The translations under genes and the position numbers were made by a program. Positions 1 to 64,000 of a stretch of 64,000 nt of DNA are shown here, piece after piece (position 1 is the stretch's first letter; every line of letters starts with the position of its first letter). The notes under the pieces are model-generated. The model was not told the DNA's origin and made no database searches. It was given only the letters and a program-made list of their open reading frames with translations. The stretch is from contig JAUSNO010000025.1 of assembly GCA_030645915.1 (NCBI GenBank), positions 1-64,000 on the forward strand, read 5' to 3'. This DNA comes from Undibacterium sp. (lineage in GTDB: Bacteria; Pseudomonadota; Gammaproteobacteria; Burkholderiales; Burkholderiaceae_D).

Positions 1-137
1 GCTTTAGCTTCGCCGCCGAATTTTTTCGACAAGACTGTGGCAATCGCTGCTGTCAGTGTTGTTTTACCGTGATCTACGTGACCAATTGTGCCGACGTTGA
101 CGTGCGGCTTGGTGCGTTCGAACTTACCTTTTGCCAT
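1..137 (-). CDS. tuf: Elongation factor Tu, N-terminal part
   Basis: The first 45 residues of EF-Tu, the GTPase that delivers aminoacyl-tRNA to the ribosome; the rest lies beyond the window edge. The GTP-binding P-loop GHVDHGKT is at residues 19-26. An AGGAG ribosome site lies six bases before the ATG. It is the last visible gene of a unit with three upstream tRNAs, the same order as the E. coli tyrU-glyT-thrT-tufB unit. The identification is secure from the N-terminus alone. Confidence 0.97.
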
Positions 138-220
138 TTTAGACTCCTAACGATTTTATGAGCGATTTTATGAAATTACTCAGGCACAAGCCCGACAACC
201 TTAAATCAACGACAGATTCC

Positions 221-296
<76 letters not shown>

Positions 297-336
297 GCTA
301 ATTTGCAGGGCAAAGAACGCCACACAAAAGCGAAAC

Positions 337-410
337 TGGAGCGGGTGAAGGGAATCGAACCCTCGTCATAAGCTTGGAAGGCTTCAGCTCTACCATTAAG
401 CTACACCCGC
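337..410 (-). tRNA. tRNA-Gly (TCC)
   Basis: A 74-base minus-strand cloverleaf. The acceptor stem is GCGGGTG/CACCCGC, the anticodon loop carries TCC, and CCA is encoded. It is the middle tRNA of the tRNA-tuf unit. Confidence 0.97.
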
Positions 411-438
411 GCGGCCCTACAGCCAAAATTCTTACCTA

Positions 439-523
<85 letters not shown>

Positions 524-537
524 ATAGGGAACCCCAG

Positions 538-566
538 ATTATGGAGAAATTCATTTCGAGTGTCAA
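538..566 (-). promoter_or_regulatory. Sigma-70 promoter of the tRNA-tuf unit
   Basis: On the minus strand a perfect -35 TTGACA (561-566) is followed after exactly 17 bases by CATAAT (538-543), about 15 bases before tRNA-Tyr. The bases after the -10 are GC-rich (CTGGGG), the type of discriminator linked to stringent control. The remainder of the 524-841 gap is AT-rich and I see no gene in it. Confidence 0.85.
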
Positions 567-841
567 CACCTTTTCCAAACTTTTTAAAAGGAATGCATTT
601 TTTATGGCGGCCATTGTTCATGCTGTACTTATTCAAATGCTGCCTTCATCCACTCGGCTAAAATATAAAATAACGGCTCAATATAAGTCATGCCTATTTT
701 TCATTAAAAATCTTAATCCGCGATAATTTACCATTTTTCACAAAATTAACGCATAAAGTTCCTTGGCATAACAAATTACATAGAGCAAGATTAAAGGCCT
801 TTACTTCGTTGTTCAACGTGTCAAACCCAGAGGAGATAAAA

Positions 842-1324
842 ATGAATAGATTTACTACGTTCGCACTGTCTGCAACATGCTTGGCGATATCTTTATCAAC
901 TACTTTTGCTTTCGCTGCGGGCGAACGCGGCTCGGAACCTGAAGCACAGGACATGGTCAAAAAAGCAGTTGCCCTGATCAAGTCCGCTGGTCCAGAAAAG
1001 GCTTACAAAACATTTACAGAACATCCGGATGGTGCCTTCAAGGACAGAGACTTATACGTTTTTGTGTATGATTTTGACGGGATTTGCCTGGCGCAGGGTG
1101 CAAATGCAAAATTACTTGGCAAGAATTTAATTGGCATGAAAGACGTTGATGGCAATGCCTTCATTAAAGGAATGGTAGATATGGTGAAAGCGTCTTCTAA
1201 AGGTTGGTACGGTCCATATAAATTTACCAATCCGGCCACGCAGGGCTACGATTTAAAGAAGTCCTATTGTGAGCGTGGCGCTGGCGATACGATGGTATGC
1301 GTTGGCACTTACGCAACCAAGTAA
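842..1324 (+). CDS. Secreted single-Cache-domain protein
   Basis: A 160-residue exported protein. A signal peptide covers about residues 1-27, ending after TFAFAA. The rest resembles a stand-alone periplasmic Cache (sCache) sensor domain, with the YVFVYDFDG strand, a GKNLIGMKD segment and a GWYGPYKFTNP turn typical of Cache proteins that bind small organic ligands. Three cysteines are visible (one in ICLAQG, two near the C-terminus). The start follows an AGAGGAG ribosome site. No signalling partner is adjacent, so its role is unknown. Confidence 0.8.
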   Translation: MNRFTTFALSATCLAISLSTTFAFAAGERGSEPEAQDMVKKAVALIKSAGPEKAYKTFTEHPDGAFKDRDLYVFVYDFDGICLAQGANAKLLGKNLIGMKDVDGNAFIKGMVDMVKASSKGWYGPYKFTNPATQGYDLKKSYCERGAGDTMVCVGTYATK

Positions 1325-1334
1325 TTTTCTGATT

Positions 1335-1362
1335 AAGCGCATGGCTTAAACGCCATGTGCTT
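1335..1362. terminator. Hairpin between convergent genes
   Basis: An 11-base stem (AAGCGCATGGC with GCCATGTGCTT, one wobble pair) around a six-base loop, between the 3' ends of the Cache gene and the mgtC-like gene. There is no long T run on either side, so this is a probable bidirectional stop rather than a textbook terminator. Confidence 0.5.
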
Positions 1363-1370
1363 ACTGGCAC

Positions 1371-2117
1371 CTAGTTGCGCGCATGCGCCAGCTGATAGGA
1401 TTCGATTCCTTCGAATTTACTGAGCTCTTGCGACATGACACTCAGTGAAGTCGCCAATTTTCGATTGATTGCTACAGCTACGAATCGCCATTCAGTCTTG
1501 CCATCTTTGGATCCAATGAAAATCGTCCCTGTGGCCACCTCATAACCGCGCTCCAAAGCAAGTTTTCGGATCGCCGCTTCATTGGCAATAAAACCTTCTT
1601 TAAATTGCATCACTATCGCTACTGCCTGCCTGGACGGCAACCACGACTCCAATTTAACCACCCAAATCATGCATGCCGCAGACAACATTGCCAGCAAAAT
1701 AGCCGCCGAATAGAAACCAACGCCCACCAAAATACCGATTGCTGATGAGGCCCACAAAGACGCTGCGGTGGTCAGGCCACTGATACTGAAGCCTTCTTTC
1801 ATAATGACACCGGCACCCAAAAAACCAATTCCGGTAACGATTCCTTGAATCGTGCGCGACGGATCAAGATTAATGGGGAATGCAGCACGACCGCCGAACC
1901 AGAAATCCGGGTATCCAGTAATGACGACCAACGCGGCAGACGCCATGCATACCAAGCCATAGGTGCGCATTCCGGCTGCCCGGCCGTGATATGAGCGCTC
2001 GTAGCCGACCAAAAAACCCAGCAGCATGGCGCCAGTCAGGTTCAAGAAAATGATGGCGTTGGCACCGAGTTCGGCGTTTGACCAAAAATTTGCCACGTAA
2101 GACGACAATGTATACAT
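1371..2117 (-). CDS. MgtC/SapB family membrane protein
   Basis: A 248-residue membrane protein of the MgtC family. In pathogens these proteins affect magnesium limitation, membrane potential and F1Fo ATPase; in other bacteria the role is unclear. The N-terminal half has four to five hydrophobic segments and the family signatures GYERS and GIGFLGAGVIMKEG. The C-terminal 80 residues look like the soluble ACT-like domain. No clear ribosome site precedes the chosen ATG, so the start is uncertain by a few codons. Confidence 0.9.
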   Translation of the reverse strand: MYTLSSYVANFWSNAELGANAIIFLNLTGAMLLGFLVGYERSYHGRAAGMRTYGLVCMASAALVVITGYPDFWFGGRAAFPINLDPSRTIQGIVTGIGFLGAGVIMKEGFSISGLTTAASLWASSAIGILVGVGFYSAAILLAMLSAACMIWVVKLESWLPSRQAVAIVMQFKEGFIANEAAIRKLALERGYEVATGTIFIGSKDGKTEWRFVAVAINRKLATSLSVMSQELSKFEGIESYQLAHARN

Positions 2118-2489
2118 AGAGATATAGAGGCAATAATTAATGCGGTGAATTCAGTGTAGCAATTCACCAACTAATTGTGTAAATAATTTCCATCTTTCCC
2201 AAGCAAGGCAAGTAGCAGCTCGAAACATCCCGGTCGCCGGATTGACTGACCTGCTGTCCGCATGCCGTTGATCGCCCTGCCAACCGATGAAAGCGCTCAC
2301 CACGCGACCACTACCTTGAGCTTGCCTCCGGCAGCTTCCGCCTGCGGTATGCCATTTGTGCCGCAATCCGCAAGCAGGCTGACAACCCGCACAAACAGTG
2401 CGCTCTGGCCTATGCCATTTTCAATTTATAAATCGAAATACATCGCGGCTTCTTATACAATCTGCAGCAAGAAGAAATCGGAGAAATTT
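2118..2489. other. Intergenic region before the response regulator
   Basis: A reading frame runs through the 3' part in phase with the regulator, but the conserved receiver domain and the ribosome site begin only at 2490. I treat this stretch as a divergent promoter region and see no repeat or RNA gene in it. Confidence 0.4.
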
Positions 2490-3188
2490 ATGTTTCGTGT
2501 GATGCTGGTGGAAGACGATGCACGCCTCGCTGCGTTGGTGATCGAATACCTGGATGGCTATGAATTCAAGGTCGATCTGGTCACGCGCGGCGATACGGCG
2601 CTGGCGCATTTCCATGCCAGCTCGCCCGACGTGGTGGTGCTCGATTTGATGCTGCCAGGCTTGGACGGCATGGTGGTGTGCCGCCAGATCCGCGATGTGA
2701 GTAAGGTGCCGGTTCTGATCTTGACAGCACGCGAAGACTCTTATGATGAAGTCTCTGCACTGGAACAGGGTGCCGACGATTTTGTGAACAAACCGGTGCA
2801 ACCACGCGTCTTGCTGGCACGTTTGCGTGCGCTGTTGCGCCGCGCTCAGCCGATACCTGCGAGTCTGCAAAGCGATGGTACGCAAGACCTGGCATTTGGT
2901 GCCTTGCAGATTTCACGCGGCGACCGCACGGTTCAATGGCGCGGTCAATCTGTCGTTCTGAGCAATACCGAATTCAAGATGTTACTGGTGCTGGCAGAAG
3001 CCGCTGGCCAGGTGTTGTCGCGCGATGCCATTTTAAAGAAATTGCGCGGCATAGAATTCGATGGATTGGACCGCAGCATCGACAACGTCATCTCGCGTCT
3101 GCGCCGCCGTTTCGACGATGCCGACTCTGAAAAAATCAAGACGGTCTGGGGCGAGGGTTATTTATTTTCCCCCTCGACATGGATCTGA
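2490..3188 (+). CDS. OmpR-family response regulator (RstA-like)
   Basis: A 232-residue two-component regulator. The receiver domain spans about residues 1-115, with an acidic pocket at E8-D9-D10, phospho-acceptor D52 (VVLDLMLPG) and the switch lysine in VNKPV. The winged-helix DNA-binding domain spans about 130-230. The start was placed at MFRVMLVEDD because the domain begins there and GGAG lies just upstream. The most likely partner is the RstB-like kinase at 6404-7741, beyond three opposed genes encoding envelope proteins. Confidence 0.92.
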   Translation: MFRVMLVEDDARLAALVIEYLDGYEFKVDLVTRGDTALAHFHASSPDVVVLDLMLPGLDGMVVCRQIRDVSKVPVLILTAREDSYDEVSALEQGADDFVNKPVQPRVLLARLRALLRRAQPIPASLQSDGTQDLAFGALQISRGDRTVQWRGQSVVLSNTEFKMLLVLAEAAGQVLSRDAILKKLRGIEFDGLDRSIDNVISRLRRRFDDADSEKIKTVWGEGYLFSPSTWI

Positions 3189-3206
3189 CTTTATGTGATG
3201 CGGCGC

Positions 3207-3944
3207 TCAATTAAACTGCGCTGAAATCGCTATCGGTGCGCTTCTGGTGACGAGCTGGCTTTTTTCGGGCGTGCCGGTAAATACGTAAGTCACCGTCTTG
3301 AAATTTTCGTTTGATTCATCCCAGAACGCAGCGCCATCGATTACCGGCAGGAATTGTGCCACGCGTTCGGCGCTCTTCAATTCCACTACCGCATCAGCAG
3401 CTTTTTTGGCATACACAAAACGCACGCCGGTACATTTTTTTCCGCGCAATACGTCGCTACCCAGATAGTTTTGGTAAGCCAGAAGCTGCTCGCAAGCGGC
3501 GCGCAGATCTGCCGCTTCATACACGCCATCAGCACGAATCACAATCGAGGCACGCGGGCGGAACTGATATTGGTTTGCCTTTTGATTCAGGATCAATTCG
3601 GCATTGTCGTCGTAGGCCGCTTTAAGCATGGGCAAGACGGTGCGCCCCGTTGCATCCAGCGGAAGATTAAGTCGCGATGATTTGCTCACCAGGCTCAAGC
3701 GCACGGTCTCCATGGATACGCTCTTATCCTTGGGGCTGATCTGGTAATGATTCTGGATCAGATGCTTGGGTTTGCCGTATTTTTCAAACCACAGCATGGC
3801 TTTATACGCATCGCGATAACTGAACCACTCGGCATCTTTTGCAGACGCCGTGTCATTCACCGTGTCATTCACCGCTGCATGGGCAGCGGCAAACCCCGCT
3901 GCCAACAGCATCAACACAGCCAGAATGTATTTGGGGAAAGTCAT
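3207..3944 (-). CDS. Secreted protein, possibly DUF2987-like
   Basis: A 245-residue exported protein of unknown function, with a signal peptide of about 23 residues ending AAHA. A twofold VNDT repeat follows the cleavage site, encoded by two perfect 12-bp units at 3850-3873. Twelve bases separate it from the MipA-like gene, so the two are co-transcribed. The AYKAMLWFEKYGKP region suggests the DUF2987 family, but that is a recollection, not a search. Its place between an RstA-like regulator and an RstB-like kinase suggests membership of their regulon. Confidence 0.6.
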   Translation of the reverse strand: MTFPKYILAVLMLLAAGFAAAHAAVNDTVNDTASAKDAEWFSYRDAYKAMLWFEKYGKPKHLIQNHYQISPKDKSVSMETVRLSLVSKSSRLNLPLDATGRTVLPMLKAAYDDNAELILNQKANQYQFRPRASIVIRADGVYEAADLRAACEQLLAYQNYLGSDVLRGKKCTGVRFVYAKKAADAVVELKSAERVAQFLPVIDGAAFWDESNENFKTVTYVFTGTPEKSQLVTRSAPIAISAQFN

Positions 3945-3956
3945 GTTCTCTCTGGT

Positions 3957-4799
3957 TTAGAAGCGGTAAGCCAGCGCGCTCGATACCGTTAAATTACCAC
4001 TACGCTCGACCAAGGGGCTAGCGGCGGCACTGCCATTGAGCCGTGTGATATTCAGCGCCGAGGTCAGCAGCCAGGCCGGACTCAAGGCCCAGTTCCAATG
4101 CAGGTCGGCGTGCCAGTCTTTAACGCCAGCCGATACCGCATAAACGCGATTGTGACTGCGCAGCGACTCCGCCGGCGTCACGCCAAAATAGGCCTGACTA
4201 TAGGCCCGATTCGCCACGGTGACCCCAGCCGATACCGACAAAGTGTGGTGCGGCGCAGAAGGGGTAATGCGATAACGCAGATCGCTATTCCAGCGCAAGC
4301 CATCATGGTTATTGCCTGCGCCGTACAGCAAGCTATTGGTCAGGCGCAGCGCATCCGTGAGCGCAACGTGATAGAAACCACCCGCCAGCAGGCGCGGATT
4401 GATATCGTCCATGCCGACCAGTTTATTACCGTTAACCTGAGCACCTTGCGCAATCCCATTATTGATCGATCCCGCTGTGCTCGATGTGCCATAAGGGCTG
4501 CGCCGCCCTTCCAGCATCAGCATCGGCCCGTATTCCTGTTGCGCCTGATCTGACAAGTGCATCCCCGCGCTCATGCCCGCGATGAAGGCCCCGTTACTCC
4601 ATTGCATTTGCACTACCGGCAATGCCGCCACACGCGACTCTTGCGCCCCTTGGTAAGTGGGGCGCGACTCGGCACCCAACCCGATATACAGATCGCGACT
4701 GCCATCCGGCATCAGGTTGGTGGCTGGCGTCTGCGCCAACGCCGCGCCGCCAGCGCCTGACAATAGTAGAAGAAAAAAGAAGGAAAACTTTGCCATCAT
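3957..4799 (-). CDS. MipA/OmpV family outer membrane protein
   Basis: A 280-residue beta-barrel protein with a signal peptide of about 22 residues ending ALAQ. It has the family's opening (IGLGAESRPTYQGAQESRVAALPVV), alternating amphipathic strands and a C-terminal phenylalanine typical of outer membrane barrels. MipA links murein enzymes to the envelope; OmpV-type members are porin-like. It is the upstream partner of the 3207-3944 gene. MipA-like genes near RstAB- or CarSR-type regulators are common. Confidence 0.85.
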   Translation of the reverse strand: MMAKFSFFFLLLLSGAGGAALAQTPATNLMPDGSRDLYIGLGAESRPTYQGAQESRVAALPVVQMQWSNGAFIAGMSAGMHLSDQAQQEYGPMLMLEGRRSPYGTSSTAGSINNGIAQGAQVNGNKLVGMDDINPRLLAGGFYHVALTDALRLTNSLLYGAGNNHDGLRWNSDLRYRITPSAPHHTLSVSAGVTVANRAYSQAYFGVTPAESLRSHNRVYAVSAGVKDWHADLHWNWALSPAWLLTSALNITRLNGSAAASPLVERSGNLTVSSALAYRF

Positions 4800-4884
4800 T
4801 GCGTCTCTTGGGTGATTCGAATCGCGCTATTTTACAAGCGAACTCTTCAGCGCGGATTCTCACCGTTCAGGATATTGGTTTTAT

Positions 4885-6078
4885 TTAATGCGCAAGGGGA
4901 ATCGCGGTAAATTCGACGGGATCATCCGTGCGATCGAGCTCAATCAGGTAGGCCGGGGTCGTGATATTCATGGTGCACAATTCAGCCGAACCAGGAACCC
5001 GGTCATGATGCGCCACATGCAACTTTGCACCACTGCGCCAGACGCTGACATCAGCGATCGCATAACATCCGCCAGGTTTTGATCCAAGAAAAATCGCCAC
5101 CACCATGCGTTTGGAGAAATCAACACCAGGTAGAATCACGCCGCTATTACTGGTGTGCTGAGCCCACAGCGCGGCCCATGCCGTGCCGTCCTTGATGAGC
5201 ACATTTTGCGCTGTCTGCAGCCCTGATCCGGTTGTCACATCGAGCGTATTGAAGGCAACTTTTGTCGCATTCACGTTGATGAATTCGACTGGCAGCTCGA
5301 TCCGGTTGATCACCACCAGATTCATCGGTGTGCTGGCAAGATTTGAAGCGGGATCGCAGCTTTGCACACTGACGTTCTCTTCATCGCTAAATTCTGCGAT
5401 CAGTTTTTGTCCGTTAGCACTCAGCTTAAGGATCTGCGTCACGCTGCAATTATTCGCCGACTTGAAGAACACGCCCAATACCATCTGGGTGCTGAAATCA
5501 ACCGACAAACTCGCACCAGACGCATCTTTTTTTACCTGTCCATCGTCCAGCAACTTACTCCACGCTGCCGCGTCCTTGATGACGATATTCGTGGGTGCTG
5601 CGCCATAATACAAAGGGGCAGCGATCGATACGAAGGGTATCGCACTGCTTACCCCGGACGGCACAGATAATTTCTGCACCGTATGCCCGCTACCCAGGCC
5701 AAGATCGGCCTTATCGAGATTCTTGCTGATGGTGTCAAACATGCTGCGATATTGCTCGTCGGTGCAGCTGGTTTTTGGGCCGGCAATGGTATCGGCGCTG
5801 GAACAAATCATATTTTGCGGTGTATTGCCGTACAAGACCTGGCTATAAGCTGCATCGGCGCAACTACCGGCCTTATCCCAGAACACCTGTTTTTGATCGA
5901 TGACGAACAGGCGATTGCGCAGATTGGCGCAGCTGGCGCCACTGGCAAGCGCGATGAAATCGGCAGTGGCAATGCTTGGCGCGATAGGCGCTATCGGTGT
6001 GTCTGCCAGTTTTCCACCACCGCCGCAACCGCTGATGACAGTTGCCAGCAATAGGCATGGGATCAAAAATTTGTTCAT
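4885..6078 (-). CDS. Hypothetical lipoprotein with two repeated domains
   Basis: A 397-residue lipoprotein with an LLATVISGC lipobox and acylated Cys about 17. No known family is recognised. The body holds two related halves: each has an IKDxxAWxxL segment (IKDAAAWSKLLDD and IKDGTAWAALWAQ) followed by VDFSxxMVxxxFxGS/KS, which indicates an internal duplication of about 140 residues. The start was moved to the ATG before NKFLIPC because AAAGGCG precedes it and the lipoprotein signal begins there. It diverges from the kinase gene. Confidence 0.75.
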   Translation of the reverse strand: MNKFLIPCLLLATVISGCGGGGKLADTPIAPIAPSIATADFIALASGASCANLRNRLFVIDQKQVFWDKAGSCADAAYSQVLYGNTPQNMICSSADTIAGPKTSCTDEQYRSMFDTISKNLDKADLGLGSGHTVQKLSVPSGVSSAIPFVSIAAPLYYGAAPTNIVIKDAAAWSKLLDDGQVKKDASGASLSVDFSTQMVLGVFFKSANNCSVTQILKLSANGQKLIAEFSDEENVSVQSCDPASNLASTPMNLVVINRIELPVEFINVNATKVAFNTLDVTTGSGLQTAQNVLIKDGTAWAALWAQHTSNSGVILPGVDFSKRMVVAIFLGSKPGGCYAIADVSVWRSGAKLHVAHHDRVPGSAELCTMNITTPAYLIELDRTDDPVEFTAIPLAH

Positions 6079-6291
6079 TTTCGCCTTTCTTGGAATGAGG
6101 TTCATGGGATCAATACAGAAACAAGTGAGGCGATGATAAACAGGCTCGCAGGGCAAGTCTTCCCTAGACTGTATGGCAATTGTCATCAAATTGTACAAAC
6201 ACCGCAAGGTCTACACCAGTCCACACTAAGTAATGCGATTTGCTCCCGCAAGCCACGCGCTTCTTATAGAATGCGCTGCTAGGAGAAAACG

Positions 6292-6390
6292 ATGTTTACG
6301 GCAATGATGCTCACTTCCACTATTCTCGCGCCAAGCCCGTCCTGCCGCCCGCAGGTGATGCGGCCTGCGCAAAAACATCGCCTAAGCTGA
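6292..6390 (+). CDS. Small leader-like reading frame upstream of the kinase
   Basis: A 32-codon frame starting MFTAMMLTSTIL with a strong ribosome site (TAGGAGAAAACG before the ATG). It ends 13 bases before the kinase start, which has no good ribosome site of its own. The arrangement suggests translational coupling, a leader peptide or the remnant of a lost gene. No homology is claimed. Confidence 0.4.
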   Translation: MFTAMMLTSTILAPSPSCRPQVMRPAQKHRLS

Positions 6391-6403
6391 CTGACGTTGA
6401 ACG

Positions 6404-7741
6404 ATGAATCGCCTCTTCTTCCGCTTCTTCCTGCTCGTGATGCTCTCGATCACGCTCGCCACCTTCATCATTTATGGCGCCATCAGCTGGCTGTTCGGCG
6501 ATCCGCTGGAAGAAAATGCCGCCAGACAGGCAGCGCCACAAATCTTCTTGCTGGAACAATATATCGACAAGGCACCCGCCGATGAATGGCTGGTGCGCCT
6601 GAATAAAGTCAGGGAAGTCTCGCATGTCAAACTCGATCTGATCCCCTTGCAGCAGGCACTGACGCGCCTGCCGGCGGCGCGGCACGCGGCATTGCAAAGT
6701 GGCGCTGTCGTGATTGATGCTGGCAATAAATCCTTCTTCCGGCGGGTGGATTTGCGTGGCGACAAATATGTCGGCAGCGAGAGCGATGTCGTGCTGGCGC
6801 AGGATTTGCCCATCGATGTCGCGTTGGCGCTGAAGATGGAAGCGCTGCGTTACGTGATCGTGGCGCTGGCCTTGCTGATACCGATCGCCTTATGGTCGCG
6901 CGCGCACTGGCAGGGGCTGCAAGACTTATCCAAAGTGGCCGACGCGTTTGGTGACGGGCAATTATCGGCGCGCGCCTCAATCAAAAAATCCGCCAGCATC
7001 TATCCGCTGGCCGAGCGCATCAACAGCATGGCGGCGCGCATACAGACTTTGCTGGGTGCGCAACAACATCTGCTGCATTCGGTCTCGCACGAACTGCGCA
7101 CCCCGATTGCGCGGCTGGAATTCGGCATGGAACTGCTGCGCAAGACGGCCAAAGACCAGGCAATGGATACACGTATCGATGCCATGCAGGAAGATCTGAC
7201 CGAACTCAATGCGCTGGTGAGTGAATTGCTCAGCATGGCGAAACTCAATCAGCAACATGGCCTGCAATCGGCACCGTTTCAACTGGCGACAAGCTTACAA
7301 GTTTGCATACAGGGCTTGCAACACGAACTGGCAGCGCATGAAGTCATCGTCAATCTGGCAAATGACGGCACCGTTATCAATGGCGAGCAACACTTGCTGA
7401 CACGCGCCATTGGCAATCTGCTTAAAAATGCAGCTAAATATGCAGAACGGAAAATTGCCATCTCATCCAGCGCAAGCGCCGACGGCGGTATTGATATCGT
7501 GGTGGAAGATGACGGGCCAGGCATACCCGTTGCGGAACGTGAACGCATCTTCGAGCCATTTTATCGGCTCGACCGCAGCCGCGACCGCGCTACCGGCGGG
7601 TTTGGGCTTGGTCTATCGATCGCGCTGCAGGCGGTACAGCAGCATGGCGGGAGAATCTCTGTCGATGCATCAGAACTGGGCGGCGCCCGCTTTGTGATTA
7701 GCTTGCCTGGTCATACTGCCGGCCAATCCGTAGGCCGCTGA
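6404..7741 (+). CDS. Sensor histidine kinase (RstB-like)
   Basis: A 445-residue membrane kinase. The first membrane helix spans residues 5-30, followed by an extracytoplasmic segment of about 115 residues and a second helix near 148-164. A HAMP linker and HisKA follow, with phospho-accepting H229 in SVSHELRTP. The HATPase domain shows the N box (NLLKNAAKYAE), DDGPGIP and FGLGLSI. The N-terminal architecture resembles E. coli RstB, and the probable partner is the RstA-like regulator at 2490-3188. Envelope genes between the two are plausible targets. Confidence 0.9.
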   Translation: MNRLFFRFFLLVMLSITLATFIIYGAISWLFGDPLEENAARQAAPQIFLLEQYIDKAPADEWLVRLNKVREVSHVKLDLIPLQQALTRLPAARHAALQSGAVVIDAGNKSFFRRVDLRGDKYVGSESDVVLAQDLPIDVALALKMEALRYVIVALALLIPIALWSRAHWQGLQDLSKVADAFGDGQLSARASIKKSASIYPLAERINSMAARIQTLLGAQQHLLHSVSHELRTPIARLEFGMELLRKTAKDQAMDTRIDAMQEDLTELNALVSELLSMAKLNQQHGLQSAPFQLATSLQVCIQGLQHELAAHEVIVNLANDGTVINGEQHLLTRAIGNLLKNAAKYAERKIAISSSASADGGIDIVVEDDGPGIPVAERERIFEPFYRLDRSRDRATGGFGLGLSIALQAVQQHGGRISVDASELGGARFVISLPGHTAGQSVGR

Positions 7742-7773
7742 TCTCATTCAAAACAGAATAAGTGCAGGCCTGT

Positions 7774-7834
7774 CACGCAATATCCATGCGGGTTTCCAGC
7801 CTGCCTGGCCTGCAAGCCGCATGTAGCATGCGTG
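7774..7834 (+). repeat. 61-bp palindromic repeat, copy 1
   Basis: The left arm CACGCAATATCCATGCGGG pairs imperfectly with the right arm ending TGCGTG. One of nine copies of a dispersed family. It lies between the 3' ends of the kinase and the small frame at 7917, a convergent junction. Confidence 0.8.
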
Positions 7835-7916
7835 CTGGGCTTGCCTGTTTTTATATCTACGGGGCTACCAAGGCGTCGCTACCAAGCATTCCTGACACGC
7901 CACCAGCCAATTGCTA

Positions 7917-8012
7917 TTAGCTGCCTTCTTTATTCAAAACCAATGAGGCGAAAGCTGCTGCTACCAGGACGAAAGTGGCGATTAATTGTGCTTCTACGAT
8001 GGCGTTGATCAT
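7917..8012 (-). CDS. Predicted 31-residue membrane peptide
   Basis: A frame of 31 codons, MINAIVEAQL followed by a continuous hydrophobic stretch (IATFVLVAAAFASLVL) and a polar tail NKEGS. AAAGGA stands eight bases before the ATG. The form is that of a single-pass membrane microprotein. It lies in a convergent position between the kinase and the SDR gene, about 128 bases upstream of no other gene on its strand. Function is unknown and no homologue is claimed. Confidence 0.5.
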   Translation of the reverse strand: MINAIVEAQLIATFVLVAAAFASLVLNKEGS

Positions 8013-8140
8013 GATTTTTTCCTTTTATTGATTGACGGAAAGAATCATAGCAAAACGACAGTTATAAATATAATTTTCATTTATTATAAAAGACATTCAC
8101 AAAAAGAATATCAAAACTCCCGCCGGCGAAAAGACCAAGC

Positions 8141-8959
8141 TTATTGCGGCCGCACATCCTTCTTCAAGGCAGCCAACGCCAACTTCTCGACCATCGCCGG
8201 CGCGATGAGTTTTAACCAGCGCCCCAGCTTGCCCTTGGCCGACATCACGACTTCGCGCTGGCCTTGCTCCATGCCATTAATAATGCGTCTGGCGCACTCT
8301 TCCACCGACATGGCATCATCTTCCTTCAGGCCGCTGCTGCCCGCCGCGTCACCGGCCGCGTTATAGCCGCGATAGCGGATTTGCGTTGCCACTACGCCTG
8401 GATAGGCGACGGTAACTGTGACGCCGGCACTCTTCATTTCTGCACGCAGGCTTTCAAAAAACCCACCCATGGCAAACTTGCTGGCGCTGTAGGCAGTGCG
8501 ACCAGGCACGCCGATCAGGCCCGCCAATGAAGACACCGCGACGATCTTGCCGCGCGCGGCTTTCAGGTGCGGCAGGGCGGCATGGGTGCACCACAGGCTG
8601 CCCCAGAAATTGATGCGCATCAGCTCTTCATACCAGGCCAGGTTCTCGACTTCTTCAAACAGCGCATGGGCAGACTTACCGGCATTATTGATCAGCGCAT
8701 CGATGCGGCCAAAGCGTTCGATGGTGCCGGCGATCAGCTGGCGGCATTGCGGCTCGATGCCGACATCGGTTTTTACCACCAGCGTTGCGCTGCCGTGCCT
8801 GGCACAATCGTCGGCTACCGTTTGCAGCAGATCCTGGTTGCGGGCGGCCAGCACCAATGCCAATTTACTGCCATATTTGGCGGCCAGCTGGCGCGCCATC
8901 TCTGCGCCTATACCATCCGAGCTGCCGGTAATGATGATGACCTTAGGCTGCCCGCTCAT
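8141..8959 (-). CDS. SDR family oxidoreductase
   Basis: A 272-residue classical short-chain dehydrogenase/reductase. The cofactor motif TGSSDGIG is at residues 11-18, NNAG at 91-94, and the catalytic Ser near 143 with Y157 and K161 (YSASK). R40 after the second strand suggests NADP preference. The start codon overlaps the stop of the upstream aldolase gene (ATGA), so they form an operon with the HD-domain gene. The substrate is unknown. Confidence 0.9.
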   Translation of the reverse strand: MSGQPKVIIITGSSDGIGAEMARQLAAKYGSKLALVLAARNQDLLQTVADDCARHGSATLVVKTDVGIEPQCRQLIAGTIERFGRIDALINNAGKSAHALFEEVENLAWYEELMRINFWGSLWCTHAALPHLKAARGKIVAVSSLAGLIGVPGRTAYSASKFAMGGFFESLRAEMKSAGVTVTVAYPGVVATQIRYRGYNAAGDAAGSSGLKEDDAMSVEECARRIINGMEQGQREVVMSAKGKLGRWLKLIAPAMVEKLALAALKKDVRPQ

Positions 8960-9711
8960 AGTTTGTAACCCTCATCCATGCGATCGAGTTTACGGATTAA
9001 CGACGGCCAGACAAAAGCCCCGCCCATGCCGCCGGTCTGCACCCGCATGGCTTCCGATACGCCCTTGATGATCGCCGGATTGACTTGCACCAGTTCGCCC
9101 CCGGCCTGCGCCGATAGCTGGATCTGGCAAGTCGATTCAAAGGTGTACATCGCCAGGAAGGCATCGGCAATACTCTTGCCCGCCACCAGCAAACCGTGAT
9201 TACGCAGCATCAGGAAATTGGCGCGCCCCATATCGGCCTGCAGGCGCGGTTTTTCTTCATCCCTGAACGCCACACCCTCGTATTCGTGATAGGCCAGCGA
9301 CGCCAGCACAAAGGTCGATTGCTGCGACAACGGCAGCACACCGCATTTTTGCGCACTCACCGCGACGCCGGCGCGGGTATGCGTGTGCAGCACGCATTGC
9401 ACATCGTCACGCGCTTCATGCACCGCGCTATGAATCACAAAGCCGGCAGGGTTCACCGGGAAAGGCGACTCGATCAATTTATTGCATTGCTGATCGACCT
9501 TGACCAAAGAAGACGCGGTAATTTCGTCGAACATCAGGCCGTACGGATTGATCAAAAAATGGTGCTCGGGGCCGGGCAGGCGCGCGCTGATGTGGGTAAA
9601 GACCAGATCGCTCCAGCCATACGCCGCCACCAGCCGGTAACAGGCGGCCAGATCAACGCGCAATTGCCATTCTTCCGCACTGACTAAATGCTTGATTGAT
9701 GGGATGTCCAT
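8956..9711 (-). CDS. Class II aldolase/adducin family protein
   Basis: A 251-residue protein of the class II aldolase/adducin fold, which in enzymatic members cleaves sugar phosphates with a divalent metal. The probable metal ligands are H109, H111 and H172 (HTHTRAG and NHGLLVAG). GAGGAG precedes the ATG. It is the middle gene of an HD-aldolase-SDR operon. Many such orphan homologues have no assigned substrate. Confidence 0.88.
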   Translation of the reverse strand: MDIPSIKHLVSAEEWQLRVDLAACYRLVAAYGWSDLVFTHISARLPGPEHHFLINPYGLMFDEITASSLVKVDQQCNKLIESPFPVNPAGFVIHSAVHEARDDVQCVLHTHTRAGVAVSAQKCGVLPLSQQSTFVLASLAYHEYEGVAFRDEEKPRLQADMGRANFLMLRNHGLLVAGKSIADAFLAMYTFESTCQIQLSAQAGGELVQVNPAIIKGVSEAMRVQTGGMGGAFVWPSLIRKLDRMDEGYKL

Positions 9712-9764
9712 GGGTGTCTCCTCACTATTTTAATGAATTGTTTTAATTGGATTGACAGAAAATG

Positions 9765-10340
9765 TTACTCAAGTACCGCTTTGTAAATGGTATTTTTGGG
9801 TTGTGCAAAAAGCCGCGCCAGCATCGGCTCGAACTCGACCAGGGGAAAAGTCTCGCCATGCTTGTCAAAAGCCGGGCTGTCATACAATTCGCAGAATTCT
9901 GCGGTGCGTTCAAAACAGGGATGATCACGGAATTGCTCGCGCATGTTTTTATCCATGCCGATATGATGAAAAAAATAGTAGCCCTGGAAAATGCCGTGGT
10001 TCTGCACCATCCATAAATTGTCGGCGCTGACAAAGGGCTTCAAAATCGCAGCGGCAATATCCGGGTGATTGAATGTCCCTAAGGTATCGCCTATGTCATG
10101 CAACAAGGCGCAACAGACGTATTCATCATCACGCCCGTCACGCAAGGCGCGGGTTGCGGTTTGCAGCGAATGGGCGTAGCGGTCTATCGGAAAACCACCA
10201 TAATCGCCCTCAAGTAGCTGCAAATGTTTAACGATACGATCTGGCAATCCCTTGGTGAATTGCATGAATTCGGCACCGATCAACTGCCAGTCTTGCTCGG
10301 TACTATCCTGCATCCGGGTAAATTGCGTGTGCTTATGCAT
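9765..10340 (-). CDS. HD-domain protein
   Basis: A 191-residue HD-superfamily protein. The metal-site residues visible are H57, the H81-D82 doublet in LLHDIGD, H92 and H115 (QNHGIF). The pattern and length recall the mixed-valent diiron oxygenases of the PhnZ type as well as ordinary HD phosphohydrolases, and I cannot decide between them. The start was placed at MHKHTQF because GAGGAGG lies six bases upstream. It heads the operon with the aldolase and SDR genes. Confidence 0.8.
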   Translation of the reverse strand: MHKHTQFTRMQDSTEQDWQLIGAEFMQFTKGLPDRIVKHLQLLEGDYGGFPIDRYAHSLQTATRALRDGRDDEYVCCALLHDIGDTLGTFNHPDIAAAILKPFVSADNLWMVQNHGIFQGYYFFHHIGMDKNMREQFRDHPCFERTAEFCELYDSPAFDKHGETFPLVEFEPMLARLFAQPKNTIYKAVLE

Positions 10341-10614
10341 AATATGCCTCCTCAAAAGGGAAATTAATCTTCACCCGGTAGCCTACACCTTACCGAGGGC
10401 GCCCGCCATGCACGGCTATGATTTTTCACTCAGCGATACAACGCCGCCCGCGAGAGCAATCAAAGCGTTTTTGCACGCTCATGCTATTTTGCGTTATCCT
10501 TGCGCTTAAGAATCTCCGTATCATTTCTCAAGCTAAATTGGGACGAAGCAAATTTCAGTTGATTGAGGAATCCGGCTTCGTCTTTATGTTATTTCGATCG
10601 GGAAGATCAGACAA

Positions 10615-11451
10615 ATGCATGCCTCTATTCTGCGCAAGTTATCGCAATATTCACTGCTGGCATTTTCTTTTCTCGTGCCTGAGCTATCTGCAGCCGGCTG
10701 CTCTCGCCCGATCAATGTCCCTATTTCAGCCACTGGCTTGAGTGTCATCGTCCGTGCGGAATCGGTCAGCGGCATCTATCCCGATCTGCTGCGCAGCATC
10801 GCCGAAAAAGAAGGGTGCCAGTTCGTTTTCACGGTGGTGCCAAGGGCCAGGCTGGAGGCCATGTTTGAAGCGGGCAAAGCGGATATCCTGATCCCCGCCA
10901 GCAAGACGCCACGGCGCGACGATCTGGGGCTATTCGTTCCTTTAATTCATAGCCGGGCGACCCTGATTTCGATCCAATCGAATCGTCCGTCTATCAAGAC
11001 CGCACAAGACCTGATCGAGCGACAAGACCTGCGGCTGGCGCTGGTGCGCGGCTTTGACTATGGCGATGCCTATCAAACACTGGTGGCCGAACTGACCAGG
11101 CAAGGGCGCGTCTTCATGGAAAGCGATGTCGTCTCTGTCGCCCGCCTGATGAAATCAGGTAGCACCTATTTGACCATCATGGCACCTTCCATCTTTGACG
11201 GGGCAATTAGGGGTGACGCCCGCGTTGAAGAGTTGCTGGGCCAGCTTAGATACGAGCCTATCAATGAGCTGCCATGGGGCGATAGCGGCGTCTATCTGTC
11301 CAAAACCTCATTGAGCAAAAGCGACACCGAACAATTACGCCAGATCTTTGAGCGCACGTCCAGATCGGGCGTTGTCTGGAAAAATTTCCAGCGTTATTAC
11401 CAGCCCGACCTGCTCAAGGAAGGCATCCGTCCGCTCAATAGTTCGCATTAA
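10615..11451 (+). CDS. Periplasmic solute-binding protein (SBP_bac_3-like)
   Basis: A 278-residue exported protein with a signal peptide of about 27 residues ending SAAG. The body matches the type-3 solute-binding fold: GIYPDLLRSIAEKEGCQF, a PRARLEAMFEAGKADILIPASKT segment and a second lobe with LRLALVRGFDYG. No ABC permease or ATPase gene is adjacent, so it may be an orphan sensor or work with a distant transporter. The ribosome site is weak. Confidence 0.8.
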   Translation: MHASILRKLSQYSLLAFSFLVPELSAAGCSRPINVPISATGLSVIVRAESVSGIYPDLLRSIAEKEGCQFVFTVVPRARLEAMFEAGKADILIPASKTPRRDDLGLFVPLIHSRATLISIQSNRPSIKTAQDLIERQDLRLALVRGFDYGDAYQTLVAELTRQGRVFMESDVVSVARLMKSGSTYLTIMAPSIFDGAIRGDARVEELLGQLRYEPINELPWGDSGVYLSKTSLSKSDTEQLRQIFERTSRSGVVWKNFQRYYQPDLLKEGIRPLNSSH

Positions 11452-11472
11452 AACACCCCACTTGCAAAGCGG

Positions 11473-11931
11473 CTACAGTTCCACCCGCGTCTCAAACTTG
11501 CTGCGCAAGATGGAAAAAAAACTCCGCACGTTGCGCACATTGGCCTGAGTGGCGAACAGCCTGTGTGCCAGAGCATGATAAGCGGGCATATCGGCCACCT
11601 GTATCAGCAGCACAAAATCCGGCCCTGGCGAGACCCGATAGCATTGCTGTACGGCGGCTTCTCTGGCCACCAAAGATTCAAATTCAAGCTGCTTTTCGGT
11701 TGCCTGATGGTCCAGGGTAATTTCCACAATGGCGGTCAGGCTAGGGCCTATCTTTTCTGCATCGAGAATCGCCACCTGCCGCGCAATCACGCCCTCTTTC
11801 ATCAGCCGGCTGACCCGCCGCAGACAGGTCGGCGGAGAAGCATGCACCCGTGCGGCCAGATCATGATTGGTCAACGAGGCGTCGTGCTGCAATTGCTGCA
11901 AAATACGTTTATCCAACTCATCCAATAGCAT
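11473..11931 (-). CDS. Lrp/AsnC family transcriptional regulator
   Basis: A 152-residue feast/famine regulator. The N-terminal helix-turn-helix spans about residues 5-50 (LDELDKRILQQLQHDASLTNHDLAARVHAS is its first part, given as segments) and the C-terminal RAM ligand-binding domain spans about 60-145. The start at MLLDELDK has GGAG seven bases upstream; an upstream in-frame ATG would add 11 residues. It diverges from glmS across about 195 AT-rich bases that probably hold both promoters and an autoregulatory site. Confidence 0.88.
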   Translation of the reverse strand: MLLDELDKRILQQLQHDASLTNHDLAARVHASPPTCLRRVSRLMKEGVIARQVAILDAEKIGPSLTAIVEITLDHQATEKQLEFESLVAREAAVQQCYRVSPGPDFVLLIQVADMPAYHALAHRLFATQANVRNVRSFFSILRSKFETRVEL

Positions 11932-12126
11932 TTTCCTGGCTCCAAAGTGATTCATCAATGACATTCAACATGAAATATTCATCCACTTTTTATCATCAAT
12001 TGGTATATTAAGTCATCAATAATCACCGATTGAATATTCATTCATTTATACATAAATATTGAAATAATATTTTACCCCATCTGGATTAGCATGATGCTAC
12101 TTCAATCATTCTCCTGAGAGGCTCCC

Positions 12127-13944
12127 ATGTGTGGAATCGTCGGCGCAGTAGCACAACGCAATATCACTCCCATCTTGCTGGAAGGCCTCAAACGCCTTGA
12201 ATACCGTGGCTATGACTCCTGCGGAATCGCCTTGCATGTCGATGGCAATTTGCAACGTTCACGCAGCACCTCACGCGTGGCCGAGTTGCAGGCGCAGATA
12301 GAACAAACCGGATTAGCCGGATTTACCGGCATCGCCCACACCCGCTGGGCCACCCACGGCGCGCCATCTTCGGCCAACGCCCACCCGCATTTCTCACGCG
12401 ATCGTATTGCGCTGGTCCACAACGGCATCATCGAAAACCACGAAGAATTGCGAGCCGAACTGACGGCACTAGGCTATGTATTCGAAAGCCAGACCGACAC
12501 CGAAGTCATCGCCCATCTGGTCGATCATTTGTATCAGGGTGATTTATTCGACACCGTACAACAGGCAGTCAAACGACTCACCGGCGCTTTTGCGATAGCG
12601 GTATTCTGCCGTGACGAGCCGCACCGCGTGGTCGGTGCGCGCCAGGGTTCACCGCTCATCGTCGGCGTAGGCCAGGGCGAAAATTTCCTCGCCTCAGACG
12701 CCATGGCATTGGCCGGCACCACTGACCAGATCATCTATCTGGAAGAAGGCGATGTCGTCGATCTGCAATTGCAAAAAGTCTGGATCGTCGATGCCGATGG
12801 CAAACAAGTCCAGCGCGAAGTGCGCACCGTGCACGCGCACACCGGCGCAGCCGAACTAGGCCCGTATCGCCACTACATGCAGAAAGAAATTTTCGAGCAA
12901 CCGCGCGCGCTGGGCGACACATTAGAAGGCGTTACCGCCATCATGCCAGAGCTGTTTGGCGACAAGGCGCACAAAGTTTTCAAACAGATCGACAACGTAT
13001 TAATCCTCGCCTGCGGCACCAGCTATTACGCCGGCATGACCGCCAAATACTGGATAGAATCGATCGCCAAAATCCCCGTCAACGTAGAGATCGCCAGCGA
13101 ATACCGCTACCGTGACAGCGTGCCAAATCCCAACAGCTTGGTCGTCACCATCTCGCAAAGCGGCGAAACCGCCGACACGCTGGCCGCGCTAAAACACGCA
13201 CGCAGCCTGGGCATGCCGCACAGCCTGACTATCTGCAACGTCAGCACTAGCGCCATGGTGCGCGAATGCGAACTGGCCTACATCACACGCGCCGGCGTCG
13301 AAGTCGGCGTAGCATCGACCAAGGCCTTCACCACGCAACTCGCCGCCCTCTTCCTGCTAGCCTTGACGCTGGCACAAAGCAAAGGCCGCCTCAGCGACGA
13401 GCAAGAAGCAGAACACATCAAAGCCCTGCGCCACCTGCCAGTCGCCATCAGCGCCGTGCTGGCGCTGGAACCGCAAATCATCGCCTGGTCGGAAGAATTC
13501 GCCCGCAAAGAAAACGCGCTATTCCTGGGCCGCGGCATGCACTACCCGATCGCCCTGGAAGGCGCGCTCAAGCTCAAAGAGATTTCCTACATCCACGCCG
13601 AAGCCTACCCCGCAGGCGAACTCAAGCACGGCCCGCTGGCCCTGGTCACCAAAGAAATGCCGGTAGTCACGGTAGCGCCAAAAGACGGCCTGATCGAAAA
13701 ACTCAAATCCAACATGCAGGAAGTACGCGCCCGCGGCGGCGAACTCTACGTCTTCGCCGATGCCGATTCACGCATCACACCAAGCGAAGGCGTCCACGTC
13801 ATCCGCCTGCCAGAACACTACGGCATGCTGTCACCAATCCTGCACACGGTGCCGCTGCAATTGCTGGCCTATCACACGGCACTGGCGCGTGGTACGGATG
13901 TCGATAAGCCACGGAATTTGGCGAAATCTGTGACGGTGGAGTAA
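12127..13944 (+). CDS. glmS: Glutamine-fructose-6-phosphate aminotransferase (isomerizing)
   Basis: A 605-residue cytoplasmic enzyme that makes glucosamine-6-phosphate from fructose-6-phosphate and glutamine, the first step to UDP-GlcNAc. The glutaminase nucleophile is Cys2 in MCGIVGAV, followed by HTRWATHG. Two SIS sugar-isomerase domains follow ([17 protein letters not shown]), and the protein ends with the conserved [23 protein letters not shown] precedes the ATG. The 3' end is the standard Tn7 attachment target, and a Tn7-like end begins 23 bases after the stop. Confidence 0.98.
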
Positions 13945-13956
13945 GCAGTTTTAAGA

Positions 13957-14025
13957 TTTTTTAAAATTGTCCCTTTGGAATAAAGTTCGGAATTTTTCAA
14001 CGGAGTGCGGAAATAAAGTTCGGAA
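13957..14025. mobile_element. Tn7-like transposon end at the glmS attachment site
   Basis: A TGT at 13968-13970 begins 23 bases after the glmS stop and is followed by two perfect 14-bp direct repeats AATAAAGTTCGGAA (13979-13992 and 14012-14025), 33 bases apart. The repeats resemble, from memory, the TnsB-binding repeats of Tn7 (AAATAGTTGGGAAC core). The bases before TGT read AAAAT, a possible 5-bp target duplication. No tns gene is present, so this is at most a remnant. Confidence 0.55.
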
Positions 14026-14028
14026 CAC

Positions 14029-14113
14029 GACTGATAGTATATAGACAGTCTATTCGATGAACATAGGATTGAAAATCCTTGTGTCGGCGATTCGATTCCG
14101 TCCCGGGCAACCA
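14029..14113 (+). pseudogene. Decayed tRNA-Phe (GAA) remnant
   Basis: The 3' half is clear: an anticodon arm AGGATTGAAAATCCT with anticodon GAA at 14065-14079, a T-arm with TTCGATTCC, and CCGGGC followed by CCA at 14111-14113. The D-arm region retains only scattered matches (CAGTC, GA, CA), and the 5' acceptor strand is missing. It is therefore a pseudo-tRNA, as often left at the edge of an integrated element. Confidence 0.65.
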
Positions 14114-14128
14114 AGAAATACGTATTAA

Positions 14129-14165
14129 AAATAAGGACTTACAGCGATGTAAGCCCTTATTTTAT
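14129..14165 (+). terminator. Rho-independent terminator after the tRNA remnant
   Basis: A 15-base stem with one mismatch (AAATAAGG A CTTACA with TGTAAG C CCTTATTT) closes a GCGA loop and runs into TTTTATT. It lies 15 bases after the CCA of the tRNA-Phe remnant, as expected for a once-functional tRNA gene. Confidence 0.75.
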
Positions 14166-14448
14166 TCTGAGTTCACTCTACTATTAATACGTTGATTCTA
14201 CAATTCCAAAATTTTTCCCTTTAAATTACGATCTCTAAAATTACATAAATGTGTAATTTTTATTGCGCTATCTCAATTTCACAAAAACGCTAGAATTAAT
14301 TTTTAATTCGACCATAAATTCGCATGCTATAAAAAATAGCATCTTAATTTTGTCAATATATTAATTTTCAAAAATTATTACAAAATATTACAAAATTAAT
14401 AACTTGCATGATATCTTAAAAAAATACTAATTTTATTGAGGTTTTCAA

Positions 14449-15408
14449 ATGCAAATTAAACAGCTTTTTGCAGCATTTTTCATTTTTTTCGCTTTTATTG
14501 GAATTGCAAAAGCCAACTCGCCCGAATCAGGCTGGTGGTGGAATGCATCGGAAGGTGGACGAGGATATTCAATCGAAATTCAAGATAATCAAGTTTTTTT
14601 TGCAGCATATTCCTATGATTCAAATAAACAACCAGTTTGGTATTACAGTTCAGGCACATTAAGCGGAGATTCTTTTTATTCTGGCCGAGTGGTAAAAGCC
14701 GTCAACGGTGCATGTTTTGGATGCGCCGAAGGAGCGCCGCAAAGTATCGATGTAGGATCAATGTCGATCAGTTTTAACGGTGAAAAGGATGCGACTCTAA
14801 ATATACTAGGATTTACGACTCAGATAACTCGATTTGACTTTGCAAATGGAGATAACACACACTATCCAAATGCATGTTATGGCGAATGGTCTGGCGTCAC
14901 TGGAAGCCCTAACTTTCCTTTATATTCAGGTGAACGTATAATTTTAAATACGACATTTACAGGAACTGATGGAACCAATTTCTTAATGGGAACCAGAAGC
15001 GGATCTTCGAATCTTGCTTTGTGTTCTTATGACCCTGCGACTAAATACTGGTCAATTCTCTTAGATTCCTCCACCTCTTATTATCAATTTTTCTATTTTA
15101 AATTTACAGGCTTCAATAGAATGGAAGGCACCCATTGGACATATTTAAAAAGTGGCAATATTTCTGGCACTGGCGATAACTGGGTCGCGTTCAGAACAGC
15201 ATCGAAAAATTATGTTCGAGGCGGTAACGGGCCAAGAACTTCAAAATCAGTCCAGTTAGACCCCATGGCTGCAAAAACTATAGCTGATTTACGACTACTA
15301 TCTGATAAATCAATGGTTGATTTGAATAAGCAAAGAACCTCGGTTTCGCCTGCTATTCAAGATGCTCTATCAAAAAATATACGAGCTATTTCCGCAATTC
15401 AAAAATAA
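14449..15408 (+). CDS. Secreted tryptophan-rich protein, AT-rich cargo gene
   Basis: A 319-residue exported protein with a signal peptide of about 22 residues ending AKA. Residues 26-70 contain the motif SGWWWNASEGGRGYSIE and then VFFAAYSYD...PVWYYSSG, seen in many uncharacterised secreted proteobacterial proteins. A second, weaker module starts near CYGEWSGV. The last 60 residues are charged and helical. The gene and its flanks are much richer in A+T than the neighbourhood and lie inside the glmS insertion, which points to acquisition. TTGAGG precedes the ATG. Function is unknown. Confidence 0.8.
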   Translation: MQIKQLFAAFFIFFAFIGIAKANSPESGWWWNASEGGRGYSIEIQDNQVFFAAYSYDSNKQPVWYYSSGTLSGDSFYSGRVVKAVNGACFGCAEGAPQSIDVGSMSISFNGEKDATLNILGFTTQITRFDFANGDNTHYPNACYGEWSGVTGSPNFPLYSGERIILNTTFTGTDGTNFLMGTRSGSSNLALCSYDPATKYWSILLDSSTSYYQFFYFKFTGFNRMEGTHWTYLKSGNISGTGDNWVAFRTASKNYVRGGNGPRTSKSVQLDPMAAKTIADLRLLSDKSMVDLNKQRTSVSPAIQDALSKNIRAISAIQK

Positions 15409-15608
15409 GATCTTGAAGCTGTATCCGGCTCGCGAATTTCTTAAAATTAATTTTGAAGTTCGCTTTTCCCAGTAATTTACGTTTTTTATTCGGTTTTTAT
15501 GTTTCACTAATCGCTGCAAATGAGCAAAGTCATGAGTATCTGCTGCGCACTTAGTACGAAAATCTCGAATCTAAAAATTCACTCCCACTTTCCGAGAACA
15601 ATTAAAAA

Positions 15609-15638
15609 CCTCATTTCAAGCTGAAATGAGGTTTTTTT
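15609..15638. terminator. Strong bidirectional terminator
   Basis: A perfect 10-base stem (CCTCATTTCA with TGAAATGAGG) around an AGC loop, preceded by AAAAA and followed by seven Ts. It is 200 bases after the secreted-protein stop, with no gene between. The rest of 15409-15850 holds no frame I trust. Confidence 0.85.
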
Positions 15639-15851
15639 GCTTATTTGTTAGAAACAGAATAGTCCTTCTCAAGAAGGTACGACAATCTAGCGAATTCCAT
15701 AAGCGCGTCGCAGACTTTCATTCTCCAAAAGAAAAACATAGAGATCATTTCCGCCAATAGAACGTAAGTCAACGAGATTCCACGCTCCCGCTCTAAAATC
15801 AAGGCCGTAAACCGCAATAAGTAAAACGTCAATAGTCGCAGGCGTATTGCG

Positions 15852-15944
15852 CCGCATGACGTTGTTCACATTCGACATACGGCTTTGGCGCGCGTTACCG
15901 TTGATGAGCCAGGTGATTTGGCGATGTCTGTGACGGTGAAGTAA
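15852..15944 (+). pseudogene. Degenerate duplicate of the glmS 3' end
   Basis: The last 25 codons read ...HTALARVTVDEPGDLAMSV then TVK and a stop, against ...[20 protein letters not shown] then TVE at the true glmS end. DNA similarity extends back to a shared GCCGC near 15852. The stop is followed by TTTTTTAAAAT (15948-15958), the same 11 bases that lie just before the Tn7-like TGT at 13957-13967. This looks like the far boundary of an insertion at glmS, or the remnant of an older glmS copy. Confidence 0.7.
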
Positions 15945-15971
15945 AGGTTTTTTAAAATACCCCACCCCGCT

Positions 15972-16032
15972 CACGCACTATCCATGCGGGTTTACAGCCT
16001 AATCGGCCTACAAGGCGCATGGATGTTGCGTG
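15972..16032 (+). repeat. 61-bp palindromic repeat, copy 2
   Basis: Arms CACGCACTATCCATGCGGG and GCGCATGGATGTTGCGTG. It lies just beyond the glmS 3' duplicate and before the 3' end of the diguanylate cyclase, in a convergent setting. Confidence 0.8.
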
Positions 16033-16148
16033 GTGGCGGTGTGCATTTTGAATTTTTTTATGCTGCCATCAAACGCATTCCGGATCCCTGACAGGCTCCA
16101 CCATGTGCGTTGATGATGCCATTTGATGGGTTCGGTACGGCGCTTGAC

Positions 16149-17213
16149 TTAAACGTGGACTATATGGTTGCTGACGCGATTTCTGCCTTCTGCCTTGCTG
16201 CGATATAAGGCGAGATCGGCGCGCGCGAAGGCGTCACCCAAGGTGTCGCCAGGGAGCAATTGCGTTACGCCGAACGATACGGTGCAGCGAATTTCCTTGC
16301 CTTGATGGCTGACCGCGCTTTCTTCAATGGCGCAGCGGATTCGCTCGGTCACCGCCATGGCGTCGGCAAGCTGTGTTTCCTGCATCAGAAAAATAAACTC
16401 TTCGCCGCCCCAGCGGGCGACAGCGTCCACTTCGCGTAATTCTTTCTTGAACAAGCGGCTGATGGAAATCAGTACCTGATCGCCCGCTTCATGACCAAAG
16501 GTGTCGTTGATATTCTTGAATAAATCGACGTCTGCGACCACCACGGCGCTATGGCTTACATTGCGCCGGAGTTGGGCGATATGCTGTTCGACAACCGATT
16601 CAAAATAACGCCGGTTGTGCAAGCCCGTGAGTGCATCGAGCGAGGCCAAAATTTTCAGCCGCTGCTCTGCCTTGGTGATTTTGTGCCTGTAATAACTCGC
16701 CAGCATCGAAAACATGACGACAAAGAGCGATATGTTGAGCCATTTGAGAATGATCAGGCTCGCTTCGGGGATCGGTGCCAGCGGGCCCCACATGCGCGAG
16801 ATGGTATCCAATGCGCCCAGGAAAGACAGCAAGGCGATCAAAAATACCTGCAACGCCCGCCGCGACGAGGTCATTGCCACTGAGGGAATGAACATCAAAA
16901 GAAGGTAATGAAAACCACTCTCCCAGCCCAGCATCAGGGTGCCGATAGCCGCATGCGGGAAAGCTTCAAGCCAGATGAGAAGCACCGCAAAATGCAGGCG
17001 GCGCCGTTGCACCAGCTGGTAGGCCGCCAGGTACATCGCCACACTGACGACGTTCATCCACGCCAATAGCGGCGATCCTATCGCGAGAAAAAATAGAAAG
17101 TAAATGCAATCGACAGCAGCGGAGGATAGCGCCACACGCCCGATAAAAGCGGCGGCAACAGCTTTATTCGAGCTCGCTGGTGGTTTTGCTGTTGATTCTG
17201 TAGAGGGCTGCAT
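16149..17213 (-). CDS. Membrane diguanylate cyclase
   Basis: A 354-residue protein that would make c-di-GMP from two GTP. About residues 25-185 hold five or six hydrophobic segments forming an integral membrane sensor. The GGDEF domain spans about 195-350, with metal-binding DVDLFKNINDTFGHEAGD, the active signature GGEEF and an intact RxxD inhibitory site (REVD) five residues before it. It should therefore be active and feedback-inhibited. No clear ribosome site is seen before the ATG. It has no operon partner. Confidence 0.9.
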   Translation of the reverse strand: MQPSTESTAKPPASSNKAVAAAFIGRVALSSAAVDCIYFLFFLAIGSPLLAWMNVVSVAMYLAAYQLVQRRRLHFAVLLIWLEAFPHAAIGTLMLGWESGFHYLLLMFIPSVAMTSSRRALQVFLIALLSFLGALDTISRMWGPLAPIPEASLIILKWLNISLFVVMFSMLASYYRHKITKAEQRLKILASLDALTGLHNRRYFESVVEQHIAQLRRNVSHSAVVVADVDLFKNINDTFGHEAGDQVLISISRLFKKELREVDAVARWGGEEFIFLMQETQLADAMAVTERIRCAIEESAVSHQGKEIRCTVSFGVTQLLPGDTLGDAFARADLALYRSKAEGRNRVSNHIVHV

Positions 17214-17421
17214 CGTTGCGTTATCTGGGAAGATTTATTTTCCCTGTCCCTGCTTGCCTTGGAAGATTCCAGTGATTCGCTGCAACCTTACCACACCATG
17301 AGCGCCATCCATGGCGCAAGTGAAACAGCTGTCGCAAAAAAAACTGCGGGTACTTGAAGGGACTTGGCAAGCAGCGGAATCGCACCAAGCGCCCACGCAA
17401 TTTTTACAAGGCCACCCCGCT

Positions 17422-17482
17422 CACGCCCTATCCATGCGGGTTTGCAGCCTGCCTGGCCTGTAAGGCGCATGGGTGTTGCGTG
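17422..17482 (+). repeat. 61-bp palindromic repeat, copy 3
   Basis: Arms CACGCCCTATCCATGCGGG and GCGCATGGGTGTTGCGTG. It lies between the 5' end of the diguanylate cyclase and the 3' end of the dehydrogenase, both on the minus strand. Confidence 0.8.
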
Positions 17483-17505
17483 TCGGGCACTATGTTTTCA
17501 GACAA

Positions 17506-18360
17506 TTATGATCGTCCTAGCGCATCGATACCCAGGACGCTGGCATCATCGGCACCATGTCCTGCCGCAATGAGCTGCTCCATTCTGGCAGCGACCGCCG
17601 GTAGCACTGCCATTGGCCGCTCACCGCAGGTCTCTAGCATCAGCCGGACATCCTTGCCTGCCATGGTCAGCTCAAAACTTGGTTTGAAGTTGCCCTTGGC
17701 CATGTTGACCCCGCGGCCCGCTACCATCGCATTCATATCAAGCATTCCCAGTACGCCGATGGCTTCTTCTGCATCGACATCGCTGGCCTGCGCCAGCGTC
17801 AGCACGTCAGCCATCACCGCGACCAGGCCGATGATCATGGCGTTGCCCATGAGTTTTTTGGCGGCGGCAAGATCGGTGCGCTCACCCAGATATTCCAGAC
17901 GCCCTGTCATTTTGGCGAGATCGGTCTTGACCGATTCGAACAGCGCACCTGGCCCTGAAACCATCATCGATCCTTGTGCATTGCGCGCGGCCGGCGGCCC
18001 CATGAAGACGGGGCAGTGCAGGTACTTTATGCCTGCCTCGCGCATCCTTTCGGCGCGCTCTGCCGTGAGCGCCGGCAAGGTCGTCGTATGGTCAATCAGG
18101 ATGACATTAGTAGAGAAGCCTGGGCGCGCCATCTCAATCATCTCGTCCACCACCGCATCATCTTTCAGCACCATGTGCACCCTGTCGGCACCACGCACGG
18201 CGTCGGCTGGCGTTGCCGCTGCCTTCACGCCGAACTGGGCGAGGGCGAGCACTTTATCCATGGAGCGATTCCATGCAGTAACAGAATCACCTCGCTTTGA
18301 AGCCGCTTCAGCCAATGCGCCCCCGAGCAAGCCCGTACCGAGAAATGCGATGTTTGCCAT
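17506..18360 (-). CDS. NAD(P)-dependent beta-hydroxyacid dehydrogenase family protein
   Basis: A 284-residue protein of the 3-hydroxyisobutyrate/6-phosphogluconate dehydrogenase-like family. The Rossmann motif GTGLLGG is near residues 7-13 and is followed by AWNRS, suggesting NADP. The substrate motif MGPPAARNAQGSMMVSG and the catalytic Lys in AAKKLMGN are present. Such enzymes oxidise short beta-hydroxy acids or reduce succinic semialdehyde or glyoxylate; the substrate is not clear. AAGGAATAAGG precedes the ATG. Confidence 0.87.
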   Translation of the reverse strand: MANIAFLGTGLLGGALAEAASKRGDSVTAWNRSMDKVLALAQFGVKAAATPADAVRGADRVHMVLKDDAVVDEMIEMARPGFSTNVILIDHTTTLPALTAERAERMREAGIKYLHCPVFMGPPAARNAQGSMMVSGPGALFESVKTDLAKMTGRLEYLGERTDLAAAKKLMGNAMIIGLVAVMADVLTLAQASDVDAEEAIGVLGMLDMNAMVAGRGVNMAKGNFKPSFELTMAGKDVRLMLETCGERPMAVLPAVAARMEQLIAAGHGADDASVLGIDALGRS

Positions 18361-18569
18361 GACCTTATTCCTTTTAAATTGAACGCCGATAGCGTAGCCA
18401 TAAAATATAGCACAGGATGATTTCTATCGATCGCCGACGATATTTCTACTCGGGGCCATCGCGTGAAAGAAAAACCCTGTCAACAAAAATGACAGTGCAT
18501 TTTAAGCAGAACGCCTGCCTCGCGCGCGCCGGAAATTGGCACAGCCTGCCTGTTTGCGTGGGCCGTCAG

Positions 18570-18923
18570 TCAGACCAGCACCTGACGAGTGGAGTTAAAA
18601 AATTGATGAATTTTTTCCTCGACCTTGGGGTCAATCATGACTTCAGGACGCCTGCCGTTTGGGCAGACCAGTTGCGGTGTGGTTCCAAACAGGCGGCAAA
18701 TCAACGGGCGCTCTTCATATACTTCGCAGCCGTTTTTCCCCAGATGGGGACAACTCAGGTCGGCAAGCGCGAGATCGTGCTCCGCCGCGCTTTTTCTCGG
18801 CAGTCTTGCCATTTCGTCGGTGGAGGTCGTCACCGGACCGCAGCAGTCATGACAGCCGGGTATGCACTCGAACGAAGGTATCCGAGTCCTGAAAAATTTT
18901 ATTTTTTGGCTATTGCTGGTCAT
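18570..18923 (-). CDS. YkgJ family cysteine cluster protein
   Basis: A 117-residue protein of the YkgJ (CxxCxxCC) family, thought to bind an iron-sulfur cluster or zinc. The cysteines are arranged as CIPGCHDCC near the N-terminus, then CPHLGKNGC and CRLF in the middle, and one in VCPNGR. It diverges from the 19212 gene across a region with a 19-bp perfect palindrome. Family function is unknown. Confidence 0.85.
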   Translation of the reverse strand: MTSNSQKIKFFRTRIPSFECIPGCHDCCGPVTTSTDEMARLPRKSAAEHDLALADLSCPHLGKNGCEVYEERPLICRLFGTTPQLVCPNGRRPEVMIDPKVEEKIHQFFNSTRQVLV

Positions 18924-19014
18924 GTACTGGTGTTTATCATTTTTCTGGCTCTGGTTCCAAATTAATCGCTATGCCAGATCGGATTTTATCAGCCATCATT
19001 TTAATTCAAAAAAC

Positions 19015-19033
19015 ATGATAATACTATTATCAT
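19015..19033. promoter_or_regulatory. Perfect 19-bp palindrome, candidate operator
   Basis: The arms ATGATAATA and TATTATCAT flank a single C. The GATAAT/ATTATC half-sites recall Fur boxes, but their spacing is two bases longer than the classical Fur arrangement. It lies between the YkgJ gene and the 19212 gene cluster. A second short inverted repeat, ATTCAG-N6-CTGAAT at 19154-19171, is 40 bases before the next gene. Confidence 0.4.
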
Positions 19034-19211
19034 TGAAATTACATCAAAAGCTGATAAAATGCGGGTAATTATTGCGTGGCTTATCAGCGCTGGAAGACAC
19101 ATTTGCGGATCAAGCCAGTTCAACACAGGGCATGATTTTTATGCTAATCACACATTCAGGCCAGGCTGAATAACACCCATTTGAATATGGCATCGATTGA
19201 AGGAACAAATC

Positions 19212-19436
19212 ATGGCGATTACTTCTACTCATGTTGCGTTTAACCGCGCATTTAAATTAGTCCATGGAAAATTGGTCTGCCTTAAAAGCTTCCCGAAAGA
19301 TCAAGAGGTAAAAGCGTTTCGCCTCACCCATCAGGACGGACGCGTCGGCCATGTCGTTACCAATGCGTTACAGCAAAGTACGGCCGATGCCAGTCAATTA
19401 ATGGGCAGTGTGATTTGGCAGGTGAAAAATGTTTGA
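19212..19436 (+). CDS. Hypothetical 74-residue protein
   Basis: A small basic protein beginning MAITSTHVAF. No family is recognised, and there is no signal peptide or membrane segment. AAGGA stands before the ATG. Its 3' end overlaps the start of the following methyltransferase-like gene by eight bases, a strong sign of co-translation and joint function with the two spermidine-synthase-like proteins downstream. Confidence 0.65.
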   Translation: MAITSTHVAFNRAFKLVHGKLVCLKSFPKDQEVKAFRLTHQDGRVGHVVTNALQQSTADASQLMGSVIWQVKNV

Positions 19437-20502
19437 GCGTAACACTGACCAGAAATTTAACATGACGAAGACACAGCGCATTCCATTTTTGAGCCATCAA
19501 TGTCTGAGAGATTTACGTCAGAAATGCAATCAATGGCTAGAGGGTTTTGGTGACGCGCTGTCTGAGCCAGGCGCAGATAGCTCGTCACTGAGTGCATTTG
19601 AAACCGCCTGTAGTAACAGCAATGGCAAGCCTTTCGCTTTCGATGACGGCAATATGCGTTCCCTGCATTTTGACAGACGCAACATGCAAAGTGCCATGTG
19701 GATAGAAGCGCCAAATGAACTTGCCTTCGGATATACCCGATGCATGATGGGTTTTTTATTATCGAATACAGCACCGAAACATATCTTGATGGTAGGCCTG
19801 GGCGGCGGCTCCCTGGTGAAATATTGCCATCAATATTTGCCGCAAACGCGTATCACGGTCGTTGAGATTGATGCGGACGTGATTGCATTGCGCGATCAAT
19901 TTCTCATTCCGCCGGACGATGACAGGCTCCAGATCATTCATATCGACGCCGTGAAGTATGTCCATCAGGCAGTGCATGAAGTTGACGTGATCCTGCTCGA
20001 TGGCTTTGATGCAGATGGCTTGGTGGACGGGCTCGTTACCGATGATTTTTATCTGGCATGCAACAACCTATTGAGCCAGGAAGGTATTTTAGTAAGTAAT
20101 ATGTGGGGGGATTCAAGTGATTTGGCAGCATTGATAGGCCGTAAGAATGCCATCTTTGGCAATGCTGTCTGGTGGTGCCGATCTATCGATAGCTATAACC
20201 TCATTACTTTTGCTTTCAAATCGGGAGGCGAGCACTTTAAGCGCCCGCTGATCGAGCGTGCCAAGCAACTGGATCAAGACTACGGATTGGAACTTGAAAA
20301 ATTGGCCGGACGTTTAAAGACCTTATCAGAGACCGATTTTATCGACAATGCAGCAACTTGCCGCACAGATGAAGGCTTGCTTAGCCTACTGTCTATCGAA
20401 CAGCTGACAAAAAAAATAAGAGACCATTTGGTCGTGGATGAATTGCTCGCACGTACGCGTCTGGAATGGCTGGAAACACAACCGCAACCGGAAAATTTTT
20501 AG
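19429..20502 (+). CDS. Spermidine-synthase-like class I methyltransferase fold protein (paralogue A)
   Basis: A 357-residue protein with the spermidine synthase/SAM-methyltransferase fold. The nucleotide motif is MVGLGGGSLVKYC, then VVEIDADVI, and a putative active-site segment VILLDGFDADG. The SpeE hallmark GGGDG is absent, so aminopropyl transfer should not be assumed. An N-terminal extension of about 70 residues and a charged C-terminal tail of about 90 are unusual. AGGTGA precedes the ATG inside the upstream gene. A second paralogue follows. Confidence 0.75.
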   Translation: MFERNTDQKFNMTKTQRIPFLSHQCLRDLRQKCNQWLEGFGDALSEPGADSSSLSAFETACSNSNGKPFAFDDGNMRSLHFDRRNMQSAMWIEAPNELAFGYTRCMMGFLLSNTAPKHILMVGLGGGSLVKYCHQYLPQTRITVVEIDADVIALRDQFLIPPDDDRLQIIHIDAVKYVHQAVHEVDVILLDGFDADGLVDGLVTDDFYLACNNLLSQEGILVSNMWGDSSDLAALIGRKNAIFGNAVWWCRSIDSYNLITFAFKSGGEHFKRPLIERAKQLDQDYGLELEKLAGRLKTLSETDFIDNAATCRTDEGLLSLLSIEQLTKKIRDHLVVDELLARTRLEWLETQPQPENF

Positions 20503-20635
20503 TTAACATCCCGATGAACAAGGCATCCGTATTATGGCAATCAATCGATAGAGGGCACGCCTGCCCGATCCGGTTGAGGTTTTCTCCAGACATGGCCTGG
20601 CTACTTTCTGGCGCCATTAATCACGAGGTCATTTG

Positions 20636-21418
20636 ATGATTGTAGAAAATTTTGAACAGTTACTCACGGTGCTACGTGATAAAAAACTCTATATTTACCA
20701 GTCAGATAACACGACTTCCTTGCACTTTACAATTACCGCTGTGCAAAGCGAGATGTGTAGCCAGTCACCAAATAAACTGGTGCTGGGATATACCCGCACG
20801 ATGATGGGTTTTTTACTGTTCAACCCTGAGCCGCGCCGTATTGGAATGATCGGCTTGGGTGGCGGATCTTTACCAAAGTACTGCTATGCCTATTTGCCAA
20901 ACGCCAGCATTGTGGTGGCGGAGAATAATCCCGAAGTGATCGCCCTAAGGGAGAGTTTCTTCATCCCGGAAAATAATTCCCGCTTTAACGTAGTCTGTGC
21001 AGACGGTGCCGATTTTGTAAAAGAAAATTCCCTTCAGTTTGATGTCCTCATCATTGATGGGTTTGAGGACCATGGACAGCCGAGACAGTTATGCACGCAG
21101 GAATTCTACCGCGACTGCTATAGTTCACTTGCGCCGGACGGTGTGATGGTGGTCAATTTTCTTGATTGCGAATCTAAAAATATCGCTTTCATCGAGCGTA
21201 TTTACGATAGCTTTGACGGTAAGATCGTGGTTATCAATGCACTTGAGTCATCCAATAAAATTGTCTTCGGGTTTAAGGGAAATACACGATTCGTCTCTGA
21301 CGATGACTTGCGTAGCCGCCTGAAGTCGCTCGTCCAGCATCATCCGGTAGGCCTCACCAAAACAGCACGGGATATTGTACTCAAACGGCGTATTCATGCG
21401 CCTGTCACTGAGCGCTGA
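20636..21418 (+). CDS. Spermidine-synthase-like class I methyltransferase fold protein (paralogue B)
   Basis: A 260-residue relative of the preceding gene. They share GYTRxMMGFLL, GLGGGSLxKYC, the VIALRxxFxIP segment and (L/I)(L/I)DGF. The acidic ribose-binding motif differs (AENNPEV here against VEIDADV), which suggests diverged ligand use. It lacks the long ends of paralogue A. The ATG follows GAGG, and an in-frame TTG one codon earlier is less likely. The pair probably acts in one pathway, unidentified here. Confidence 0.75.
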   Translation: MIVENFEQLLTVLRDKKLYIYQSDNTTSLHFTITAVQSEMCSQSPNKLVLGYTRTMMGFLLFNPEPRRIGMIGLGGGSLPKYCYAYLPNASIVVAENNPEVIALRESFFIPENNSRFNVVCADGADFVKENSLQFDVLIIDGFEDHGQPRQLCTQEFYRDCYSSLAPDGVMVVNFLDCESKNIAFIERIYDSFDGKIVVINALESSNKIVFGFKGNTRFVSDDDLRSRLKSLVQHHPVGLTKTARDIVLKRRIHAPVTER

Positions 21419-21479
21419 ACAGACCGACACGCAAGATAACCATCAACATGCAATTTGCACTCTTTTATATCCACAAAAA

Positions 21480-21815
21480 ATGGCCAAAGTAAAAGTCAAA
21501 CCGCCCAGCGAGAATCGACCGTCAGAGAGCTCTTTTTTTCTGTGGGACGGCGATACACTGGTGCTCAATATCCTCGGAAAACCAAGTGCGGGCAAAGACG
21601 CCATCGGGAAAGTAAAGGGGTGCCAGCTGAAGATCAGCGTCACGGCCGCGCCTGTCGCCGGTAAGGCGACCGACCACATGGTAAGGTTTTTGGCCAAGGA
21701 GTTTGATGTGGCGTGCTCTGATATCGAGGTCGTTTTTGGGCGGATGAACGTGAATAAAAAATTACGCATCCGATCGCCCAAAAAACTTCCGGATGTGATT
21801 GCAAAAAATCAGTGA
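21480..21815 (+). CDS. DUF167 (YggU) family protein
   Basis: A 111-residue small basic protein of the conserved DUF167/YggU family, function unknown. The family core is visible: LWDGDTLVLNILGKPSAGKD, then VTAAPVAGKATDHMVRFLA, then VVFGRMNVNKKLRI. The start at MAKVKVKPP gives a normal family length, but no ribosome site supports it. An in-frame ATG at 21396 that overlaps the previous gene is possible. Confidence 0.8.
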   Translation: MAKVKVKPPSENRPSESSFFLWDGDTLVLNILGKPSAGKDAIGKVKGCQLKISVTAAPVAGKATDHMVRFLAKEFDVACSDIEVVFGRMNVNKKLRIRSPKKLPDVIAKNQ

Positions 21816-21992
21816 TTGCACATGCGCGGGAGACAGGAACGCGGCGGCGGCAGGCATCAAAACCGCTATCGGTTCTGCGCTGCGCATCGGCTTACCCGGC
21901 TTGGTATTGTCCAGGCAATGCGCGCAGAAAACGCAAGACAGGCATGGTAATTAAATTATAATTCACGGCAATTGACGACTTAGAGGATACCC

Positions 21993-22178
21993 ATGGAAAA
22001 CAAGACCGCTAGATTGACTGTATTGGTCGATCCGGTAAAGAAAAAAGCATTTGAAGAATTGTGTTCGGGTCAGGATCTGACGCCGTCTCAGGTGATACGC
22101 CAATTGATGCGCGAATACATGGAAAGACATGGCATCGACTACAGCACAAAAAGCAAAATTGGCATGGTTAAAAAATAG
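21993..22178 (+). CDS. Ribbon-helix-helix (CopG-like) DNA-binding protein
   Basis: A 61-residue protein with an N-terminal beta strand (ARLTVLVDPVKKKAFEELC) and two helices typical of the RHH fold; SQVIRQLMREYMER forms the second helix. GAGG precedes the ATG. RHH proteins bind DNA as dimers, often as antitoxins or plasmid regulators, but no toxin gene is adjacent, so it is more likely a stand-alone regulator. Confidence 0.75.
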   Translation: MENKTARLTVLVDPVKKKAFEELCSGQDLTPSQVIRQLMREYMERHGIDYSTKSKIGMVKK

Positions 22179-22288
22179 CCGGGCGTGCGCTATTACCTGC
22201 GTTCTGTCTCAACGATAGGTCGAATTCGCCGCTAATATGCATCTCGTCAAATGCTTGCCGCTATAAAACTGAAAACAGGCACCGCCAT

Positions 22289-22349
22289 CACGCAATCCCC
22301 ATGCGGGCTAGCGGCCGGGCAGGCCCGGAACCCGCATGGATAGGGCGTG
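22289..22349 (-). repeat. 61-bp palindromic repeat, copy 4 (inverted)
   Basis: Read on the minus strand it opens CACGCCCTATCCATGCGGG and ends GGGGATTGCGTG, matching copies 3 and 6, so it is inserted in the opposite direction. It lies between two plus-strand genes. Confidence 0.8.
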
Positions 22350-22427
22350 CTGGCGGCATGTGTTGAGAATTAAAATACCGCGCCTGCTGCTACACTGCAT
22401 GACTTATTTAACAACCGGAGTCGCCTG

Positions 22428-23315
22428 ATGATCACTCGCCGCACATTGCTTGCAGGGCTGTTCGCACTAAGCTGGTCTATGCTTAACCCGCTAGCCGCAT
22501 TGGCCGACAATTTTACGTCGGACCGTATTAGCGTCAAGACCGAAGGTACGGGCAGCGATGTGATTCTTATCCCCGGGCTGAATTCGTCGCCACGCGTCTG
22601 GGCCGAGATGATCAAGGCCGCTCCCGGTCATCGCTATCATCTTGTTCAGATCTCCGGCTTTGCCGGGCAGCCTAAGGGTGGCAATGTCGATGGCCTGGTG
22701 GCCGCACCGGTTGCAGAAGAGATCTCGCGTTACATTCGGTCGGAACAGTTGACAAAACCCGCGGTGATTGGCCATTCCATGGGAGGCTCCATCGGCATGA
22801 TGCTGGCCGCACGCCATCCGCAGATGGTCTCCCGGCTGATGGTGGTAGATATGCTCCCTTTCCTGGGCGCGATGTTTGGCCCACCGGGAACAACTGCTGA
22901 AAGTATCAAGCCAACCGCCGATGCAATGCTGGCGCAATTGCGCAATGCAGATCCGGCGACGCGCCAGCAGAGATCCGAAGCGACGCTCAACGGCATGATC
23001 AACACCGTGACAATGCGCCCCGGCGCGATTGATGATTCCATCAGAAGTGATCTTGATGTTTCAGCGCGTGCCTATCATGAGCTGATCGTGACGGACCTGA
23101 CGCCGGAACTCATCCATATCGCCGTGCCCTCAACGGTACTGTATGTGTTGCCAAAAGGCGTGCCGGTAACGGAAGCGCAACTGGATACTTTTTACCAGTT
23201 CGCCTATACCTCACTCAAAGGCGTCACCCTGAAACGGGTTGGGGCAAGCGCTCACTTCATCATGTGGGACCAGGCCGAACAGTTCCACAGCGAAGTGAAG
23301 ACGTTTCTGCATTGA
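22428..23315 (+). CDS. Exported alpha/beta hydrolase
   Basis: A 295-residue alpha/beta-hydrolase. The N-terminus MITRRTLLAGLFALSW has an RR pair before a hydrophobic stretch and ends PLAALA, so Tat-type export is possible. The nucleophile is the Ser in GHSMGG, the oxyanion turn is IPGLNSS, and a C-terminal GASAHFIMWD supplies the likely catalytic His. The substrate is unknown. A strong terminator follows. Confidence 0.88.
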   Translation: MITRRTLLAGLFALSWSMLNPLAALADNFTSDRISVKTEGTGSDVILIPGLNSSPRVWAEMIKAAPGHRYHLVQISGFAGQPKGGNVDGLVAAPVAEEISRYIRSEQLTKPAVIGHSMGGSIGMMLAARHPQMVSRLMVVDMLPFLGAMFGPPGTTAESIKPTADAMLAQLRNADPATRQQRSEATLNGMINTVTMRPGAIDDSIRSDLDVSARAYHELIVTDLTPELIHIAVPSTVLYVLPKGVPVTEAQLDTFYQFAYTSLKGVTLKRVGASAHFIMWDQAEQFHSEVKTFLH

Positions 23316-23340
23316 ACCGCGACCATGTTTTGTAATGAAT

Positions 23341-23372
23341 AAAAAAACCCAGCGCCTGGCGCTGGGTTTTTT
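23341..23372. terminator. Bidirectional terminator
   Basis: A GC-rich stem CCCAGCG/CGCTGGG (extendable to nine pairs) is preceded by seven As and followed by six Ts. It serves the hydrolase on the plus strand and the cyclophilin gene on the minus strand. Confidence 0.92.
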
Positions 23373-23400
23373 GATCGAGCTATCCTTCTGCGATTGATGC

Positions 23401-24234
23401 TTATTGCGTCTGCAGCACCGAATTAATCATGACCGGCGTAACAGGCACGTCGCTCATGCCACCTTGTGTGGAGGTCGCAACAACTTTGATTTTGTCGACG
23501 ACATCGAGTCCCTGAACAACTTTACCGAATACCGCATAGCCACCGCTATCGGTGTTGAGTGCGACATTATCGATGACGTTAATAAAAAACTGTGACGTAG
23601 CCGAATCCAATACCGAAGTGCGTGCCATGGCGATGCTGCCGCGAATGTTACTCAGGCCTTTTCCAACTTCCAGCTTGATCGGCGCCAGTGTTGCCGGTTG
23701 CTGCAAAGCGCTGGTAAAACCGCCGCCCTGGATCATGAAGCCATCAATCACGCGATGGAATATTTTATTCACGTAAAAACTATTCTCCGTGTACTGCAGG
23801 AAGTTATCGACGGTGACCGGCGCAAGTGCCGGGTTCAATTCAAGCACAATTGTTCCCAGAGATGTCGTCATTGTTACCTGTGGCTGCGCAGCGAGGGGGA
23901 TAGTCATCGTGCCGGCATACAGGCTGCTGCCGTCGGCGGCGGTGATGTTCATCGCCACGCTGCCTACGCCGACCATCTTGCAGGAAAATACCTTTTGTGT
24001 GGCACTGCCGCCGGCGACTTCAGTGATTTTCAGGCAGCCAAGATGGGAGATATTAAAACCGGCATCCAGGTTTTGGCCGGTCACGGTGATATTCGTCGTC
24101 TTGCGGTAAACCAGCTGATCCGTCGTCACTGCACTGATCGTTGCCTTCTTGGTCGCTGTGGAACTGCCGCCGCCACAGGCTGACAGCAAGATGGAGGTAG
24201 CGACGATGGCGGTAAAACAAAAACGTGATTTCAA
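23401..24234 (-). CDS. Cyclophilin-type peptidyl-prolyl isomerase lipoprotein
   Basis: A 277-residue lipoprotein with lipobox LLSAC followed by GGGSS. Residues of about 30-120 form an Ig/IPT-like beta domain with two cysteines, and about 130-275 form a cyclophilin domain (MTTSLGTIVLELNPALAP, FHRVIDGFMIQGGG, SQFFINV). The arginine of FHRV and the glutamine of MIQGGG are conserved, so isomerase activity is likely, probably periplasmic. I chose the TTG at 24234 because GGAG lies six bases upstream and it gives a normal MKSRF signal. Confidence 0.85.
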   Translation of the reverse strand: MKSRFCFTAIVATSILLSACGGGSSTATKKATISAVTTDQLVYRKTTNITVTGQNLDAGFNISHLGCLKITEVAGGSATQKVFSCKMVGVGSVAMNITAADGSSLYAGTMTIPLAAQPQVTMTTSLGTIVLELNPALAPVTVDNFLQYTENSFYVNKIFHRVIDGFMIQGGGFTSALQQPATLAPIKLEVGKGLSNIRGSIAMARTSVLDSATSQFFINVIDNVALNTDSGGYAVFGKVVQGLDVVDKIKVVATSTQGGMSDVPVTPVMINSVLQTQ

Positions 24235-24410
24235 TGGATTCTCCAAAAGAATTTTATTGCGACTATTGATTGCCTCTTTACGAGATCGAAGTATAGAGAA
24301 AGCTGTTCATCTATGGCAAGCAAGATACGAAGTGATACAAATTAAGCGTGCATTCAGGCCGCAGCCGTTTTTTCATCACCCGTAGGTGCGGCACGAAAAA
24401 TAACGCGATT

Positions 24411-26105
24411 CTATTTTGGCGCGAACCGTTGCAGAACATGGCTTGCCATCCCCTTGGCCAACTCTTCTTCGCCGAAGAAGATGGTGCCGATTTCTTCCGT
24501 ATGCAGCAGTGAGGATTCTTCCTCACTATGGGTGCGCAAGACAATTTCTATCTCCGGATTGAGTGCGCGCGCGGTGTCCGCCATTTGCCTGACGTTGAGC
24601 GGGTCAGGCGTAGCGACGACCAGCATGGCGGCGTTGGCAATGTGCGCCTGGATCAATACTGCCGGATCTGCCGCGTTGCCTGAGACTGCGGCGATACCTT
24701 TTTTGCGCAAGCCTTCGACCAGATCGCGGTTCTGTTCCGCCACCACATACGGGATGCCGCGTTCATCGAGGGCCTTGGCGATCCTGCGCCCGACCCGGCC
24801 AAAACCGACAAGAACTACCTGTCCTTCCAGGTACTTGCGCTCGGTGCTCATGGGTAATTCGGCATACGGGTCTTGCCGCTGTTCCAGATGACGGGCAAAT
24901 TCAGAATGTTTGAGCACCCAACGACGCAATGGCTCGATGGCGGCAAACAGGAAAGAATTGAGCGCAATGGAGATCAGCACCCCCGCCAGCACCAGGCTCA
25001 GGCCCTCGGCTGGCAGCAAACCCAGTGACAGCCCCAAACCGGCCAGAATGATGGAGAACTCACCGATTTGTCCCAGGCTGGCCGCTATCGTCAATGCCGT
25101 GTTAAGCGGGTAGCGCAGCAGCATCACCAGTGCAAATGCGGCGAGTGAATTGCCCAGAACGATAACGAGAACAACACCCAGCACACGCAGCGGTTGCTCT
25201 ATCAGGATGGCAGGGTTGACCACCATACCAACCGAGACAAAAAACAGCACCGAAAAAGCGTCGCGCAGGGGCAAGGATTCTTCCGCCGCGCGATGGCTGA
25301 ATTCAGATTCGCGCATCACCGTGCCGGCAAAGAAGGCACCAAGCGCAAACGATACGTTGAACAAGGCAGACGCGCCGTAGGCGATACCAATCGCCGTGGC
25401 GATGACAGACAGGGTGAACAGTTCGCGCGAGCCAGTGCGGGCTACCTGCCACAGCAACCACGGCAAAGCACGGCGTCCCACAATCAGCATCAGCGCAATG
25501 AAGGCAGACACCTGCAACAAGGTTTGTCCCAGCGTTATCCAGAGCGGCTTGGCTTGTGCAGCCAGATCGGTCGGGCCACCCAGCACGCCCGCCAGCGGGG
25601 GCAACAGTACCAGAACCAGCACCGTGACCAGATCCTGCACCACCAGCCAGCCAACGGCGATACGCCCGTTCATCGTGTCCAGCGTATTGCGCGCTTCCAG
25701 CGACTTGAGCAGCACCACGGTGCTGGCGCAGGCCAGCGACAAACCGAAAATCAGCATCCCGCCAACGCTCCAGTCCCACCACCAGGCCAGCCCCATGCCA
25801 AGCGCGGTGGTGGCACCCATCTGCAGCACGGCACCAGGCACCGCAACACGCTTCACCGCAAGCAGATCATCGGGCGAAAAGTGGAGTCCGACACCAAACA
25901 TCAGCAGCATGATGCCGATCTCCGATAACTGCGAGGCGATGTGCACATCGGCAACGAAGCCGGGGGTGGCGGGCCCGATGAGTATCCCCGCGATCAGGTA
26001 GCCGACCAGCGCCGGCAGCTTGAGACGTTCGGCGATAAATCCAAGGATCAACGCCGCACCAAAACCTGCTGCAATGGTAGTGATCAGAGGCATGCTGTGA
26101 TCCAT
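24411..26105 (-). CDS. ybaL: Kef/YbaL-type monovalent cation:proton antiporter
   Basis: A 564-residue CPA2 antiporter. About residues 1-390 hold twelve hydrophobic segments and the family sequences LVGYLIAGILIGP, LLMFGVGLHFS and ASTVVLLKSLE. The C-terminal part is a cytoplasmic TrkA-N Rossmann domain (VLVGFGRVGRRIA) that senses nucleotides. Similarity to E. coli YbaL is strong along the whole length. The substrate (potassium or sodium) is not decided by the sequence. Confidence 0.9.
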   Translation of the reverse strand: MDHSMPLITTIAAGFGAALILGFIAERLKLPALVGYLIAGILIGPATPGFVADVHIASQLSEIGIMLLMFGVGLHFSPDDLLAVKRVAVPGAVLQMGATTALGMGLAWWWDWSVGGMLIFGLSLACASTVVLLKSLEARNTLDTMNGRIAVGWLVVQDLVTVLVLVLLPPLAGVLGGPTDLAAQAKPLWITLGQTLLQVSAFIALMLIVGRRALPWLLWQVARTGSRELFTLSVIATAIGIAYGASALFNVSFALGAFFAGTVMRESEFSHRAAEESLPLRDAFSVLFFVSVGMVVNPAILIEQPLRVLGVVLVIVLGNSLAAFALVMLLRYPLNTALTIAASLGQIGEFSIILAGLGLSLGLLPAEGLSLVLAGVLISIALNSFLFAAIEPLRRWVLKHSEFARHLEQRQDPYAELPMSTERKYLEGQVVLVGFGRVGRRIAKALDERGIPYVVAEQNRDLVEGLRKKGIAAVSGNAADPAVLIQAHIANAAMLVVATPDPLNVRQMADTARALNPEIEIVLRTHSEEESSLLHTEEIGTIFFGEEELAKGMASHVLQRFAPK

Positions 26106-26279
26106 TCAATTCCTTTTCGCTAGAGCGCCGAACCAGTGTGGCTGACTTGATTTTAGCAGCTTTGGCTGGGACCAAGAATCGGGCCTACATCGCCCCGCTG
26201 CTGGCAACACCGGAGGCCCAGCCGATACCGGCAAAACGAATACGCAACGGACAATAATGAGCTGTCAGCAGATCGAGGA

Positions 26280-27482
26280 TCAGACGCGTTCAATGATCAT
26301 GGCAATCCCTTGCCCGACACCGATGCACATGCTGCACAAGGCATAGCGGCCATTGCTACGATGCAGCTGATACATCGCCGTCGTCACCATGCGCGCACCG
26401 GATGCGCCCAATGGATGGCCCAATGCGATGGCACCGCCGTTAGGATTCACGTGTGCCGCATCATCGGGCAAACCCAGGTCGCGCATCACCGCCAGCGCCT
26501 GCGCGGCAAAGGCTTCATTGAGCTCAATCACATCCATCTGGTCCAGCGTCAGATTCGCTTTTGCCAGCACCTTACGGATTGCAGGTGCCGGGCCAAAACC
26601 CATGATGCGCGGCGCCACACCGGCAGCGGCGACCGCAACGATGCGCGCCTTCGGACTCAGGCCAAATTGGGCGATACCGGCGTCTGATGCCAGCAACAAT
26701 GCACACGATCCGTCATTCACGCCGGAGGCATTGCCCGCGGTCACCGAGCCGTCTGGCCTGACCACGCCTTTTAATTTGCCAAGCGCTTCCAGGCTGGTCA
26801 TGCGCGGATGTTCATCCTGGCTGAAAATAATAGGATCACCTTTACGCTGAGGCAAAGTGACAGCGATGATTTCGTCGCTGAACAGACCGGCCTGCTGCGC
26901 CTTTGCGGTACGCAACTGGCTGTTCAAGGCAAACTGGTCCTGATCCGCGCGCGAAATAGTAAATTCTGTCGCCACGTTCTCTGCCGTTTCCGGCATGGAA
27001 TCGACACCATACATGGCTTTCATCAGCGGATTCACGAAGCGCCAGCCTATCGTGCTGTCTTCGATTTTGGCGGCACGCGAGAAAGCGCTATCGGCCTTGG
27101 CCATGACAAACGGCGCGCGTGACATGCTCTCTACCCCGCCGGCGATCATCAGATCGCAACTGCCGCTCTTTAAGGCATTGGCTGCCACGCCCAGGGCGTC
27201 GAGGCTGGAGCCGCATAAACGGTTAATCGTGCTGCCAGGCACTTCAATCGGCAGGCCGGCCAGCAGGCTCGCCATGCGCGCCACATTGCGGTTATCTTCG
27301 CCAGCCTGATTGGCGCAGCCGTAGATCACGTCATCGACGCGGCTCCAGTCCAGCGCCGGGTATCTTGCGATCAACGCCTTGATAGGCAAAGCGGCCAGAT
27401 CATCGGTCCTGACGCCAGAAAGCGCGCCACCATAACGGCCAAATGGGGTGCGCACTGCATCGCAGATAAATGCATTATTCAT
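26280..27482 (-). CDS. pcaF: Acetyl-CoA C-acyltransferase, probably 3-oxoadipyl-CoA thiolase
   Basis: A 400-residue thiolase with nucleophile C90 (NRLCGSS), H356 (GHPLGASG) and C386 (CIGVGQG). The N-terminus CDAVRTPFGRYGGALSGVRTDDL and the segment GCANQAGEDNRNVARM are typical of PcaF/PaaJ enzymes, which cleave 3-oxoadipyl-CoA to succinyl-CoA and acetyl-CoA. No other aromatic-degradation gene is adjacent, so the symbol is a family-level guess and a general beta-ketothiolase remains possible. Confidence 0.85.
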   Translation of the reverse strand: MNNAFICDAVRTPFGRYGGALSGVRTDDLAALPIKALIARYPALDWSRVDDVIYGCANQAGEDNRNVARMASLLAGLPIEVPGSTINRLCGSSLDALGVAANALKSGSCDLMIAGGVESMSRAPFVMAKADSAFSRAAKIEDSTIGWRFVNPLMKAMYGVDSMPETAENVATEFTISRADQDQFALNSQLRTAKAQQAGLFSDEIIAVTLPQRKGDPIIFSQDEHPRMTSLEALGKLKGVVRPDGSVTAGNASGVNDGSCALLLASDAGIAQFGLSPKARIVAVAAAGVAPRIMGFGPAPAIRKVLAKANLTLDQMDVIELNEAFAAQALAVMRDLGLPDDAAHVNPNGGAIALGHPLGASGARMVTTAMYQLHRSNGRYALCSMCIGVGQGIAMIIERV

Positions 27483-27634
27483 TGTGTCTTCTCAATCTCG
27501 TTGGAAAATTCCGCGTCCAGTTGCACCACTTGTTGACGCGATTTTAGCTGATCATCGATCCAAGAACGATGAATCAGAAGAGTTGAGAGATCTGCCTGGC
27601 TCATTGACGAGATCCATGACGTTGTAGAGCCAGA

Positions 27635-28069
27635 TCAGGCGTCGGCGGCTTGCTTATTTCGGCTACCCGCCAGCAACCGCTGCAGCAATATGCCCGCCAG
27701 CATCGCGGGTAAAAATATCCAGGTTTCCCAATTGGGGCTGGCCAGCGACGCGATCGCCGGACCGGGGCAATACCCGCTGATGCCCCAGCCTATACCGAAA
27801 ATAAGCGCCCCGACGATCAGCTTGCCGTCGATATTTTTTGCCAGCGGCAGAAAAAATTGATCTGAAAATAGCGGTTTCTTCCGGCGTAATATCCATCGGA
27901 ACACGATCGCTGTCACGCCCACCGCCCCGCCCAGCACGAATAATAAACTGGGGTCCCAGTTGCCGGCCAGATCGAGAAAATCCAGTACCTTAGCCGGGCT
28001 GGTCATGCCCGACAAGGCCAAACCCAGACCGAACACGAGTCCTGCCAGCAAACTAATCAAATACGTCAT
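27635..28069 (-). CDS. YeeE/YedE half-transporter, second subunit (DUF6691 type)
   Basis: A 144-residue membrane protein with four hydrophobic segments. The family sequences are FGLGLALSGMTSPAKVLDFLDLAG and GISGYCPGPAIAS, whose cysteine is thought to handle thiosulfate or sulfane sulfur. Its ATG overlaps the stop of the upstream half by one base (TGATG), so the two halves are translated together and probably assemble into a full YeeE-like channel. Confidence 0.85.
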   Translation of the reverse strand: MTYLISLLAGLVFGLGLALSGMTSPAKVLDFLDLAGNWDPSLLFVLGGAVGVTAIVFRWILRRKKPLFSDQFFLPLAKNIDGKLIVGALIFGIGWGISGYCPGPAIASLASPNWETWIFLPAMLAGILLQRLLAGSRNKQAADA

Positions 28070-28497
28070 CAGAGCACCTCAAACAATTGGCGCACGATCA
28101 TCGCGGTGACGATACCGGCAGACAAAAAAGTCATCGTCGCGACCAGCGAGCGCAACGACAATCGGCCCAGTCCGCATACGCCATGTCCGCTGGTGCAGCC
28201 ATTGCTGAGCGAGGTGCCAAAACCCACCATCAAGCCGGCAATCGCCAGCAGCCAGGCGGGAAAATGCGCGCGTGCGACGGGCGCGCTGCCAGAGACCGCA
28301 TAATAAATCCCGGCGCCGGCAATCAAGCCGATGAGAAACAGTGCGCGCCACAGGCGGTCGCCAGCGAAAGAGAAGAATAAATTACCGGCAATAGTACTGA
28401 CGCCGGCAATGCGTCCGGTAAGCCAAAGCAAAAGAGCGGCGGCCGTGCCAATCAGCAGGCCGCCCGTCAGGGCAGTAATAATGGTCAGACTTGTCAT
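28069..28497 (-). CDS. YeeE/YedE half-transporter, first subunit
   Basis: A 142-residue membrane protein with four hydrophobic segments. The conserved GFGTSLSNGCTSGHGVCGLGRLS carries the cysteines of the sulfur-transport pathway. It is the first gene of a two-gene operon. No sulfur dioxygenase, rhodanese or SoxR-type regulator is adjacent, unlike in many other genomes. Confidence 0.85.
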   Translation of the reverse strand: MTSLTIITALTGGLLIGTAAALLLWLTGRIAGVSTIAGNLFFSFAGDRLWRALFLIGLIAGAGIYYAVSGSAPVARAHFPAWLLAIAGLMVGFGTSLSNGCTSGHGVCGLGRLSLRSLVATMTFLSAGIVTAMIVRQLFEVL

Positions 28498-28954
28498 GGG
28501 AGTATTTCAACTAGAGCGGGATAGCCAGAATTTAACCTCAGGCACCATGAAAATTAAACGATTTTTTTGATCTTTGTATATGCGTATATGGCCATGTATG
28601 GTTGTTATTGCATGACTTGCTGTCCGCACATGCCACCGCGGCCCGGCGCATCGCGTTTTTTTACAAGGCACGCCGCTGTCACGCATATTCCATGCGCCTC
28701 TCCGGCCTGTCAGGTCTGCAAGCCGCATGGGTACTGCGTCTCTGGCATGGCACATTTTGTGTTTTTTTGTGTTTTAGCTGAGTCCTGAGCGGATTACGCA
28801 ATACCGTTCCTCCAGCGCCACCGGGAAGAAGCATGGCAGGCAGAAACGCTCGCGGTAAAAAAAGTATGTGGCGACACTTTTATGCCTATAATCGTTCTTG
28901 CTATCTGCACACATTCGAGCTTGCGCTTGCCGTAGAAAACTCTATGCCCACGAT
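28498..28954. other. Divergent intergenic region
   Basis: About 450 bases between the YeeE operon and the 1084-residue signalling protein. Apart from the palindromic repeat copy, there is an AT-rich patch near 28545-28600 that could hold promoters. I see no further gene. Confidence 0.4.
28680..28740 (+). repeat. 61-bp palindromic repeat, copy 5
   Basis: The arms CACGCATATTCCATGCG and CCGCATGGGTACTGCGTC are weaker than in other copies. It is the only copy between divergent genes. Confidence 0.75.
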
Positions 28955-31900
28955 ATGACTCTCTCGATCGAACACACTCTCGCAACGCTGATGCAGAAGT
29001 TTTCCGTCAACCTTCCGGTCAGGCTCGACGCGATTCGAGATCAGTTCGTCGGCATTGACCGCGCGGTCTGGCAGCTGGATCAATGGCAGGAAGTCCACCG
29101 TCTGATCCATAGCATCACCGGCTCGGCAGGCACTTTCGGCATGCAGCCGGTGTCCGACGCCGCGCGCGTGGTGGAGGAACTGTTAAAGCAAGTGATCAGG
29201 AAAGACGCCGCACCTTCCGAACTGGAATGGCAGGCCGTCAATGCAGAGCTGGAACGGCTCAACAAGGTCGCCAGGAATGGGCTCGCCTCCAGCGCCAGAT
29301 TAAAGCCGCCCGTGGTTCCGCAAGCATTCGACCAATCGCCCCTGATTTATATCGTTGAAGATGATCCCGAGCAGGCCAGCAATCTGCACCATATTTTGCG
29401 CGATGAAGGATACCGGGCGCGGGTATTTGCCAATTCAGCGCAGTTATGCTCGGCTTTCGTCGATACCGATGTCGAGCTTCCCGCTGCCGTGCTGATGGAC
29501 ATGATACTGCCCGGCGGCCCTGACGCCGGTGTCGAACTGATCGACAAGCTTGGCCTGCGCACCGAATACGGCATTCCGGTGATATTGATCTCGGTGCGCG
29601 ATGACCTGCCGGCACGGCTGGCCGCATTGCGTGCCGGCGCCTGCCGTTATATGACCAAACCGATACAGCCGAGGCACCTGATAGATCAGCTCGATGCCAT
29701 CACAGGACGCCAGCCGCGCGAACCGTATCGGGTCCTGATGGTGGACGATGACGTGCTGTTGCTTGAGGTGCACGCGGCCGTATTGCGTGCCGCCGGCATG
29801 GAAGTGCGTACGCTCACCGAGCCCATGCAGATCATCGATGCGCTCAACGAATGCGATCCGGATCTGGTGGTACTCGATGTGTACATGCCCGAGGCCTCCG
29901 GCCCGGAACTGGCGGCGGTCTTGCGCGAACGCGATGGCCAGCTGCAATTGCCCATCTTGTTTCTCTCGACCGAAGCAGACCTGACCGCACAACTGCTGGC
30001 GCTCAATCTGGGCGGCGACGACTTTCTGATGAAACCGATCCAGCCCCAGCATCTGCTGGTGGCGGTAGCGACCAGAATACGGCGCGCGCGGCAGAGCCGG
30101 GCCATACGCCAGCGCCTGGAAACCACGCTGTATGAGCGCGAAGTGGAACATCATGCGCTCAATCACCACGCCATCGTCAGCCTGACTGACCGCGATGGCC
30201 AGATCACTTACGTGAATGAAAAATTTTGCGAAATCAGCGGCTATACGCGCGACGAATTGCTCGGTCAGAACTGCCGCCTACTCAAATCCGGCGAACACCT
30301 GCCCGCGTTTTATCAGGCGCTTTGGCAATCCATCAACACAGGTGAGACCTGGCAAGGCGAAATATGCAACCGGCGCAAAGACGGCAGCCTGTTCTGGCTG
30401 GCGGAAACCATCAACTCATTTATGGATAGCGCTGATGTGCCGTATCAATATGCCGCCATCTCCACCGACATTACCTATGTAAAGATGGCCGAAGCGGCGC
30501 TGCGCGTCAGCGAAGAACGCAATCTGCAGCTGCAGCGCAAGCAAGATGCGGCAGACAAGCAGCAATTGCTGGACCGCGTGACCGACGCCTTTGTCAGCCT
30601 GGACAACGACTGGTGCTATACCTATGCCAACAAGGCTGCAGGCCAGATGTTTGGTCGCACGCCGGAACAACTTATTGGCAAGAACATCTGGACCGAATTT
30701 CCCGAAGGCGTAGGCCAGGAGTTCCATCAGGTTTATCTGCAAGCCATGGCCGACCGAAAACCAGCGCATCTGGAAGCCTACTACCCGCCATATGAAAAAT
30801 GGTTTGAAAATCGCATCTACCCGTCAGAGGCAGGGCTGACGATTTATTTTCAGGACATCACCGCGCGCAAACTGGCCGAAAAGCAGATCGAACATCTGGC
30901 GTATTTCGATGCACTGACCGGTTTGCCCAACCGGCGCTTGCTGGTAGACCGGTTGCACCAGGTGCTGGCAAGCACCACGCGCAATCATAAGCATGGCGCG
31001 CTGATCTATATCGATCTGGACCATTTCAAAACCCTCAACGACACCCGCGGGCACGAGCTAGGCGACCTGTTCCTGCAAGAGGTGGCACGCCGTCTCAGCA
31101 GCAGCCTGCGTGAAGGCGACACCGCGGCGCGTCTGGGCGGAGATGAATTCGTCGTCATGCTATGCGACCTCGCCGAAGACCCGATTGAGTCCGCCAGCCA
31201 GGCCGAAGCGGTGGCAGAAAATATCTTGTTTTCGCTCAATCAAAGCATCGAGCTTGGCGGCCAGACTTATAACGGCACGGTCAGTATAGGGATCGCCCTG
31301 TTTGGCGAACCCGGCATCACCACCGACGATCTGCTCAAGTGGGCAGATATCGCGATGTATCAGGCCAAGGCAGCGCACCGCAACACCTTGCGCTTCTTCG
31401 ATCCGCGCATGCAGGAAGTTGTCAACGGGCGCGCAGCGATGGAAAACGATTTGCGCGAGGCCATCCTGCAACAGCAGTTCGTTCTGTATTACCAGATTCA
31501 GGTGGACGAGCACAACCGGGCCACCGGTGCCGAAGCGCTGATACGCTGGAGGCATCCGGTACGCGGCATCGTGTCACCGCTAGAGTTCATTGCGCTGGCG
31601 GAAGAGACCGGGCTCATCTTGCCGATCGGCCAGTGGGTGTTAGAGACCGCCTGCAAACAGCTGGTTCAATGGGCGGCTGATCCGGCAGTGGCGCAGTTAA
31701 CGCTGGCGGTGAATGTCAGCGCGCGGCAATTTCGCCTGCCGACGCTGGTCGAACAGGTGCTGGCCATCGTCAACAGCAGCGGCGCCAATCCGCACAGACT
31801 CAAGCTGGAACTGACTGAAAGCATGTTATTGGACGATGTCGAGAACATGATCCGGAAAATGGCAGATCTGAGGGCGCACGGCATCAGCTTTGCACTGGAT

Positions 31901-32209
31901 GATTTTGGCACTGGCTATTCGTCCCTCGCTTACCTCAAGCGCTTGCCGCTGGATCAGATAAAAATCGACCGTTCCTTTGTACGCGACGTGCTCACCGACC
32001 CCAACGATGCAGCCATCGCCCGTACCGTGGTGGCATTAGCGCACGGCATGGGGCTGGCTGTCATTGCAGAGGGAGTGGAAACCGAAGGTCAACGAGATTT
32101 TCTGGCAGCAAATGGCTGCCTTGCCTATCAGGGATACCTGTTTGGCCACCCTTTGCCCATCGCCGAATTTAACGCGCTGACAACAAGCCTGAGCACGACA
32201 TTTTCCTGA
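28955..32209 (+). CDS. Multidomain c-di-GMP signalling protein Hpt-REC-REC-PAS-PAS-GGDEF-EAL
   Basis: A 1084-residue soluble protein. The Hpt domain spans about 1-110 with H52 (IHSITGSAGTFG). Two receiver domains span about 125-245 (LMDMILPGG) and 260-375 (VVLDVYMPEASG). PAS domains are near 405-515 and 545-650, GGDEF near 655-815 (active GGDEF with DLDHFKTLND) and EAL near 830-1075 (EALIRWRHP, LDDFGTGYSSL). No membrane segment is present. It probably takes phosphoryl groups from a distant kinase. The start at MTLSIEHT was chosen from the Hpt homology. Confidence 0.92.
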   Translation: MTLSIEHTLATLMQKFSVNLPVRLDAIRDQFVGIDRAVWQLDQWQEVHRLIHSITGSAGTFGMQPVSDAARVVEELLKQVIRKDAAPSELEWQAVNAELERLNKVARNGLASSARLKPPVVPQAFDQSPLIYIVEDDPEQASNLHHILRDEGYRARVFANSAQLCSAFVDTDVELPAAVLMDMILPGGPDAGVELIDKLGLRTEYGIPVILISVRDDLPARLAALRAGACRYMTKPIQPRHLIDQLDAITGRQPREPYRVLMVDDDVLLLEVHAAVLRAAGMEVRTLTEPMQIIDALNECDPDLVVLDVYMPEASGPELAAVLRERDGQLQLPILFLSTEADLTAQLLALNLGGDDFLMKPIQPQHLLVAVATRIRRARQSRAIRQRLETTLYEREVEHHALNHHAIVSLTDRDGQITYVNEKFCEISGYTRDELLGQNCRLLKSGEHLPAFYQALWQSINTGETWQGEICNRRKDGSLFWLAETINSFMDSADVPYQYAAISTDITYVKMAEAALRVSEERNLQLQRKQDAADKQQLLDRVTDAFVSLDNDWCYTYANKAAGQMFGRTPEQLIGKNIWTEFPEGVGQEFHQVYLQAMADRKPAHLEAYYPPYEKWFENRIYPSEAGLTIYFQDITARKLAEKQIEHLAYFDALTGLPNRRLLVDRLHQVLASTTRNHKHGALIYIDLDHFKTLNDTRGHELGDLFLQEVARRLSSSLREGDTAARLGGDEFVVMLCDLAEDPIESASQAEAVAENILFSLNQSIELGGQTYNGTVSIGIALFGEPGITTDDLLKWADIAMYQAKAAHRNTLRFFDPRMQEVVNGRAAMENDLREAILQQQFVLYYQIQVDEHNRATGAEALIRWRHPVRGIVSPLEFIALAEETGLILPIGQWVLETACKQLVQWAADPAVAQLTLAVNVSARQFRLPTLVEQVLAIVNSSGANPHRLKLELTESMLLDDVENMIRKMADLRAHGISFALDDFGTGYSSLAYLKRLPLDQIKIDRSFVRDVLTDPNDAAIARTVVALAHGMGLAVIAEGVETEGQRDFLAANGCLAYQGYLFGHPLPIAEFNALTTSLSTTFS

Positions 32210-32292
32210 ATCCAGATCGGGCTTGCATGCCGGGCGGCGAGTAATCGAGCAACCAATGCCGGCGCCATAAATCCCGTTTGCACCCACCCGCT

Positions 32293-32353
32293 CACGCACT
32301 ATCCATGCGGGTTTTCAGCCACCCTGCCCTGCAGACCGCACGGGGATTGCGTG
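32293..32353 (+). repeat. 61-bp palindromic repeat, copy 6
   Basis: Arms CACGCACTATCCATGCGGG and CCGCACGGGGATTGCGTG. It lies between the 3' ends of two convergent genes. Confidence 0.8.
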
Positions 32354-32424
32354 TTGGCGGTGCCATTCATAGTAACCCTGACAGTAGCCGTGACAGATTC
32401 ATTGCGAGTACGCCACTGCGCAGC

Positions 32425-33135
32425 TTATTCACCCAACAAATCCAAAGACTTACGCCACTCATCACGCCATTCATGCAAAAAATCATGGGCATTAAACGCT
32501 TTTTTCAAATAGGGCATCGGTACCCGATACACATCATTTAAGCCCAGCGCCAAAGTGATCGGATTCCACAGCGCTTTATTCTTGGCTTTCCTGGCACTGC
32601 CCTTCACTCTGGCGCCATCGTCGCCGAAGATGCCGACACCGCCAGCCAGTTCCTTTTCCAGATTGAGTTTAACCAGGCTGCCAAACGCCGCCAGCACTTG
32701 CTCTTTGCCTATGCCCTGTTGTGATTCTTTCGCCACTTCCGGCTGGACTTTTACCGGCTCGGCTTCTCGCTTGAGCTTGCCTGCCAGCCGCTCGATATCC
32801 TTCTTCAAAAAGCGCAGTTCGTGCAGCGCTCTGCGTATGCCGGGCGGCGGCAGTTGCGTGACGATTTTATCGGCGTCTTTGGTGATGGTGATCAGCACAT
32901 CTGCGCTGCCGGCGGCCAGCCTTTGGGTGTCGCCTTCAAAGAAGATAGGCGCAGGATAACCGCCGTTGGCCTCGCCGAACAGGGCGGGCATGTCGGCGTC
33001 GTAATCGAGCCAGACATACGGGATCAAGCCGTTTTCTATCAGCTGCGCCAAGCTCCACGACGCGCCCGTTTGCTGCGCCAGCCAGTGGCAGGCTTCTTCA
33101 GTGCTCGATCTAAAGGCTAATTCAGGTGATGTCAT
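32425..33135 (-). CDS. Hypothetical protein, 236 residues
   Basis: A soluble protein of no family I recognise. The N-terminal 60 residues (STEEACHWLAQQTG, SLAQLIENGLIPYVWLDYD) look like a helix-turn-helix followed by strands. A lysine-rich helical linker lies near 110-150. The C-terminal part is KNKALWNPITLALGLNDVYRVPMPYLKKAF. The layout resembles proteins that decide on DNA or operator binding in mobile elements, but that is only an impression. It diverges from the FAN1-like gene. Confidence 0.6.
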   Translation of the reverse strand: MTSPELAFRSSTEEACHWLAQQTGASWSLAQLIENGLIPYVWLDYDADMPALFGEANGGYPAPIFFEGDTQRLAAGSADVLITITKDADKIVTQLPPPGIRRALHELRFLKKDIERLAGKLKREAEPVKVQPEVAKESQQGIGKEQVLAAFGSLVKLNLEKELAGGVGIFGDDGARVKGSARKAKNKALWNPITLALGLNDVYRVPMPYLKKAFNAHDFLHEWRDEWRKSLDLLGE

Positions 33136-33306
33136 TGCGCTTACTTTCTTGGGTATACATTTTTGATAGCTCCGATTGTACTTGCAGCCAGCACCACTCC
33201 ATCGTGCAATTGGGTATCCGTCCCGAGAAGAGGATTTTTCTAGGCACCAAAAGACAGACGCGATACACTGTACAAATACCCAGCTAATGCCTCTCGCCCG
33301 CCTGCC

Positions 33307-34980
33307 ATGAACAAAGTATTAGAAAACCAATTTTATTATCTGGATAACTTTCAGCTGGTGCTGGCCTGGATCACCGAACGCTACCACGACCTGCTGACCG
33401 AGGACGAGCATGCCTTCATCGCGCAGTTCAGCCAGCTGCCGCAAAACGCCCGCGCCCTGTTCGTCCGCATGGTCATGCGCAAGGGTTGCCTGTTCCGCGC
33501 CAGCAAGCTCAATTACGCGGAGATAGGCAATACAACGGAAGCCGCGCTACCGCTGCTGGCTACCGGCTGGATAGAAACCGATCCATGCTTGGATCTGGAA
33601 CAATTATTCGAGCTCTTATTGAAGCATGAAATCAGCCAGACGTTTCAGCTGACGACAGCCGAAAAGGGCTTGCGCAAGCCGGAACAATTGGCGCTGTTGC
33701 GGGAAAAATTTGCCCAGATGCCAGATACGCAACATTTTTCAAGCTGGACTCCGGATTCGGGCGAGCAGGTGTATCAGGTATTGAACAAGGATTTGTGCGA
33801 ACGTTTGCGCTTGATTTTTTTCGGCAATTTCCATCAGGGCTGGTCGGAATTCGTGCTCTCGGATCTGGGCATTTACCAATATGAAAAAGTCGAATTTTCG
33901 CTGGCATCGCGCGGCTTTCGCAGCCGGCAGGATATTGACGACTACGTGGCGCTGCAACGCTGTCGTGAACGCTTCTACAATGAAGACCCGGTGGCCGAGG
34001 TATTGCAGGATTTATCCGCCAGCCTGACAGGCGAAGGCAATGACTGGCTCGCTGGCCGGCGCGAAAAATTCATGTTCCAGATCGCCGAGCATCTGGAGAA
34101 AGCCAAGGATTGGGATGGCGCAGTCGGGATTTATTCGGTGTGCCGCCACCCCGGCGCACGGGTACGCCGCATCCGCGTATTGGAGAAGAATGGCCAAAGC
34201 GCAATCGCGCATGCCTTGCTGAAAACCGCACAGGACGCGCCGGAAAGCGAGGCTGAGCTGCAGCAATTATTGCGCATTGCGCCGCGCCTCAATCGCAAGC
34301 TGGGCCACGCCAAACTGGCGGCAACACCTAGCACGCCGGTGCAACGCATCGATTTAAGTTTGCCATTTCCCGATGCGCCCTGTTACGTCGAAGGCGTGGT
34401 CAGGGATCATCTGACTAGCGTTGACGCACCGGTGTTTTATGTCGAAAACGCCCTGATCAATTCGCTGTTTGGCCTGCTGTGCTGGCAGGCGATTTTCAAA
34501 CCCCTGCCCGGCGCTTTCTTCCATCCTTTTCACCGCGGCCCGGCTGACCTGCACAGCGCCGATTTTCAACAACGCCGCGCGACCGAATTTTCCGCCTGCC
34601 TAGCGCAACTCGACACCGATGACTACAAGTTAAATATACGCCGCCGCTTTGCAGAAAAACAGGGCATACAGTCGCCCTTTGTGTTCTGGAATGTCCTCAG
34701 CGAAGAATTGCTGGAGCTGGCCTTAAGCTGCATCCCCGCGGCGCATCTAAAGCGCTGGTTTGAGCGTATCTTGCTCGACATCAAAACCAATCGCAACGGT
34801 CTGCCCGACCTGATCCAATTCTGGCCGACCCGGCCGCCAGAACAGCGCTACCGCATGATAGAAGTGAAGGGGCCCGGCGACAAACTGCAAGACAACCAGA
34901 AGCGCTGGATAGACTATTGCGCCACACACCAGATACCGATCACGGTCTGCTATCTGGAATGGAGCGAGGATAGCGCGTGA
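33307..34980 (+). CDS. FAN1-like structure-specific nuclease with VRR-NUC domain
   Basis: A 557-residue homologue of FAN1, the 5'-flap nuclease that unhooks interstrand crosslinks. The N-terminal part carries a SAP-like helical region (FVRMVMRKGCLFRASKLNY), the middle is a TPR-like helical array, and the C-terminal VRR-NUC domain has PD (GLPDLIQFWP), EVKGPGD and QKRW, the PD-(D/E)xK metal site. The stop overlaps the GTG start of the helicase gene, so they form one operon. The bacterial family has an in vitro characterised Pseudomonas member. Confidence 0.88.
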   Translation: MNKVLENQFYYLDNFQLVLAWITERYHDLLTEDEHAFIAQFSQLPQNARALFVRMVMRKGCLFRASKLNYAEIGNTTEAALPLLATGWIETDPCLDLEQLFELLLKHEISQTFQLTTAEKGLRKPEQLALLREKFAQMPDTQHFSSWTPDSGEQVYQVLNKDLCERLRLIFFGNFHQGWSEFVLSDLGIYQYEKVEFSLASRGFRSRQDIDDYVALQRCRERFYNEDPVAEVLQDLSASLTGEGNDWLAGRREKFMFQIAEHLEKAKDWDGAVGIYSVCRHPGARVRRIRVLEKNGQSAIAHALLKTAQDAPESEAELQQLLRIAPRLNRKLGHAKLAATPSTPVQRIDLSLPFPDAPCYVEGVVRDHLTSVDAPVFYVENALINSLFGLLCWQAIFKPLPGAFFHPFHRGPADLHSADFQQRRATEFSACLAQLDTDDYKLNIRRRFAEKQGIQSPFVFWNVLSEELLELALSCIPAAHLKRWFERILLDIKTNRNGLPDLIQFWPTRPPEQRYRMIEVKGPGDKLQDNQKRWIDYCATHQIPITVCYLEWSEDSA

Positions 34981-37256
34981 GCAAAGAGATGAGCAAGGAC
35001 GTGAACAAGGGGCTGCAATACAGCGTCGCAGTGCGCGCCTTGTGCGAATTCACCGCAAAGCAAGGTGATCTGGATTTGCGCTTCACGCCCTCGCCGTCGG
35101 CGCAGGAAGGCATCGCCGGCCACGCGCAGGTGAGCGCACGCCGCAGCGACAGTTACCAGCGCGAAGTCAGCCTCTCCGGCGAATTTAGTACGTTAAGGGT
35201 GCGCGGCCGCGCCGATGGCTACGACCCGGTGCGCAATCAGCTGGAAGAAATCAAGACCTTTCGCGGCGAGCTCAATGCCATGCCGGACAACCATCGCCAG
35301 CTGCATTGGGCGCAGGCCAAAGTGTATGGACATTTGCTGTGTCAGAAGCTGGGGCTGAACAGTCTGCATGTCGCGCTGGTGTATTTCGATATCGGCAGCC
35401 AGAAAGAAACCGTGCTGCAGGAAGAGCACTCGGCTGACGCGCTGCGCCACTACTTCGAACTATTGTGCGGCCGTTTCCTGCAATGGGCCGAACAGGAAAT
35501 CTTTCACCGTCGCGCCCGCGATCTTGCGCTGACGCAGATGGCATTTCCCCATCCGACTTTTCGGCCTGGCCAGCGCCAACTGGCCGAGGCCATGTACAAG
35601 GCCAGCAACCGCGGCTGCGCGCTGCTGGCGCAAGCGCCTACCGGCATAGGCAAGACCATAGGCAGCCTGTTCCCCATGCTCAAGGCCAGCGCCGTACATC
35701 AGCTCGACAAAATATTTTTTCTGGCCGCCAAAACTTCCGGCCGCCAGCTGGCGCTTGATGCGCTATCGACCATCAAGCGCAGCGCGCCGGGCTTGCCCTT
35801 GCGCGTGCTGGAGCTGGTCGCCAAAACCACCGCCTGCGAATATCCCGACAAGGCCTGTCATGGCGATTCCTGTCCGCTCGCCAAGGGTTTTTATGACCGC
35901 CTGCCGGCTGCACGCAGCGCCGCTCTACAGGTCAATATTCTGGACAAGGCAAGCCTGCGCGAGCTGGCCCTGGCGCATCAGGTTTGCCCCTATTACCTCA
36001 GCTCAGAACTGGCGCGCTGGTCTGACGTGATCGTCGGCGACTACAACTATTATTTCGACATCAGCGCCCTGCTGTATGGCTTGACGATGGCCAACGACTG
36101 GCGCGTCGGCGTGCTGGTGGACGAGGCGCACAATATGGTGGCGCGGGCGCGCAGCATGTACTCGGCAGAACTCAATCACCTTAGCCTGAAGTCGCTGCGC
36201 AAGCATGCGCCGGCCAAGCTAAAAAAAACGCTGGATAAGCTGCACCGGCAGTGGGCGCAACTGGAAAAGAATCAAGAATCCGACTACCAGGTCTATCCCA
36301 AGCTACCGGACAAATTCATGCAGGTTTTGCAGGCTAGTTGCAACCACATAGGCGAGTATTTTGCCGATCATCCCGGTGCCGTTGATGCCGAATTGCAGCG
36401 CTTCTATTTCGATGCCTTGCTGTTTGCCAAATTGGCCGAGAGCTTTGCCGATCATTCGCTGTTTGACATCAGCAAGGACGCCCATGCCTCCGTGCTCTGC
36501 ATCAGAAATATCGTCCCCGCGCCGTTTTTAAAACCGCGCTTCGCGGCCAGCCACAGCACGGCCTTATTCTCTGCCACGCTCAGTCCGTGGAACTATTATT
36601 GCGATCTACTGGGCATGCCGGACAATACCGCCTGGGTCGATGTCGACTCGCCGTTTGAAGCGCAACAGCTAGCGGTGCAAGTGGTCAAGACCATCTCCAC
36701 CAGATTCCAGCATCGCGAGCAATCGCTGGCACCGATAGTCGATTTGATGGCGCAACAATATGCCGCGCAGGCCGGCAATTACTTGGCGTTTTTCAGCAGC
36801 TTCGACTACATGGAAAAGGTCGCCGCGCTATTTGTCGAGCGCCATCCACAGATCCCGGTGTGGCAGCAAACCAGGCGCATGGACGAAGCGGGACGCGAGC
36901 AATTTCTGGCGCGCTTTAGCAGCGACAGTTGCGGCATCGGTTTTGTCGTACTCGGCGGTTCGTTTGGCGAAGGCATAGACCTGCCCGGCGCACGCCTGAT
37001 CGGCGCCTTTATCGCTACCCTAGGCCTGCCGCAGATCAACACTATCAACGAACAGATCAGGCAACGCATGCAGCAAATCTTTGGCGCAGGCTACGACTAC
37101 ACCTATCTGTATCCGGGCATACAGAAAGTCGTGCAAGCCGCCGGCCGCGTCATCCGCACAGAAACCGACCGCGGCGTGATCTACCTGATCGACGACAGGT
37201 TCGCCCGGCCTGAAGTCATGCAATTGCTGCCGAGCTGGTGGGAGGTAAAATCGTAA
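34977..37256 (+). CDS. Nuclease-helicase of the DinG/XPD family
   Basis: A 759-residue DNA repair helicase. Residues of about 75-175 form a RecB-like PD-(D/E)xK nuclease: GRAD80, E91-I-K93 and Q113xxxY117. Walker A APTGIGKT is at 220-227 and DEAH at 382-385. C287, C294, C299 and C337 form an iron-sulfur cluster like that of XPD. The C-terminal helicase half ends with QAAGRVIRTETDRG. The GTG start overlaps the FAN1 stop by four bases (GTGA). Nuclease and 5'-3' helicase in one chain fit crosslink or replication-fork repair with FAN1. Confidence 0.88.
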   Translation: MSKEMSKDVNKGLQYSVAVRALCEFTAKQGDLDLRFTPSPSAQEGIAGHAQVSARRSDSYQREVSLSGEFSTLRVRGRADGYDPVRNQLEEIKTFRGELNAMPDNHRQLHWAQAKVYGHLLCQKLGLNSLHVALVYFDIGSQKETVLQEEHSADALRHYFELLCGRFLQWAEQEIFHRRARDLALTQMAFPHPTFRPGQRQLAEAMYKASNRGCALLAQAPTGIGKTIGSLFPMLKASAVHQLDKIFFLAAKTSGRQLALDALSTIKRSAPGLPLRVLELVAKTTACEYPDKACHGDSCPLAKGFYDRLPAARSAALQVNILDKASLRELALAHQVCPYYLSSELARWSDVIVGDYNYYFDISALLYGLTMANDWRVGVLVDEAHNMVARARSMYSAELNHLSLKSLRKHAPAKLKKTLDKLHRQWAQLEKNQESDYQVYPKLPDKFMQVLQASCNHIGEYFADHPGAVDAELQRFYFDALLFAKLAESFADHSLFDISKDAHASVLCIRNIVPAPFLKPRFAASHSTALFSATLSPWNYYCDLLGMPDNTAWVDVDSPFEAQQLAVQVVKTISTRFQHREQSLAPIVDLMAQQYAAQAGNYLAFFSSFDYMEKVAALFVERHPQIPVWQQTRRMDEAGREQFLARFSSDSCGIGFVVLGGSFGEGIDLPGARLIGAFIATLGLPQINTINEQIRQRMQQIFGAGYDYTYLYPGIQKVVQAAGRVIRTETDRGVIYLIDDRFARPEVMQLLPSWWEVKS

Positions 37257-37294
37257 TGTCATTTCAAGCAGGCCGCCAGCACGCACGAGGCGGA

Positions 37295-37352
37295 GCGCCC
37301 TCTCCATGCGGGTTTGCGGGCATATAGGCTGGAAACCCGCATGGATGGTGCG
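37295..37352 (+). repeat. Palindromic repeat, copy 7
   Basis: The arms CTCCATGCGGGTTT and AAACCCGCATGGATGGTGCG pair well around a loop with GCATATAGGC. It is between convergent genes. The outer left base is altered relative to the other copies. Confidence 0.75.
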
Positions 37353-37384
37353 TTCTGGGCTAGTGCCATATTAAATTTTTCTGA

Positions 37385-37927
37385 TTATTCGAACATATCG
37401 CGCGCAGATACGGCGCACTGATCGCGAATTGTTTCATATACGATCTTGTCAGCATCGGAGTAACAACAAAAAACAATCTCCTTCAGCGACGAACCGAGCT
37501 CGATGAATTCAAGCACAGTGGCAACCGCTATCTGCGCCGCCTGCGCTATCGGGTAAGCATAAATCCCCGTACTGATAGAAGGAAACGCAATCGAGGTCAA
37601 ATTTTTTGATACGGCAATTTCCAAGGATTGTCGATAACACGAGCGCAGCAATTCTGTCTCACCGCCATCGCCGCCGCGCCAGACCGGCCCTACGGTATGA
37701 ATGATAAATCGCGCGGGCAACAAATACCCCTTGGTTATTTTTGCCTCGCCGGTTTTGCAACTGGACAGAAGCCGACATTCATGCAACAGATCTGGCCCCG
37801 CCGCACGATGAATCGCGCCATCAACGCCACCACCGCCGAGTAGGGAGGAATTAGCTGCGTTAACTATCGCATCTACCGCTAATTTGGTGATGTCACCTTT
37901 GATAATTTTTATCACGACTTGGCTCAT
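37385..37927 (-). CDS. ymdB: Macro-domain O-acetyl-ADP-ribose deacetylase
   Basis: A 180-residue macro-domain protein. The signatures are [31 protein letters not shown], given here in two halves as [16 protein letters not shown] and [14 protein letters not shown], and [14 protein letters not shown]. It would hydrolyse O-acetyl-ADP-ribose or remove ADP-ribose from proteins. E. coli YmdB is the closest remembered relative. It sits next to an NrtR-controlled NAD locus, a fitting neighbour because its substrate comes from NAD. Confidence 0.9.
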
Positions 37928-38143
37928 GGTCTTTCACTTTCCGAATTAATTAACCAGCTTCTTATCCATGCAAATCGGGCTTCGATCTTTTTGCTTGCAT
38001 TCGTCGCGTAGTTTTTTGCGACCATTGGCGGGCAAGGATATGCAGCGCCTGTCCTTAAACCGCATAGTTTTCTACTGTCTTTTCTCTTGAGTGAGGGCAT
38101 TGTAGATCCACTATAGTTTACTTATTTTTAAATGACAACTAAC

Positions 38144-38164
38144 TTAGTGATGAATTTGCACTAA
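38144..38164. promoter_or_regulatory. Candidate NrtR operator before nrtR
   Basis: A 21-bp inverted repeat with arms TTAGTG and CACTAA and a nine-base centre, about 50 bases before the nrtR start. A 21-bp site of the same design precedes the pncA-like stub at 40833-40853. Confidence 0.65.
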
Positions 38165-38216
38165 TCTTATTATCGGCTTACAATCGACGCCATTATCGCT
38201 ATCAAAAATATGACCC

Positions 38217-38969
38217 ATGAGCAACGCCAAGCAAAGCGAAAAAGAATTTCTGCGCACCTACAATATCCATGATTATGAAGTACCACTGACCAGCGTTGAT
38301 CTGGCGATATTTACGATTAAGGATCAGCTCTTGCAGGTCTTGCTGGTGAAGCGCGGCGATCATCCGTTCAAGGGCAAGTGGTGTTTGCCTGGCGGGTTTA
38401 TTGACATTCATCATGACGCCGATCTCGATGCCGCAGCCTTGCGCACACTGCGCGAGAAGACCGGGGTTGACGCACCTTACCTGGAGCAGCTGCAGGGCTT
38501 TGGCAGTGGCGTGCGTGATCCGCGCGGCTGGTCCACTACCTTTGTGTATTTTGCCTTGATATCTTCCGATCAGATCGACTTGATCCACGGCGGTAATGCC
38601 GATGCGGTCCGCTGGTGTGCTATCGATGATCAGAATGTTATTCCGCCATTGGCGTTTGACCATAAACCGATCCTGGAAGTCGCGCTGCAACGCCTGCGCA
38701 ACAAAGTGGAATACACCTCTCTGCCCGCGCACTTGCTGCCGGAAGAATTTACGCTGACCGAATTGCAGCAGGTCTACCAGATCGTACTCGGTCGCCTGGT
38801 CGACAAAAGCGCGTTTCGCAAGCGCATCAGGGAAGGTGATTTTCTTGAAGAGCTGGAAGGAAAATGGCGCTATGGCAGCAATCGCCCCGCTCAGCTACAT
38901 CGCCTGCGCAAAGGACAAGACACCGTGTACTTTAGCCGACTCATGAGTGGTGAAACAAGTGCAAAGTAG
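38217..38969 (+). CDS. nrtR: NrtR-type Nudix-related transcriptional regulator
   Basis: A 250-residue protein. A Nudix fold spans about 20-160, but its box is degenerate: the first catalytic Glu is replaced in GFIDIHHDADLDAAALRTLREKTG, as in NrtR repressors that bind ADP-ribose rather than hydrolyse it. The C-terminal winged helix spans about 170-240 (FTLTELQQVYQIVLGRLVDKSAFRKRI is its first half). It would repress NAD-salvage genes. The remains of such an operon lie 2 kb downstream, and a matching palindrome lies in its own promoter. Confidence 0.85.
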   Translation: MSNAKQSEKEFLRTYNIHDYEVPLTSVDLAIFTIKDQLLQVLLVKRGDHPFKGKWCLPGGFIDIHHDADLDAAALRTLREKTGVDAPYLEQLQGFGSGVRDPRGWSTTFVYFALISSDQIDLIHGGNADAVRWCAIDDQNVIPPLAFDHKPILEVALQRLRNKVEYTSLPAHLLPEEFTLTELQQVYQIVLGRLVDKSAFRKRIREGDFLEELEGKWRYGSNRPAQLHRLRKGQDTVYFSRLMSGETSAK

Positions 38970-39307
38970 CTTGGCTGGTGTGTGCCGATTCGCTTTAAAC
39001 TTGCAACACGTTTGCGCATGAAAGCAGCCGGGTATTGGTAATCCGCGTTATGCGCCGCGAATAGCCGCTGAGGGGCGAAAGCTGCCCTTCAAGGTTTATA
39101 TTAATTTTGTCAATTTTATTAGTAGAGTGAAATCAAATAGCAATGATGCTTTTCACGATTTATTTTATGCCCTGTAAAAGCAGGACATTTTCTTGAAAGC
39201 ACAGCTGCAAGCATGTTTTGAGAGTTTCCTCTCGAAATGTTATGCGACAATCGTCCGATTTCCCCGTCACGGGAACGGACATATCTAGTTAGACCACTTT
39301 GAAAAGC
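38970..39307. other. Intergenic region with integron-like hairpins
   Basis: The region holds no credible gene. Two 8-base GTTATGCG motifs stand at 39047 and 39239. The 3' end carries a short attC-like hairpin described separately. Confidence 0.4.
39239..39294 (+). other. Putative attC-like site ahead of the DUF2071 cassette
   Basis: A stem GTCCG...CGGAC (39253-39257, 39276-39280) with inner TTTCCC/GGGAA, followed by the integron core GTTAGAC at 39288-39294. The left inverse core is not clear, so this may be only the right half of a site. The core is exactly complementary to the inverse core at the far end of the DUF2071 gene, as expected for a cassette boundary. Confidence 0.5.
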
Positions 39308-40102
39308 ATGCAAGCCAAGCTCAAAATCACCGATCTTCTTCACCCACGTCCTACACCATCTGGCATTGATGTGCTATGCAAACTCCAGCACTTTGCGATC
39401 ATTACGTATGCTTTTGATCCAGCACGATTTGATGGCGTTATGCCCAGTCGATTCAAGCTCGACACTGTGCTTATAGACGACTGCGAGAAGGCTTTGATCT
39501 CCGTCGTACCTTTTATTGATGTTGACTTTACCTCTGCAGTATTTCCCTTTCCCAAGTTCAAAATGGGGCAGACCAATTACCGCATCTATATTGAAGATAC
39601 ACACACAAACGAGAAATGCGTTTGGTTTTTGGGAACAACGCTTGATTCCTGGACACGAGTCATCCCGCACAATGTGTGGAATCTGCCGTGGTACTCCGGC
39701 AATGTAATGTTTGATTGCGTACAAGCTGAAAATGGCACTTACACAAAGTACATCATGGAGACAAAGGCCAGCTGGGCTCCGGCCAAAGTCAAACTTTTTG
39801 AAACTCCTACAAATGAGCTTAGCCTTCAAGGTTTCCCTGACAACGAAACGGGGCTCGCTTTCCTGACTCATCCACTTCGTGGCTACTACCACAGGCGAGA
39901 TGGTAAGCTAGGCACCTATCATGTGTGGCACAAGCAACTTGACGTCGCTCCAGCCCGCCTGGCTGAAGCCAACTTCGGTCTTCTTAAGCGATTGGGACTT
40001 GTAACGCTTGAAGAGCAACAATACCCTCACAGCGTCTTACTGGAGCCGATGAATGAGTTCACCATCTATCTACCTCCAAAGATTCTTGACACAGTGGTCT
40101 AA
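39308..40102 (+). CDS. DUF2071 (YqjF-like) domain protein in a gene cassette
   Basis: A 264-residue protein of the DUF2071 family, function unknown. It has the motif CKLQHFAIITYAFDPARFDGVMP near the N-terminus, WNLPWYSG in the middle and LLEPMNEFTIYLPPK at the end. The stop codon TAA lies inside the inverse core of the following attC site, a typical trait of integron cassettes. The start codon is not preceded by a good ribosome site. Base composition is more even than in core genes. Confidence 0.8.
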   Translation: MQAKLKITDLLHPRPTPSGIDVLCKLQHFAIITYAFDPARFDGVMPSRFKLDTVLIDDCEKALISVVPFIDVDFTSAVFPFPKFKMGQTNYRIYIEDTHTNEKCVWFLGTTLDSWTRVIPHNVWNLPWYSGNVMFDCVQAENGTYTKYIMETKASWAPAKVKLFETPTNELSLQGFPDNETGLAFLTHPLRGYYHRRDGKLGTYHVWHKQLDVAPARLAEANFGLLKRLGLVTLEEQQYPHSVLLEPMNEFTIYLPPKILDTVV

Positions 40103-40187
40103 CTAATCATTCAAGCGGACAGCCGGCCCGAAATTTGTTTAAACTGAGCTTACTCTCGGAGGCTGCCGCTTAATTCAATCGTAAGAA
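40097..40187 (+). other. attC recombination site of the DUF2071 cassette
   Basis: The inverse core GTCTAAC (40097-40103) is followed by TCAAGCGGACAGCC. The far side is GGCTGCCGCTTAATTCAAT, and a degenerate core GTAAGAA ends it. The two sides pair as an imperfect hairpin of about 90 bases, in the attC size range. GTCTAAC is the exact reverse complement of GTTAGAC at 39288, so cassette start and end match. Confidence 0.75.
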
Positions 40188-40191
40188 TCAG

Positions 40192-40539
40192 ATGATTACA
40201 CTTGATGATTCAAAATGGGTAAAGCTAGCGATGATTGAATTTCCGCTTGGTTCCGAGACGGACGACGAACTCTTTCGCAGACTGAAGGCGGAAGTTCTCG
40301 CAATGGGCGGAACGATTAGGGAGAAGGATTGGGCTGTTGGCGGATCTCAGGAAGTCATTACTTATGCGATCTCATTGCCGCAAGGCGAAATTGAGGCTAT
40401 CTCGGAAACCTATGTTGGCTTGTCGCTGCGTGGCGAAGAAAGCGTTGTTAGTATTCTGTTGCAACGCGTCCTGCCCAACCAAGCAAATACTCAATTAACA
40501 CGGACGCGCAAAAGCGCATTAGTTATTTTTGATCGTTAA
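40192..40539 (+). CDS. Hypothetical 115-residue protein after the attC site
   Basis: A small soluble protein, no family recognised. It has strands near VKLAMIEFPLG and EVITYAISLPQGEIEAISETYVGLSL, and a basic C-terminus (TRTRKSALVIFDR). The ATG begins four bases after the attC core, as the second cassette in the array would. No attC site follows, so the right end of this cassette is lost or decayed. Confidence 0.6.
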   Translation: MITLDDSKWVKLAMIEFPLGSETDDELFRRLKAEVLAMGGTIREKDWAVGGSQEVITYAISLPQGEIEAISETYVGLSLRGEESVVSILLQRVLPNQANTQLTRTRKSALVIFDR

Positions 40540-40718
40540 AACCCCTTTTTTTTGAGTAGTGACGTCTCCTTTCAGTCTTTTTCCGTCCATCTATTTGTGC
40601 AGAAATACATTATTTCTGCCTTTGCCTTGGCAGACAAGTCACTTGTTCCGCTTGATGCTTCGCAATACAAATTTGCACACACGATGAGAACTCAGAGTTA
40701 ATTTAAGCACCACGCCAG

Positions 40719-40779
40719 CACGCATTATCCATGCGCCTTTCCAGCCTATATGCTCGTAACCCCGCATGGATAGTGCGTG
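40719..40779 (-). repeat. 61-bp palindromic repeat, copy 8 (inverted)
   Basis: Read on the minus strand it opens CACGCACTATCCATGCGGGG with a loop containing GCATATAGGCTGG, like copies 7 and 9, so it is inverted relative to them. It lies before the NrtR-like site of the pncA-like stub. Confidence 0.8.
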
Positions 40780-40832
40780 TTGGCGGTGCTGCTTGAGAGA
40801 ATTTCAGTCCTCTTAAAAATAATTTACATTAC

Positions 40833-40853
40833 TTAGTTGCGAAAACACACTAA
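40833..40853. promoter_or_regulatory. Candidate NrtR operator before the pncA-like stub
   Basis: A 21-bp inverted repeat with CTTAGT/ACTAAG arms (one base wider than the site at 38144). Both sites read TTAGT at one end and CACTAA at the other with the same overall length. It stands 43 bases before the stub's ATG. Confidence 0.65.
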
Positions 40854-40895
40854 GCATCCTACAATGAAATCACTCATCAAAAAAAAGGACGAGAG

Positions 40896-41042
40896 ATGAA
40901 ACGCAATTTACATTTATTGATTATCGATCCGCAGAATGATTTTTGTGATTTGCCTGCTGGCTATCTGCCGGCAGATCAGACGCTGCCCGCCTTGCCGGTC
41001 ACTGGTGCGCATGCTGATAGCAGCACGCGAAGATACGATTAG
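40896..41042 (+). pseudogene. pncA: Truncated nicotinamidase/isochorismatase-like gene, 5' part only
   Basis: The first 40 residues match the start of isochorismatase-fold nicotinamidases: LHLLIIDPQNDFCDLP, then PALPVTGAHAD, with the catalytic Asp in IDPQNDF. After codon 41 the sequence turns foreign and a stop is reached at codon 49. A good ribosome site (GGACGAGAG) and the operator remain. Nicotinamidase feeds nicotinic acid to NAD, which fits the nrtR-nadM context. Confidence 0.75.
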
Positions 41043-41063
41043 TTATGCGTCATCGTATCTTCG
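41028..41063. repeat. Perfect 12-bp inverted repeat at the insertion edge
   Basis: Arms CGAAGATACGAT (41028-41039) and ATCGTATCTTCG (41052-41063) around a 12-base loop that contains GTTATGC. It is at the left edge of the block that broke pncA. No T run follows. It could be an element terminus or an operator of the following gene. Confidence 0.6.
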
Positions 41064-41125
41064 TGGACTGAACTACGTAATTGGCTCGCGAAGCGATAAT
41101 CAACTGCATCTTATGGGAGTACTTT

Positions 41126-41998
41126 ATGGAATATCCGGATGACCAGACCAGAGAGCAATGGCTCACAAAGTGCGAAGAAAATCGAAATCCGTTCTATGCT
41201 CATCCGAAGAATCCAAATCAACACATTTGGCGATATATGGATTTCGCCAAATTTGTGGCATTGATTGATTCAAGTGAACTTTATTTCCCCTGCGCAGAAA
41301 ATTTCGACGACCGTTTCGAGGGGTCAATATCTAAAGAAAATATCCGTCGCTTGCCTTCGCAAATTGAAGAGAATGTACAGCAATTTCCGATAGATATGAG
41401 AGATAAAATGAGCATTGCGCACAAACAATTTTCTGAAGTAAATTCATTGCATCTCGAATGGCAGCGGCATTGGACATACATTAGTTGCTGGCATATAAAT
41501 GATCAGGAATCCGCCGCGATGTGGAAACTTTACGCGGAAAGTAAACAAGCAATTGCGATCCAGTCGACATTTGAGCGACTAGACAAATGCCTCGATCCAC
41601 ATAGATATCCTCCACATAGTGAGCCGATGCTTGGAATGGTGAAGTATGTTGACTATACCGTCGACTTTATAGGACAACGTGATCATTTATCTGAATTTTT
41701 TCACAAACGTAAGTCATTTGCGCATGAACAAGAGGTTCGTGCAGTGATACAAGAATTACCTTTAATTCCGGTTGCATGGGATGACAATGGCAAAACGACC
41801 GGATCGCATTATGATAAAGAAAAACGACCCCTGGCAGGGAAATCTCTTAAAGTCAATCTTGACCAATTAATAGAAGGAATTTACGTTGCGCCAGGCGCAC
41901 CGCCGTGGCTTACTTCGCTGACCGAAAAAATCATTAATAAATACGATCTAAAGAAAGAGGTTCACAATTCTGCTTTAGATGGGAAACCACTTTACTGA
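41126..41998 (+). CDS. DUF2971 domain protein, inserted gene
   Basis: A 290-residue protein of the DUF2971 family, function unknown, often found in variable genome regions. The family core is visible: RYMDFAKFVALIDSSELYFPCAENFDDRFEG, written here in shorter form as YMDFAKFVALIDSSELYF, then FEGS, WHINDQESAAMWKLYAES and FHKRKSFAHEQEVRAVI. GGGAG lies before the ATG; an upstream TTG would add 15 residues. It is AT-rich and separates the halves of the NAD operon. Confidence 0.8.
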   Translation: MEYPDDQTREQWLTKCEENRNPFYAHPKNPNQHIWRYMDFAKFVALIDSSELYFPCAENFDDRFEGSISKENIRRLPSQIEENVQQFPIDMRDKMSIAHKQFSEVNSLHLEWQRHWTYISCWHINDQESAAMWKLYAESKQAIAIQSTFERLDKCLDPHRYPPHSEPMLGMVKYVDYTVDFIGQRDHLSEFFHKRKSFAHEQEVRAVIQELPLIPVAWDDNGKTTGSHYDKEKRPLAGKSLKVNLDQLIEGIYVAPGAPPWLTSLTEKIINKYDLKKEVHNSALDGKPLY

Positions 41999-42128
41999 AA
42001 TTTCGAAAACCGTAAGCCGCAATCAGTAGCGAGTAGATACTGATAGTAAAGCGAAATCGTAAACATGCTTGGGACAAACACATCTTGGCAAAACTCGTAT
42101 GTTAATGCCGCCCCCCCCCATTTCTCAT

Positions 42129-42785
42129 TGCAACATTGATGCCGAATTTATTGTTATCGATGACGGGCTCGATCTGGTGCAGCAATTTAGCAAGGGCTAT
42201 AGCCAGGCTTTCGATGCGCCCTTGCAAGGCTTGCCGCTGGAGAATTTGCAGGCGCGCATATGCGGCACTATCCTGATGGAATATTCCAATACCTTCGGCG
42301 CCTTGCTGATCACGACCGGCAACAAGAGCGAAATCTCGGTCGGTTATTGCACCCTGTATGGCGATACCAATGGCGGGCTGGGCCTGATCGGCGATCTGTA
42401 CAAGACCGAAGTGTATGACCTCGCGCGCCACGTGAACGAGCACGCCGGGCGCGAGATTATTCCCGCCGACGTTCTGACCAAGCCGCCTTCGGCCGAGCTG
42501 GCACCGGGGCAGAAAGATACCGACAGCCTGCCGCCGTATGAAGTACTCGATGAAATCCTCAAATGGCATATCGAAGGCAATAGATTACCCGGCAACGAGG
42601 CCGCCACGGCATTGCAACTGGTCAGCCATTTGCAGGCCAGCGAAGACGGGGAAAAAACCGTGCAGCGTATACTGGGCATGGTGGCGCGCAATGAATACAA
42701 ACGCCGCCAGGCACCGCCTATTATCCGCGTCCGTTCACGCGCATTCGGCAGCGGCCGCCAGATGCCGATTGCAGCAAAATACTAG
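42129..42785 (+). pseudogene. nadE: NAD synthetase, C-terminal fragment
   Basis: The last 218 residues of a glutamine-dependent NAD synthetase. Recognisable are ENLQARICGTILMEYSNTFG, TTGNKSEISVGYCTLYGD, KPPSAELAPGQKDTDSLPPYE and NEYKRRQAP. The glutaminase domain and the ATP-binding SGGxDS loop are missing, so it cannot be functional alone. Upstream lies a run of nine Cs and then the DUF2971 insertion. The frame itself is intact to the stop, so truncation appears recent. Confidence 0.85.
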
Positions 42786-42798
42786 AATAGGAAACGTC

Positions 42799-43863
42799 AT
42801 GAATACTTCCCGCCAAGTTGAAGTTGCGGTACTCATCGGGCGCTTTCAGCCCTTCCATAACGGCCACGCCAGCTTGCTACGCCTGGCGCTCGACACTGCG
42901 GCCAAAGTGGTCATCGTGATCGGTTCATCGTTCCACGCGCGTAGTACCAAAAACCCTTTCACCTGGCAGGAGCGCGCCACGATGATCGCCGAGACCTTAC
43001 CTGAGTCTGAGCGGGGCCGGGTCAGCTATATCGCCATGCGCGATTATTACGATGACACCCGCTGGACTGCCGCGGTATGCAAGCAGGTCGAATTGCATGC
43101 ATCTGCGGCGCGGCACATAGCGCTGATCGGGCACTTCAAGGACGCGTCCAGCTATTACCTGCACCGCTTCCCGCAATGGCATCTGATCGCCGTCGACGAG
43201 GCGCTGGACGTGGATGCGCTGAGCATCAATGCCACCAGTATCCGCAAGGTCTTGTTTGAAGCCGAGAACATCGACGTCTCGCTGGCGGTGATTGATCAGC
43301 ATGTGCCGCTGTGCATACGGCAGTATCTGCGAGCTTGGTCCCTGTTACCGCACTACGCGGCGCTGGCGTCGGAACACGCGCAGTTGATGGCGTACAAGGC
43401 GACATGGAGTGGCGCACCCTACCCGCCTGTCTTTTCCACCGCAGACGCGGTCGTCAAGGCGGATGAGCATGTGTTGTTAATACAGCGCGGCGGCTTCCCC
43501 GGCAAGGGCTTGTGGGCATTACCGGGCGGATTTATCGAGCAGGACGAGCGCGTGATTCAGGCGGCAATACGCGAGCTGCGCGAAGAAACCAAGCTCGCGG
43601 TATTAACCTCGACGCTGGAAAACGCACTGCTCGACGTCAAGGTATTCGATCACCCTGGCCGCAGCCAGCGCGGCCGCACTATTACGCACGCGCACTTCTT
43701 TGATCTGAAAACAGAATACTTCCCGGACGTAGAAGGGGCTGACGATGCAGCAACGGCAAGCTGGGTGCCAATAGCCAATTTAAGGGCGATGGAAGAACAT
43801 TTTTTTGATGATCACTTCCATATCCTCGATTGTTTTTTGGGTCTAACTATCAATGATGCCTGA
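42799..43863 (+). CDS. nadM: Bifunctional NMN adenylyltransferase/Nudix hydrolase
   Basis: A 354-residue fusion. The N-terminal nucleotidyltransferase has GRFQPFHNGH at 14-23 and a STKNPF loop, joining NMN and ATP to NAD. The C-terminal Nudix domain has the full box GGFIEQDERVIQAAIRELREET (catalytic E residues intact) and probably hydrolyses ADP-ribose or ADP-ribosyl compounds. AGGAA precedes the ATG. It follows the nadE remnant by 13 bases and was once the end of the NrtR operon. Its present promoter is unclear. Confidence 0.9.
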   Translation: MNTSRQVEVAVLIGRFQPFHNGHASLLRLALDTAAKVVIVIGSSFHARSTKNPFTWQERATMIAETLPESERGRVSYIAMRDYYDDTRWTAAVCKQVELHASAARHIALIGHFKDASSYYLHRFPQWHLIAVDEALDVDALSINATSIRKVLFEAENIDVSLAVIDQHVPLCIRQYLRAWSLLPHYAALASEHAQLMAYKATWSGAPYPPVFSTADAVVKADEHVLLIQRGGFPGKGLWALPGGFIEQDERVIQAAIRELREETKLAVLTSTLENALLDVKVFDHPGRSQRGRTITHAHFFDLKTEYFPDVEGADDAATASWVPIANLRAMEEHFFDDHFHILDCFLGLTINDA

Positions 43864-43894
43864 AGGGCAAAAACGCTGCGAAGGCATGCGCCAG

Positions 43895-43955
43895 CACGCA
43901 ATATCCATGCGGGTTTGCAGGCATATAGGCTGGAAACCCGCATGGATAGTGCGCT
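43895..43955 (+). repeat. 61-bp palindromic repeat, copy 9
   Basis: The best-paired copy. CACGCAATATCCATGCGGG with CCCGCATGGATAGTGCG enclose GCAGGCATATAGGC. It is between convergent genes. Confidence 0.85.
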
Positions 43956-44002
43956 CCGCCTAGTGCCAGGCCTACCTGTTTTGCATTCATCCGAGGTATT
44001 CC

Positions 44003-44239
44003 TTAACCATGCTTCCAGTCGCTTGCCCTGCGCTCGGATTTCCACAATACCCGCGCCACCACATGCGAGGGCACGCCGGCGGCGAGCATCATGACGGCAC
44101 CGGCTTCCTTATCGACTAAAAACGCAGCGGCCAAGCCTTTGTTCACTTGTACCTCGACGTCGGCATTGGTCCGGACAGTCTGGGTCGCTCTATCCATCAA
44201 CTCTGTTTTTACTATGGCATCTCTTGCACTGGCGTTCAT
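44003..44239 (-). CDS. Hypothetical 78-residue protein
   Basis: A small protein starting MNASARDAIVKTELMDRATQ, ending in a basic tail, and holding one hydrophobic patch (AGAVMMLAAGVPSHVVARVLW). GAGGG eight bases before the ATG supports this start over a longer one. No family is recognised; similar unnamed proteins are common in this order. About 315 bases upstream to the pabB start hold only a weak GCCTGAT/ATCAGGC hairpin (44377-44405). Confidence 0.6.
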   Translation of the reverse strand: MNASARDAIVKTELMDRATQTVRTNADVEVQVNKGLAAAFLVDKEAGAVMMLAAGVPSHVVARVLWKSERRASDWKHG

Positions 44240-44554
44240 GATGTTTCCCTCAAATGAAATTGGCGCGTATTCACCGTGACAGTCGGCAATCCCGATCAAT
44301 TTTGCCTCTGGGCCAGACATAGCCCCCATCACCCCATAACGTTCACGTTCTCTTTTATGCCGGCAACGTAAAAATTGCCTGATAACGATCCGATGGCGAT
44401 CAGGCTATGCCGCCACCGACATCCTGTCGGTTCGCTGGCGTACATTACGCATATCAACACCAAATAAGGTACAGACCAAAAGCCTATTGCATCATTAGAC
44501 AAGGAAACCTATCTGCGAGTAAACTTCAGGCCATCCGTCTTCAATGAATCTCTA

Positions 44555-46420
44555 ATGAAACACATCGTGTCGCCCGCTACCGGAATCAACCCGCTCCCAG
44601 CCCTTGCATCGGTGCCGTGTTTTGCCTTGCTTGATGATGCGCATGGCGAGTCGGCAGTCTCACGCCTGTACACAGAACTGAGCGAGATTTTGCTGTGCGC
44701 CGATGCCGCTGCCTGGCCCGCGTTTTTGTCTGCCGCGCAGGTTGCGCTGGAGGCCGGCTTGCATGCGGTTGCCTTGTTCTCGTATGAAACGGGAGCGCAG
44801 TTGCAGGCGATCATGCCTCGTGAGGAAGCGACTTTGCCGTCCCGCATCCTGCTGTTCAAGCGCTGCGACAAGCTCGATCAGGCACAGCTGAGTTCGTGGC
44901 TCGATGCGCAAGAGGCGCAGCCGGTTGCTGGTATTGCGGCCTTGCGCGCCAGCGTCGATGAGCAGCAATTTTCTGAGGCGATTGCCGCCGTCAGGGATTA
45001 CATTGCCGCTGGCGATACCTATCAGGTAAATTACACTTACCGCCTGCATTTTGACGCCTACGGTTCGCCCATTGCCTTATATCGCCGTTTGCGCCAGCGC
45101 CAGCCTGTGCCTTATGGCGCGCTGATCTGCTTGCCTGACGGTGCGGCGGTGCTGTCGCTCTCGCCTGAATTATTCGTTCGCCATCAGGCCGGCCGTTTGC
45201 TGGCGCGGCCGATGAAGGGCACTGCGGCGGCCAGCGGCGACGATGCAAGGGACCAAATCCTGTCCGCCGATCTGGCCAGCGATAGCAAGAATCGCGCTGA
45301 GAATTTGATGATCGTCGATTTGCTGCGCAATGACCTCGGGCGCATTGCGCTGACGGGTTCAGTCACCGTACCGCGCCTGTTCGAGGTGAATCGCTTTTCC
45401 AGCGTGCTTCAAATGACTTCGACCATAGAAGCGGCTTTGCAGCCGCAGATGCGCCTGCCTGAAATCATGTCGGCCCTGTTCCCTTGCGGCTCTATCACCG
45501 GTGCACCCAAGCACCGCACCATGGCTATTATTCGCGAGCTGGAAACCGAGCCGCGCGGCATTTATACCGGGGCGATAGGCTGGTTTGATGCGCCCACAGG
45601 GCAAAATGGCGTCGGCGATTTCTGCTTGTCGGTACCGATCCGCACCTTGTCGCTGCAAGCACCGGATGAGGCAGGAATGCGCGCCGGGGTGATGGGGGTG
45701 GGTGCAGGTATCGTGCATGATAGTGTCGCCAAAGAAGAATACGCCGAGTGCCAGTTGAAGGCTAAATTCCTGACAGGACTGGCGCCGCAGTTTTCCTTAT
45801 TTGAAACCATGCATGCGAGCAGGCCGGATGGCTGCCGCCACATGGCGCGGCACCTGCAGCGCTTACGCAACTCGGCACATTATTTTGGCTTTCCCTTCAA
45901 CGCTCAACTGATCACGCAGGCGCTGCAAGGCTTTTGCGATGATTTGCCGCCAGAAGGCGCATTCCGCCTGCGTTTGAGTTTACATGCAGACGGCACGTTT
46001 ACGCTCAATAGCGGTGGTTTGCATCCTCTGCCTGCCACGGTAAAAGTCTTGATCGCGCCGCAGGCAGCCAATGCAGATCCGCTTTTTTTACGCCATAAAA
46101 CCAGCTTGCGCACGCAATATGACCACGCCTGGCAAGAGGCGGAAAAACAAGGCGCATTCGATATGCTGTTTTGTAACCGGCACGGCAATGTGACCGAAGG
46201 TGGCCGTAGCAATCTATTCATCCAGCAAAACGGTCAGTGGTTCACACCACCTGTCAGCGATGGTTTGCTACCAGGTGTCATGCGCGCAGTGCTGCTGGAA
46301 GACCCGCTCATGCATGCGCTTGAAAAAAGCCTGACGCTCGACGATGTCATCCGGGCCGAAAAAATCATGCTGTGTAACTCTTTACGTGGAGCCTTCAAGG
46401 TGGACCTGATAGCGCCATAG
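44555..46420 (+). CDS. pabB: Fused aminodeoxychorismate synthase component I and class IV aminotransferase/lyase
   Basis: A 621-residue bifunctional folate enzyme. About residues 1-395 form the chorismate-binding PabB part, with the catalytic Lys in RPMKGTAA, NLMIVDLLRNDLGR and GSITGAPK. About 410-620 form a PabC-like PLP lyase (FETMHASRPDG, TEGGRSNLF, LLPGVMR). Together they would yield 4-aminobenzoate from chorismate and ammonia supplied by a separate PabA. The fusion is common in Burkholderiales. Confidence 0.92.
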   Translation: MKHIVSPATGINPLPALASVPCFALLDDAHGESAVSRLYTELSEILLCADAAAWPAFLSAAQVALEAGLHAVALFSYETGAQLQAIMPREEATLPSRILLFKRCDKLDQAQLSSWLDAQEAQPVAGIAALRASVDEQQFSEAIAAVRDYIAAGDTYQVNYTYRLHFDAYGSPIALYRRLRQRQPVPYGALICLPDGAAVLSLSPELFVRHQAGRLLARPMKGTAAASGDDARDQILSADLASDSKNRAENLMIVDLLRNDLGRIALTGSVTVPRLFEVNRFSSVLQMTSTIEAALQPQMRLPEIMSALFPCGSITGAPKHRTMAIIRELETEPRGIYTGAIGWFDAPTGQNGVGDFCLSVPIRTLSLQAPDEAGMRAGVMGVGAGIVHDSVAKEEYAECQLKAKFLTGLAPQFSLFETMHASRPDGCRHMARHLQRLRNSAHYFGFPFNAQLITQALQGFCDDLPPEGAFRLRLSLHADGTFTLNSGGLHPLPATVKVLIAPQAANADPLFLRHKTSLRTQYDHAWQEAEKQGAFDMLFCNRHGNVTEGGRSNLFIQQNGQWFTPPVSDGLLPGVMRAVLLEDPLMHALEKSLTLDDVIRAEKIMLCNSLRGAFKVDLIAP

Positions 46421-46495
46421 AAAATTCATTTTATTGTTGGCATCTTGCTATTTGCTGGGGTAGTATAAGAAATTCCAGAGGCCACGATCAACATC

Positions 46496-48541
46496 ATGAA
46501 TCAGACAAAATCTTCACCTTTCCGGCTTAAGTTTTTAGCGAAAGCGATCATTTTTTCGGTTCATATCGGCGTGTTGCAGTCTGCCGGGGCGTTCACGGTC
46601 TCAGATGACTTAAGCGATCTTTCGCTCGAAGATCTGATGAAGGTCGAAGTCATCAGTGCCTCTAAATTTGTCCAATCCTCCAGCCATGCGCCGTCCGCCG
46701 TTCAGGTTCTGACGGCCGAGGATATTCGTCGGCATGGATGGCGCACCCTGGCCGAAGCAATGGATAGCTTGCCCGGTCTTTATGCCAGCACCGACCGCGC
46801 CTTTGGCTTTGTGGGCGCACGCGGCTTTATGGTGCCGGGCGATTACAACATGCGTTTCCTGCTGCTGCTAGACGGACAACCGCTCAATGACAATCTGTAC
46901 GATCAGGCCAATCTGGGGCACGAATTTCGTGTCGATATGTCCCTGATCGAGCGCATAGAATATGTACCGGGGCCAGGTTCATCCATTTACGGATCAAACG
47001 CCATGTTTGGCGTCATCAACGTCATCACACACAGCGCAAAAAAATTGCCTGGTCTGCGTGTCACGACACAATGGCAAGGCGACGGCTGGCGCGAAGTTAA
47101 CTTAACGGGCAGCCATCGCGTTGGTGATGCTGGCCCGGAGCTGGTTTTTTCGCTGAGCAGGGCGAATAAATCCGGACGCGACCTGACCTATCCCGATGCC
47201 GTCGGCTTGACCACATCGGATGGCACCGGCTCAAAAAATGGCGTGACACATGATCTCGATAGCCTGCGTGTGACGCGTGCCTTTGTCGGGCTCAGGCAAG
47301 ATGGTTTTGCCTTCTCTGCGTGGGCGGCACGACGCGACGTCCACCCGTCATCTGCCCTATATGGCAGCAATTTTGACGACGGCCGGTTGCACCTGATCGA
47401 TTCAAGCTACGGGGTGACAGGTGCCTTCCAACGCGCTATCAGTGCCGATCTCAATGTCAATCTGCGGCTGGCCTATCAAAAGATCACGTATCAGGGTGAT
47501 GCGCCCTATTTTGACCAGAGTGCCGGCGCGTATGTCAACCGGGATCAGGCGCTTGGCGTCTGGTCATCCGGAGAGGCCAGAGTTTTATATACCGGATTAC
47601 CTAAGCACAGGCTGATCAGCGGTCTTGATTTCCAATCGGATCACGATGCATTACAAAATAACGCCGATCTGAAAGTCGTCATCAATAGTCCGATATCGGT
47701 GAATACCCGCGGTCATCGATACGGCATATATCTGCAGGATGAATGGAGATTTTTACCTGACTGGCGCCTCAACGCCGGCCTGCGCAGCGACAGTTATTCG
47801 CGCGGAGATTCCAACCTTAGTCCACGTCTTGCATTGATCTGGGATGCCGCAGAAAACACCACATTCAAACTGCTCGCCGGACGAGCCTATCGCACCGCAA
47901 ACGCATACGAAGCCGACTACGCGCGCAACCCCTACTACATCGCCAATCCACATTTGGCGTCAGAAACCATCCGGACCCTGGAAGCCGTAGGCGAATACCA
48001 TATTGATGCTGGACAGGAACTCGGTCTCTCCGTCTTCGACTATAAGCTCAATAATCTGGTGCGTCAGGTCGATACCGGAAATGGGGTATTTCAATACCAG
48101 AATCAAGCAGAAATCGCTGCCCATGGCTTGGAGATATTTCATAAGCTTCGCCGTAAAAATGGTCTCGATTTCATGAGCAGCATCGCATTCAACCAAAGCC
48201 GTGATGCCAGGGGGCAGGAACTGGTCAATAGCCCGCACTGGATAGCCAAGTTGCGCTTGAGTAAGCCGCTCTGGAATGATGCCTTGATAGCGGCTGCCGA
48301 ATTCAATGCAGTCGGCCCACGTACCATCGAGTGGCAGATTAACCGTAGTCAGCTGGGAACCCAGTCTCAGTTAAATCTGACACTCACTGCAGCCCGTCTG
48401 GCACCAGGCTTAAGCGTGCAGCTGCGCGTGGTCAATGCGCTTGACAGGAAAATTGTCCAGCCAGCCTCTGACGAAGCACCGACCATGACATTGCCAATGG
48501 ACGGTCGCCAATGGCAAGTGGGCTTGAATTATGGCTTCTGA
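46496..48541 (+). CDS. TonB-dependent outer membrane receptor
   Basis: A 681-residue receptor with a signal peptide of about 32 residues, a plug domain near 55-165 (VISASKFVQSSSHAPSAVQVLT, LPGLYAS) and a barrel ending GLNYGF. It starts an operon: its 3' end overlaps the YfiR gene by 11 bases and a GGDEF-EAL gene follows. This order suggests a receptor that feeds a c-di-GMP switch, in place of the YfiB lipoprotein of Pseudomonas YfiBNR. The ligand is unknown. Confidence 0.88.
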   Translation: MNQTKSSPFRLKFLAKAIIFSVHIGVLQSAGAFTVSDDLSDLSLEDLMKVEVISASKFVQSSSHAPSAVQVLTAEDIRRHGWRTLAEAMDSLPGLYASTDRAFGFVGARGFMVPGDYNMRFLLLLDGQPLNDNLYDQANLGHEFRVDMSLIERIEYVPGPGSSIYGSNAMFGVINVITHSAKKLPGLRVTTQWQGDGWREVNLTGSHRVGDAGPELVFSLSRANKSGRDLTYPDAVGLTTSDGTGSKNGVTHDLDSLRVTRAFVGLRQDGFAFSAWAARRDVHPSSALYGSNFDDGRLHLIDSSYGVTGAFQRAISADLNVNLRLAYQKITYQGDAPYFDQSAGAYVNRDQALGVWSSGEARVLYTGLPKHRLISGLDFQSDHDALQNNADLKVVINSPISVNTRGHRYGIYLQDEWRFLPDWRLNAGLRSDSYSRGDSNLSPRLALIWDAAENTTFKLLAGRAYRTANAYEADYARNPYYIANPHLASETIRTLEAVGEYHIDAGQELGLSVFDYKLNNLVRQVDTGNGVFQYQNQAEIAAHGLEIFHKLRRKNGLDFMSSIAFNQSRDARGQELVNSPHWIAKLRLSKPLWNDALIAAAEFNAVGPRTIEWQINRSQLGTQSQLNLTLTAARLAPGLSVQLRVVNALDRKIVQPASDEAPTMTLPMDGRQWQVGLNYGF

Positions 48542-49067
48542 CTGGCGTTCAACAATATTCGCGATCATCTTTGCCCTGAGCATGGGAGGCGAAGTGCTTG
48601 CGCAAGAAACCGCTCCTCAACCTGAATATAAGTTGAAAGCCTTTTTTTTATACAATTTTGCAGTTTATACAGAATGGCCCTCCTTACCAGCCGAGGCGAT
48701 TGATTTCTGCATACTGGGCAAAGACCCTTTTGGCTTCTGGCTGGATGAAATCGAGCACAAGACCGCGCAAAAAAGAGCCATTCATATACGGCGCTTAAGC
48801 GAGAATGCCGATACAAAAGGATGCCATTTGTTGTTTGTGCCAGCGACAGAAAAAGACACCTACCATCGATTGGCGGCAACCATCGCCCAGCAAGCCACGC
48901 TCACGGTGACGGATGCGCAACAGATGGACGAGAAGTGGCCGATGATCATGATCACGATGATCCCTGAAGGTGGTCGCTTTACCTTTGACATCAACCAAAG
49001 TGCCGCCAAAACAGCGGGTCTTTCTTTTAGTTCCAAACTTCTGCATCTGGCGCGGAAGGTCAAGTAG
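48531..49067 (+). CDS. YfiR family periplasmic protein
   Basis: A 178-residue protein of the YfiR (DUF4154) family with a signal peptide of about 24 residues. KLKAFFLYNFAVYTEWP, FCILGKDPFG, GCHLLFV and ITMIPEGGRFTFDIN are typical. In Pseudomonas YfiR binds the periplasmic part of the diguanylate cyclase YfiN and holds it inactive. The adjacent GGDEF-EAL protein is the expected partner here. Confidence 0.88.
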   Translation: MASDWRSTIFAIIFALSMGGEVLAQETAPQPEYKLKAFFLYNFAVYTEWPSLPAEAIDFCILGKDPFGFWLDEIEHKTAQKRAIHIRRLSENADTKGCHLLFVPATEKDTYHRLAATIAQQATLTVTDAQQMDEKWPMIMITMIPEGGRFTFDINQSAAKTAGLSFSSKLLHLARKVK

Positions 49068-49086
49068 ACAGACGGGAGACTCAGCG

Positions 49087-51189
49087 ATGAAAACCTGGAT
49101 CGTCAAACGGCCACTTGAAAAAAAACTGATGCTGGTGAATTTGCTGGCCTTTGGCCTGGCATCGGCTTTTGCAGTCATTTTAATCGTCGCCTATTTCTGG
49201 ACCACCGCCCGCGCGGATCTTTTGCGTAACACAGAAATTACTGCACAGGTACTGGCGCAAAACAGCGCACCGGCGTTCTTGTTTGAAGACAGGAAAGCAG
49301 CCAGGGAAGTCATCAGTGCGCTTAGCCAGGATCAAAATGTTCTTGGTGCAGATTTATTTTTGCCTGACCACACCCTCTTTGCCTCGTACCGCCGAGATGG
49401 TATTTCGCCGGCGCTGTGGGAACAAGGCAAAGTGCCTGCCTCAACATCATCGGCACTCATCAATTCACACTTTTATGCGAGCTATCTTCTGGTCGTGGCG
49501 CCCGTGGTCGCAGAAGGGCAACCAGTTGGGGCGGTGCAGATCAGGGTTGATTTGAGCTCTACCTATCAACACATCTTTAACCTCGTCATCGTCGTTGTCA
49601 TAGCAACCTTAGGCGCCGTGCTAGTCGCAGGATATTTACTGAAGAGATATTTGCGACGCATACTTGATCCAATCAATCAGCTGGTCGGCACCATGCATGA
49701 TGTCTCCAGCAATGATGATTACACCCAGCGCATACTGGCGACGACGGACGATGAAATCGGCAAATTGATCGATAGTTTTAATTTCATGCTGGAACAAATA
49801 CAGCGTCGTGACGCAGCGCTTGGCAAAGAACTGGTGGAACGAAAACGTGCTGAAATCCAACTCGACCATATCGCTCACTACGATAGCGTGACCGGCCTGC
49901 CTAACCGTCATTTTTTCAACCGGCACACTACAGGATTGGCGCAACTGCGAGGAAATCTTGACGCCAGTTATGCACTGCTGTTTATTGATCTTGATAATTT
50001 CAAGTACGTCAACGACACCTTTGGCCATAGCGTAGGGGATTTGCTGCTCATTGCCGTTGCCGAACGCCTGCAAAAAACCTTACGTACCCGTGATTTGGTC
50101 GTAAGGCTTGGCGGCGATGAGTTTTCAGTGTTATTGGATAATCCAAAAAGTCTGGACGATGCCATCCGTCTGGCAAATAAGCTGTTGCTCATCATGGCGG
50201 CTCCATTTAGCTGCGACGATCACGAGTTTAATGTGGGTGTCTCTATCGGTGTTGCGATGATGCCCGATCACGTCAGCAAGTTTGAGGACTTACTCAGTTG
50301 TGCCGATGCGGCAATGTATGCGGCGAAAGCCTATGGGAAAAACAATGTGAAGGTCTGGCAGCCAGAAATGTCGAAACGGACCGCGCAACGGTTCACCATA
50401 GAGTCAGGTCTGCGGCACGCCATAGAAAATGGCGAACTGGAAGTGTATTACCAGCCTATTTTGTATCTGGCAAGCAATCGCATTGCGGGAATGGAGGCGC
50501 TGCTGCGCTGGAAGCACCCGCTACTCGGATTTGTTTCCCCGGCAGAATTTATCCCTATCGCAGAAGAGAGTCAGTTGATTGTCAGTATCGGCGACTGGGT
50601 ATTGCGACAAGCCTGCAGTCAGGCAAAAATTTGGGAGCAGCGCTTTGGAGAGTTGTTTATTGCGGTCAATGTTTCGGCAAGGCAGTTTCGTGATTCGGGT
50701 TTCGCGGATAACGTCGAACGCATCGTCAGGGAAACAGGATGTCCGCCACATATTCTCGAACTTGAACTGACCGAAACCATGCTGATGTCGCAGACCTCAG
50801 AGACGATGGCGATCCTGGAGGATTTATCCGGTCGCGGGTTTCAGTTGTCACTTGATGACTTCGGTACCGGGTATTCATCGCTGGCTTACTTAAAGCGCTT
50901 TCCTATCAATAAGCTGAAGATTGATCGCAGTTTTGTCTCTGACCTGCCGCACGACAAGGACGATGCCGCCATTGCCCAGGTGATCGTGTCGCTGTCGCAT
51001 CACATGGATATGCGCGTAGTAGCCGAAGGCATAGAAACGGTGGAGCAAGCGGAGTTTCTGAGAGAACTGGGCTGCACTTATGCGCAGGGTTTTTTGTTTA
51101 GCCAGCCTTTACCTGCCGCCCGCTTTGCTTTGTTTGCGGAGGCTAACTTAGCCCAAACTGAAGAAACCCAAGGAAGATGGCACAATTGA
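49087..51189 (+). CDS. Membrane GGDEF-EAL protein with CHASE8-type sensor
   Basis: A 700-residue protein. A membrane helix near 17-39 is followed by a periplasmic CHASE8-like sensor near 40-155, a second helix near 157-177 and a HAMP linker near 180-235. The GGDEF domain spans about 262-425 (active LGGDEF, DLDNFKYVND) and the EAL domain about 440-690 (MEALLRWKHP, LDDFGTGYSSL). GGGAG precedes the ATG. YfiN itself lacks an EAL domain, so this version may switch between c-di-GMP synthesis and degradation. Confidence 0.9.
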   Translation: MKTWIVKRPLEKKLMLVNLLAFGLASAFAVILIVAYFWTTARADLLRNTEITAQVLAQNSAPAFLFEDRKAAREVISALSQDQNVLGADLFLPDHTLFASYRRDGISPALWEQGKVPASTSSALINSHFYASYLLVVAPVVAEGQPVGAVQIRVDLSSTYQHIFNLVIVVVIATLGAVLVAGYLLKRYLRRILDPINQLVGTMHDVSSNDDYTQRILATTDDEIGKLIDSFNFMLEQIQRRDAALGKELVERKRAEIQLDHIAHYDSVTGLPNRHFFNRHTTGLAQLRGNLDASYALLFIDLDNFKYVNDTFGHSVGDLLLIAVAERLQKTLRTRDLVVRLGGDEFSVLLDNPKSLDDAIRLANKLLLIMAAPFSCDDHEFNVGVSIGVAMMPDHVSKFEDLLSCADAAMYAAKAYGKNNVKVWQPEMSKRTAQRFTIESGLRHAIENGELEVYYQPILYLASNRIAGMEALLRWKHPLLGFVSPAEFIPIAEESQLIVSIGDWVLRQACSQAKIWEQRFGELFIAVNVSARQFRDSGFADNVERIVRETGCPPHILELELTETMLMSQTSETMAILEDLSGRGFQLSLDDFGTGYSSLAYLKRFPINKLKIDRSFVSDLPHDKDDAAIAQVIVSLSHHMDMRVVAEGIETVEQAEFLRELGCTYAQGFLFSQPLPAARFALFAEANLAQTEETQGRWHN

Positions 51190-51218
51190 GTTAACCCACA
51201 GCACCCGGATTGCCGACT

Positions 51219-52148
51219 TCAGTTCTTTTCAGATGTTGCACTTGCTACCGGCAGTGTCGCTGACGTCAGGATTAAACGCATTGCGGTCAAAACGATTGCG
51301 CTGCCGATGACAGTGGACATACGTACCGGCTCGTGCAAAAACAGATAACCCCACAACATGCCAAATATGGGGATTAAAAATGTCACGCTCATGGCACGGG
51401 TCGGTCCGACCCTGCCAATCAAAGGAATAAAAATAATCTGTGCCAAGGCCGAAGAGAGCAAAGAAAGTGCGAGCAAACTGGCCAAGGCAATATTTGACGG
51501 CATGACGGCAGGTAGCGAAAACGGCAAGGCGGGTAACAGCATGAGACCGCCCATCGCCAGCGAACCACTCGCCATAGCATACGGGTGTATCCCCGTACGT
51601 GCCGGTCCTTCCAAATCTGCATGCTGATGATCCCCTAATTTTTTCACGAGAATGCTAGAAATAGCATAAGACGCGGCAGCAACAAGACATGCGAATGCCG
51701 CCAGTAAGGTTTGCAAATTAAGTAGTATTGTTCCTGCCCCGACCAAAACAGTGACACCAGTAATACCGAGTAAAAGACCAGACAGCTTGCGCAAGGTCAG
51801 TCTGTCAGAAAGCCATAATATCGAAAACAGGGCACCGAAAAGCGGGGCTGTCGAATTGAGAACTGCAGAATAGGCAGATGGCAAATACTGCGCGGCAAAA
51901 GAAAAACAGCTAAATGGTAATGCCGCAGAAAAAAAACCCACCACAGCATAAAATTTGACATTGAGTCGCCACATCATCGGTACACGATGCAAATACGTAA
52001 ATAGCAGCAGACTAAATCCAGCCAGGGAAATCCGTAAAGTTGCCGTGAGAATGACGCCAATTTCCGGCACGGAAATGCGCATGAAGATGAACGATCCACC
52101 CCAAATGGCGGCGAGAAAGATGAGTTTGGAAAGATCGGAGGGTGACAT
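51219..52148 (-). CDS. DMT superfamily EamA-type transporter
   Basis: A 309-residue membrane protein with ten hydrophobic segments arranged as two EamA repeats; IWGGSFIFMRISVP opens the first and AQIIFIPLIGRVGPTRAMS falls in the second. Such proteins export amino acids, purines or other metabolites, and the substrate is not predictable. It is convergent with the signalling operon. Confidence 0.9.
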   Translation of the reverse strand: MSPSDLSKLIFLAAIWGGSFIFMRISVPEIGVILTATLRISLAGFSLLLFTYLHRVPMMWRLNVKFYAVVGFFSAALPFSCFSFAAQYLPSAYSAVLNSTAPLFGALFSILWLSDRLTLRKLSGLLLGITGVTVLVGAGTILLNLQTLLAAFACLVAAASYAISSILVKKLGDHQHADLEGPARTGIHPYAMASGSLAMGGLMLLPALPFSLPAVMPSNIALASLLALSLLSSALAQIIFIPLIGRVGPTRAMSVTFLIPIFGMLWGYLFLHEPVRMSTVIGSAIVLTAMRLILTSATLPVASATSEKN

Positions 52149-52222
52149 GGAAACTGGCAGGAAGCAGGCAAGCCTTCAATTGTAGCACTGCAGCGAAATT
52201 AACTTATTTCGCTTGAGATCCT

Positions 52223-52390
52223 CTAGCAGCCTGTCGGACTTAGGGTGTCGAAGCGAAAAATCGGCTGGGCGAGTGCAGATTTCATCGGATTTGCAGCGTC
52301 AATATCTAGATATTGACCAAACAGCCGAGGGAATATGCACCGTCCAGGTGATTTTGCAGCCGACAACTCCTAAGTCCGACAGGCTGCTAG
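52223..52390. mobile_element. 168-bp palindromic MITE
   Basis: Perfect 21-bp terminal inverted repeats (arms 52223-52243 and 52370-52390, CTAGCAGCCTGTCGG... on each strand). The whole element is an imperfect palindrome whose centre is the perfect 20-bp palindrome at 52298-52317. It begins and ends with CTAG, the type of 4-bp target used by IS5-group elements. No transposase is encoded. The right CTAG supplies the TAG stop of moeB. Confidence 0.8.
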
Positions 52391-53145
52391 TGAGAATGAT
52401 CGGCGCCACAGACAGTGCACGTCGGGTTACGCGCCACGTGTATTTGCGTCCACTCCATGTGCTGTGCATCGAGAAGCAACAGACGCCCCACCAGGGGGTT
52501 TCCTATTCCCATGATGACCTTGAGCGCCTCGGCTGCCTGCGTCGCGCCAATGATACCAACCAGCGGCGCAAAAACACCCATGCTGGAGCACATGACTTCT
52601 TCAAACTGCTGATCAGGCGGAAACAGGCAGGCATAGCAAGGGGAAGTCTCCTCTCGTGCATCGAATACGCTGATCTGCCCATCGAATGAAATCGCAGCAC
52701 CCGACACCAGCGGTACGGCTTGCTTTACGCAAGCCTGATTGACAGCATGCCGGGTTGTAAAATTATCGCAACAATCAAGCACAATGGTCGCCGATTGGAC
52801 GAGTTGTTGCAGTTGCTCACCGTGAATCCGCGCTCTTATCGCGACGACTTCTATTTCCGGATTAATCTGTTGCAACGCCTGCCTCCCGGAATCAACCTTA
52901 GGCTGCCCAATGCGTTCTGTAGTGTGCAAAATCTGCCGTTGCAGATTGGTCAGATCAACTTCATCATCGTCCACCAGGGTAATTTTTCCCACACCGGCAC
53001 TGGCTAAATAAAGTGCAGCTGGCGAACCCAGACCGCCAGCACCAATGATTAGCGCATGGGATTGCGTAATTTTTTGCTGCCCTTCGATGCCGATTTGATC
53101 CAGAAGAATGTGACGTGAGTAGCGTAGTAGTTGTTGATCGTTCAT
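52387..53145 (-). CDS. moeB: Molybdopterin-synthase adenylyltransferase
   Basis: A 252-residue E1-like enzyme that adenylates the C-terminus of MoaD (or ThiS) before sulfur transfer. The nucleotide motif is GAGGLGSP, with arginines in NLQRQILH, and zinc cysteines in CYAC and CTVC. After CGADHSH the stop codon is provided by the end of the palindromic element, so the original tail may be slightly changed. It follows gpmA-envC-ctpA, the common Burkholderiales order, after a terminator. Confidence 0.92.
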   Translation of the reverse strand: MNDQQLLRYSRHILLDQIGIEGQQKITQSHALIIGAGGLGSPAALYLASAGVGKITLVDDDEVDLTNLQRQILHTTERIGQPKVDSGRQALQQINPEIEVVAIRARIHGEQLQQLVQSATIVLDCCDNFTTRHAVNQACVKQAVPLVSGAAISFDGQISVFDAREETSPCYACLFPPDQQFEEVMCSSMGVFAPLVGIIGATQAAEALKVIMGIGNPLVGRLLLLDAQHMEWTQIHVARNPTCTVCGADHSH

Positions 53146-53160
53146 AGATTTACTTTATAC

Positions 53161-53190
53161 AAAAAAATGGCCGCATCGTATGCGGCCATT
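53161..53190 (-). terminator. Terminator between ctpA and moeB
   Basis: An 11-base stem AATGGCCGCAT/ATGCGGCCATT around a three-base loop, with seven As before it on the plus strand, which read as Ts on the minus strand. It ends ctpA transcription. Confidence 0.9.
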
Positions 53191-53192
53191 CT

Positions 53193-54674
53193 TTATTTTT
53201 TCCTGGTATCGGTTTTGCCGTCAGACTCGATAGAAGTTTCCTTGTCGGCGTCCTTCATTTCATCTTTCGTTGATTCCGGTTTGCTGACCTTAACCGGCAA
53301 ACCTTTTAAATGATTGAGTGCCTGCGCCAGCTGAAAATCATCTTTACTGCCGTATTCCAAAGGTTTGCTCTTCTTAGCCAAAGCGATAAGACGCTTCTCC
53401 TCCTCCAATTCATCCACCTTGGTTTTGGCCTGTTCAGCTTCCTTGTCATTGCTTAAATGTTTTTGCAAATCCGCTTCACGAGTACGCAAGCCATTAAAGC
53501 CATCACCGTCTGCTGTTTCTTCCACATTCAGATCGGGGACAATCCCTTTCGCCTGAATCGAACGGCCATTCGGCGTGTAATAACGCGCGGTAGTGAGCTT
53601 GACTGCCGTGTCCGCTGAAATTTGGCGGATGGTTTGCACTGACCCTTTGCCGAAGCTTTGGGTTCCCAAAATGGTGGCACGCTTGTAGTCCTGGAGTGCG
53701 CCGGCAACAATTTCAGAAGCCGAAGCCGAACCTGTATTGATCAGCACTACCATAGGCACATTTTTGATCGCCTCAGGCAACTTTGCAAGCGGATCGTTGG
53801 TGGCGCGTACGCCATAAAATTCCCGTTTTGCATAAAAGGTGGCTTTGGAATCCGCCAGTTGCCCATTGGTTGAGACGACAGGTACATCTTTAGGCAGGAA
53901 CGCTGCAGAAACCCCAATTGCACCTGGTAAAACGCCACCCGGGTCATTGCGCAAATCCAGTACCAAACCTTTGATGGCCGGATCTTGTGCATACAGCGCT
54001 TGTATTTTCTTTGCCATGTCTTCGACAGTAGGCTCCTGAAATTGCGAAATACGCAACCAGGCATACCCTGGCTCCACTATCTTGCCCTTGACGCTCTGCT
54101 GTTTGATCAGTTCACGGACAAGGGTGACTACGATGGGCTTGTCTTCATTCTTACGGGCGATTGTTAAGGTCACTTTGGTATTGGGCTCGCCGCGCATTTT
54201 TTTTACCGCCTCATCAAGCGTCAAGCCCTTGATCGGAACGGAATCCAAGCGAGTAATAAGATCGCCCGGCTTCAGACCTGCGCGGTAGGCTGGGGTATCT
54301 TCTATCGGGGAGATAATTTTCACATAACCGTCCTCCATACCCACTTCGATACCAAGCCCGACAAACTTCCCTTGCGTACCTTCACGCAACTCCTTAAAGG
54401 ACTTTTTATCCAGGTAGGCAGAATGCGGGTCCAGCGACGCAACCATGCCTGTGATGGCTTCTGTCAATAATTTATTATCTTCAACAGGTTCCACGTAATC
54501 TGATTTAATCAGACCAAACACATCGGCCAATTGTCTGAGTTCTTCTACCGGCAAGGGCGATCCCATGGTTTTCTGTGCCATTGCAGAAAACTGCACGGAC
54601 GCAGCGACACCGGCCACCATACCTAAACCGATCAATCCAAAACTCTTAATTTTAATGCCTATTTTGCTACTCAT
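53193..54674 (-). CDS. ctpA: C-terminal processing peptidase (S41 family)
   Basis: A 493-residue exported serine protease with an N-terminal membrane/signal segment (FGLIGLGMVAGVAAS). The PDZ domain spans about 100-185 (GLGIEVGMEDGYVKI). The S41 catalytic part has the Ser in GSASASEIVAG and the Lys in SFGKGSVQ. It trims or degrades periplasmic proteins, often murein hydrolases. The start was moved to MSSKIGI because AAGGG stands eight bases upstream. Confidence 0.93.
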   Translation of the reverse strand: MSSKIGIKIKSFGLIGLGMVAGVAASVQFSAMAQKTMGSPLPVEELRQLADVFGLIKSDYVEPVEDNKLLTEAITGMVASLDPHSAYLDKKSFKELREGTQGKFVGLGIEVGMEDGYVKIISPIEDTPAYRAGLKPGDLITRLDSVPIKGLTLDEAVKKMRGEPNTKVTLTIARKNEDKPIVVTLVRELIKQQSVKGKIVEPGYAWLRISQFQEPTVEDMAKKIQALYAQDPAIKGLVLDLRNDPGGVLPGAIGVSAAFLPKDVPVVSTNGQLADSKATFYAKREFYGVRATNDPLAKLPEAIKNVPMVVLINTGSASASEIVAGALQDYKRATILGTQSFGKGSVQTIRQISADTAVKLTTARYYTPNGRSIQAKGIVPDLNVEETADGDGFNGLRTREADLQKHLSNDKEAEQAKTKVDELEEEKRLIALAKKSKPLEYGSKDDFQLAQALNHLKGLPVKVSKPESTKDEMKDADKETSIESDGKTDTRKK

Positions 54675-54766
54675 TTCGCTACCCTTTTTACTACCAAAAA
54701 CACCTGAACTTAACGGAAAAATTCCGTAATACGATGCAACTACTATTTTCTCTGCCGATATGTGCG

Positions 54767-56143
54767 CTATTTTTTTACCCAAGTTAAGGGGTCAAATACT
54801 CGCCCCTGATGGCGAAGCTCAAAGTATAAACCTGATTCTTCGTTACCACCGCTATTGCCCGCACTCGCAATAACATCCCCCGCCTTGACGGCATCGCCAG
54901 CCCGCTTAAGTACCGCCTGATTGTTGCTATACAAACTTAAGTATTGACCGCCATGATCCACAATAATCATGTTGCCAAAACCCCTTAGCCACTCGGCAAA
55001 CACGACTTTACCAGCTGCAATCACTTTAATGTCAGCCCCCTCTAGCGCTTTGATGAAGAGGCCTTTCCAACTCGGGCCATCACCACGTTTGCTGCCAAAT
55101 CTGGCAATTAGTTCACCTTTGACCGGTAAGTGCAACTGCCCTTTCAACCGACTAAATTCAGTTCCATCATTACTTCCGGCAATTGGTGTCTGCTCAACTT
55201 TTGTCAACGTTTTAGCAGGGGGCTCATCTGCATCGATGGCGTTAGGATTGCTTATTTTTCCAGATTTCTTCTGTTGATTCGCTAGTTGTTTTTTTTCTTT
55301 TTGTGCTTTTTCTAGTGCCAGTTTCTCGATTCTTTGTTTTTCTACCTGTGCTGCCCTCTCTTGTTCTGCCTTCGCCTGATCTTCCATTAACTTCTTAAGA
55401 CGTGAGACAAGACTGCTCAATCTTTGTTCATCTTTTTGCAGATTATCTGCTTCTTTTTTCTGCGCATACAGTTTGTTTGCCAACTCGACAAGCAAATTGC
55501 TGCGCCGTTTTTTTTCATTTTCTAATGCGGCCTTATGCTCTCGTTCTTCTCGCGCGATGTCATCCAGGTCAGTTTTTGCCTCAAGCGCCTCTTGAGTATT
55601 TTTCTCGATCGCTTGCAGACTGACCTTCAATGCATCAATCATTTTTGCCTGCGTTTGCGATACATAACCCATGTATTGCAAATCACGATGAATACGATTC
55701 GGATTATCCCCTGAGAGTAGCAACTTGACCCTATCACTGTCTCCGCGCATGTATTGATGGCGCAGGAATTCGGACAATTGTTTTTTTTGCTTTTCTATTT
55801 TTACAGATAAGCGGCTCTGTTCTTCCATCAACAATTTAAGCTTAGACGCGGTCTGCGTCTGCTCTGTTTGCAGTTCACGTAAAGAACGGTTGGCTTCTGA
55901 TATCGCCTGCTCAGAATCTTCTAGCGCATCACTGGCTTTATCTTTTGCAGATTCTGTTTTATTAATATTGTTTTTGAGCGCTTTTAATTTTTGCTGTAAC
56001 TCGGAACGCTCTGATTCCGCCTGTTTTTTTTGATTAGCACGATTGGTGCTGGCGGCATGGGCTTGCCCAAGCGCCCCGACCAAAAATAGACAGGAAAGCA
56101 CGAGCACCATTATTGGTGCTCGTGCAAATGTCGACAACGTCAT
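54767..56143 (-). CDS. envC: Murein hydrolase activator EnvC
   Basis: A 458-residue periplasmic protein with a signal peptide of about 30 residues, coiled coils from about 35 to 280 and a C-terminal LytM domain near 340-458. The zinc ligands of active M23 peptidases are missing (GLFIKALEG at the first site, LYFELRHQG at the last), as in EnvC, which activates amidases at the division site. It begins 11 bases after gpmA and runs toward ctpA, so the three form one operon. Confidence 0.9.
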   Translation of the reverse strand: MTLSTFARAPIMVLVLSCLFLVGALGQAHAASTNRANQKKQAESERSELQQKLKALKNNINKTESAKDKASDALEDSEQAISEANRSLRELQTEQTQTASKLKLLMEEQSRLSVKIEKQKKQLSEFLRHQYMRGDSDRVKLLLSGDNPNRIHRDLQYMGYVSQTQAKMIDALKVSLQAIEKNTQEALEAKTDLDDIAREEREHKAALENEKKRRSNLLVELANKLYAQKKEADNLQKDEQRLSSLVSRLKKLMEDQAKAEQERAAQVEKQRIEKLALEKAQKEKKQLANQQKKSGKISNPNAIDADEPPAKTLTKVEQTPIAGSNDGTEFSRLKGQLHLPVKGELIARFGSKRGDGPSWKGLFIKALEGADIKVIAAGKVVFAEWLRGFGNMIIVDHGGQYLSLYSNNQAVLKRAGDAVKAGDVIASAGNSGGNEESGLYFELRHQGRVFDPLTWVKK

Positions 56144-56154
56144 CAGAGAGTTAT

Positions 56155-56901
56155 TTATTTGGATTTTCCCTGACTGGCAACCGCTTGCAGTGCAGCCGCA
56201 ATCGCCGACTGGTCACCCAGATAGTAGTGTCTGATTGGTTTCAAGTCTGCATCTAACTCATAGACTAGCGGTTGTCCATTCGGAATATTCAAGTTAACAA
56301 TGTCAGCGTCACTAATGCCATCCAACATCTTGATCAAGGCGCGCAAACTATTGCCATGCGCAGAAATAATGATGCGTTTACCTGAACGTATTGCCGGTGC
56401 AATCGTGTCATCCCAAGCTGGTACCACGCGCTCAACGGTGTCTTTAAGACATTCCGTCAGTGGAATTTGCGAACGCGGTAAGCCGGCGTAACGTGGATCA
56501 TTAAAAGACGTTCTTGGATCATTTTCATCCAACGGATTTGGTGGTGTATCGTAACTACGGCGCCATACCAACACTTGTTCATCGCCATACTTGGCTGCAG
56601 TTTCCGCTTTATTCAAGCCTTGTAGAGCACCGTAATGACGCTCATTGAGGCGCCAGTCATTGACGATAGGCAGCCACATCAGATCCATTTCATCAAGCGT
56701 ACCCCACAAAGTTCGGATAGCGCGCTTAAGTACCGAAGTAAACGCTAAATCAAAGGTAAAACCCGCTTCCTTAAGGAGGACGCCGGCCTGACGCGCCTCA
56801 GCCACACCTTTTTCTGTCAGATCGACATCGGTCCAACCAGTAAAGCGGTTATCGAGGTTCCAGGTGGATTCGCCGTGGCGCATTAAAACGATTTTGTACA
56901 T
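56155..56901 (-). CDS. gpmA: 2,3-bisphosphoglycerate-dependent phosphoglycerate mutase
   Basis: A 248-residue glycolytic enzyme interconverting 3- and 2-phosphoglycerate. The phosphorylated H9 is in LMRHGES, with [10 protein letters not shown] carrying further substrate residues and SAHGNSLRA the second histidine. Length and motifs match the GpmA family throughout. It heads the envC-ctpA operon. Confidence 0.95.
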
Positions 56902-57035
56902 GATAGAGAGAAATGGAGTTGGTTTAAAAAATCAGACTTAAGGCAAAATGTAGTTTGAAACTCAATCAGATGCTGCACCGCCATCTATTTTATAATGACG
57001 AGGTTCTTTTTAACCATTCAAACTACTGGAATACT

Positions 57036-57437
57036 GTGAAATTCATTATCGACAACATCTGGATCATCGCCATCGCTTTAGTTTCAGGCGGCGCGTTGCT
57101 GTTTCCTGCATTACAGCGGCGGGGCGCAAAATTATCGCAATTACAAGTAACACAACTGATCAATCAAGGTAAGTCCTTGATTCTAGATGTCAGAACCGCA
57201 GAAGAATTTGCGACAGGACATTTACAAAATGCAAAACATATTCCACTTCCAGAATTAAGTAATCGCATTAAAGAAATTGAAAAATCCAAAGGTGGTACAG
57301 TTATTACGGTATGCGAACATGGAGCACGCTCTGCCAGTGCTGCCGGATTGCTAAAAAAGGCTGGATTTGCGCAAGTTTTCATCCTGGACGGAGGCGTTAC
57401 AGCATGGAAATCGCAAGGTTTGCCAACAATTAAGTGA
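57036..57437 (+). CDS. Membrane-anchored rhodanese-like protein
   Basis: A 133-residue protein with one membrane helix near residues 7-25 and a rhodanese domain near 40-130. The active Cys is in VCEHGARSA, and the CDC25-like loop is normal. It would move sulfane sulfur at the membrane. I chose the GTG start because it begins at the membrane anchor as in homologues; upstream codons are poor. grxC and secB follow. Confidence 0.85.
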   Translation: MKFIIDNIWIIAIALVSGGALLFPALQRRGAKLSQLQVTQLINQGKSLILDVRTAEEFATGHLQNAKHIPLPELSNRIKEIEKSKGGTVITVCEHGARSASAAGLLKKAGFAQVFILDGGVTAWKSQGLPTIK

Positions 57438-57462
57438 ATCAGAAAGTGAGCCGGAGAATCGT

Positions 57463-57726
57463 ATGACTGCACACGTAATTATGTATAGTACTGCCGTTTG
57501 CCCTTATTGCACTATGGCAGAACGCCTGTTGAAATCCAAAGGCGTCGAGGAAATAGAAAAAATTCGCATCGATCTTGATCCTGGCATACGTGAGGCTATG
57601 ATGCAAAAGACAGGGCGCCGTACTGTCCCGCAAATTTACATCGGCGATACGCATGTCGGAGGTTTTGACGATTTATCTGCGCTCGATAGAGCCGGCAAAC
57701 TTTCTGACTTATTGAATCCGGGTTGA
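57463..57726 (+). CDS. grxC: Glutaredoxin 3
   Basis: An 87-residue redox protein with active site C13-P-Y-C16 and the glutathione-binding TVPQIYIGDTHVGGFDD. It uses glutathione to reduce disulfides. GGAG precedes the ATG. It lies between the rhodanese and secB genes, the usual order in this group. Confidence 0.96.
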   Translation: MTAHVIMYSTAVCPYCTMAERLLKSKGVEEIEKIRIDLDPGIREAMMQKTGRRTVPQIYIGDTHVGGFDDLSALDRAGKLSDLLNPG

Positions 57727-57854
57727 TTCTCGATTGCCCATTGCATCTGCGGCTTGCTACAATATGCGCCGCGACCTTGAAATGGTTGAAAACAGCCTCA
57801 TCTTGTTATCTTGCTGTTCATTATTAATTTTTTAGAATTTTTAGAAAGTCTCAC

Positions 57855-58352
57855 ATGTCTGACGAAAATCTGCAGCCCGTATTTCAAATTCAACGCGTTT
57901 ATCTAAAAGATTTGTCGCTTGAGCAGCCAAATTCTCCTGGAATTTTTCTCGAACAAGAAGCACCAAGCATCGAAGTTTCTCTCGATGTAGGCGCAGAACA
58001 ATTAGCAGAAGGTATCGTTGAATCTACAGTAACAGTGACGGTAACTGCAAAAATCAAAGACAAGATTGCCTTCCTGGTCGAAGGTAAGCAAGCTGGCATT
58101 TTTGAGGCACGCAATATTCCAGCTGAGCAATTAGATCCGTTGCTTGGCATTGGCTGCCCAAATATTCTCTATCCGTATCTGCGCTCCAACATCGCGGATG
58201 CAATTACTCGCGCTGGTTTCCCTCCTATTCATTTGACAGAAATCAATTTTGAAGCCTTCTATCAACAGCGTCTACAAAACGTTGCTGAGCAACAAGCAAA
58301 ATTGCAAGCAGAAACAGCAAATAGTGACGCCGCGCCAGCTACCACGCATTAA
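57855..58352 (+). CDS. secB: Protein-export chaperone SecB
   Basis: A 165-residue cytoplasmic chaperone that keeps preproteins unfolded for Sec[30 protein letters not shown] and [25 protein letters not shown] (split here from its continuation) are typical. It forms a tetramer. The C-terminal tail is acidic and variable. Confidence 0.96.
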
Positions 58353-58361
58353 TTCTGGATT

Positions 58362-58394
58362 GACCCCGTACAGTTCCGAAGAACTAACGGGGTC
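58362..58394. terminator. Hairpin after secB
   Basis: A long stem GACCCCGT...ACGGGGTC with inner AGTTC/GAACT and a CGAA loop, ten bases after the secB stop. It is not followed by a T run, so it may be a weak terminator or an mRNA-stabilising hairpin. Confidence 0.55.
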
Positions 58395-58422
58395 TTCAAG
58401 TAAGACTTAGGATTTCTCTTCT

Positions 58423-58866
58423 ATGCATCGTCTTCTACTAATTTTTTTTATAGGGACAAGTCTGCTTTCTGGTTTGGCCAATGCATTGGAATTCAGGTCC
58501 ATTAGTGCTTCCCCTGTGATTTTGTATGATGCCCCCTCAGCTAAAGGTGGCAAGCTCTATGTCGCTCCCCGTGGTATGCCTGTTGAACTCATTTTGACTT
58601 ATGGCACCTGGAGTAAAGTCCGGGACATGACTGGTGACTTGAGCTGGGTAGAATCAAAAGATTTAATTGTACGGCGCAACGTAATTGTTCGTGTCACTAA
58701 TGCCAAAGTTAGAACGGCGCCAGATGAATCTTCGACACTAGTATTTAGCGCTGACAAACATGTTCTGCTGGAGATCACCGAATCCGTCACTGGCGGATGG
58801 GTAAAGGTAAAACACCGCGACGGTCAATTGGGATATGTAAAAACATCCGAAGTCTGGGGCATTTAA
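58423..58866 (+). CDS. Exported bacterial SH3-domain protein
   Basis: A 147-residue protein with a signal peptide of about 21 residues (FFIGTSLLSGLANA). Two SH3b-like segments follow: LEFRSISASPVILYDAPS...WSKVRDMTGDLSWVESKDL and VIVRVTNAKVRTAPDESS...GGWVKVKHRDGQLGYVKTSEVWGI. They probably bind the cell wall. It is in the secB-gpsA interval, commonly conserved in this order. Confidence 0.85.
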   Translation: MHRLLLIFFIGTSLLSGLANALEFRSISASPVILYDAPSAKGGKLYVAPRGMPVELILTYGTWSKVRDMTGDLSWVESKDLIVRRNVIVRVTNAKVRTAPDESSTLVFSADKHVLLEITESVTGGWVKVKHRDGQLGYVKTSEVWGI

Positions 58867-58901
58867 TTTATCAGACCCAATCAATAATGAATCGAAAAAA
58901 T

Positions 58902-58923
58902 GGACAGTTTTCTGTCCTTTTTT
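58902..58923 (+). terminator. Rho-independent terminator
   Basis: GGACAG, a TTTT loop and CTGTCC, followed by six Ts, 35 bases after the SH3 gene and before gpsA. Confidence 0.85.
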
Positions 58924-58964
58924 GTATTCACCATATGTATATTTAATCCAAGTCAGATCTTGAT

Positions 58965-59960
58965 ATGAAAATAACGATACTCGGTGCAGGAGCTTGGGGA
59001 ACAGCATTGGCGATCGCTCTTGCAGCCAAGAATGAAGTTGTTCTCTGGGGTAGAAATCAGATAATGATGTCACGACTACAGGCCGACAGAGTCAATCAGG
59101 ACTATTTGCCTGGATTTACATTGCCGCAACAATTACATGCAACGGCAGATTTTGATATCGCAATGAAGCATATTCAATCTTCCGGCTTCTTGATCATTGC
59201 CACCTCGGTTGCAGGACTACGTCCGATTCTCACTCAATGCCTGCCATACCAGTTAAAACAAGTTGTATGGCTCTGCAAAGGCTTCGAGGAAGGAAGTCAA
59301 CTACTTCCTCATCAGATCGTGCGACAGATACTTGGAGAGCATGTGGAAACAGGTGCACTTTCTGGTCCCTCCTTTGCGCAAGAGGTGGCAAAAGGCCTGC
59401 CATGTGCCCTTACCATCGCATCCTCGAGCCCCGAGCTGTGTCAACAAGTTGTGGCTGCAATCCATGGCAATGCGATACGCGTATACTCAAGTGACGATGT
59501 CATTGGTGTAGAGGTTGGCGGAGCAGTAAAGAATATTCTGGCGATCGCAACGGGTATTGCAGATGGTCTTGGATTGGGATTAAACGCCCGCGCCGCATTG
59601 ATGACACGAGGATTGGCAGAAATCAGTCGCCTTGGCGTGGTTCTCGGTGGCCGTAGCGAAACCTTGATGGGACTCACCGGAGTGGGCGATCTCATCCTTA
59701 CATGCACTGGTGACCTATCTCGTAACCGTAAAGTCGGTCTTGCACTCGCACAAGGGAAATCGTTGGCAACCATCATTGAAGAATTAGGGCATGTGGCAGA
59801 AGGCGTGCGCTGTGCGCAAGCTGTCAGGTCTTTGGCTGCCAGACTCAAGGTCGACATGCCTATCAGTGACGCCGTTGCTGGGGTATTATTTGATGGCGTT
59901 GCAGCACAAGATATGATCGAGCGATTGTTGGCGCGTGATGCCAAACAAGAGGGGCATTAA
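58965..59960 (+). CDS. gpsA: Glycerol-3-phosphate dehydrogenase (NAD(P)+)
   Basis: A 331-residue enzyme that makes glycerol-3-phosphate for phospholipids. The nucleotide motif is [10 protein letters not shown] near residues 7-16, then [11 protein letters not shown], the catalytic Lys in [12 protein letters not shown] and [16 protein letters not shown]. Length is normal for the family. Confidence 0.95.
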
Positions 59961-59964
59961 TCTC

Positions 59965-60183
59965 TTAGCCATTTTCAAATATGCTCGATTGTTGCGCATG
60001 CATGACTCTGACGATGACGTGCTCTGGTACTTCTTTCTGACGTAAAAATTCAGACGCGCTGGCGTTACCTAAGGTAGGCGCATAAAAAATTCCGATATCT
60101 ACCAGCATTCGAGTAATCATATCCCGACGTTTAAGAGGTAGCTGGCGTTTTAATTTTTTTTTCCGTTTTCTACTTCCTGACAC
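59965..60183 (-). CDS. Hypothetical basic protein, 72 residues
   Basis: A small protein with a strongly basic N-terminus (RKRKKKLKRQ) and a helical middle (RDMITRMLVDIGIFYAP, EFLRQKEVPEHVIVRVMHA). No family is recognised. The GTG start has GGGGG five bases upstream; a TTG four codons earlier is possible. It is convergent with gpsA and follows another small unknown gene. Confidence 0.55.
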   Translation of the reverse strand: MSGSRKRKKKLKRQLPLKRRDMITRMLVDIGIFYAPTLGNASASEFLRQKEVPEHVIVRVMHAQQSSIFENG

Positions 60184-60225
60184 AATAGCCCCCAAGGGTT
60201 GATGCGCGAGATGCGAATATACAGT

Positions 60226-60420
60226 CTAATCCGGATCGCCTTTTTCAGGGATTTTTTTAAGTACTAATTTCTGCCTCTGCCGAATGGAAGAAACAGATTT
60301 TTGATGACTGCCGGCACCGCTTCGTTTCGCAGCAAGCGCAATCGGATTGCGCGGTTTAGTCTGGGCAGGATCAAGACGAAAAACCAATTTCTGACGGGTA
60401 CCTAGTGATTTGTTCGCCAT
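60226..60420 (-). CDS. Hypothetical basic protein, 64 residues
   Basis: A small basic protein containing two similar motifs, RQKLVFRL and RQKLVLKK, at the two ends. It lies between hslU and the 72-residue gene on the same strand. No family is recognised, and the ribosome site (GGGAAA) is weak. Confidence 0.55.
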   Translation of the reverse strand: MANKSLGTRQKLVFRLDPAQTKPRNPIALAAKRSGAGSHQKSVSSIRQRQKLVLKKIPEKGDPD

Positions 60421-60452
60421 GAGAGTTTCCCATCAAGGTAATTCAAAAATAA

Positions 60453-61808
60453 TTACAGCACATAACGCGATAAATCTTCATTTACCGCCAAAGCTTGCAG
60501 ACGCTGGTCAACATACGTCGCATCAATAATTATCGTCTTGCCGCTATTTTGATGCGCATCAAAAGAAATTTCTTCCAATAGTTTTTCCATCACAGTGTAA
60601 AGACGACGCGCACCGATATTTTCTGTCGTTTCATTGACAGAGTAGGCGATCCCCGCCAATCTCTGCACCCCCTCAGCCGTAAAATCAATCGTTACCCCCT
60701 CCGTGGCAAGCAAAGCTTCATACTGGCGTGTTAGACAAGCATCAGTACCAGTTAAAATTTGCTCAAAATCGGCTATCGACAGCGACTCCAGTTCGACCCG
60801 AATAGGAAATCGACCTTGAAGCTCGGGAATCAAATCGGAGGGTTTAGCTAAATGAAAAGCACCGGATGCAATAAACAGGATGTGATCGGTTTTTATCATG
60901 CCATATTTGGTATTCACGGTCGTTCCTTCAACCAAAGGAAGTAAGTCTCTTTGCACTCCAGCTCGTGAAACTTCAGCCCCACCCGTTTCAGAACGGGAGG
61001 CAATTTTGTCAATTTCATCCAAAAATACAATGCCATTTTGCTCTACATTGTTGATCGCTTCTTGTTTGAGCTCATCTTCATTGACCAGTTTTGCTGCTTC
61101 CTCTTCGATTAAGAGCTTCATCGCTTCTTTGATTTTTAGCTTGCGGCTTTTTTTGCGGCCACTTCCTATGCCGGAAAACATAGACTTAATTTGTTCTGTC
61201 ATTTCTTCCATGCCCGGCGGTGCCATGATTTCCATCTGAGGCCCCGTTTCAGCAACGTCAATTTCAATTTCTTTATCATCGAGCACCCCTTCTCGAAGGC
61301 GCTTGCGAAAGGTCTGACGTGTCATGTTTGGCACGGAATCTACAAGCCGCGGTTCGCTACCGGATTCGGTATCTGCATTAGAAACAACATCGCGGGCAGT
61401 TGGTAAAAGAATGTCAAGTATACGGTCTTCAGCTGCGTCTTCAGCACGGCTTTTAACTCGGCTCGTAGCAATTTCTCGGGTTTGTTTAATCCCGATGTCG
61501 ACAAGATCGCGAATAATGGTATCGACATCGCGCCCCACATAGCCAACTTCGGTAAATTTGGTCGCTTCGATCTTGATAAATGGCGCGCCGGCTAATTTAG
61601 CCAGGCGTCGCGCAATCTCTGTCTTACCAACACCTGTGGGGCCTATCATCAGAATATTTTTTGGTGTTATTTCATAACGCAAGGGATCGGGAACCTGCTG
61701 GCGACGCCAACGATTTCGCAATGCAATGGCAACAGCACGCTTGGCGTTTTCTTGTCCGACAACATGCTTATCTAATTCGAAAACGATTTCTTGCGGAGTC
61801 ATATTCAT
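60453..61808 (-). CDS. hslU: ATP-dependent protease ATPase subunit HslU
   Basis: A 451-residue AAA+ unfoldase. Walker A GPTGVGKT, Walker [12 protein letters not shown], a pore GYVGRDV motif and an intermediate domain near 110-240 are present. The C-terminus ends SRYVL, the tail that docks in HslV. It begins 56 bases after hslV, so the two form the classical operon. Confidence 0.97.
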
Positions 61809-61864
61809 ATGCGTTTATCTCAATTAATGCTTATTTTCGTTATTCACAACACTCATTGAATTAT

Positions 61865-62401
61865 CTACTCTAATGTTTCTATCGTATGCGACAGATTCGT
61901 ATAAATACACAATTCACCCGCAATGGTGAGAGATTTTTTGACGATTTCTATGGGCGATAAATCTGTATTTTGAAACAATGCAATCGCCGCGGATTGCGCA
62001 AAGGTTCCACCTGAGCCTATCGCGCCTATACCGTCATTTGGTTCCAGCACATCGCCATTACCTGTGATCACGAGCGTCGTTTCACGGTCAGCCACAAGTA
62101 ACATCGCTTCTAGCCTACGCAACATCCGATCTGTACGCCAATCTTTCGCCAATTCCACAGAAGCGCGCATCAGATGCCCCTGATGTTTTTCCAACTTTGA
62201 CTCAAATCGTTCAATCAGAGTGAATGCATCTGCTGTTCCTCCGGCGAACCCTGCAAGTACTTTATTATGATAAAGCTTGCGTACTTTGCGTGCAGTACCC
62301 TTCATGACGACATTGCCCAACGTAACTTGACCATCCCCGCCAAGTGCCACCAGATTCCCGCGTCTCACCGACAAAATGGTTGTACCGTGAAATTGTTCCA
62401 T
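61865..62401 (-). CDS. hslV: ATP-dependent protease peptidase subunit HslV
   Basis: A 178-residue proteasome-like threonine peptidase. A six-residue propeptide (MEQFHG) precedes the catalytic Thr of TTILSVRRG, and the [10 protein letters not shown] loop is normal. AGGAA precedes the ATG. It forms a dodecamer capped by HslU. Confidence 0.97.
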
Positions 62402-62544
62402 GAAGTTCCTAAATGAAAATTCCCCTGCACTCTTGCAAGTTGCATTAAGGGAGGTCAGGATGATTTAGCTGACCAGAGAAAAATTGAATAGATTCAGAAA
62501 TGGGGGTGTTGCCCCAAAATTGCAAGACATTAGAAAGATGAACG

Positions 62545-63963
62545 CTAATGTTTACGTGGGAAAATTGCTGCGACGTTTTTCAGACCCATCGCATTGAATA
62601 AGTTCATGACTAAATAATTCACTTCGTGAAACTGTATTGAAGCACCCTTTTTGCCAGCGATTGGTACAAGACCACTCAGCAATTGAGCTGAAGCGCCAAA
62701 TTCCACGCGTTCCAATTGAGAGCAATCAAGCAAAACCACTTTGTTTAATTCGGCATGCGCAGCAATTTGACTAATGAGATTCTCGGTTCTGCCCTCGATG
62801 ACAACTGGCATCATAAACCGGTCAGAAATTTCTTCAATGATACGGACTTCCGGAACCATCGTCGTCACCTTGTTCTTAGGCGCCTCAAAAGAAGGGGGAG
62901 ATACCTCAAAGGTAATGCAGTAATCTATGCTTGCCTCCTCAAAGGCTTTTTCAAAGTGAAGCAACTGCAATATTTCCAATAATAATAGCCAAGGTGCCTC
63001 AGTCTCGTCTCGTCGTCCGACTTGAAGTATGGCGCGAATTTTTTCGCTAAAATCTTGGGCGCCAACCAACATCAAGCCATGTTGCGTCTTTTTGAGATTT
63101 TTTAGGGATCGCAATAATAATCCACAACCAACTGGATCAACTTGTTTAACACGTAAAAAATCAAGTTTTAAGTTTTTACTTTGTTTGCTAAGATTTTGTA
63201 GTTTTTCTAGTAACTTGATGATATTCCCATCAAGCAGGCTAGGAAAAGTCACACTTGGAATTGCACCATCGTCACCGTTATTTGACAACTCGTCCATATT
63301 TTGTGTCGGGTCTCGCCAGACTGGCGGAGATGTCTCAAATTTGCTCGCATAATCGATGGAAAGATGATCAAATGCAGTCCGATTGTTACAAATTTGGTAG
63401 AGATCAAATAGCATAAACCAAGCAATCTGAAGCACATTTCCAAGGTTATCCTGAGCGATTGCCGCTTGCAGCATTTGCTCAGCAACCTCATTTTGTCCAG
63501 TAGCGAACAAAATTGATGCTTCTTCCAGAAGTGGTACCGACTCAGTCGAACCCAACGCCGCAGCCGAAATATCGGCTTGATGACCAAACAAGTAATCTGT
63601 CGCTGGCATCATCAACGGCAATGTACTCTGAAAATCTGAAGCGGGCGACTCGCTATTGAATTGCTCTGTTAGCGGGTTAACTTTGGCTACTTGCGAAATC
63701 CCTATAGTGGATGGCGCAACCGTAGGTGTCTTGGATCGTCCCATATCGCGGGACATCTCGAATTCAATTGCGTCGATCTTACGTTCTGTGGCACGAGCAA
63801 TATGTCGTTGCGCCAAAACAGATTGCGACAAGGCCTCGTCATCCTGCGGTACAGCGATGTCGGTATTAAGAGTCCTGGATTTGGTTTTTTTTGAAGAAGG
63901 CTTGCCGGAACTTGGGGGTTCCTGACTAACAGGCTTCTTACCGAAAAACGAAAAAATCGCCAC
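62545..63963 (-). CDS. Double STAS-domain protein with internal duplication
   Basis: A 472-residue soluble protein. After a disordered, lysine- and serine-rich first 100 residues there are two copies of a module: helices and an (L/A)SIDYxxxFExSPP motif near 180-216 and again 324-360. Each is followed by a STAS domain (about 235-320, and 370-470 with LLDCSQLERVEFGASAQLLSG). STAS domains bind nucleotides or partner proteins in signalling. The start is a GTG. Function is unknown. A similar gene beside hslVU is known in this order. Confidence 0.8.
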   Translation of the reverse strand: MAIFSFFGKKPVSQEPPSSGKPSSKKTKSRTLNTDIAVPQDDEALSQSVLAQRHIARATERKIDAIEFEMSRDMGRSKTPTVAPSTIGISQVAKVNPLTEQFNSESPASDFQSTLPLMMPATDYLFGHQADISAAALGSTESVPLLEEASILFATGQNEVAEQMLQAAIAQDNLGNVLQIAWFMLFDLYQICNNRTAFDHLSIDYASKFETSPPVWRDPTQNMDELSNNGDDGAIPSVTFPSLLDGNIIKLLEKLQNLSKQSKNLKLDFLRVKQVDPVGCGLLLRSLKNLKKTQHGLMLVGAQDFSEKIRAILQVGRRDETEAPWLLLLEILQLLHFEKAFEEASIDYCITFEVSPPSFEAPKNKVTTMVPEVRIIEEISDRFMMPVVIEGRTENLISQIAAHAELNKVVLLDCSQLERVEFGASAQLLSGLVPIAGKKGASIQFHEVNYLVMNLFNAMGLKNVAAIFPRKH

Positions 63964-64000
63964 GTTGATCTTGACCTTGAATAAAATTAAAAAATGACTT

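What the first reader, a model, noticed from the sequence alone, without database searches (positions are those of the whole stretch)
40896..42785. NrtR-controlled NAD salvage operon split and truncated
A pncA-like gene cut at codon 41, an inserted DUF2971 gene, then nadE lacking its first domain, followed by intact nadM. Both flanks are damaged, so the event removed DNA as well as adding it. The cell must have another NAD synthetase or a different NAD source.
Basis: partly seen in the sequence, partly recalled or inferred. Interest (0 to 1): 0.7.

Follow-up and report, generated by a model that had tools for sequence, protein, structure and literature searches.

The report
Gutted NAD operon with toxin-like insert
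In an Undibacterium-like genome, the operon that recycles vitamin B3 into NAD has lost its middle, and a foreign gene that may be a distant relative of an NAD-using phage-defence toxin sits in the gap behind the operon's old NAD-sensing switch.

Summary
Relatives carry pncA-pncB-nadE-nadM, some with nrtR just upstream. Here pncA stops after codon 41, pncB is gone, and nadE keeps only residues 361-567, losing its glutaminase domain and ATP-binding loop. Against U. hunanense, 3,155 bp were replaced by 1,149 bp holding a DUF2971 gene. The lost parts were not found elsewhere in the 99.8% complete genome and the insert is single-copy, so misassembly is unlikely (no reads were available). NAD supply is no puzzle: nadA, nadB, nadC and a full second nadE are present, and 38 of 43 genus genomes carry that nadE. 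New points: nrtR, its likely operator and nadM are kept, so NrtR may now control DUF2971 plus nadM. DUF2971 matches the PADLOC candidate PDC-S31, occurs on phage/prophage contigs, and two related AlphaFold models both give DarT ADP-ribosyltransferases as top PDB hits, with low TM-scores and no sequence match. Operon loss: confident. DarT-like fold: plausible, unproven. A regulatory link between ADP-ribose-sensing NrtR and an NAD-consuming DUF2971: speculative.

The parts
38217..38969 (+). nrtR, intact Nudix-type repressor gene
   Evidence: Pfam NrtR_WHD 77.3 bits (cut-off 27) and NUDIX 55.6 (cut-off 21.1); NF050029 260.6 bits, below its cut-off 400; 69-73% identical to NrtR of L035 and L043
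38970..40830 (.). extra 1.9 kb between nrtR and the operator: DUF2071 gene (39299-40102), small ORF (40192-40539), palindromic repeat (40705-40794)
   Evidence: DUF2071 and the small ORF had matches only in own-genome loci among 113 loci compared
40831..40854 (+). likely NrtR operator ACTTAGTTG-N9-ACTAAG, overlapping a promoter-like match 40837-40865
   Evidence: only exact match in the window and in the genome; both half-sites upstream of pncA in 8 of 11 relatives; promoter-like matches in the region are no commoner than chance (9 found, 7.4 expected)
40896..41018 (+). pncA remnant (codons 1-41; open to a stop after 48 codons)
41019..42167 (.). inserted, non-homologous DNA replacing about 3.15 kb
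   Evidence: junctions; single copy in genome
41126..41998 (+). DUF2971 / PDC-S31 gene, possible DarT-like ADP-ribosyltransferase fold
42168..42785 (+). nadE remnant (residues 361-567; no SGG P-loop)
42799..43863 (+). nadM, intact bifunctional NMN adenylyltransferase / Nudix gene
   Evidence: Pfam CTP_transf_like 40.3 bits (cut-off 21) and NUDIX 68.1 (cut-off 21.1); NF003788 344.2 bits, just below its cut-off 354; 60-71% identical to the nadM of 11 genus relatives

Best explanation
An Undibacterium NAD salvage operon (nrtR-pncA-pncB-nadE-nadM) was gutted by a replacement: about 3.15 kb was lost (pncA from codon 42, all pncB, nadE codons 1-360) and about 1.15 kb of AT-rich DNA with one DUF2971 gene took its place. 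The cell cannot use the PncA/PncB route and very likely makes NAD de novo through NadB, NadA, NadC and the second NadE. NrtR, its likely operator and NadM survive, so transcription from the NrtR promoter should read the pncA remnant, DUF2971, the nadE remnant and nadM. DUF2971 is most likely a phage-borne accessory or defence gene, possibly with a DarT-like ADP-ribosyltransferase fold, that is, an NAD user. Shown by sequence: the losses, the kept operator-like palindrome, open nrtR and nadM, the second nadE and nadABC. Inferred: that the palindrome is the NrtR site, co-transcription, NrtR control of DUF2971, its fold and activity.
For: Intact order in nine of twelve relatives' loci fetched. 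Junctions. No PF00857, no PF04095, no PncB relative and no other operon-type nadE piece in the own genome; insert single-copy. nadA, nadC, nadB and second nadE all above NCBIfam cut-offs. Operator. No terminator-like site on the + strand between 40620 and 44500. DUF2971: 41% GC against 57-58% for the nadE remnant and nadM, no relative in the 42 other genus genomes, 56 loci in viral contigs, PDC-S31 in 44 of 44 aligned members, DarT top hits.
Against: No reads, so the assembly is not proven. NrtR binding and co-transcription untested. At 2 mismatches the operator pattern is not enriched in the genome: 8 matches against 42 for the reversed control pattern. DarT link: TM-scores 0.33-0.50, best E 0.0047 for the window protein, no sequence match.
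Confidence: 0.8

Rival explanations
1. Plain decay with a chance passenger: a dispensable, patchy operon is being lost, DUF2971 landed there by chance, and its place behind the NrtR operator has no function.
For: The operon is patchy: pncB in 20 of 43, full-length operon nadE in 15 of 43 genus genomes; L044 and L045 lost nadE alone and L065 has another broken nadE; none of 60 DUF2971 loci carries relatives of the window's macro, nrtR or nadM proteins, although the four non-viral ones reach only about 1.5 kb either side.
Against: nrtR, operator and nadM are kept, and nadM shows no excess of changes at conserved columns (12 of 178; relatives 0-20).
Confidence: 0.6
2. DUF2971 is not an ADP-ribosyltransferase; the DarT hits reflect only a loosely similar sheet topology.
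For: TM-scores 0.33-0.50 and rmsd mostly 7-15 A; no DarT family hit in 44 members scanned against Pfam and no PDB sequence hit; the invariant residues after strand 2 are Asp, Glu and Gly, not the Arg that DarT uses (R51; passages of PMC9967889); the two models share most of their alignment, so they are not independent.
Against: Ranks 1-6 for the window protein and 1-7 for the phage relative are all DarT chains, followed by unrelated folds at probability 0.03 or less; invariant Glu201 and Glu203 beside a late strand could be the ART glutamate.
Confidence: 0.45
3. Misassembly or a chimeric contig near the C run.
For: A run of nine Cs lies close to one junction; no reads were available.
Against: The missing pncA, pncB and nadE parts were not found in the genome; the insert is single-copy, so there is no repeat to misjoin at.
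Confidence: 0.05

Closest known systems
NrtR-controlled NAD salvage operon (e.g. P. aeruginosa nadD2-nrtR and pncA-pncB1-nadE, passages of PMC6363681; Undibacterium and Janthinobacterium loci)
   Same: nrtR next to the salvage genes, palindrome upstream of pncA, nadM last
   Different: pncA, pncB and nadE destroyed; DUF2971 inserted; 1.9 kb between nrtR and the operator
DarT (DUF4433) DNA ADP-ribosyltransferase of the DarTG toxin-antitoxin system
   Same: best PDB fold matches for two DUF2971 models; conserved glutamates
   Different: no sequence match; no DarG-like partner found beside DUF2971 (limited test); no conserved Arg after strand 2
PDC-S31 (PADLOC-DB candidate) / Pfam DUF2971 / PHROG 34615
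   Same: profile matches E 2.7e-20, 9.4e-4 but under the Pfam cut-off, 3e-54
   Different: this member sits in a metabolic operon, not in a recognisable prophage
ARG-centred ADP-ribose conflict systems with Nudix-type regulators (PMC9503650, section 3.8 read)
   Same: a Nudix-type repressor near ADP-ribose-processing domains (macro, Nudix)
   Different: no ARG domain seen among the proteins scanned here; a predicted transferase; seen in one genome only

Membership tests
NrtR-controlled NAD salvage operon | nrtR gene adjacent | tested here: met
   (below the NCBIfam equivalog cut-off)
NrtR-controlled NAD salvage operon | palindromic operator upstream of the salvage genes | tested here: met
   exact match 40831-40854; binding itself not tested
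NrtR-controlled NAD salvage operon | working pncA, pncB, nadE | tested here: not met
NrtR-controlled NAD salvage operon | intact nadM | tested here: met
   (NCBIfam 344.2 against cut-off 354)
DarT ADP-ribosyltransferase | ART fold | tested here: inconclusive
   top 6 and top 7 PDB hits are DarT, but TM-scores 0.33-0.50
DarT ADP-ribosyltransferase | sequence match to the DarT family | tested here: not met
   no DarT family among Pfam hits of 44 members; no PDB sequence hit
DarT ADP-ribosyltransferase | catalytic Arg (R51) and Glu (E160) | tested here: inconclusive
   E201 and E203 invariant in 44 of 44; no invariant Arg between strand 2 and the next strand; no residue-level superposition was possible. 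DarT residues from passages
DarT ADP-ribosyltransferase | paired DarG (macro) or NADAR gene | tested here: inconclusive
   0 of 60 DUF2971 loci hold a relative of the window's macro protein; divergent DarG or NADAR would be missed; in the window a macro gene lies 3.2 kb away
DarT ADP-ribosyltransferase | ADP-ribosylates DNA bases | not testable with these tools
   -
PDC-S31 / DUF2971 | profile match | tested here: met
   Pfam DUF2971 20.9 bits against cut-off 22
PDC-S31 / DUF2971 | phage resistance | not testable with these tools
   -

The most novel reading that the evidence does not exclude
The operon has been rewired rather than merely lost: an NAD-consuming, DarT-like defence protein (DUF2971) was captured under an ADP-ribose-sensing repressor. 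When DUF2971 or a phage enzyme releases ADP-ribose, NrtR lets go, DUF2971 and NadM rise together, and NadM (adenylyltransferase plus Nudix domain), helped by the neighbouring macro-domain protein, clears the products. More broadly, DUF2971/PDC-S31 would be a phage-borne family of NAD-dependent ADP-ribosyltransferases.
Probability: 0.15. Interest if true: 0.75.

Novelty: new variant of a known kind. Interest (0 to 1): 0.4.

Why it matters
The gene loss is ordinary. What could matter is a testable function for DUF2971, a phage-borne defence-candidate family: the library searched holds one paper with the word DUF2971 and none with PDC-S31. A DarT-like fold predicts NAD use and a glutamate-dependent activity. 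The locus also offers a natural case of a metabolic repressor left in charge of a possible NAD-consuming gene after the metabolic genes have gone.

Tried and rejected
Second pncA or pncB elsewhere in the genome: none found. Insert as repeat or mobile element: single-copy; no DNA match in plasmids or phages; no target-site duplication beyond chance length (7 bp; shuffles average 6.8); among the listed matches of 185 other loci (output cut at 40 rows), those to phage-contig loci lay in the coding part, and one 20-nt match to L121 lay at its end. Macro-domain gene 37385-37927 as antitoxin of DUF2971: a macro relative lies on the same side of nrtR in G017, which has no DUF2971, so it more likely belongs to the NAD locus. 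nadE remnant as a working enzyme: no P-loop. DarT link by sequence: failed. BFVD search: 1 of 118 matches at E 0.001 or better, unnamed; no function gained. Literature: DUF2971 in 1 paper (Halomonas reannotation; listing only); PDC-S31 in none; NrtR with Undibacterium in none; other searches seen as listings only.

Full report
What is there. The window lies on a 90-kb contig of a 4.17-Mb, 99.79% complete genome. The genes are nrtR 38217-38969, DUF2071 39299-40102, a small ORF 40192-40539, a pncA remnant from 40896, DUF2971 41126-41998, a nadE remnant to 42785 and nadM 42799-43863.

Comparison with intact operons. Twelve relatives' loci were fetched (L035-L046). pncA-pncB-nadE-nadM is complete in nine: L035-L038 and L040-L043 of the genus, and L046 of another family in the order. 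L039 is cut by a contig end. L044 and L045 have pncA-pncB-nadM without nadE. nrtR is just upstream in the same direction in L035, L042 and L043 and divergent in L041 (44% identical); in L046 only part of an nrtR-like match was seen, and L036-L038, L040, L044 and L045 showed none in the stretch fetched. Aligned to L035 (U. hunanense), the window keeps pncA up to the residue equivalent to 46 and resumes at nadE residue 361. The stretch between is 3,155 bp in L035 and 1,149 bp in the window, and pncB is wholly inside it. The glutaminase domain and the SGGIDS loop of NadE are both gone.

Is it real. No reads were available. No PF00857 protein (the family rings in 12 of 14 control genomes), no PF04095 protein (6 of 14 controls) and no PncB relative was found in the genome. 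The other PF02540 matches are the second nadE and two short partial matches in other open frames, and a full-length operon NadE query found only the second nadE and the remnant. A misjoin should have left the missing pieces elsewhere. The insert has one copy.

NAD supply. The second NadE of 537 residues passes its NCBIfam cut-off (802.8 against 479 bits), and nadA, nadC and nadB lie together on contig 12, each over a cut-off. Of 43 genus genomes, 38 have this nadE nearly full length (39-44% identical to the operon type), one a part (G028), and four none: G007, G008 and G025 are 65-73% complete, and G066, 99% complete, has only the operon type. Full-length operon nadE occurs in 15 of 43 and pncB in 20 of 43. 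nadM is full length in 12 of the 36 genus genomes, with a part in one more (G018); all of these 13 except the window's genome have pncB. nadD was not searched.

What was kept. ACTTAGTTG-N9-ACTAAG at 40831-40854 is the only exact match in the window (5 matches at up to 3 mismatches, 0.62 expected) and in the genome. At 2 mismatches the genome gives 8 matches against 42 for the reversed control pattern, so weaker matches carry no information. Both half-sites occur upstream of pncA in 8 of 11 relatives aligned; L041 has one half, L044 and L045 none. That this is the NrtR site is inferred from place, palindrome and conservation; NrtR sites of Mycobacterium and Streptococcus differ in letters (passages of PMC6800001). 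A promoter-like match overlaps it, but such matches are no commoner than chance in the region (9 found, 7.4 expected), and no terminator-like site lies on the + strand from 40620 to 44500. The nadE remnant keeps an open frame with 8 of 146 relative-invariant columns altered, one an arginine turned to cysteine; ten relatives taken singly alter 0-5. nadM alters 12 of 178; relatives alter 0-20. This fits loss of constraint on nadE that is not old, and continued constraint on nadM, but numbers are small and synonymous sites are saturated.

The inserted gene. DUF2971 is 41% GC against 57-58% for the nadE remnant and nadM, has no relative in the 42 other genus genomes, and matched 4 of 398 other genomes sampled from the order at E 1e-10. 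It matches PDC-S31 and PHROG 34615 of unknown function. A viral-contig scan gave 56 loci. I aligned 43 of their proteins with the window's; one with a stop inside and 12 not chosen were left out. Fourteen columns are invariant. In the one viral locus whose neighbours I scanned (L150), terminase, integrase and DnaB-like helicase genes surround it. AlphaFold models of the window protein (pLDDT 88.4) and of the L150 protein (92.4) were compared with the PDB. For the first, ranks 1-6 are DarT chains (E 0.0047-0.14; Thermus and M. tuberculosis), then E 0.96. For the second, ranks 1-7 are DarT chains (E 0.00046-0.074; Thermus, E. coli, M. tuberculosis), then E 0.13 at probability 0.03. Tpt1, which the review seen lists as an ART type, appears at ranks 12 and 27. 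The two alignments share most members, TM-scores are 0.33-0.50, and sequence searches fail, so the link is suggestive only. DarT itself was first suspected from DUF4433 by 3D modelling without obvious sequence homology (passages of PMC5179494).

How it may work. The plain reading is loss of a dispensable pathway with an incidental passenger. The bolder reading is that an NAD-using protein has come under a repressor released by ADP-ribose (shown for MsNrtR in PMC6800001, passages), next to domains that process ADP-ribose. Nudix-type regulators in ADP-ribose conflict systems have been proposed (PMC9503650, section 3.8 read). Nothing here shows selection for the arrangement: none of 60 DUF2971 loci carries relatives of the window's macro, nrtR or nadM proteins, and the macro gene is near nrtR in G017 without DUF2971.

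Verdict.

Noticed in passing
window 7774-7838, 15972-16044, 17422-17482, 22279-22356, 28680-28739, 32293-32363, 37296-37377, 40705-40794, 43889-43953: A dispersed palindromic repeat of about 60-90 nt (REPIN-like by recall) occurs 9 times in the window. The genome search gave 68 matches, both strands counted and one of them the query itself, with 40 of 257 candidates scored. It folds strongly (z -9.9 and -5.1 for two copies).
   Followed up: partly
L065:3409-3489: A Burkholderiales MAG has another broken operon nadE: residues 1-303 and 371-565 are separated by a 79-nt AT-rich piece with stops, again removing the P-loop just upstream of nadM.
   Followed up: partly
window 37385-37927 (-): Macro-domain gene (PF01661 155.6 bits) beside nrtR; a 63% identical relative lies on the same side of nrtR in G017 (L043, also L081).
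   Followed up: partly
window 41021-41070: A strong hairpin (-25.3 kcal/mol, z -5.0) without a T run sits just behind the pncA break.
   Followed up: no
L044, L045 (G027, G033): Two genus genomes have pncA-pncB-nadM with no nadE in the operon and no match to the operator pattern upstream of pncA.
   Followed up: no
window 33307-37256: A FAN1-type VRR nuclease gene overlaps the start of a DEAD_2 / Helicase_C_2 helicase gene upstream of the macro gene.
   Followed up: no
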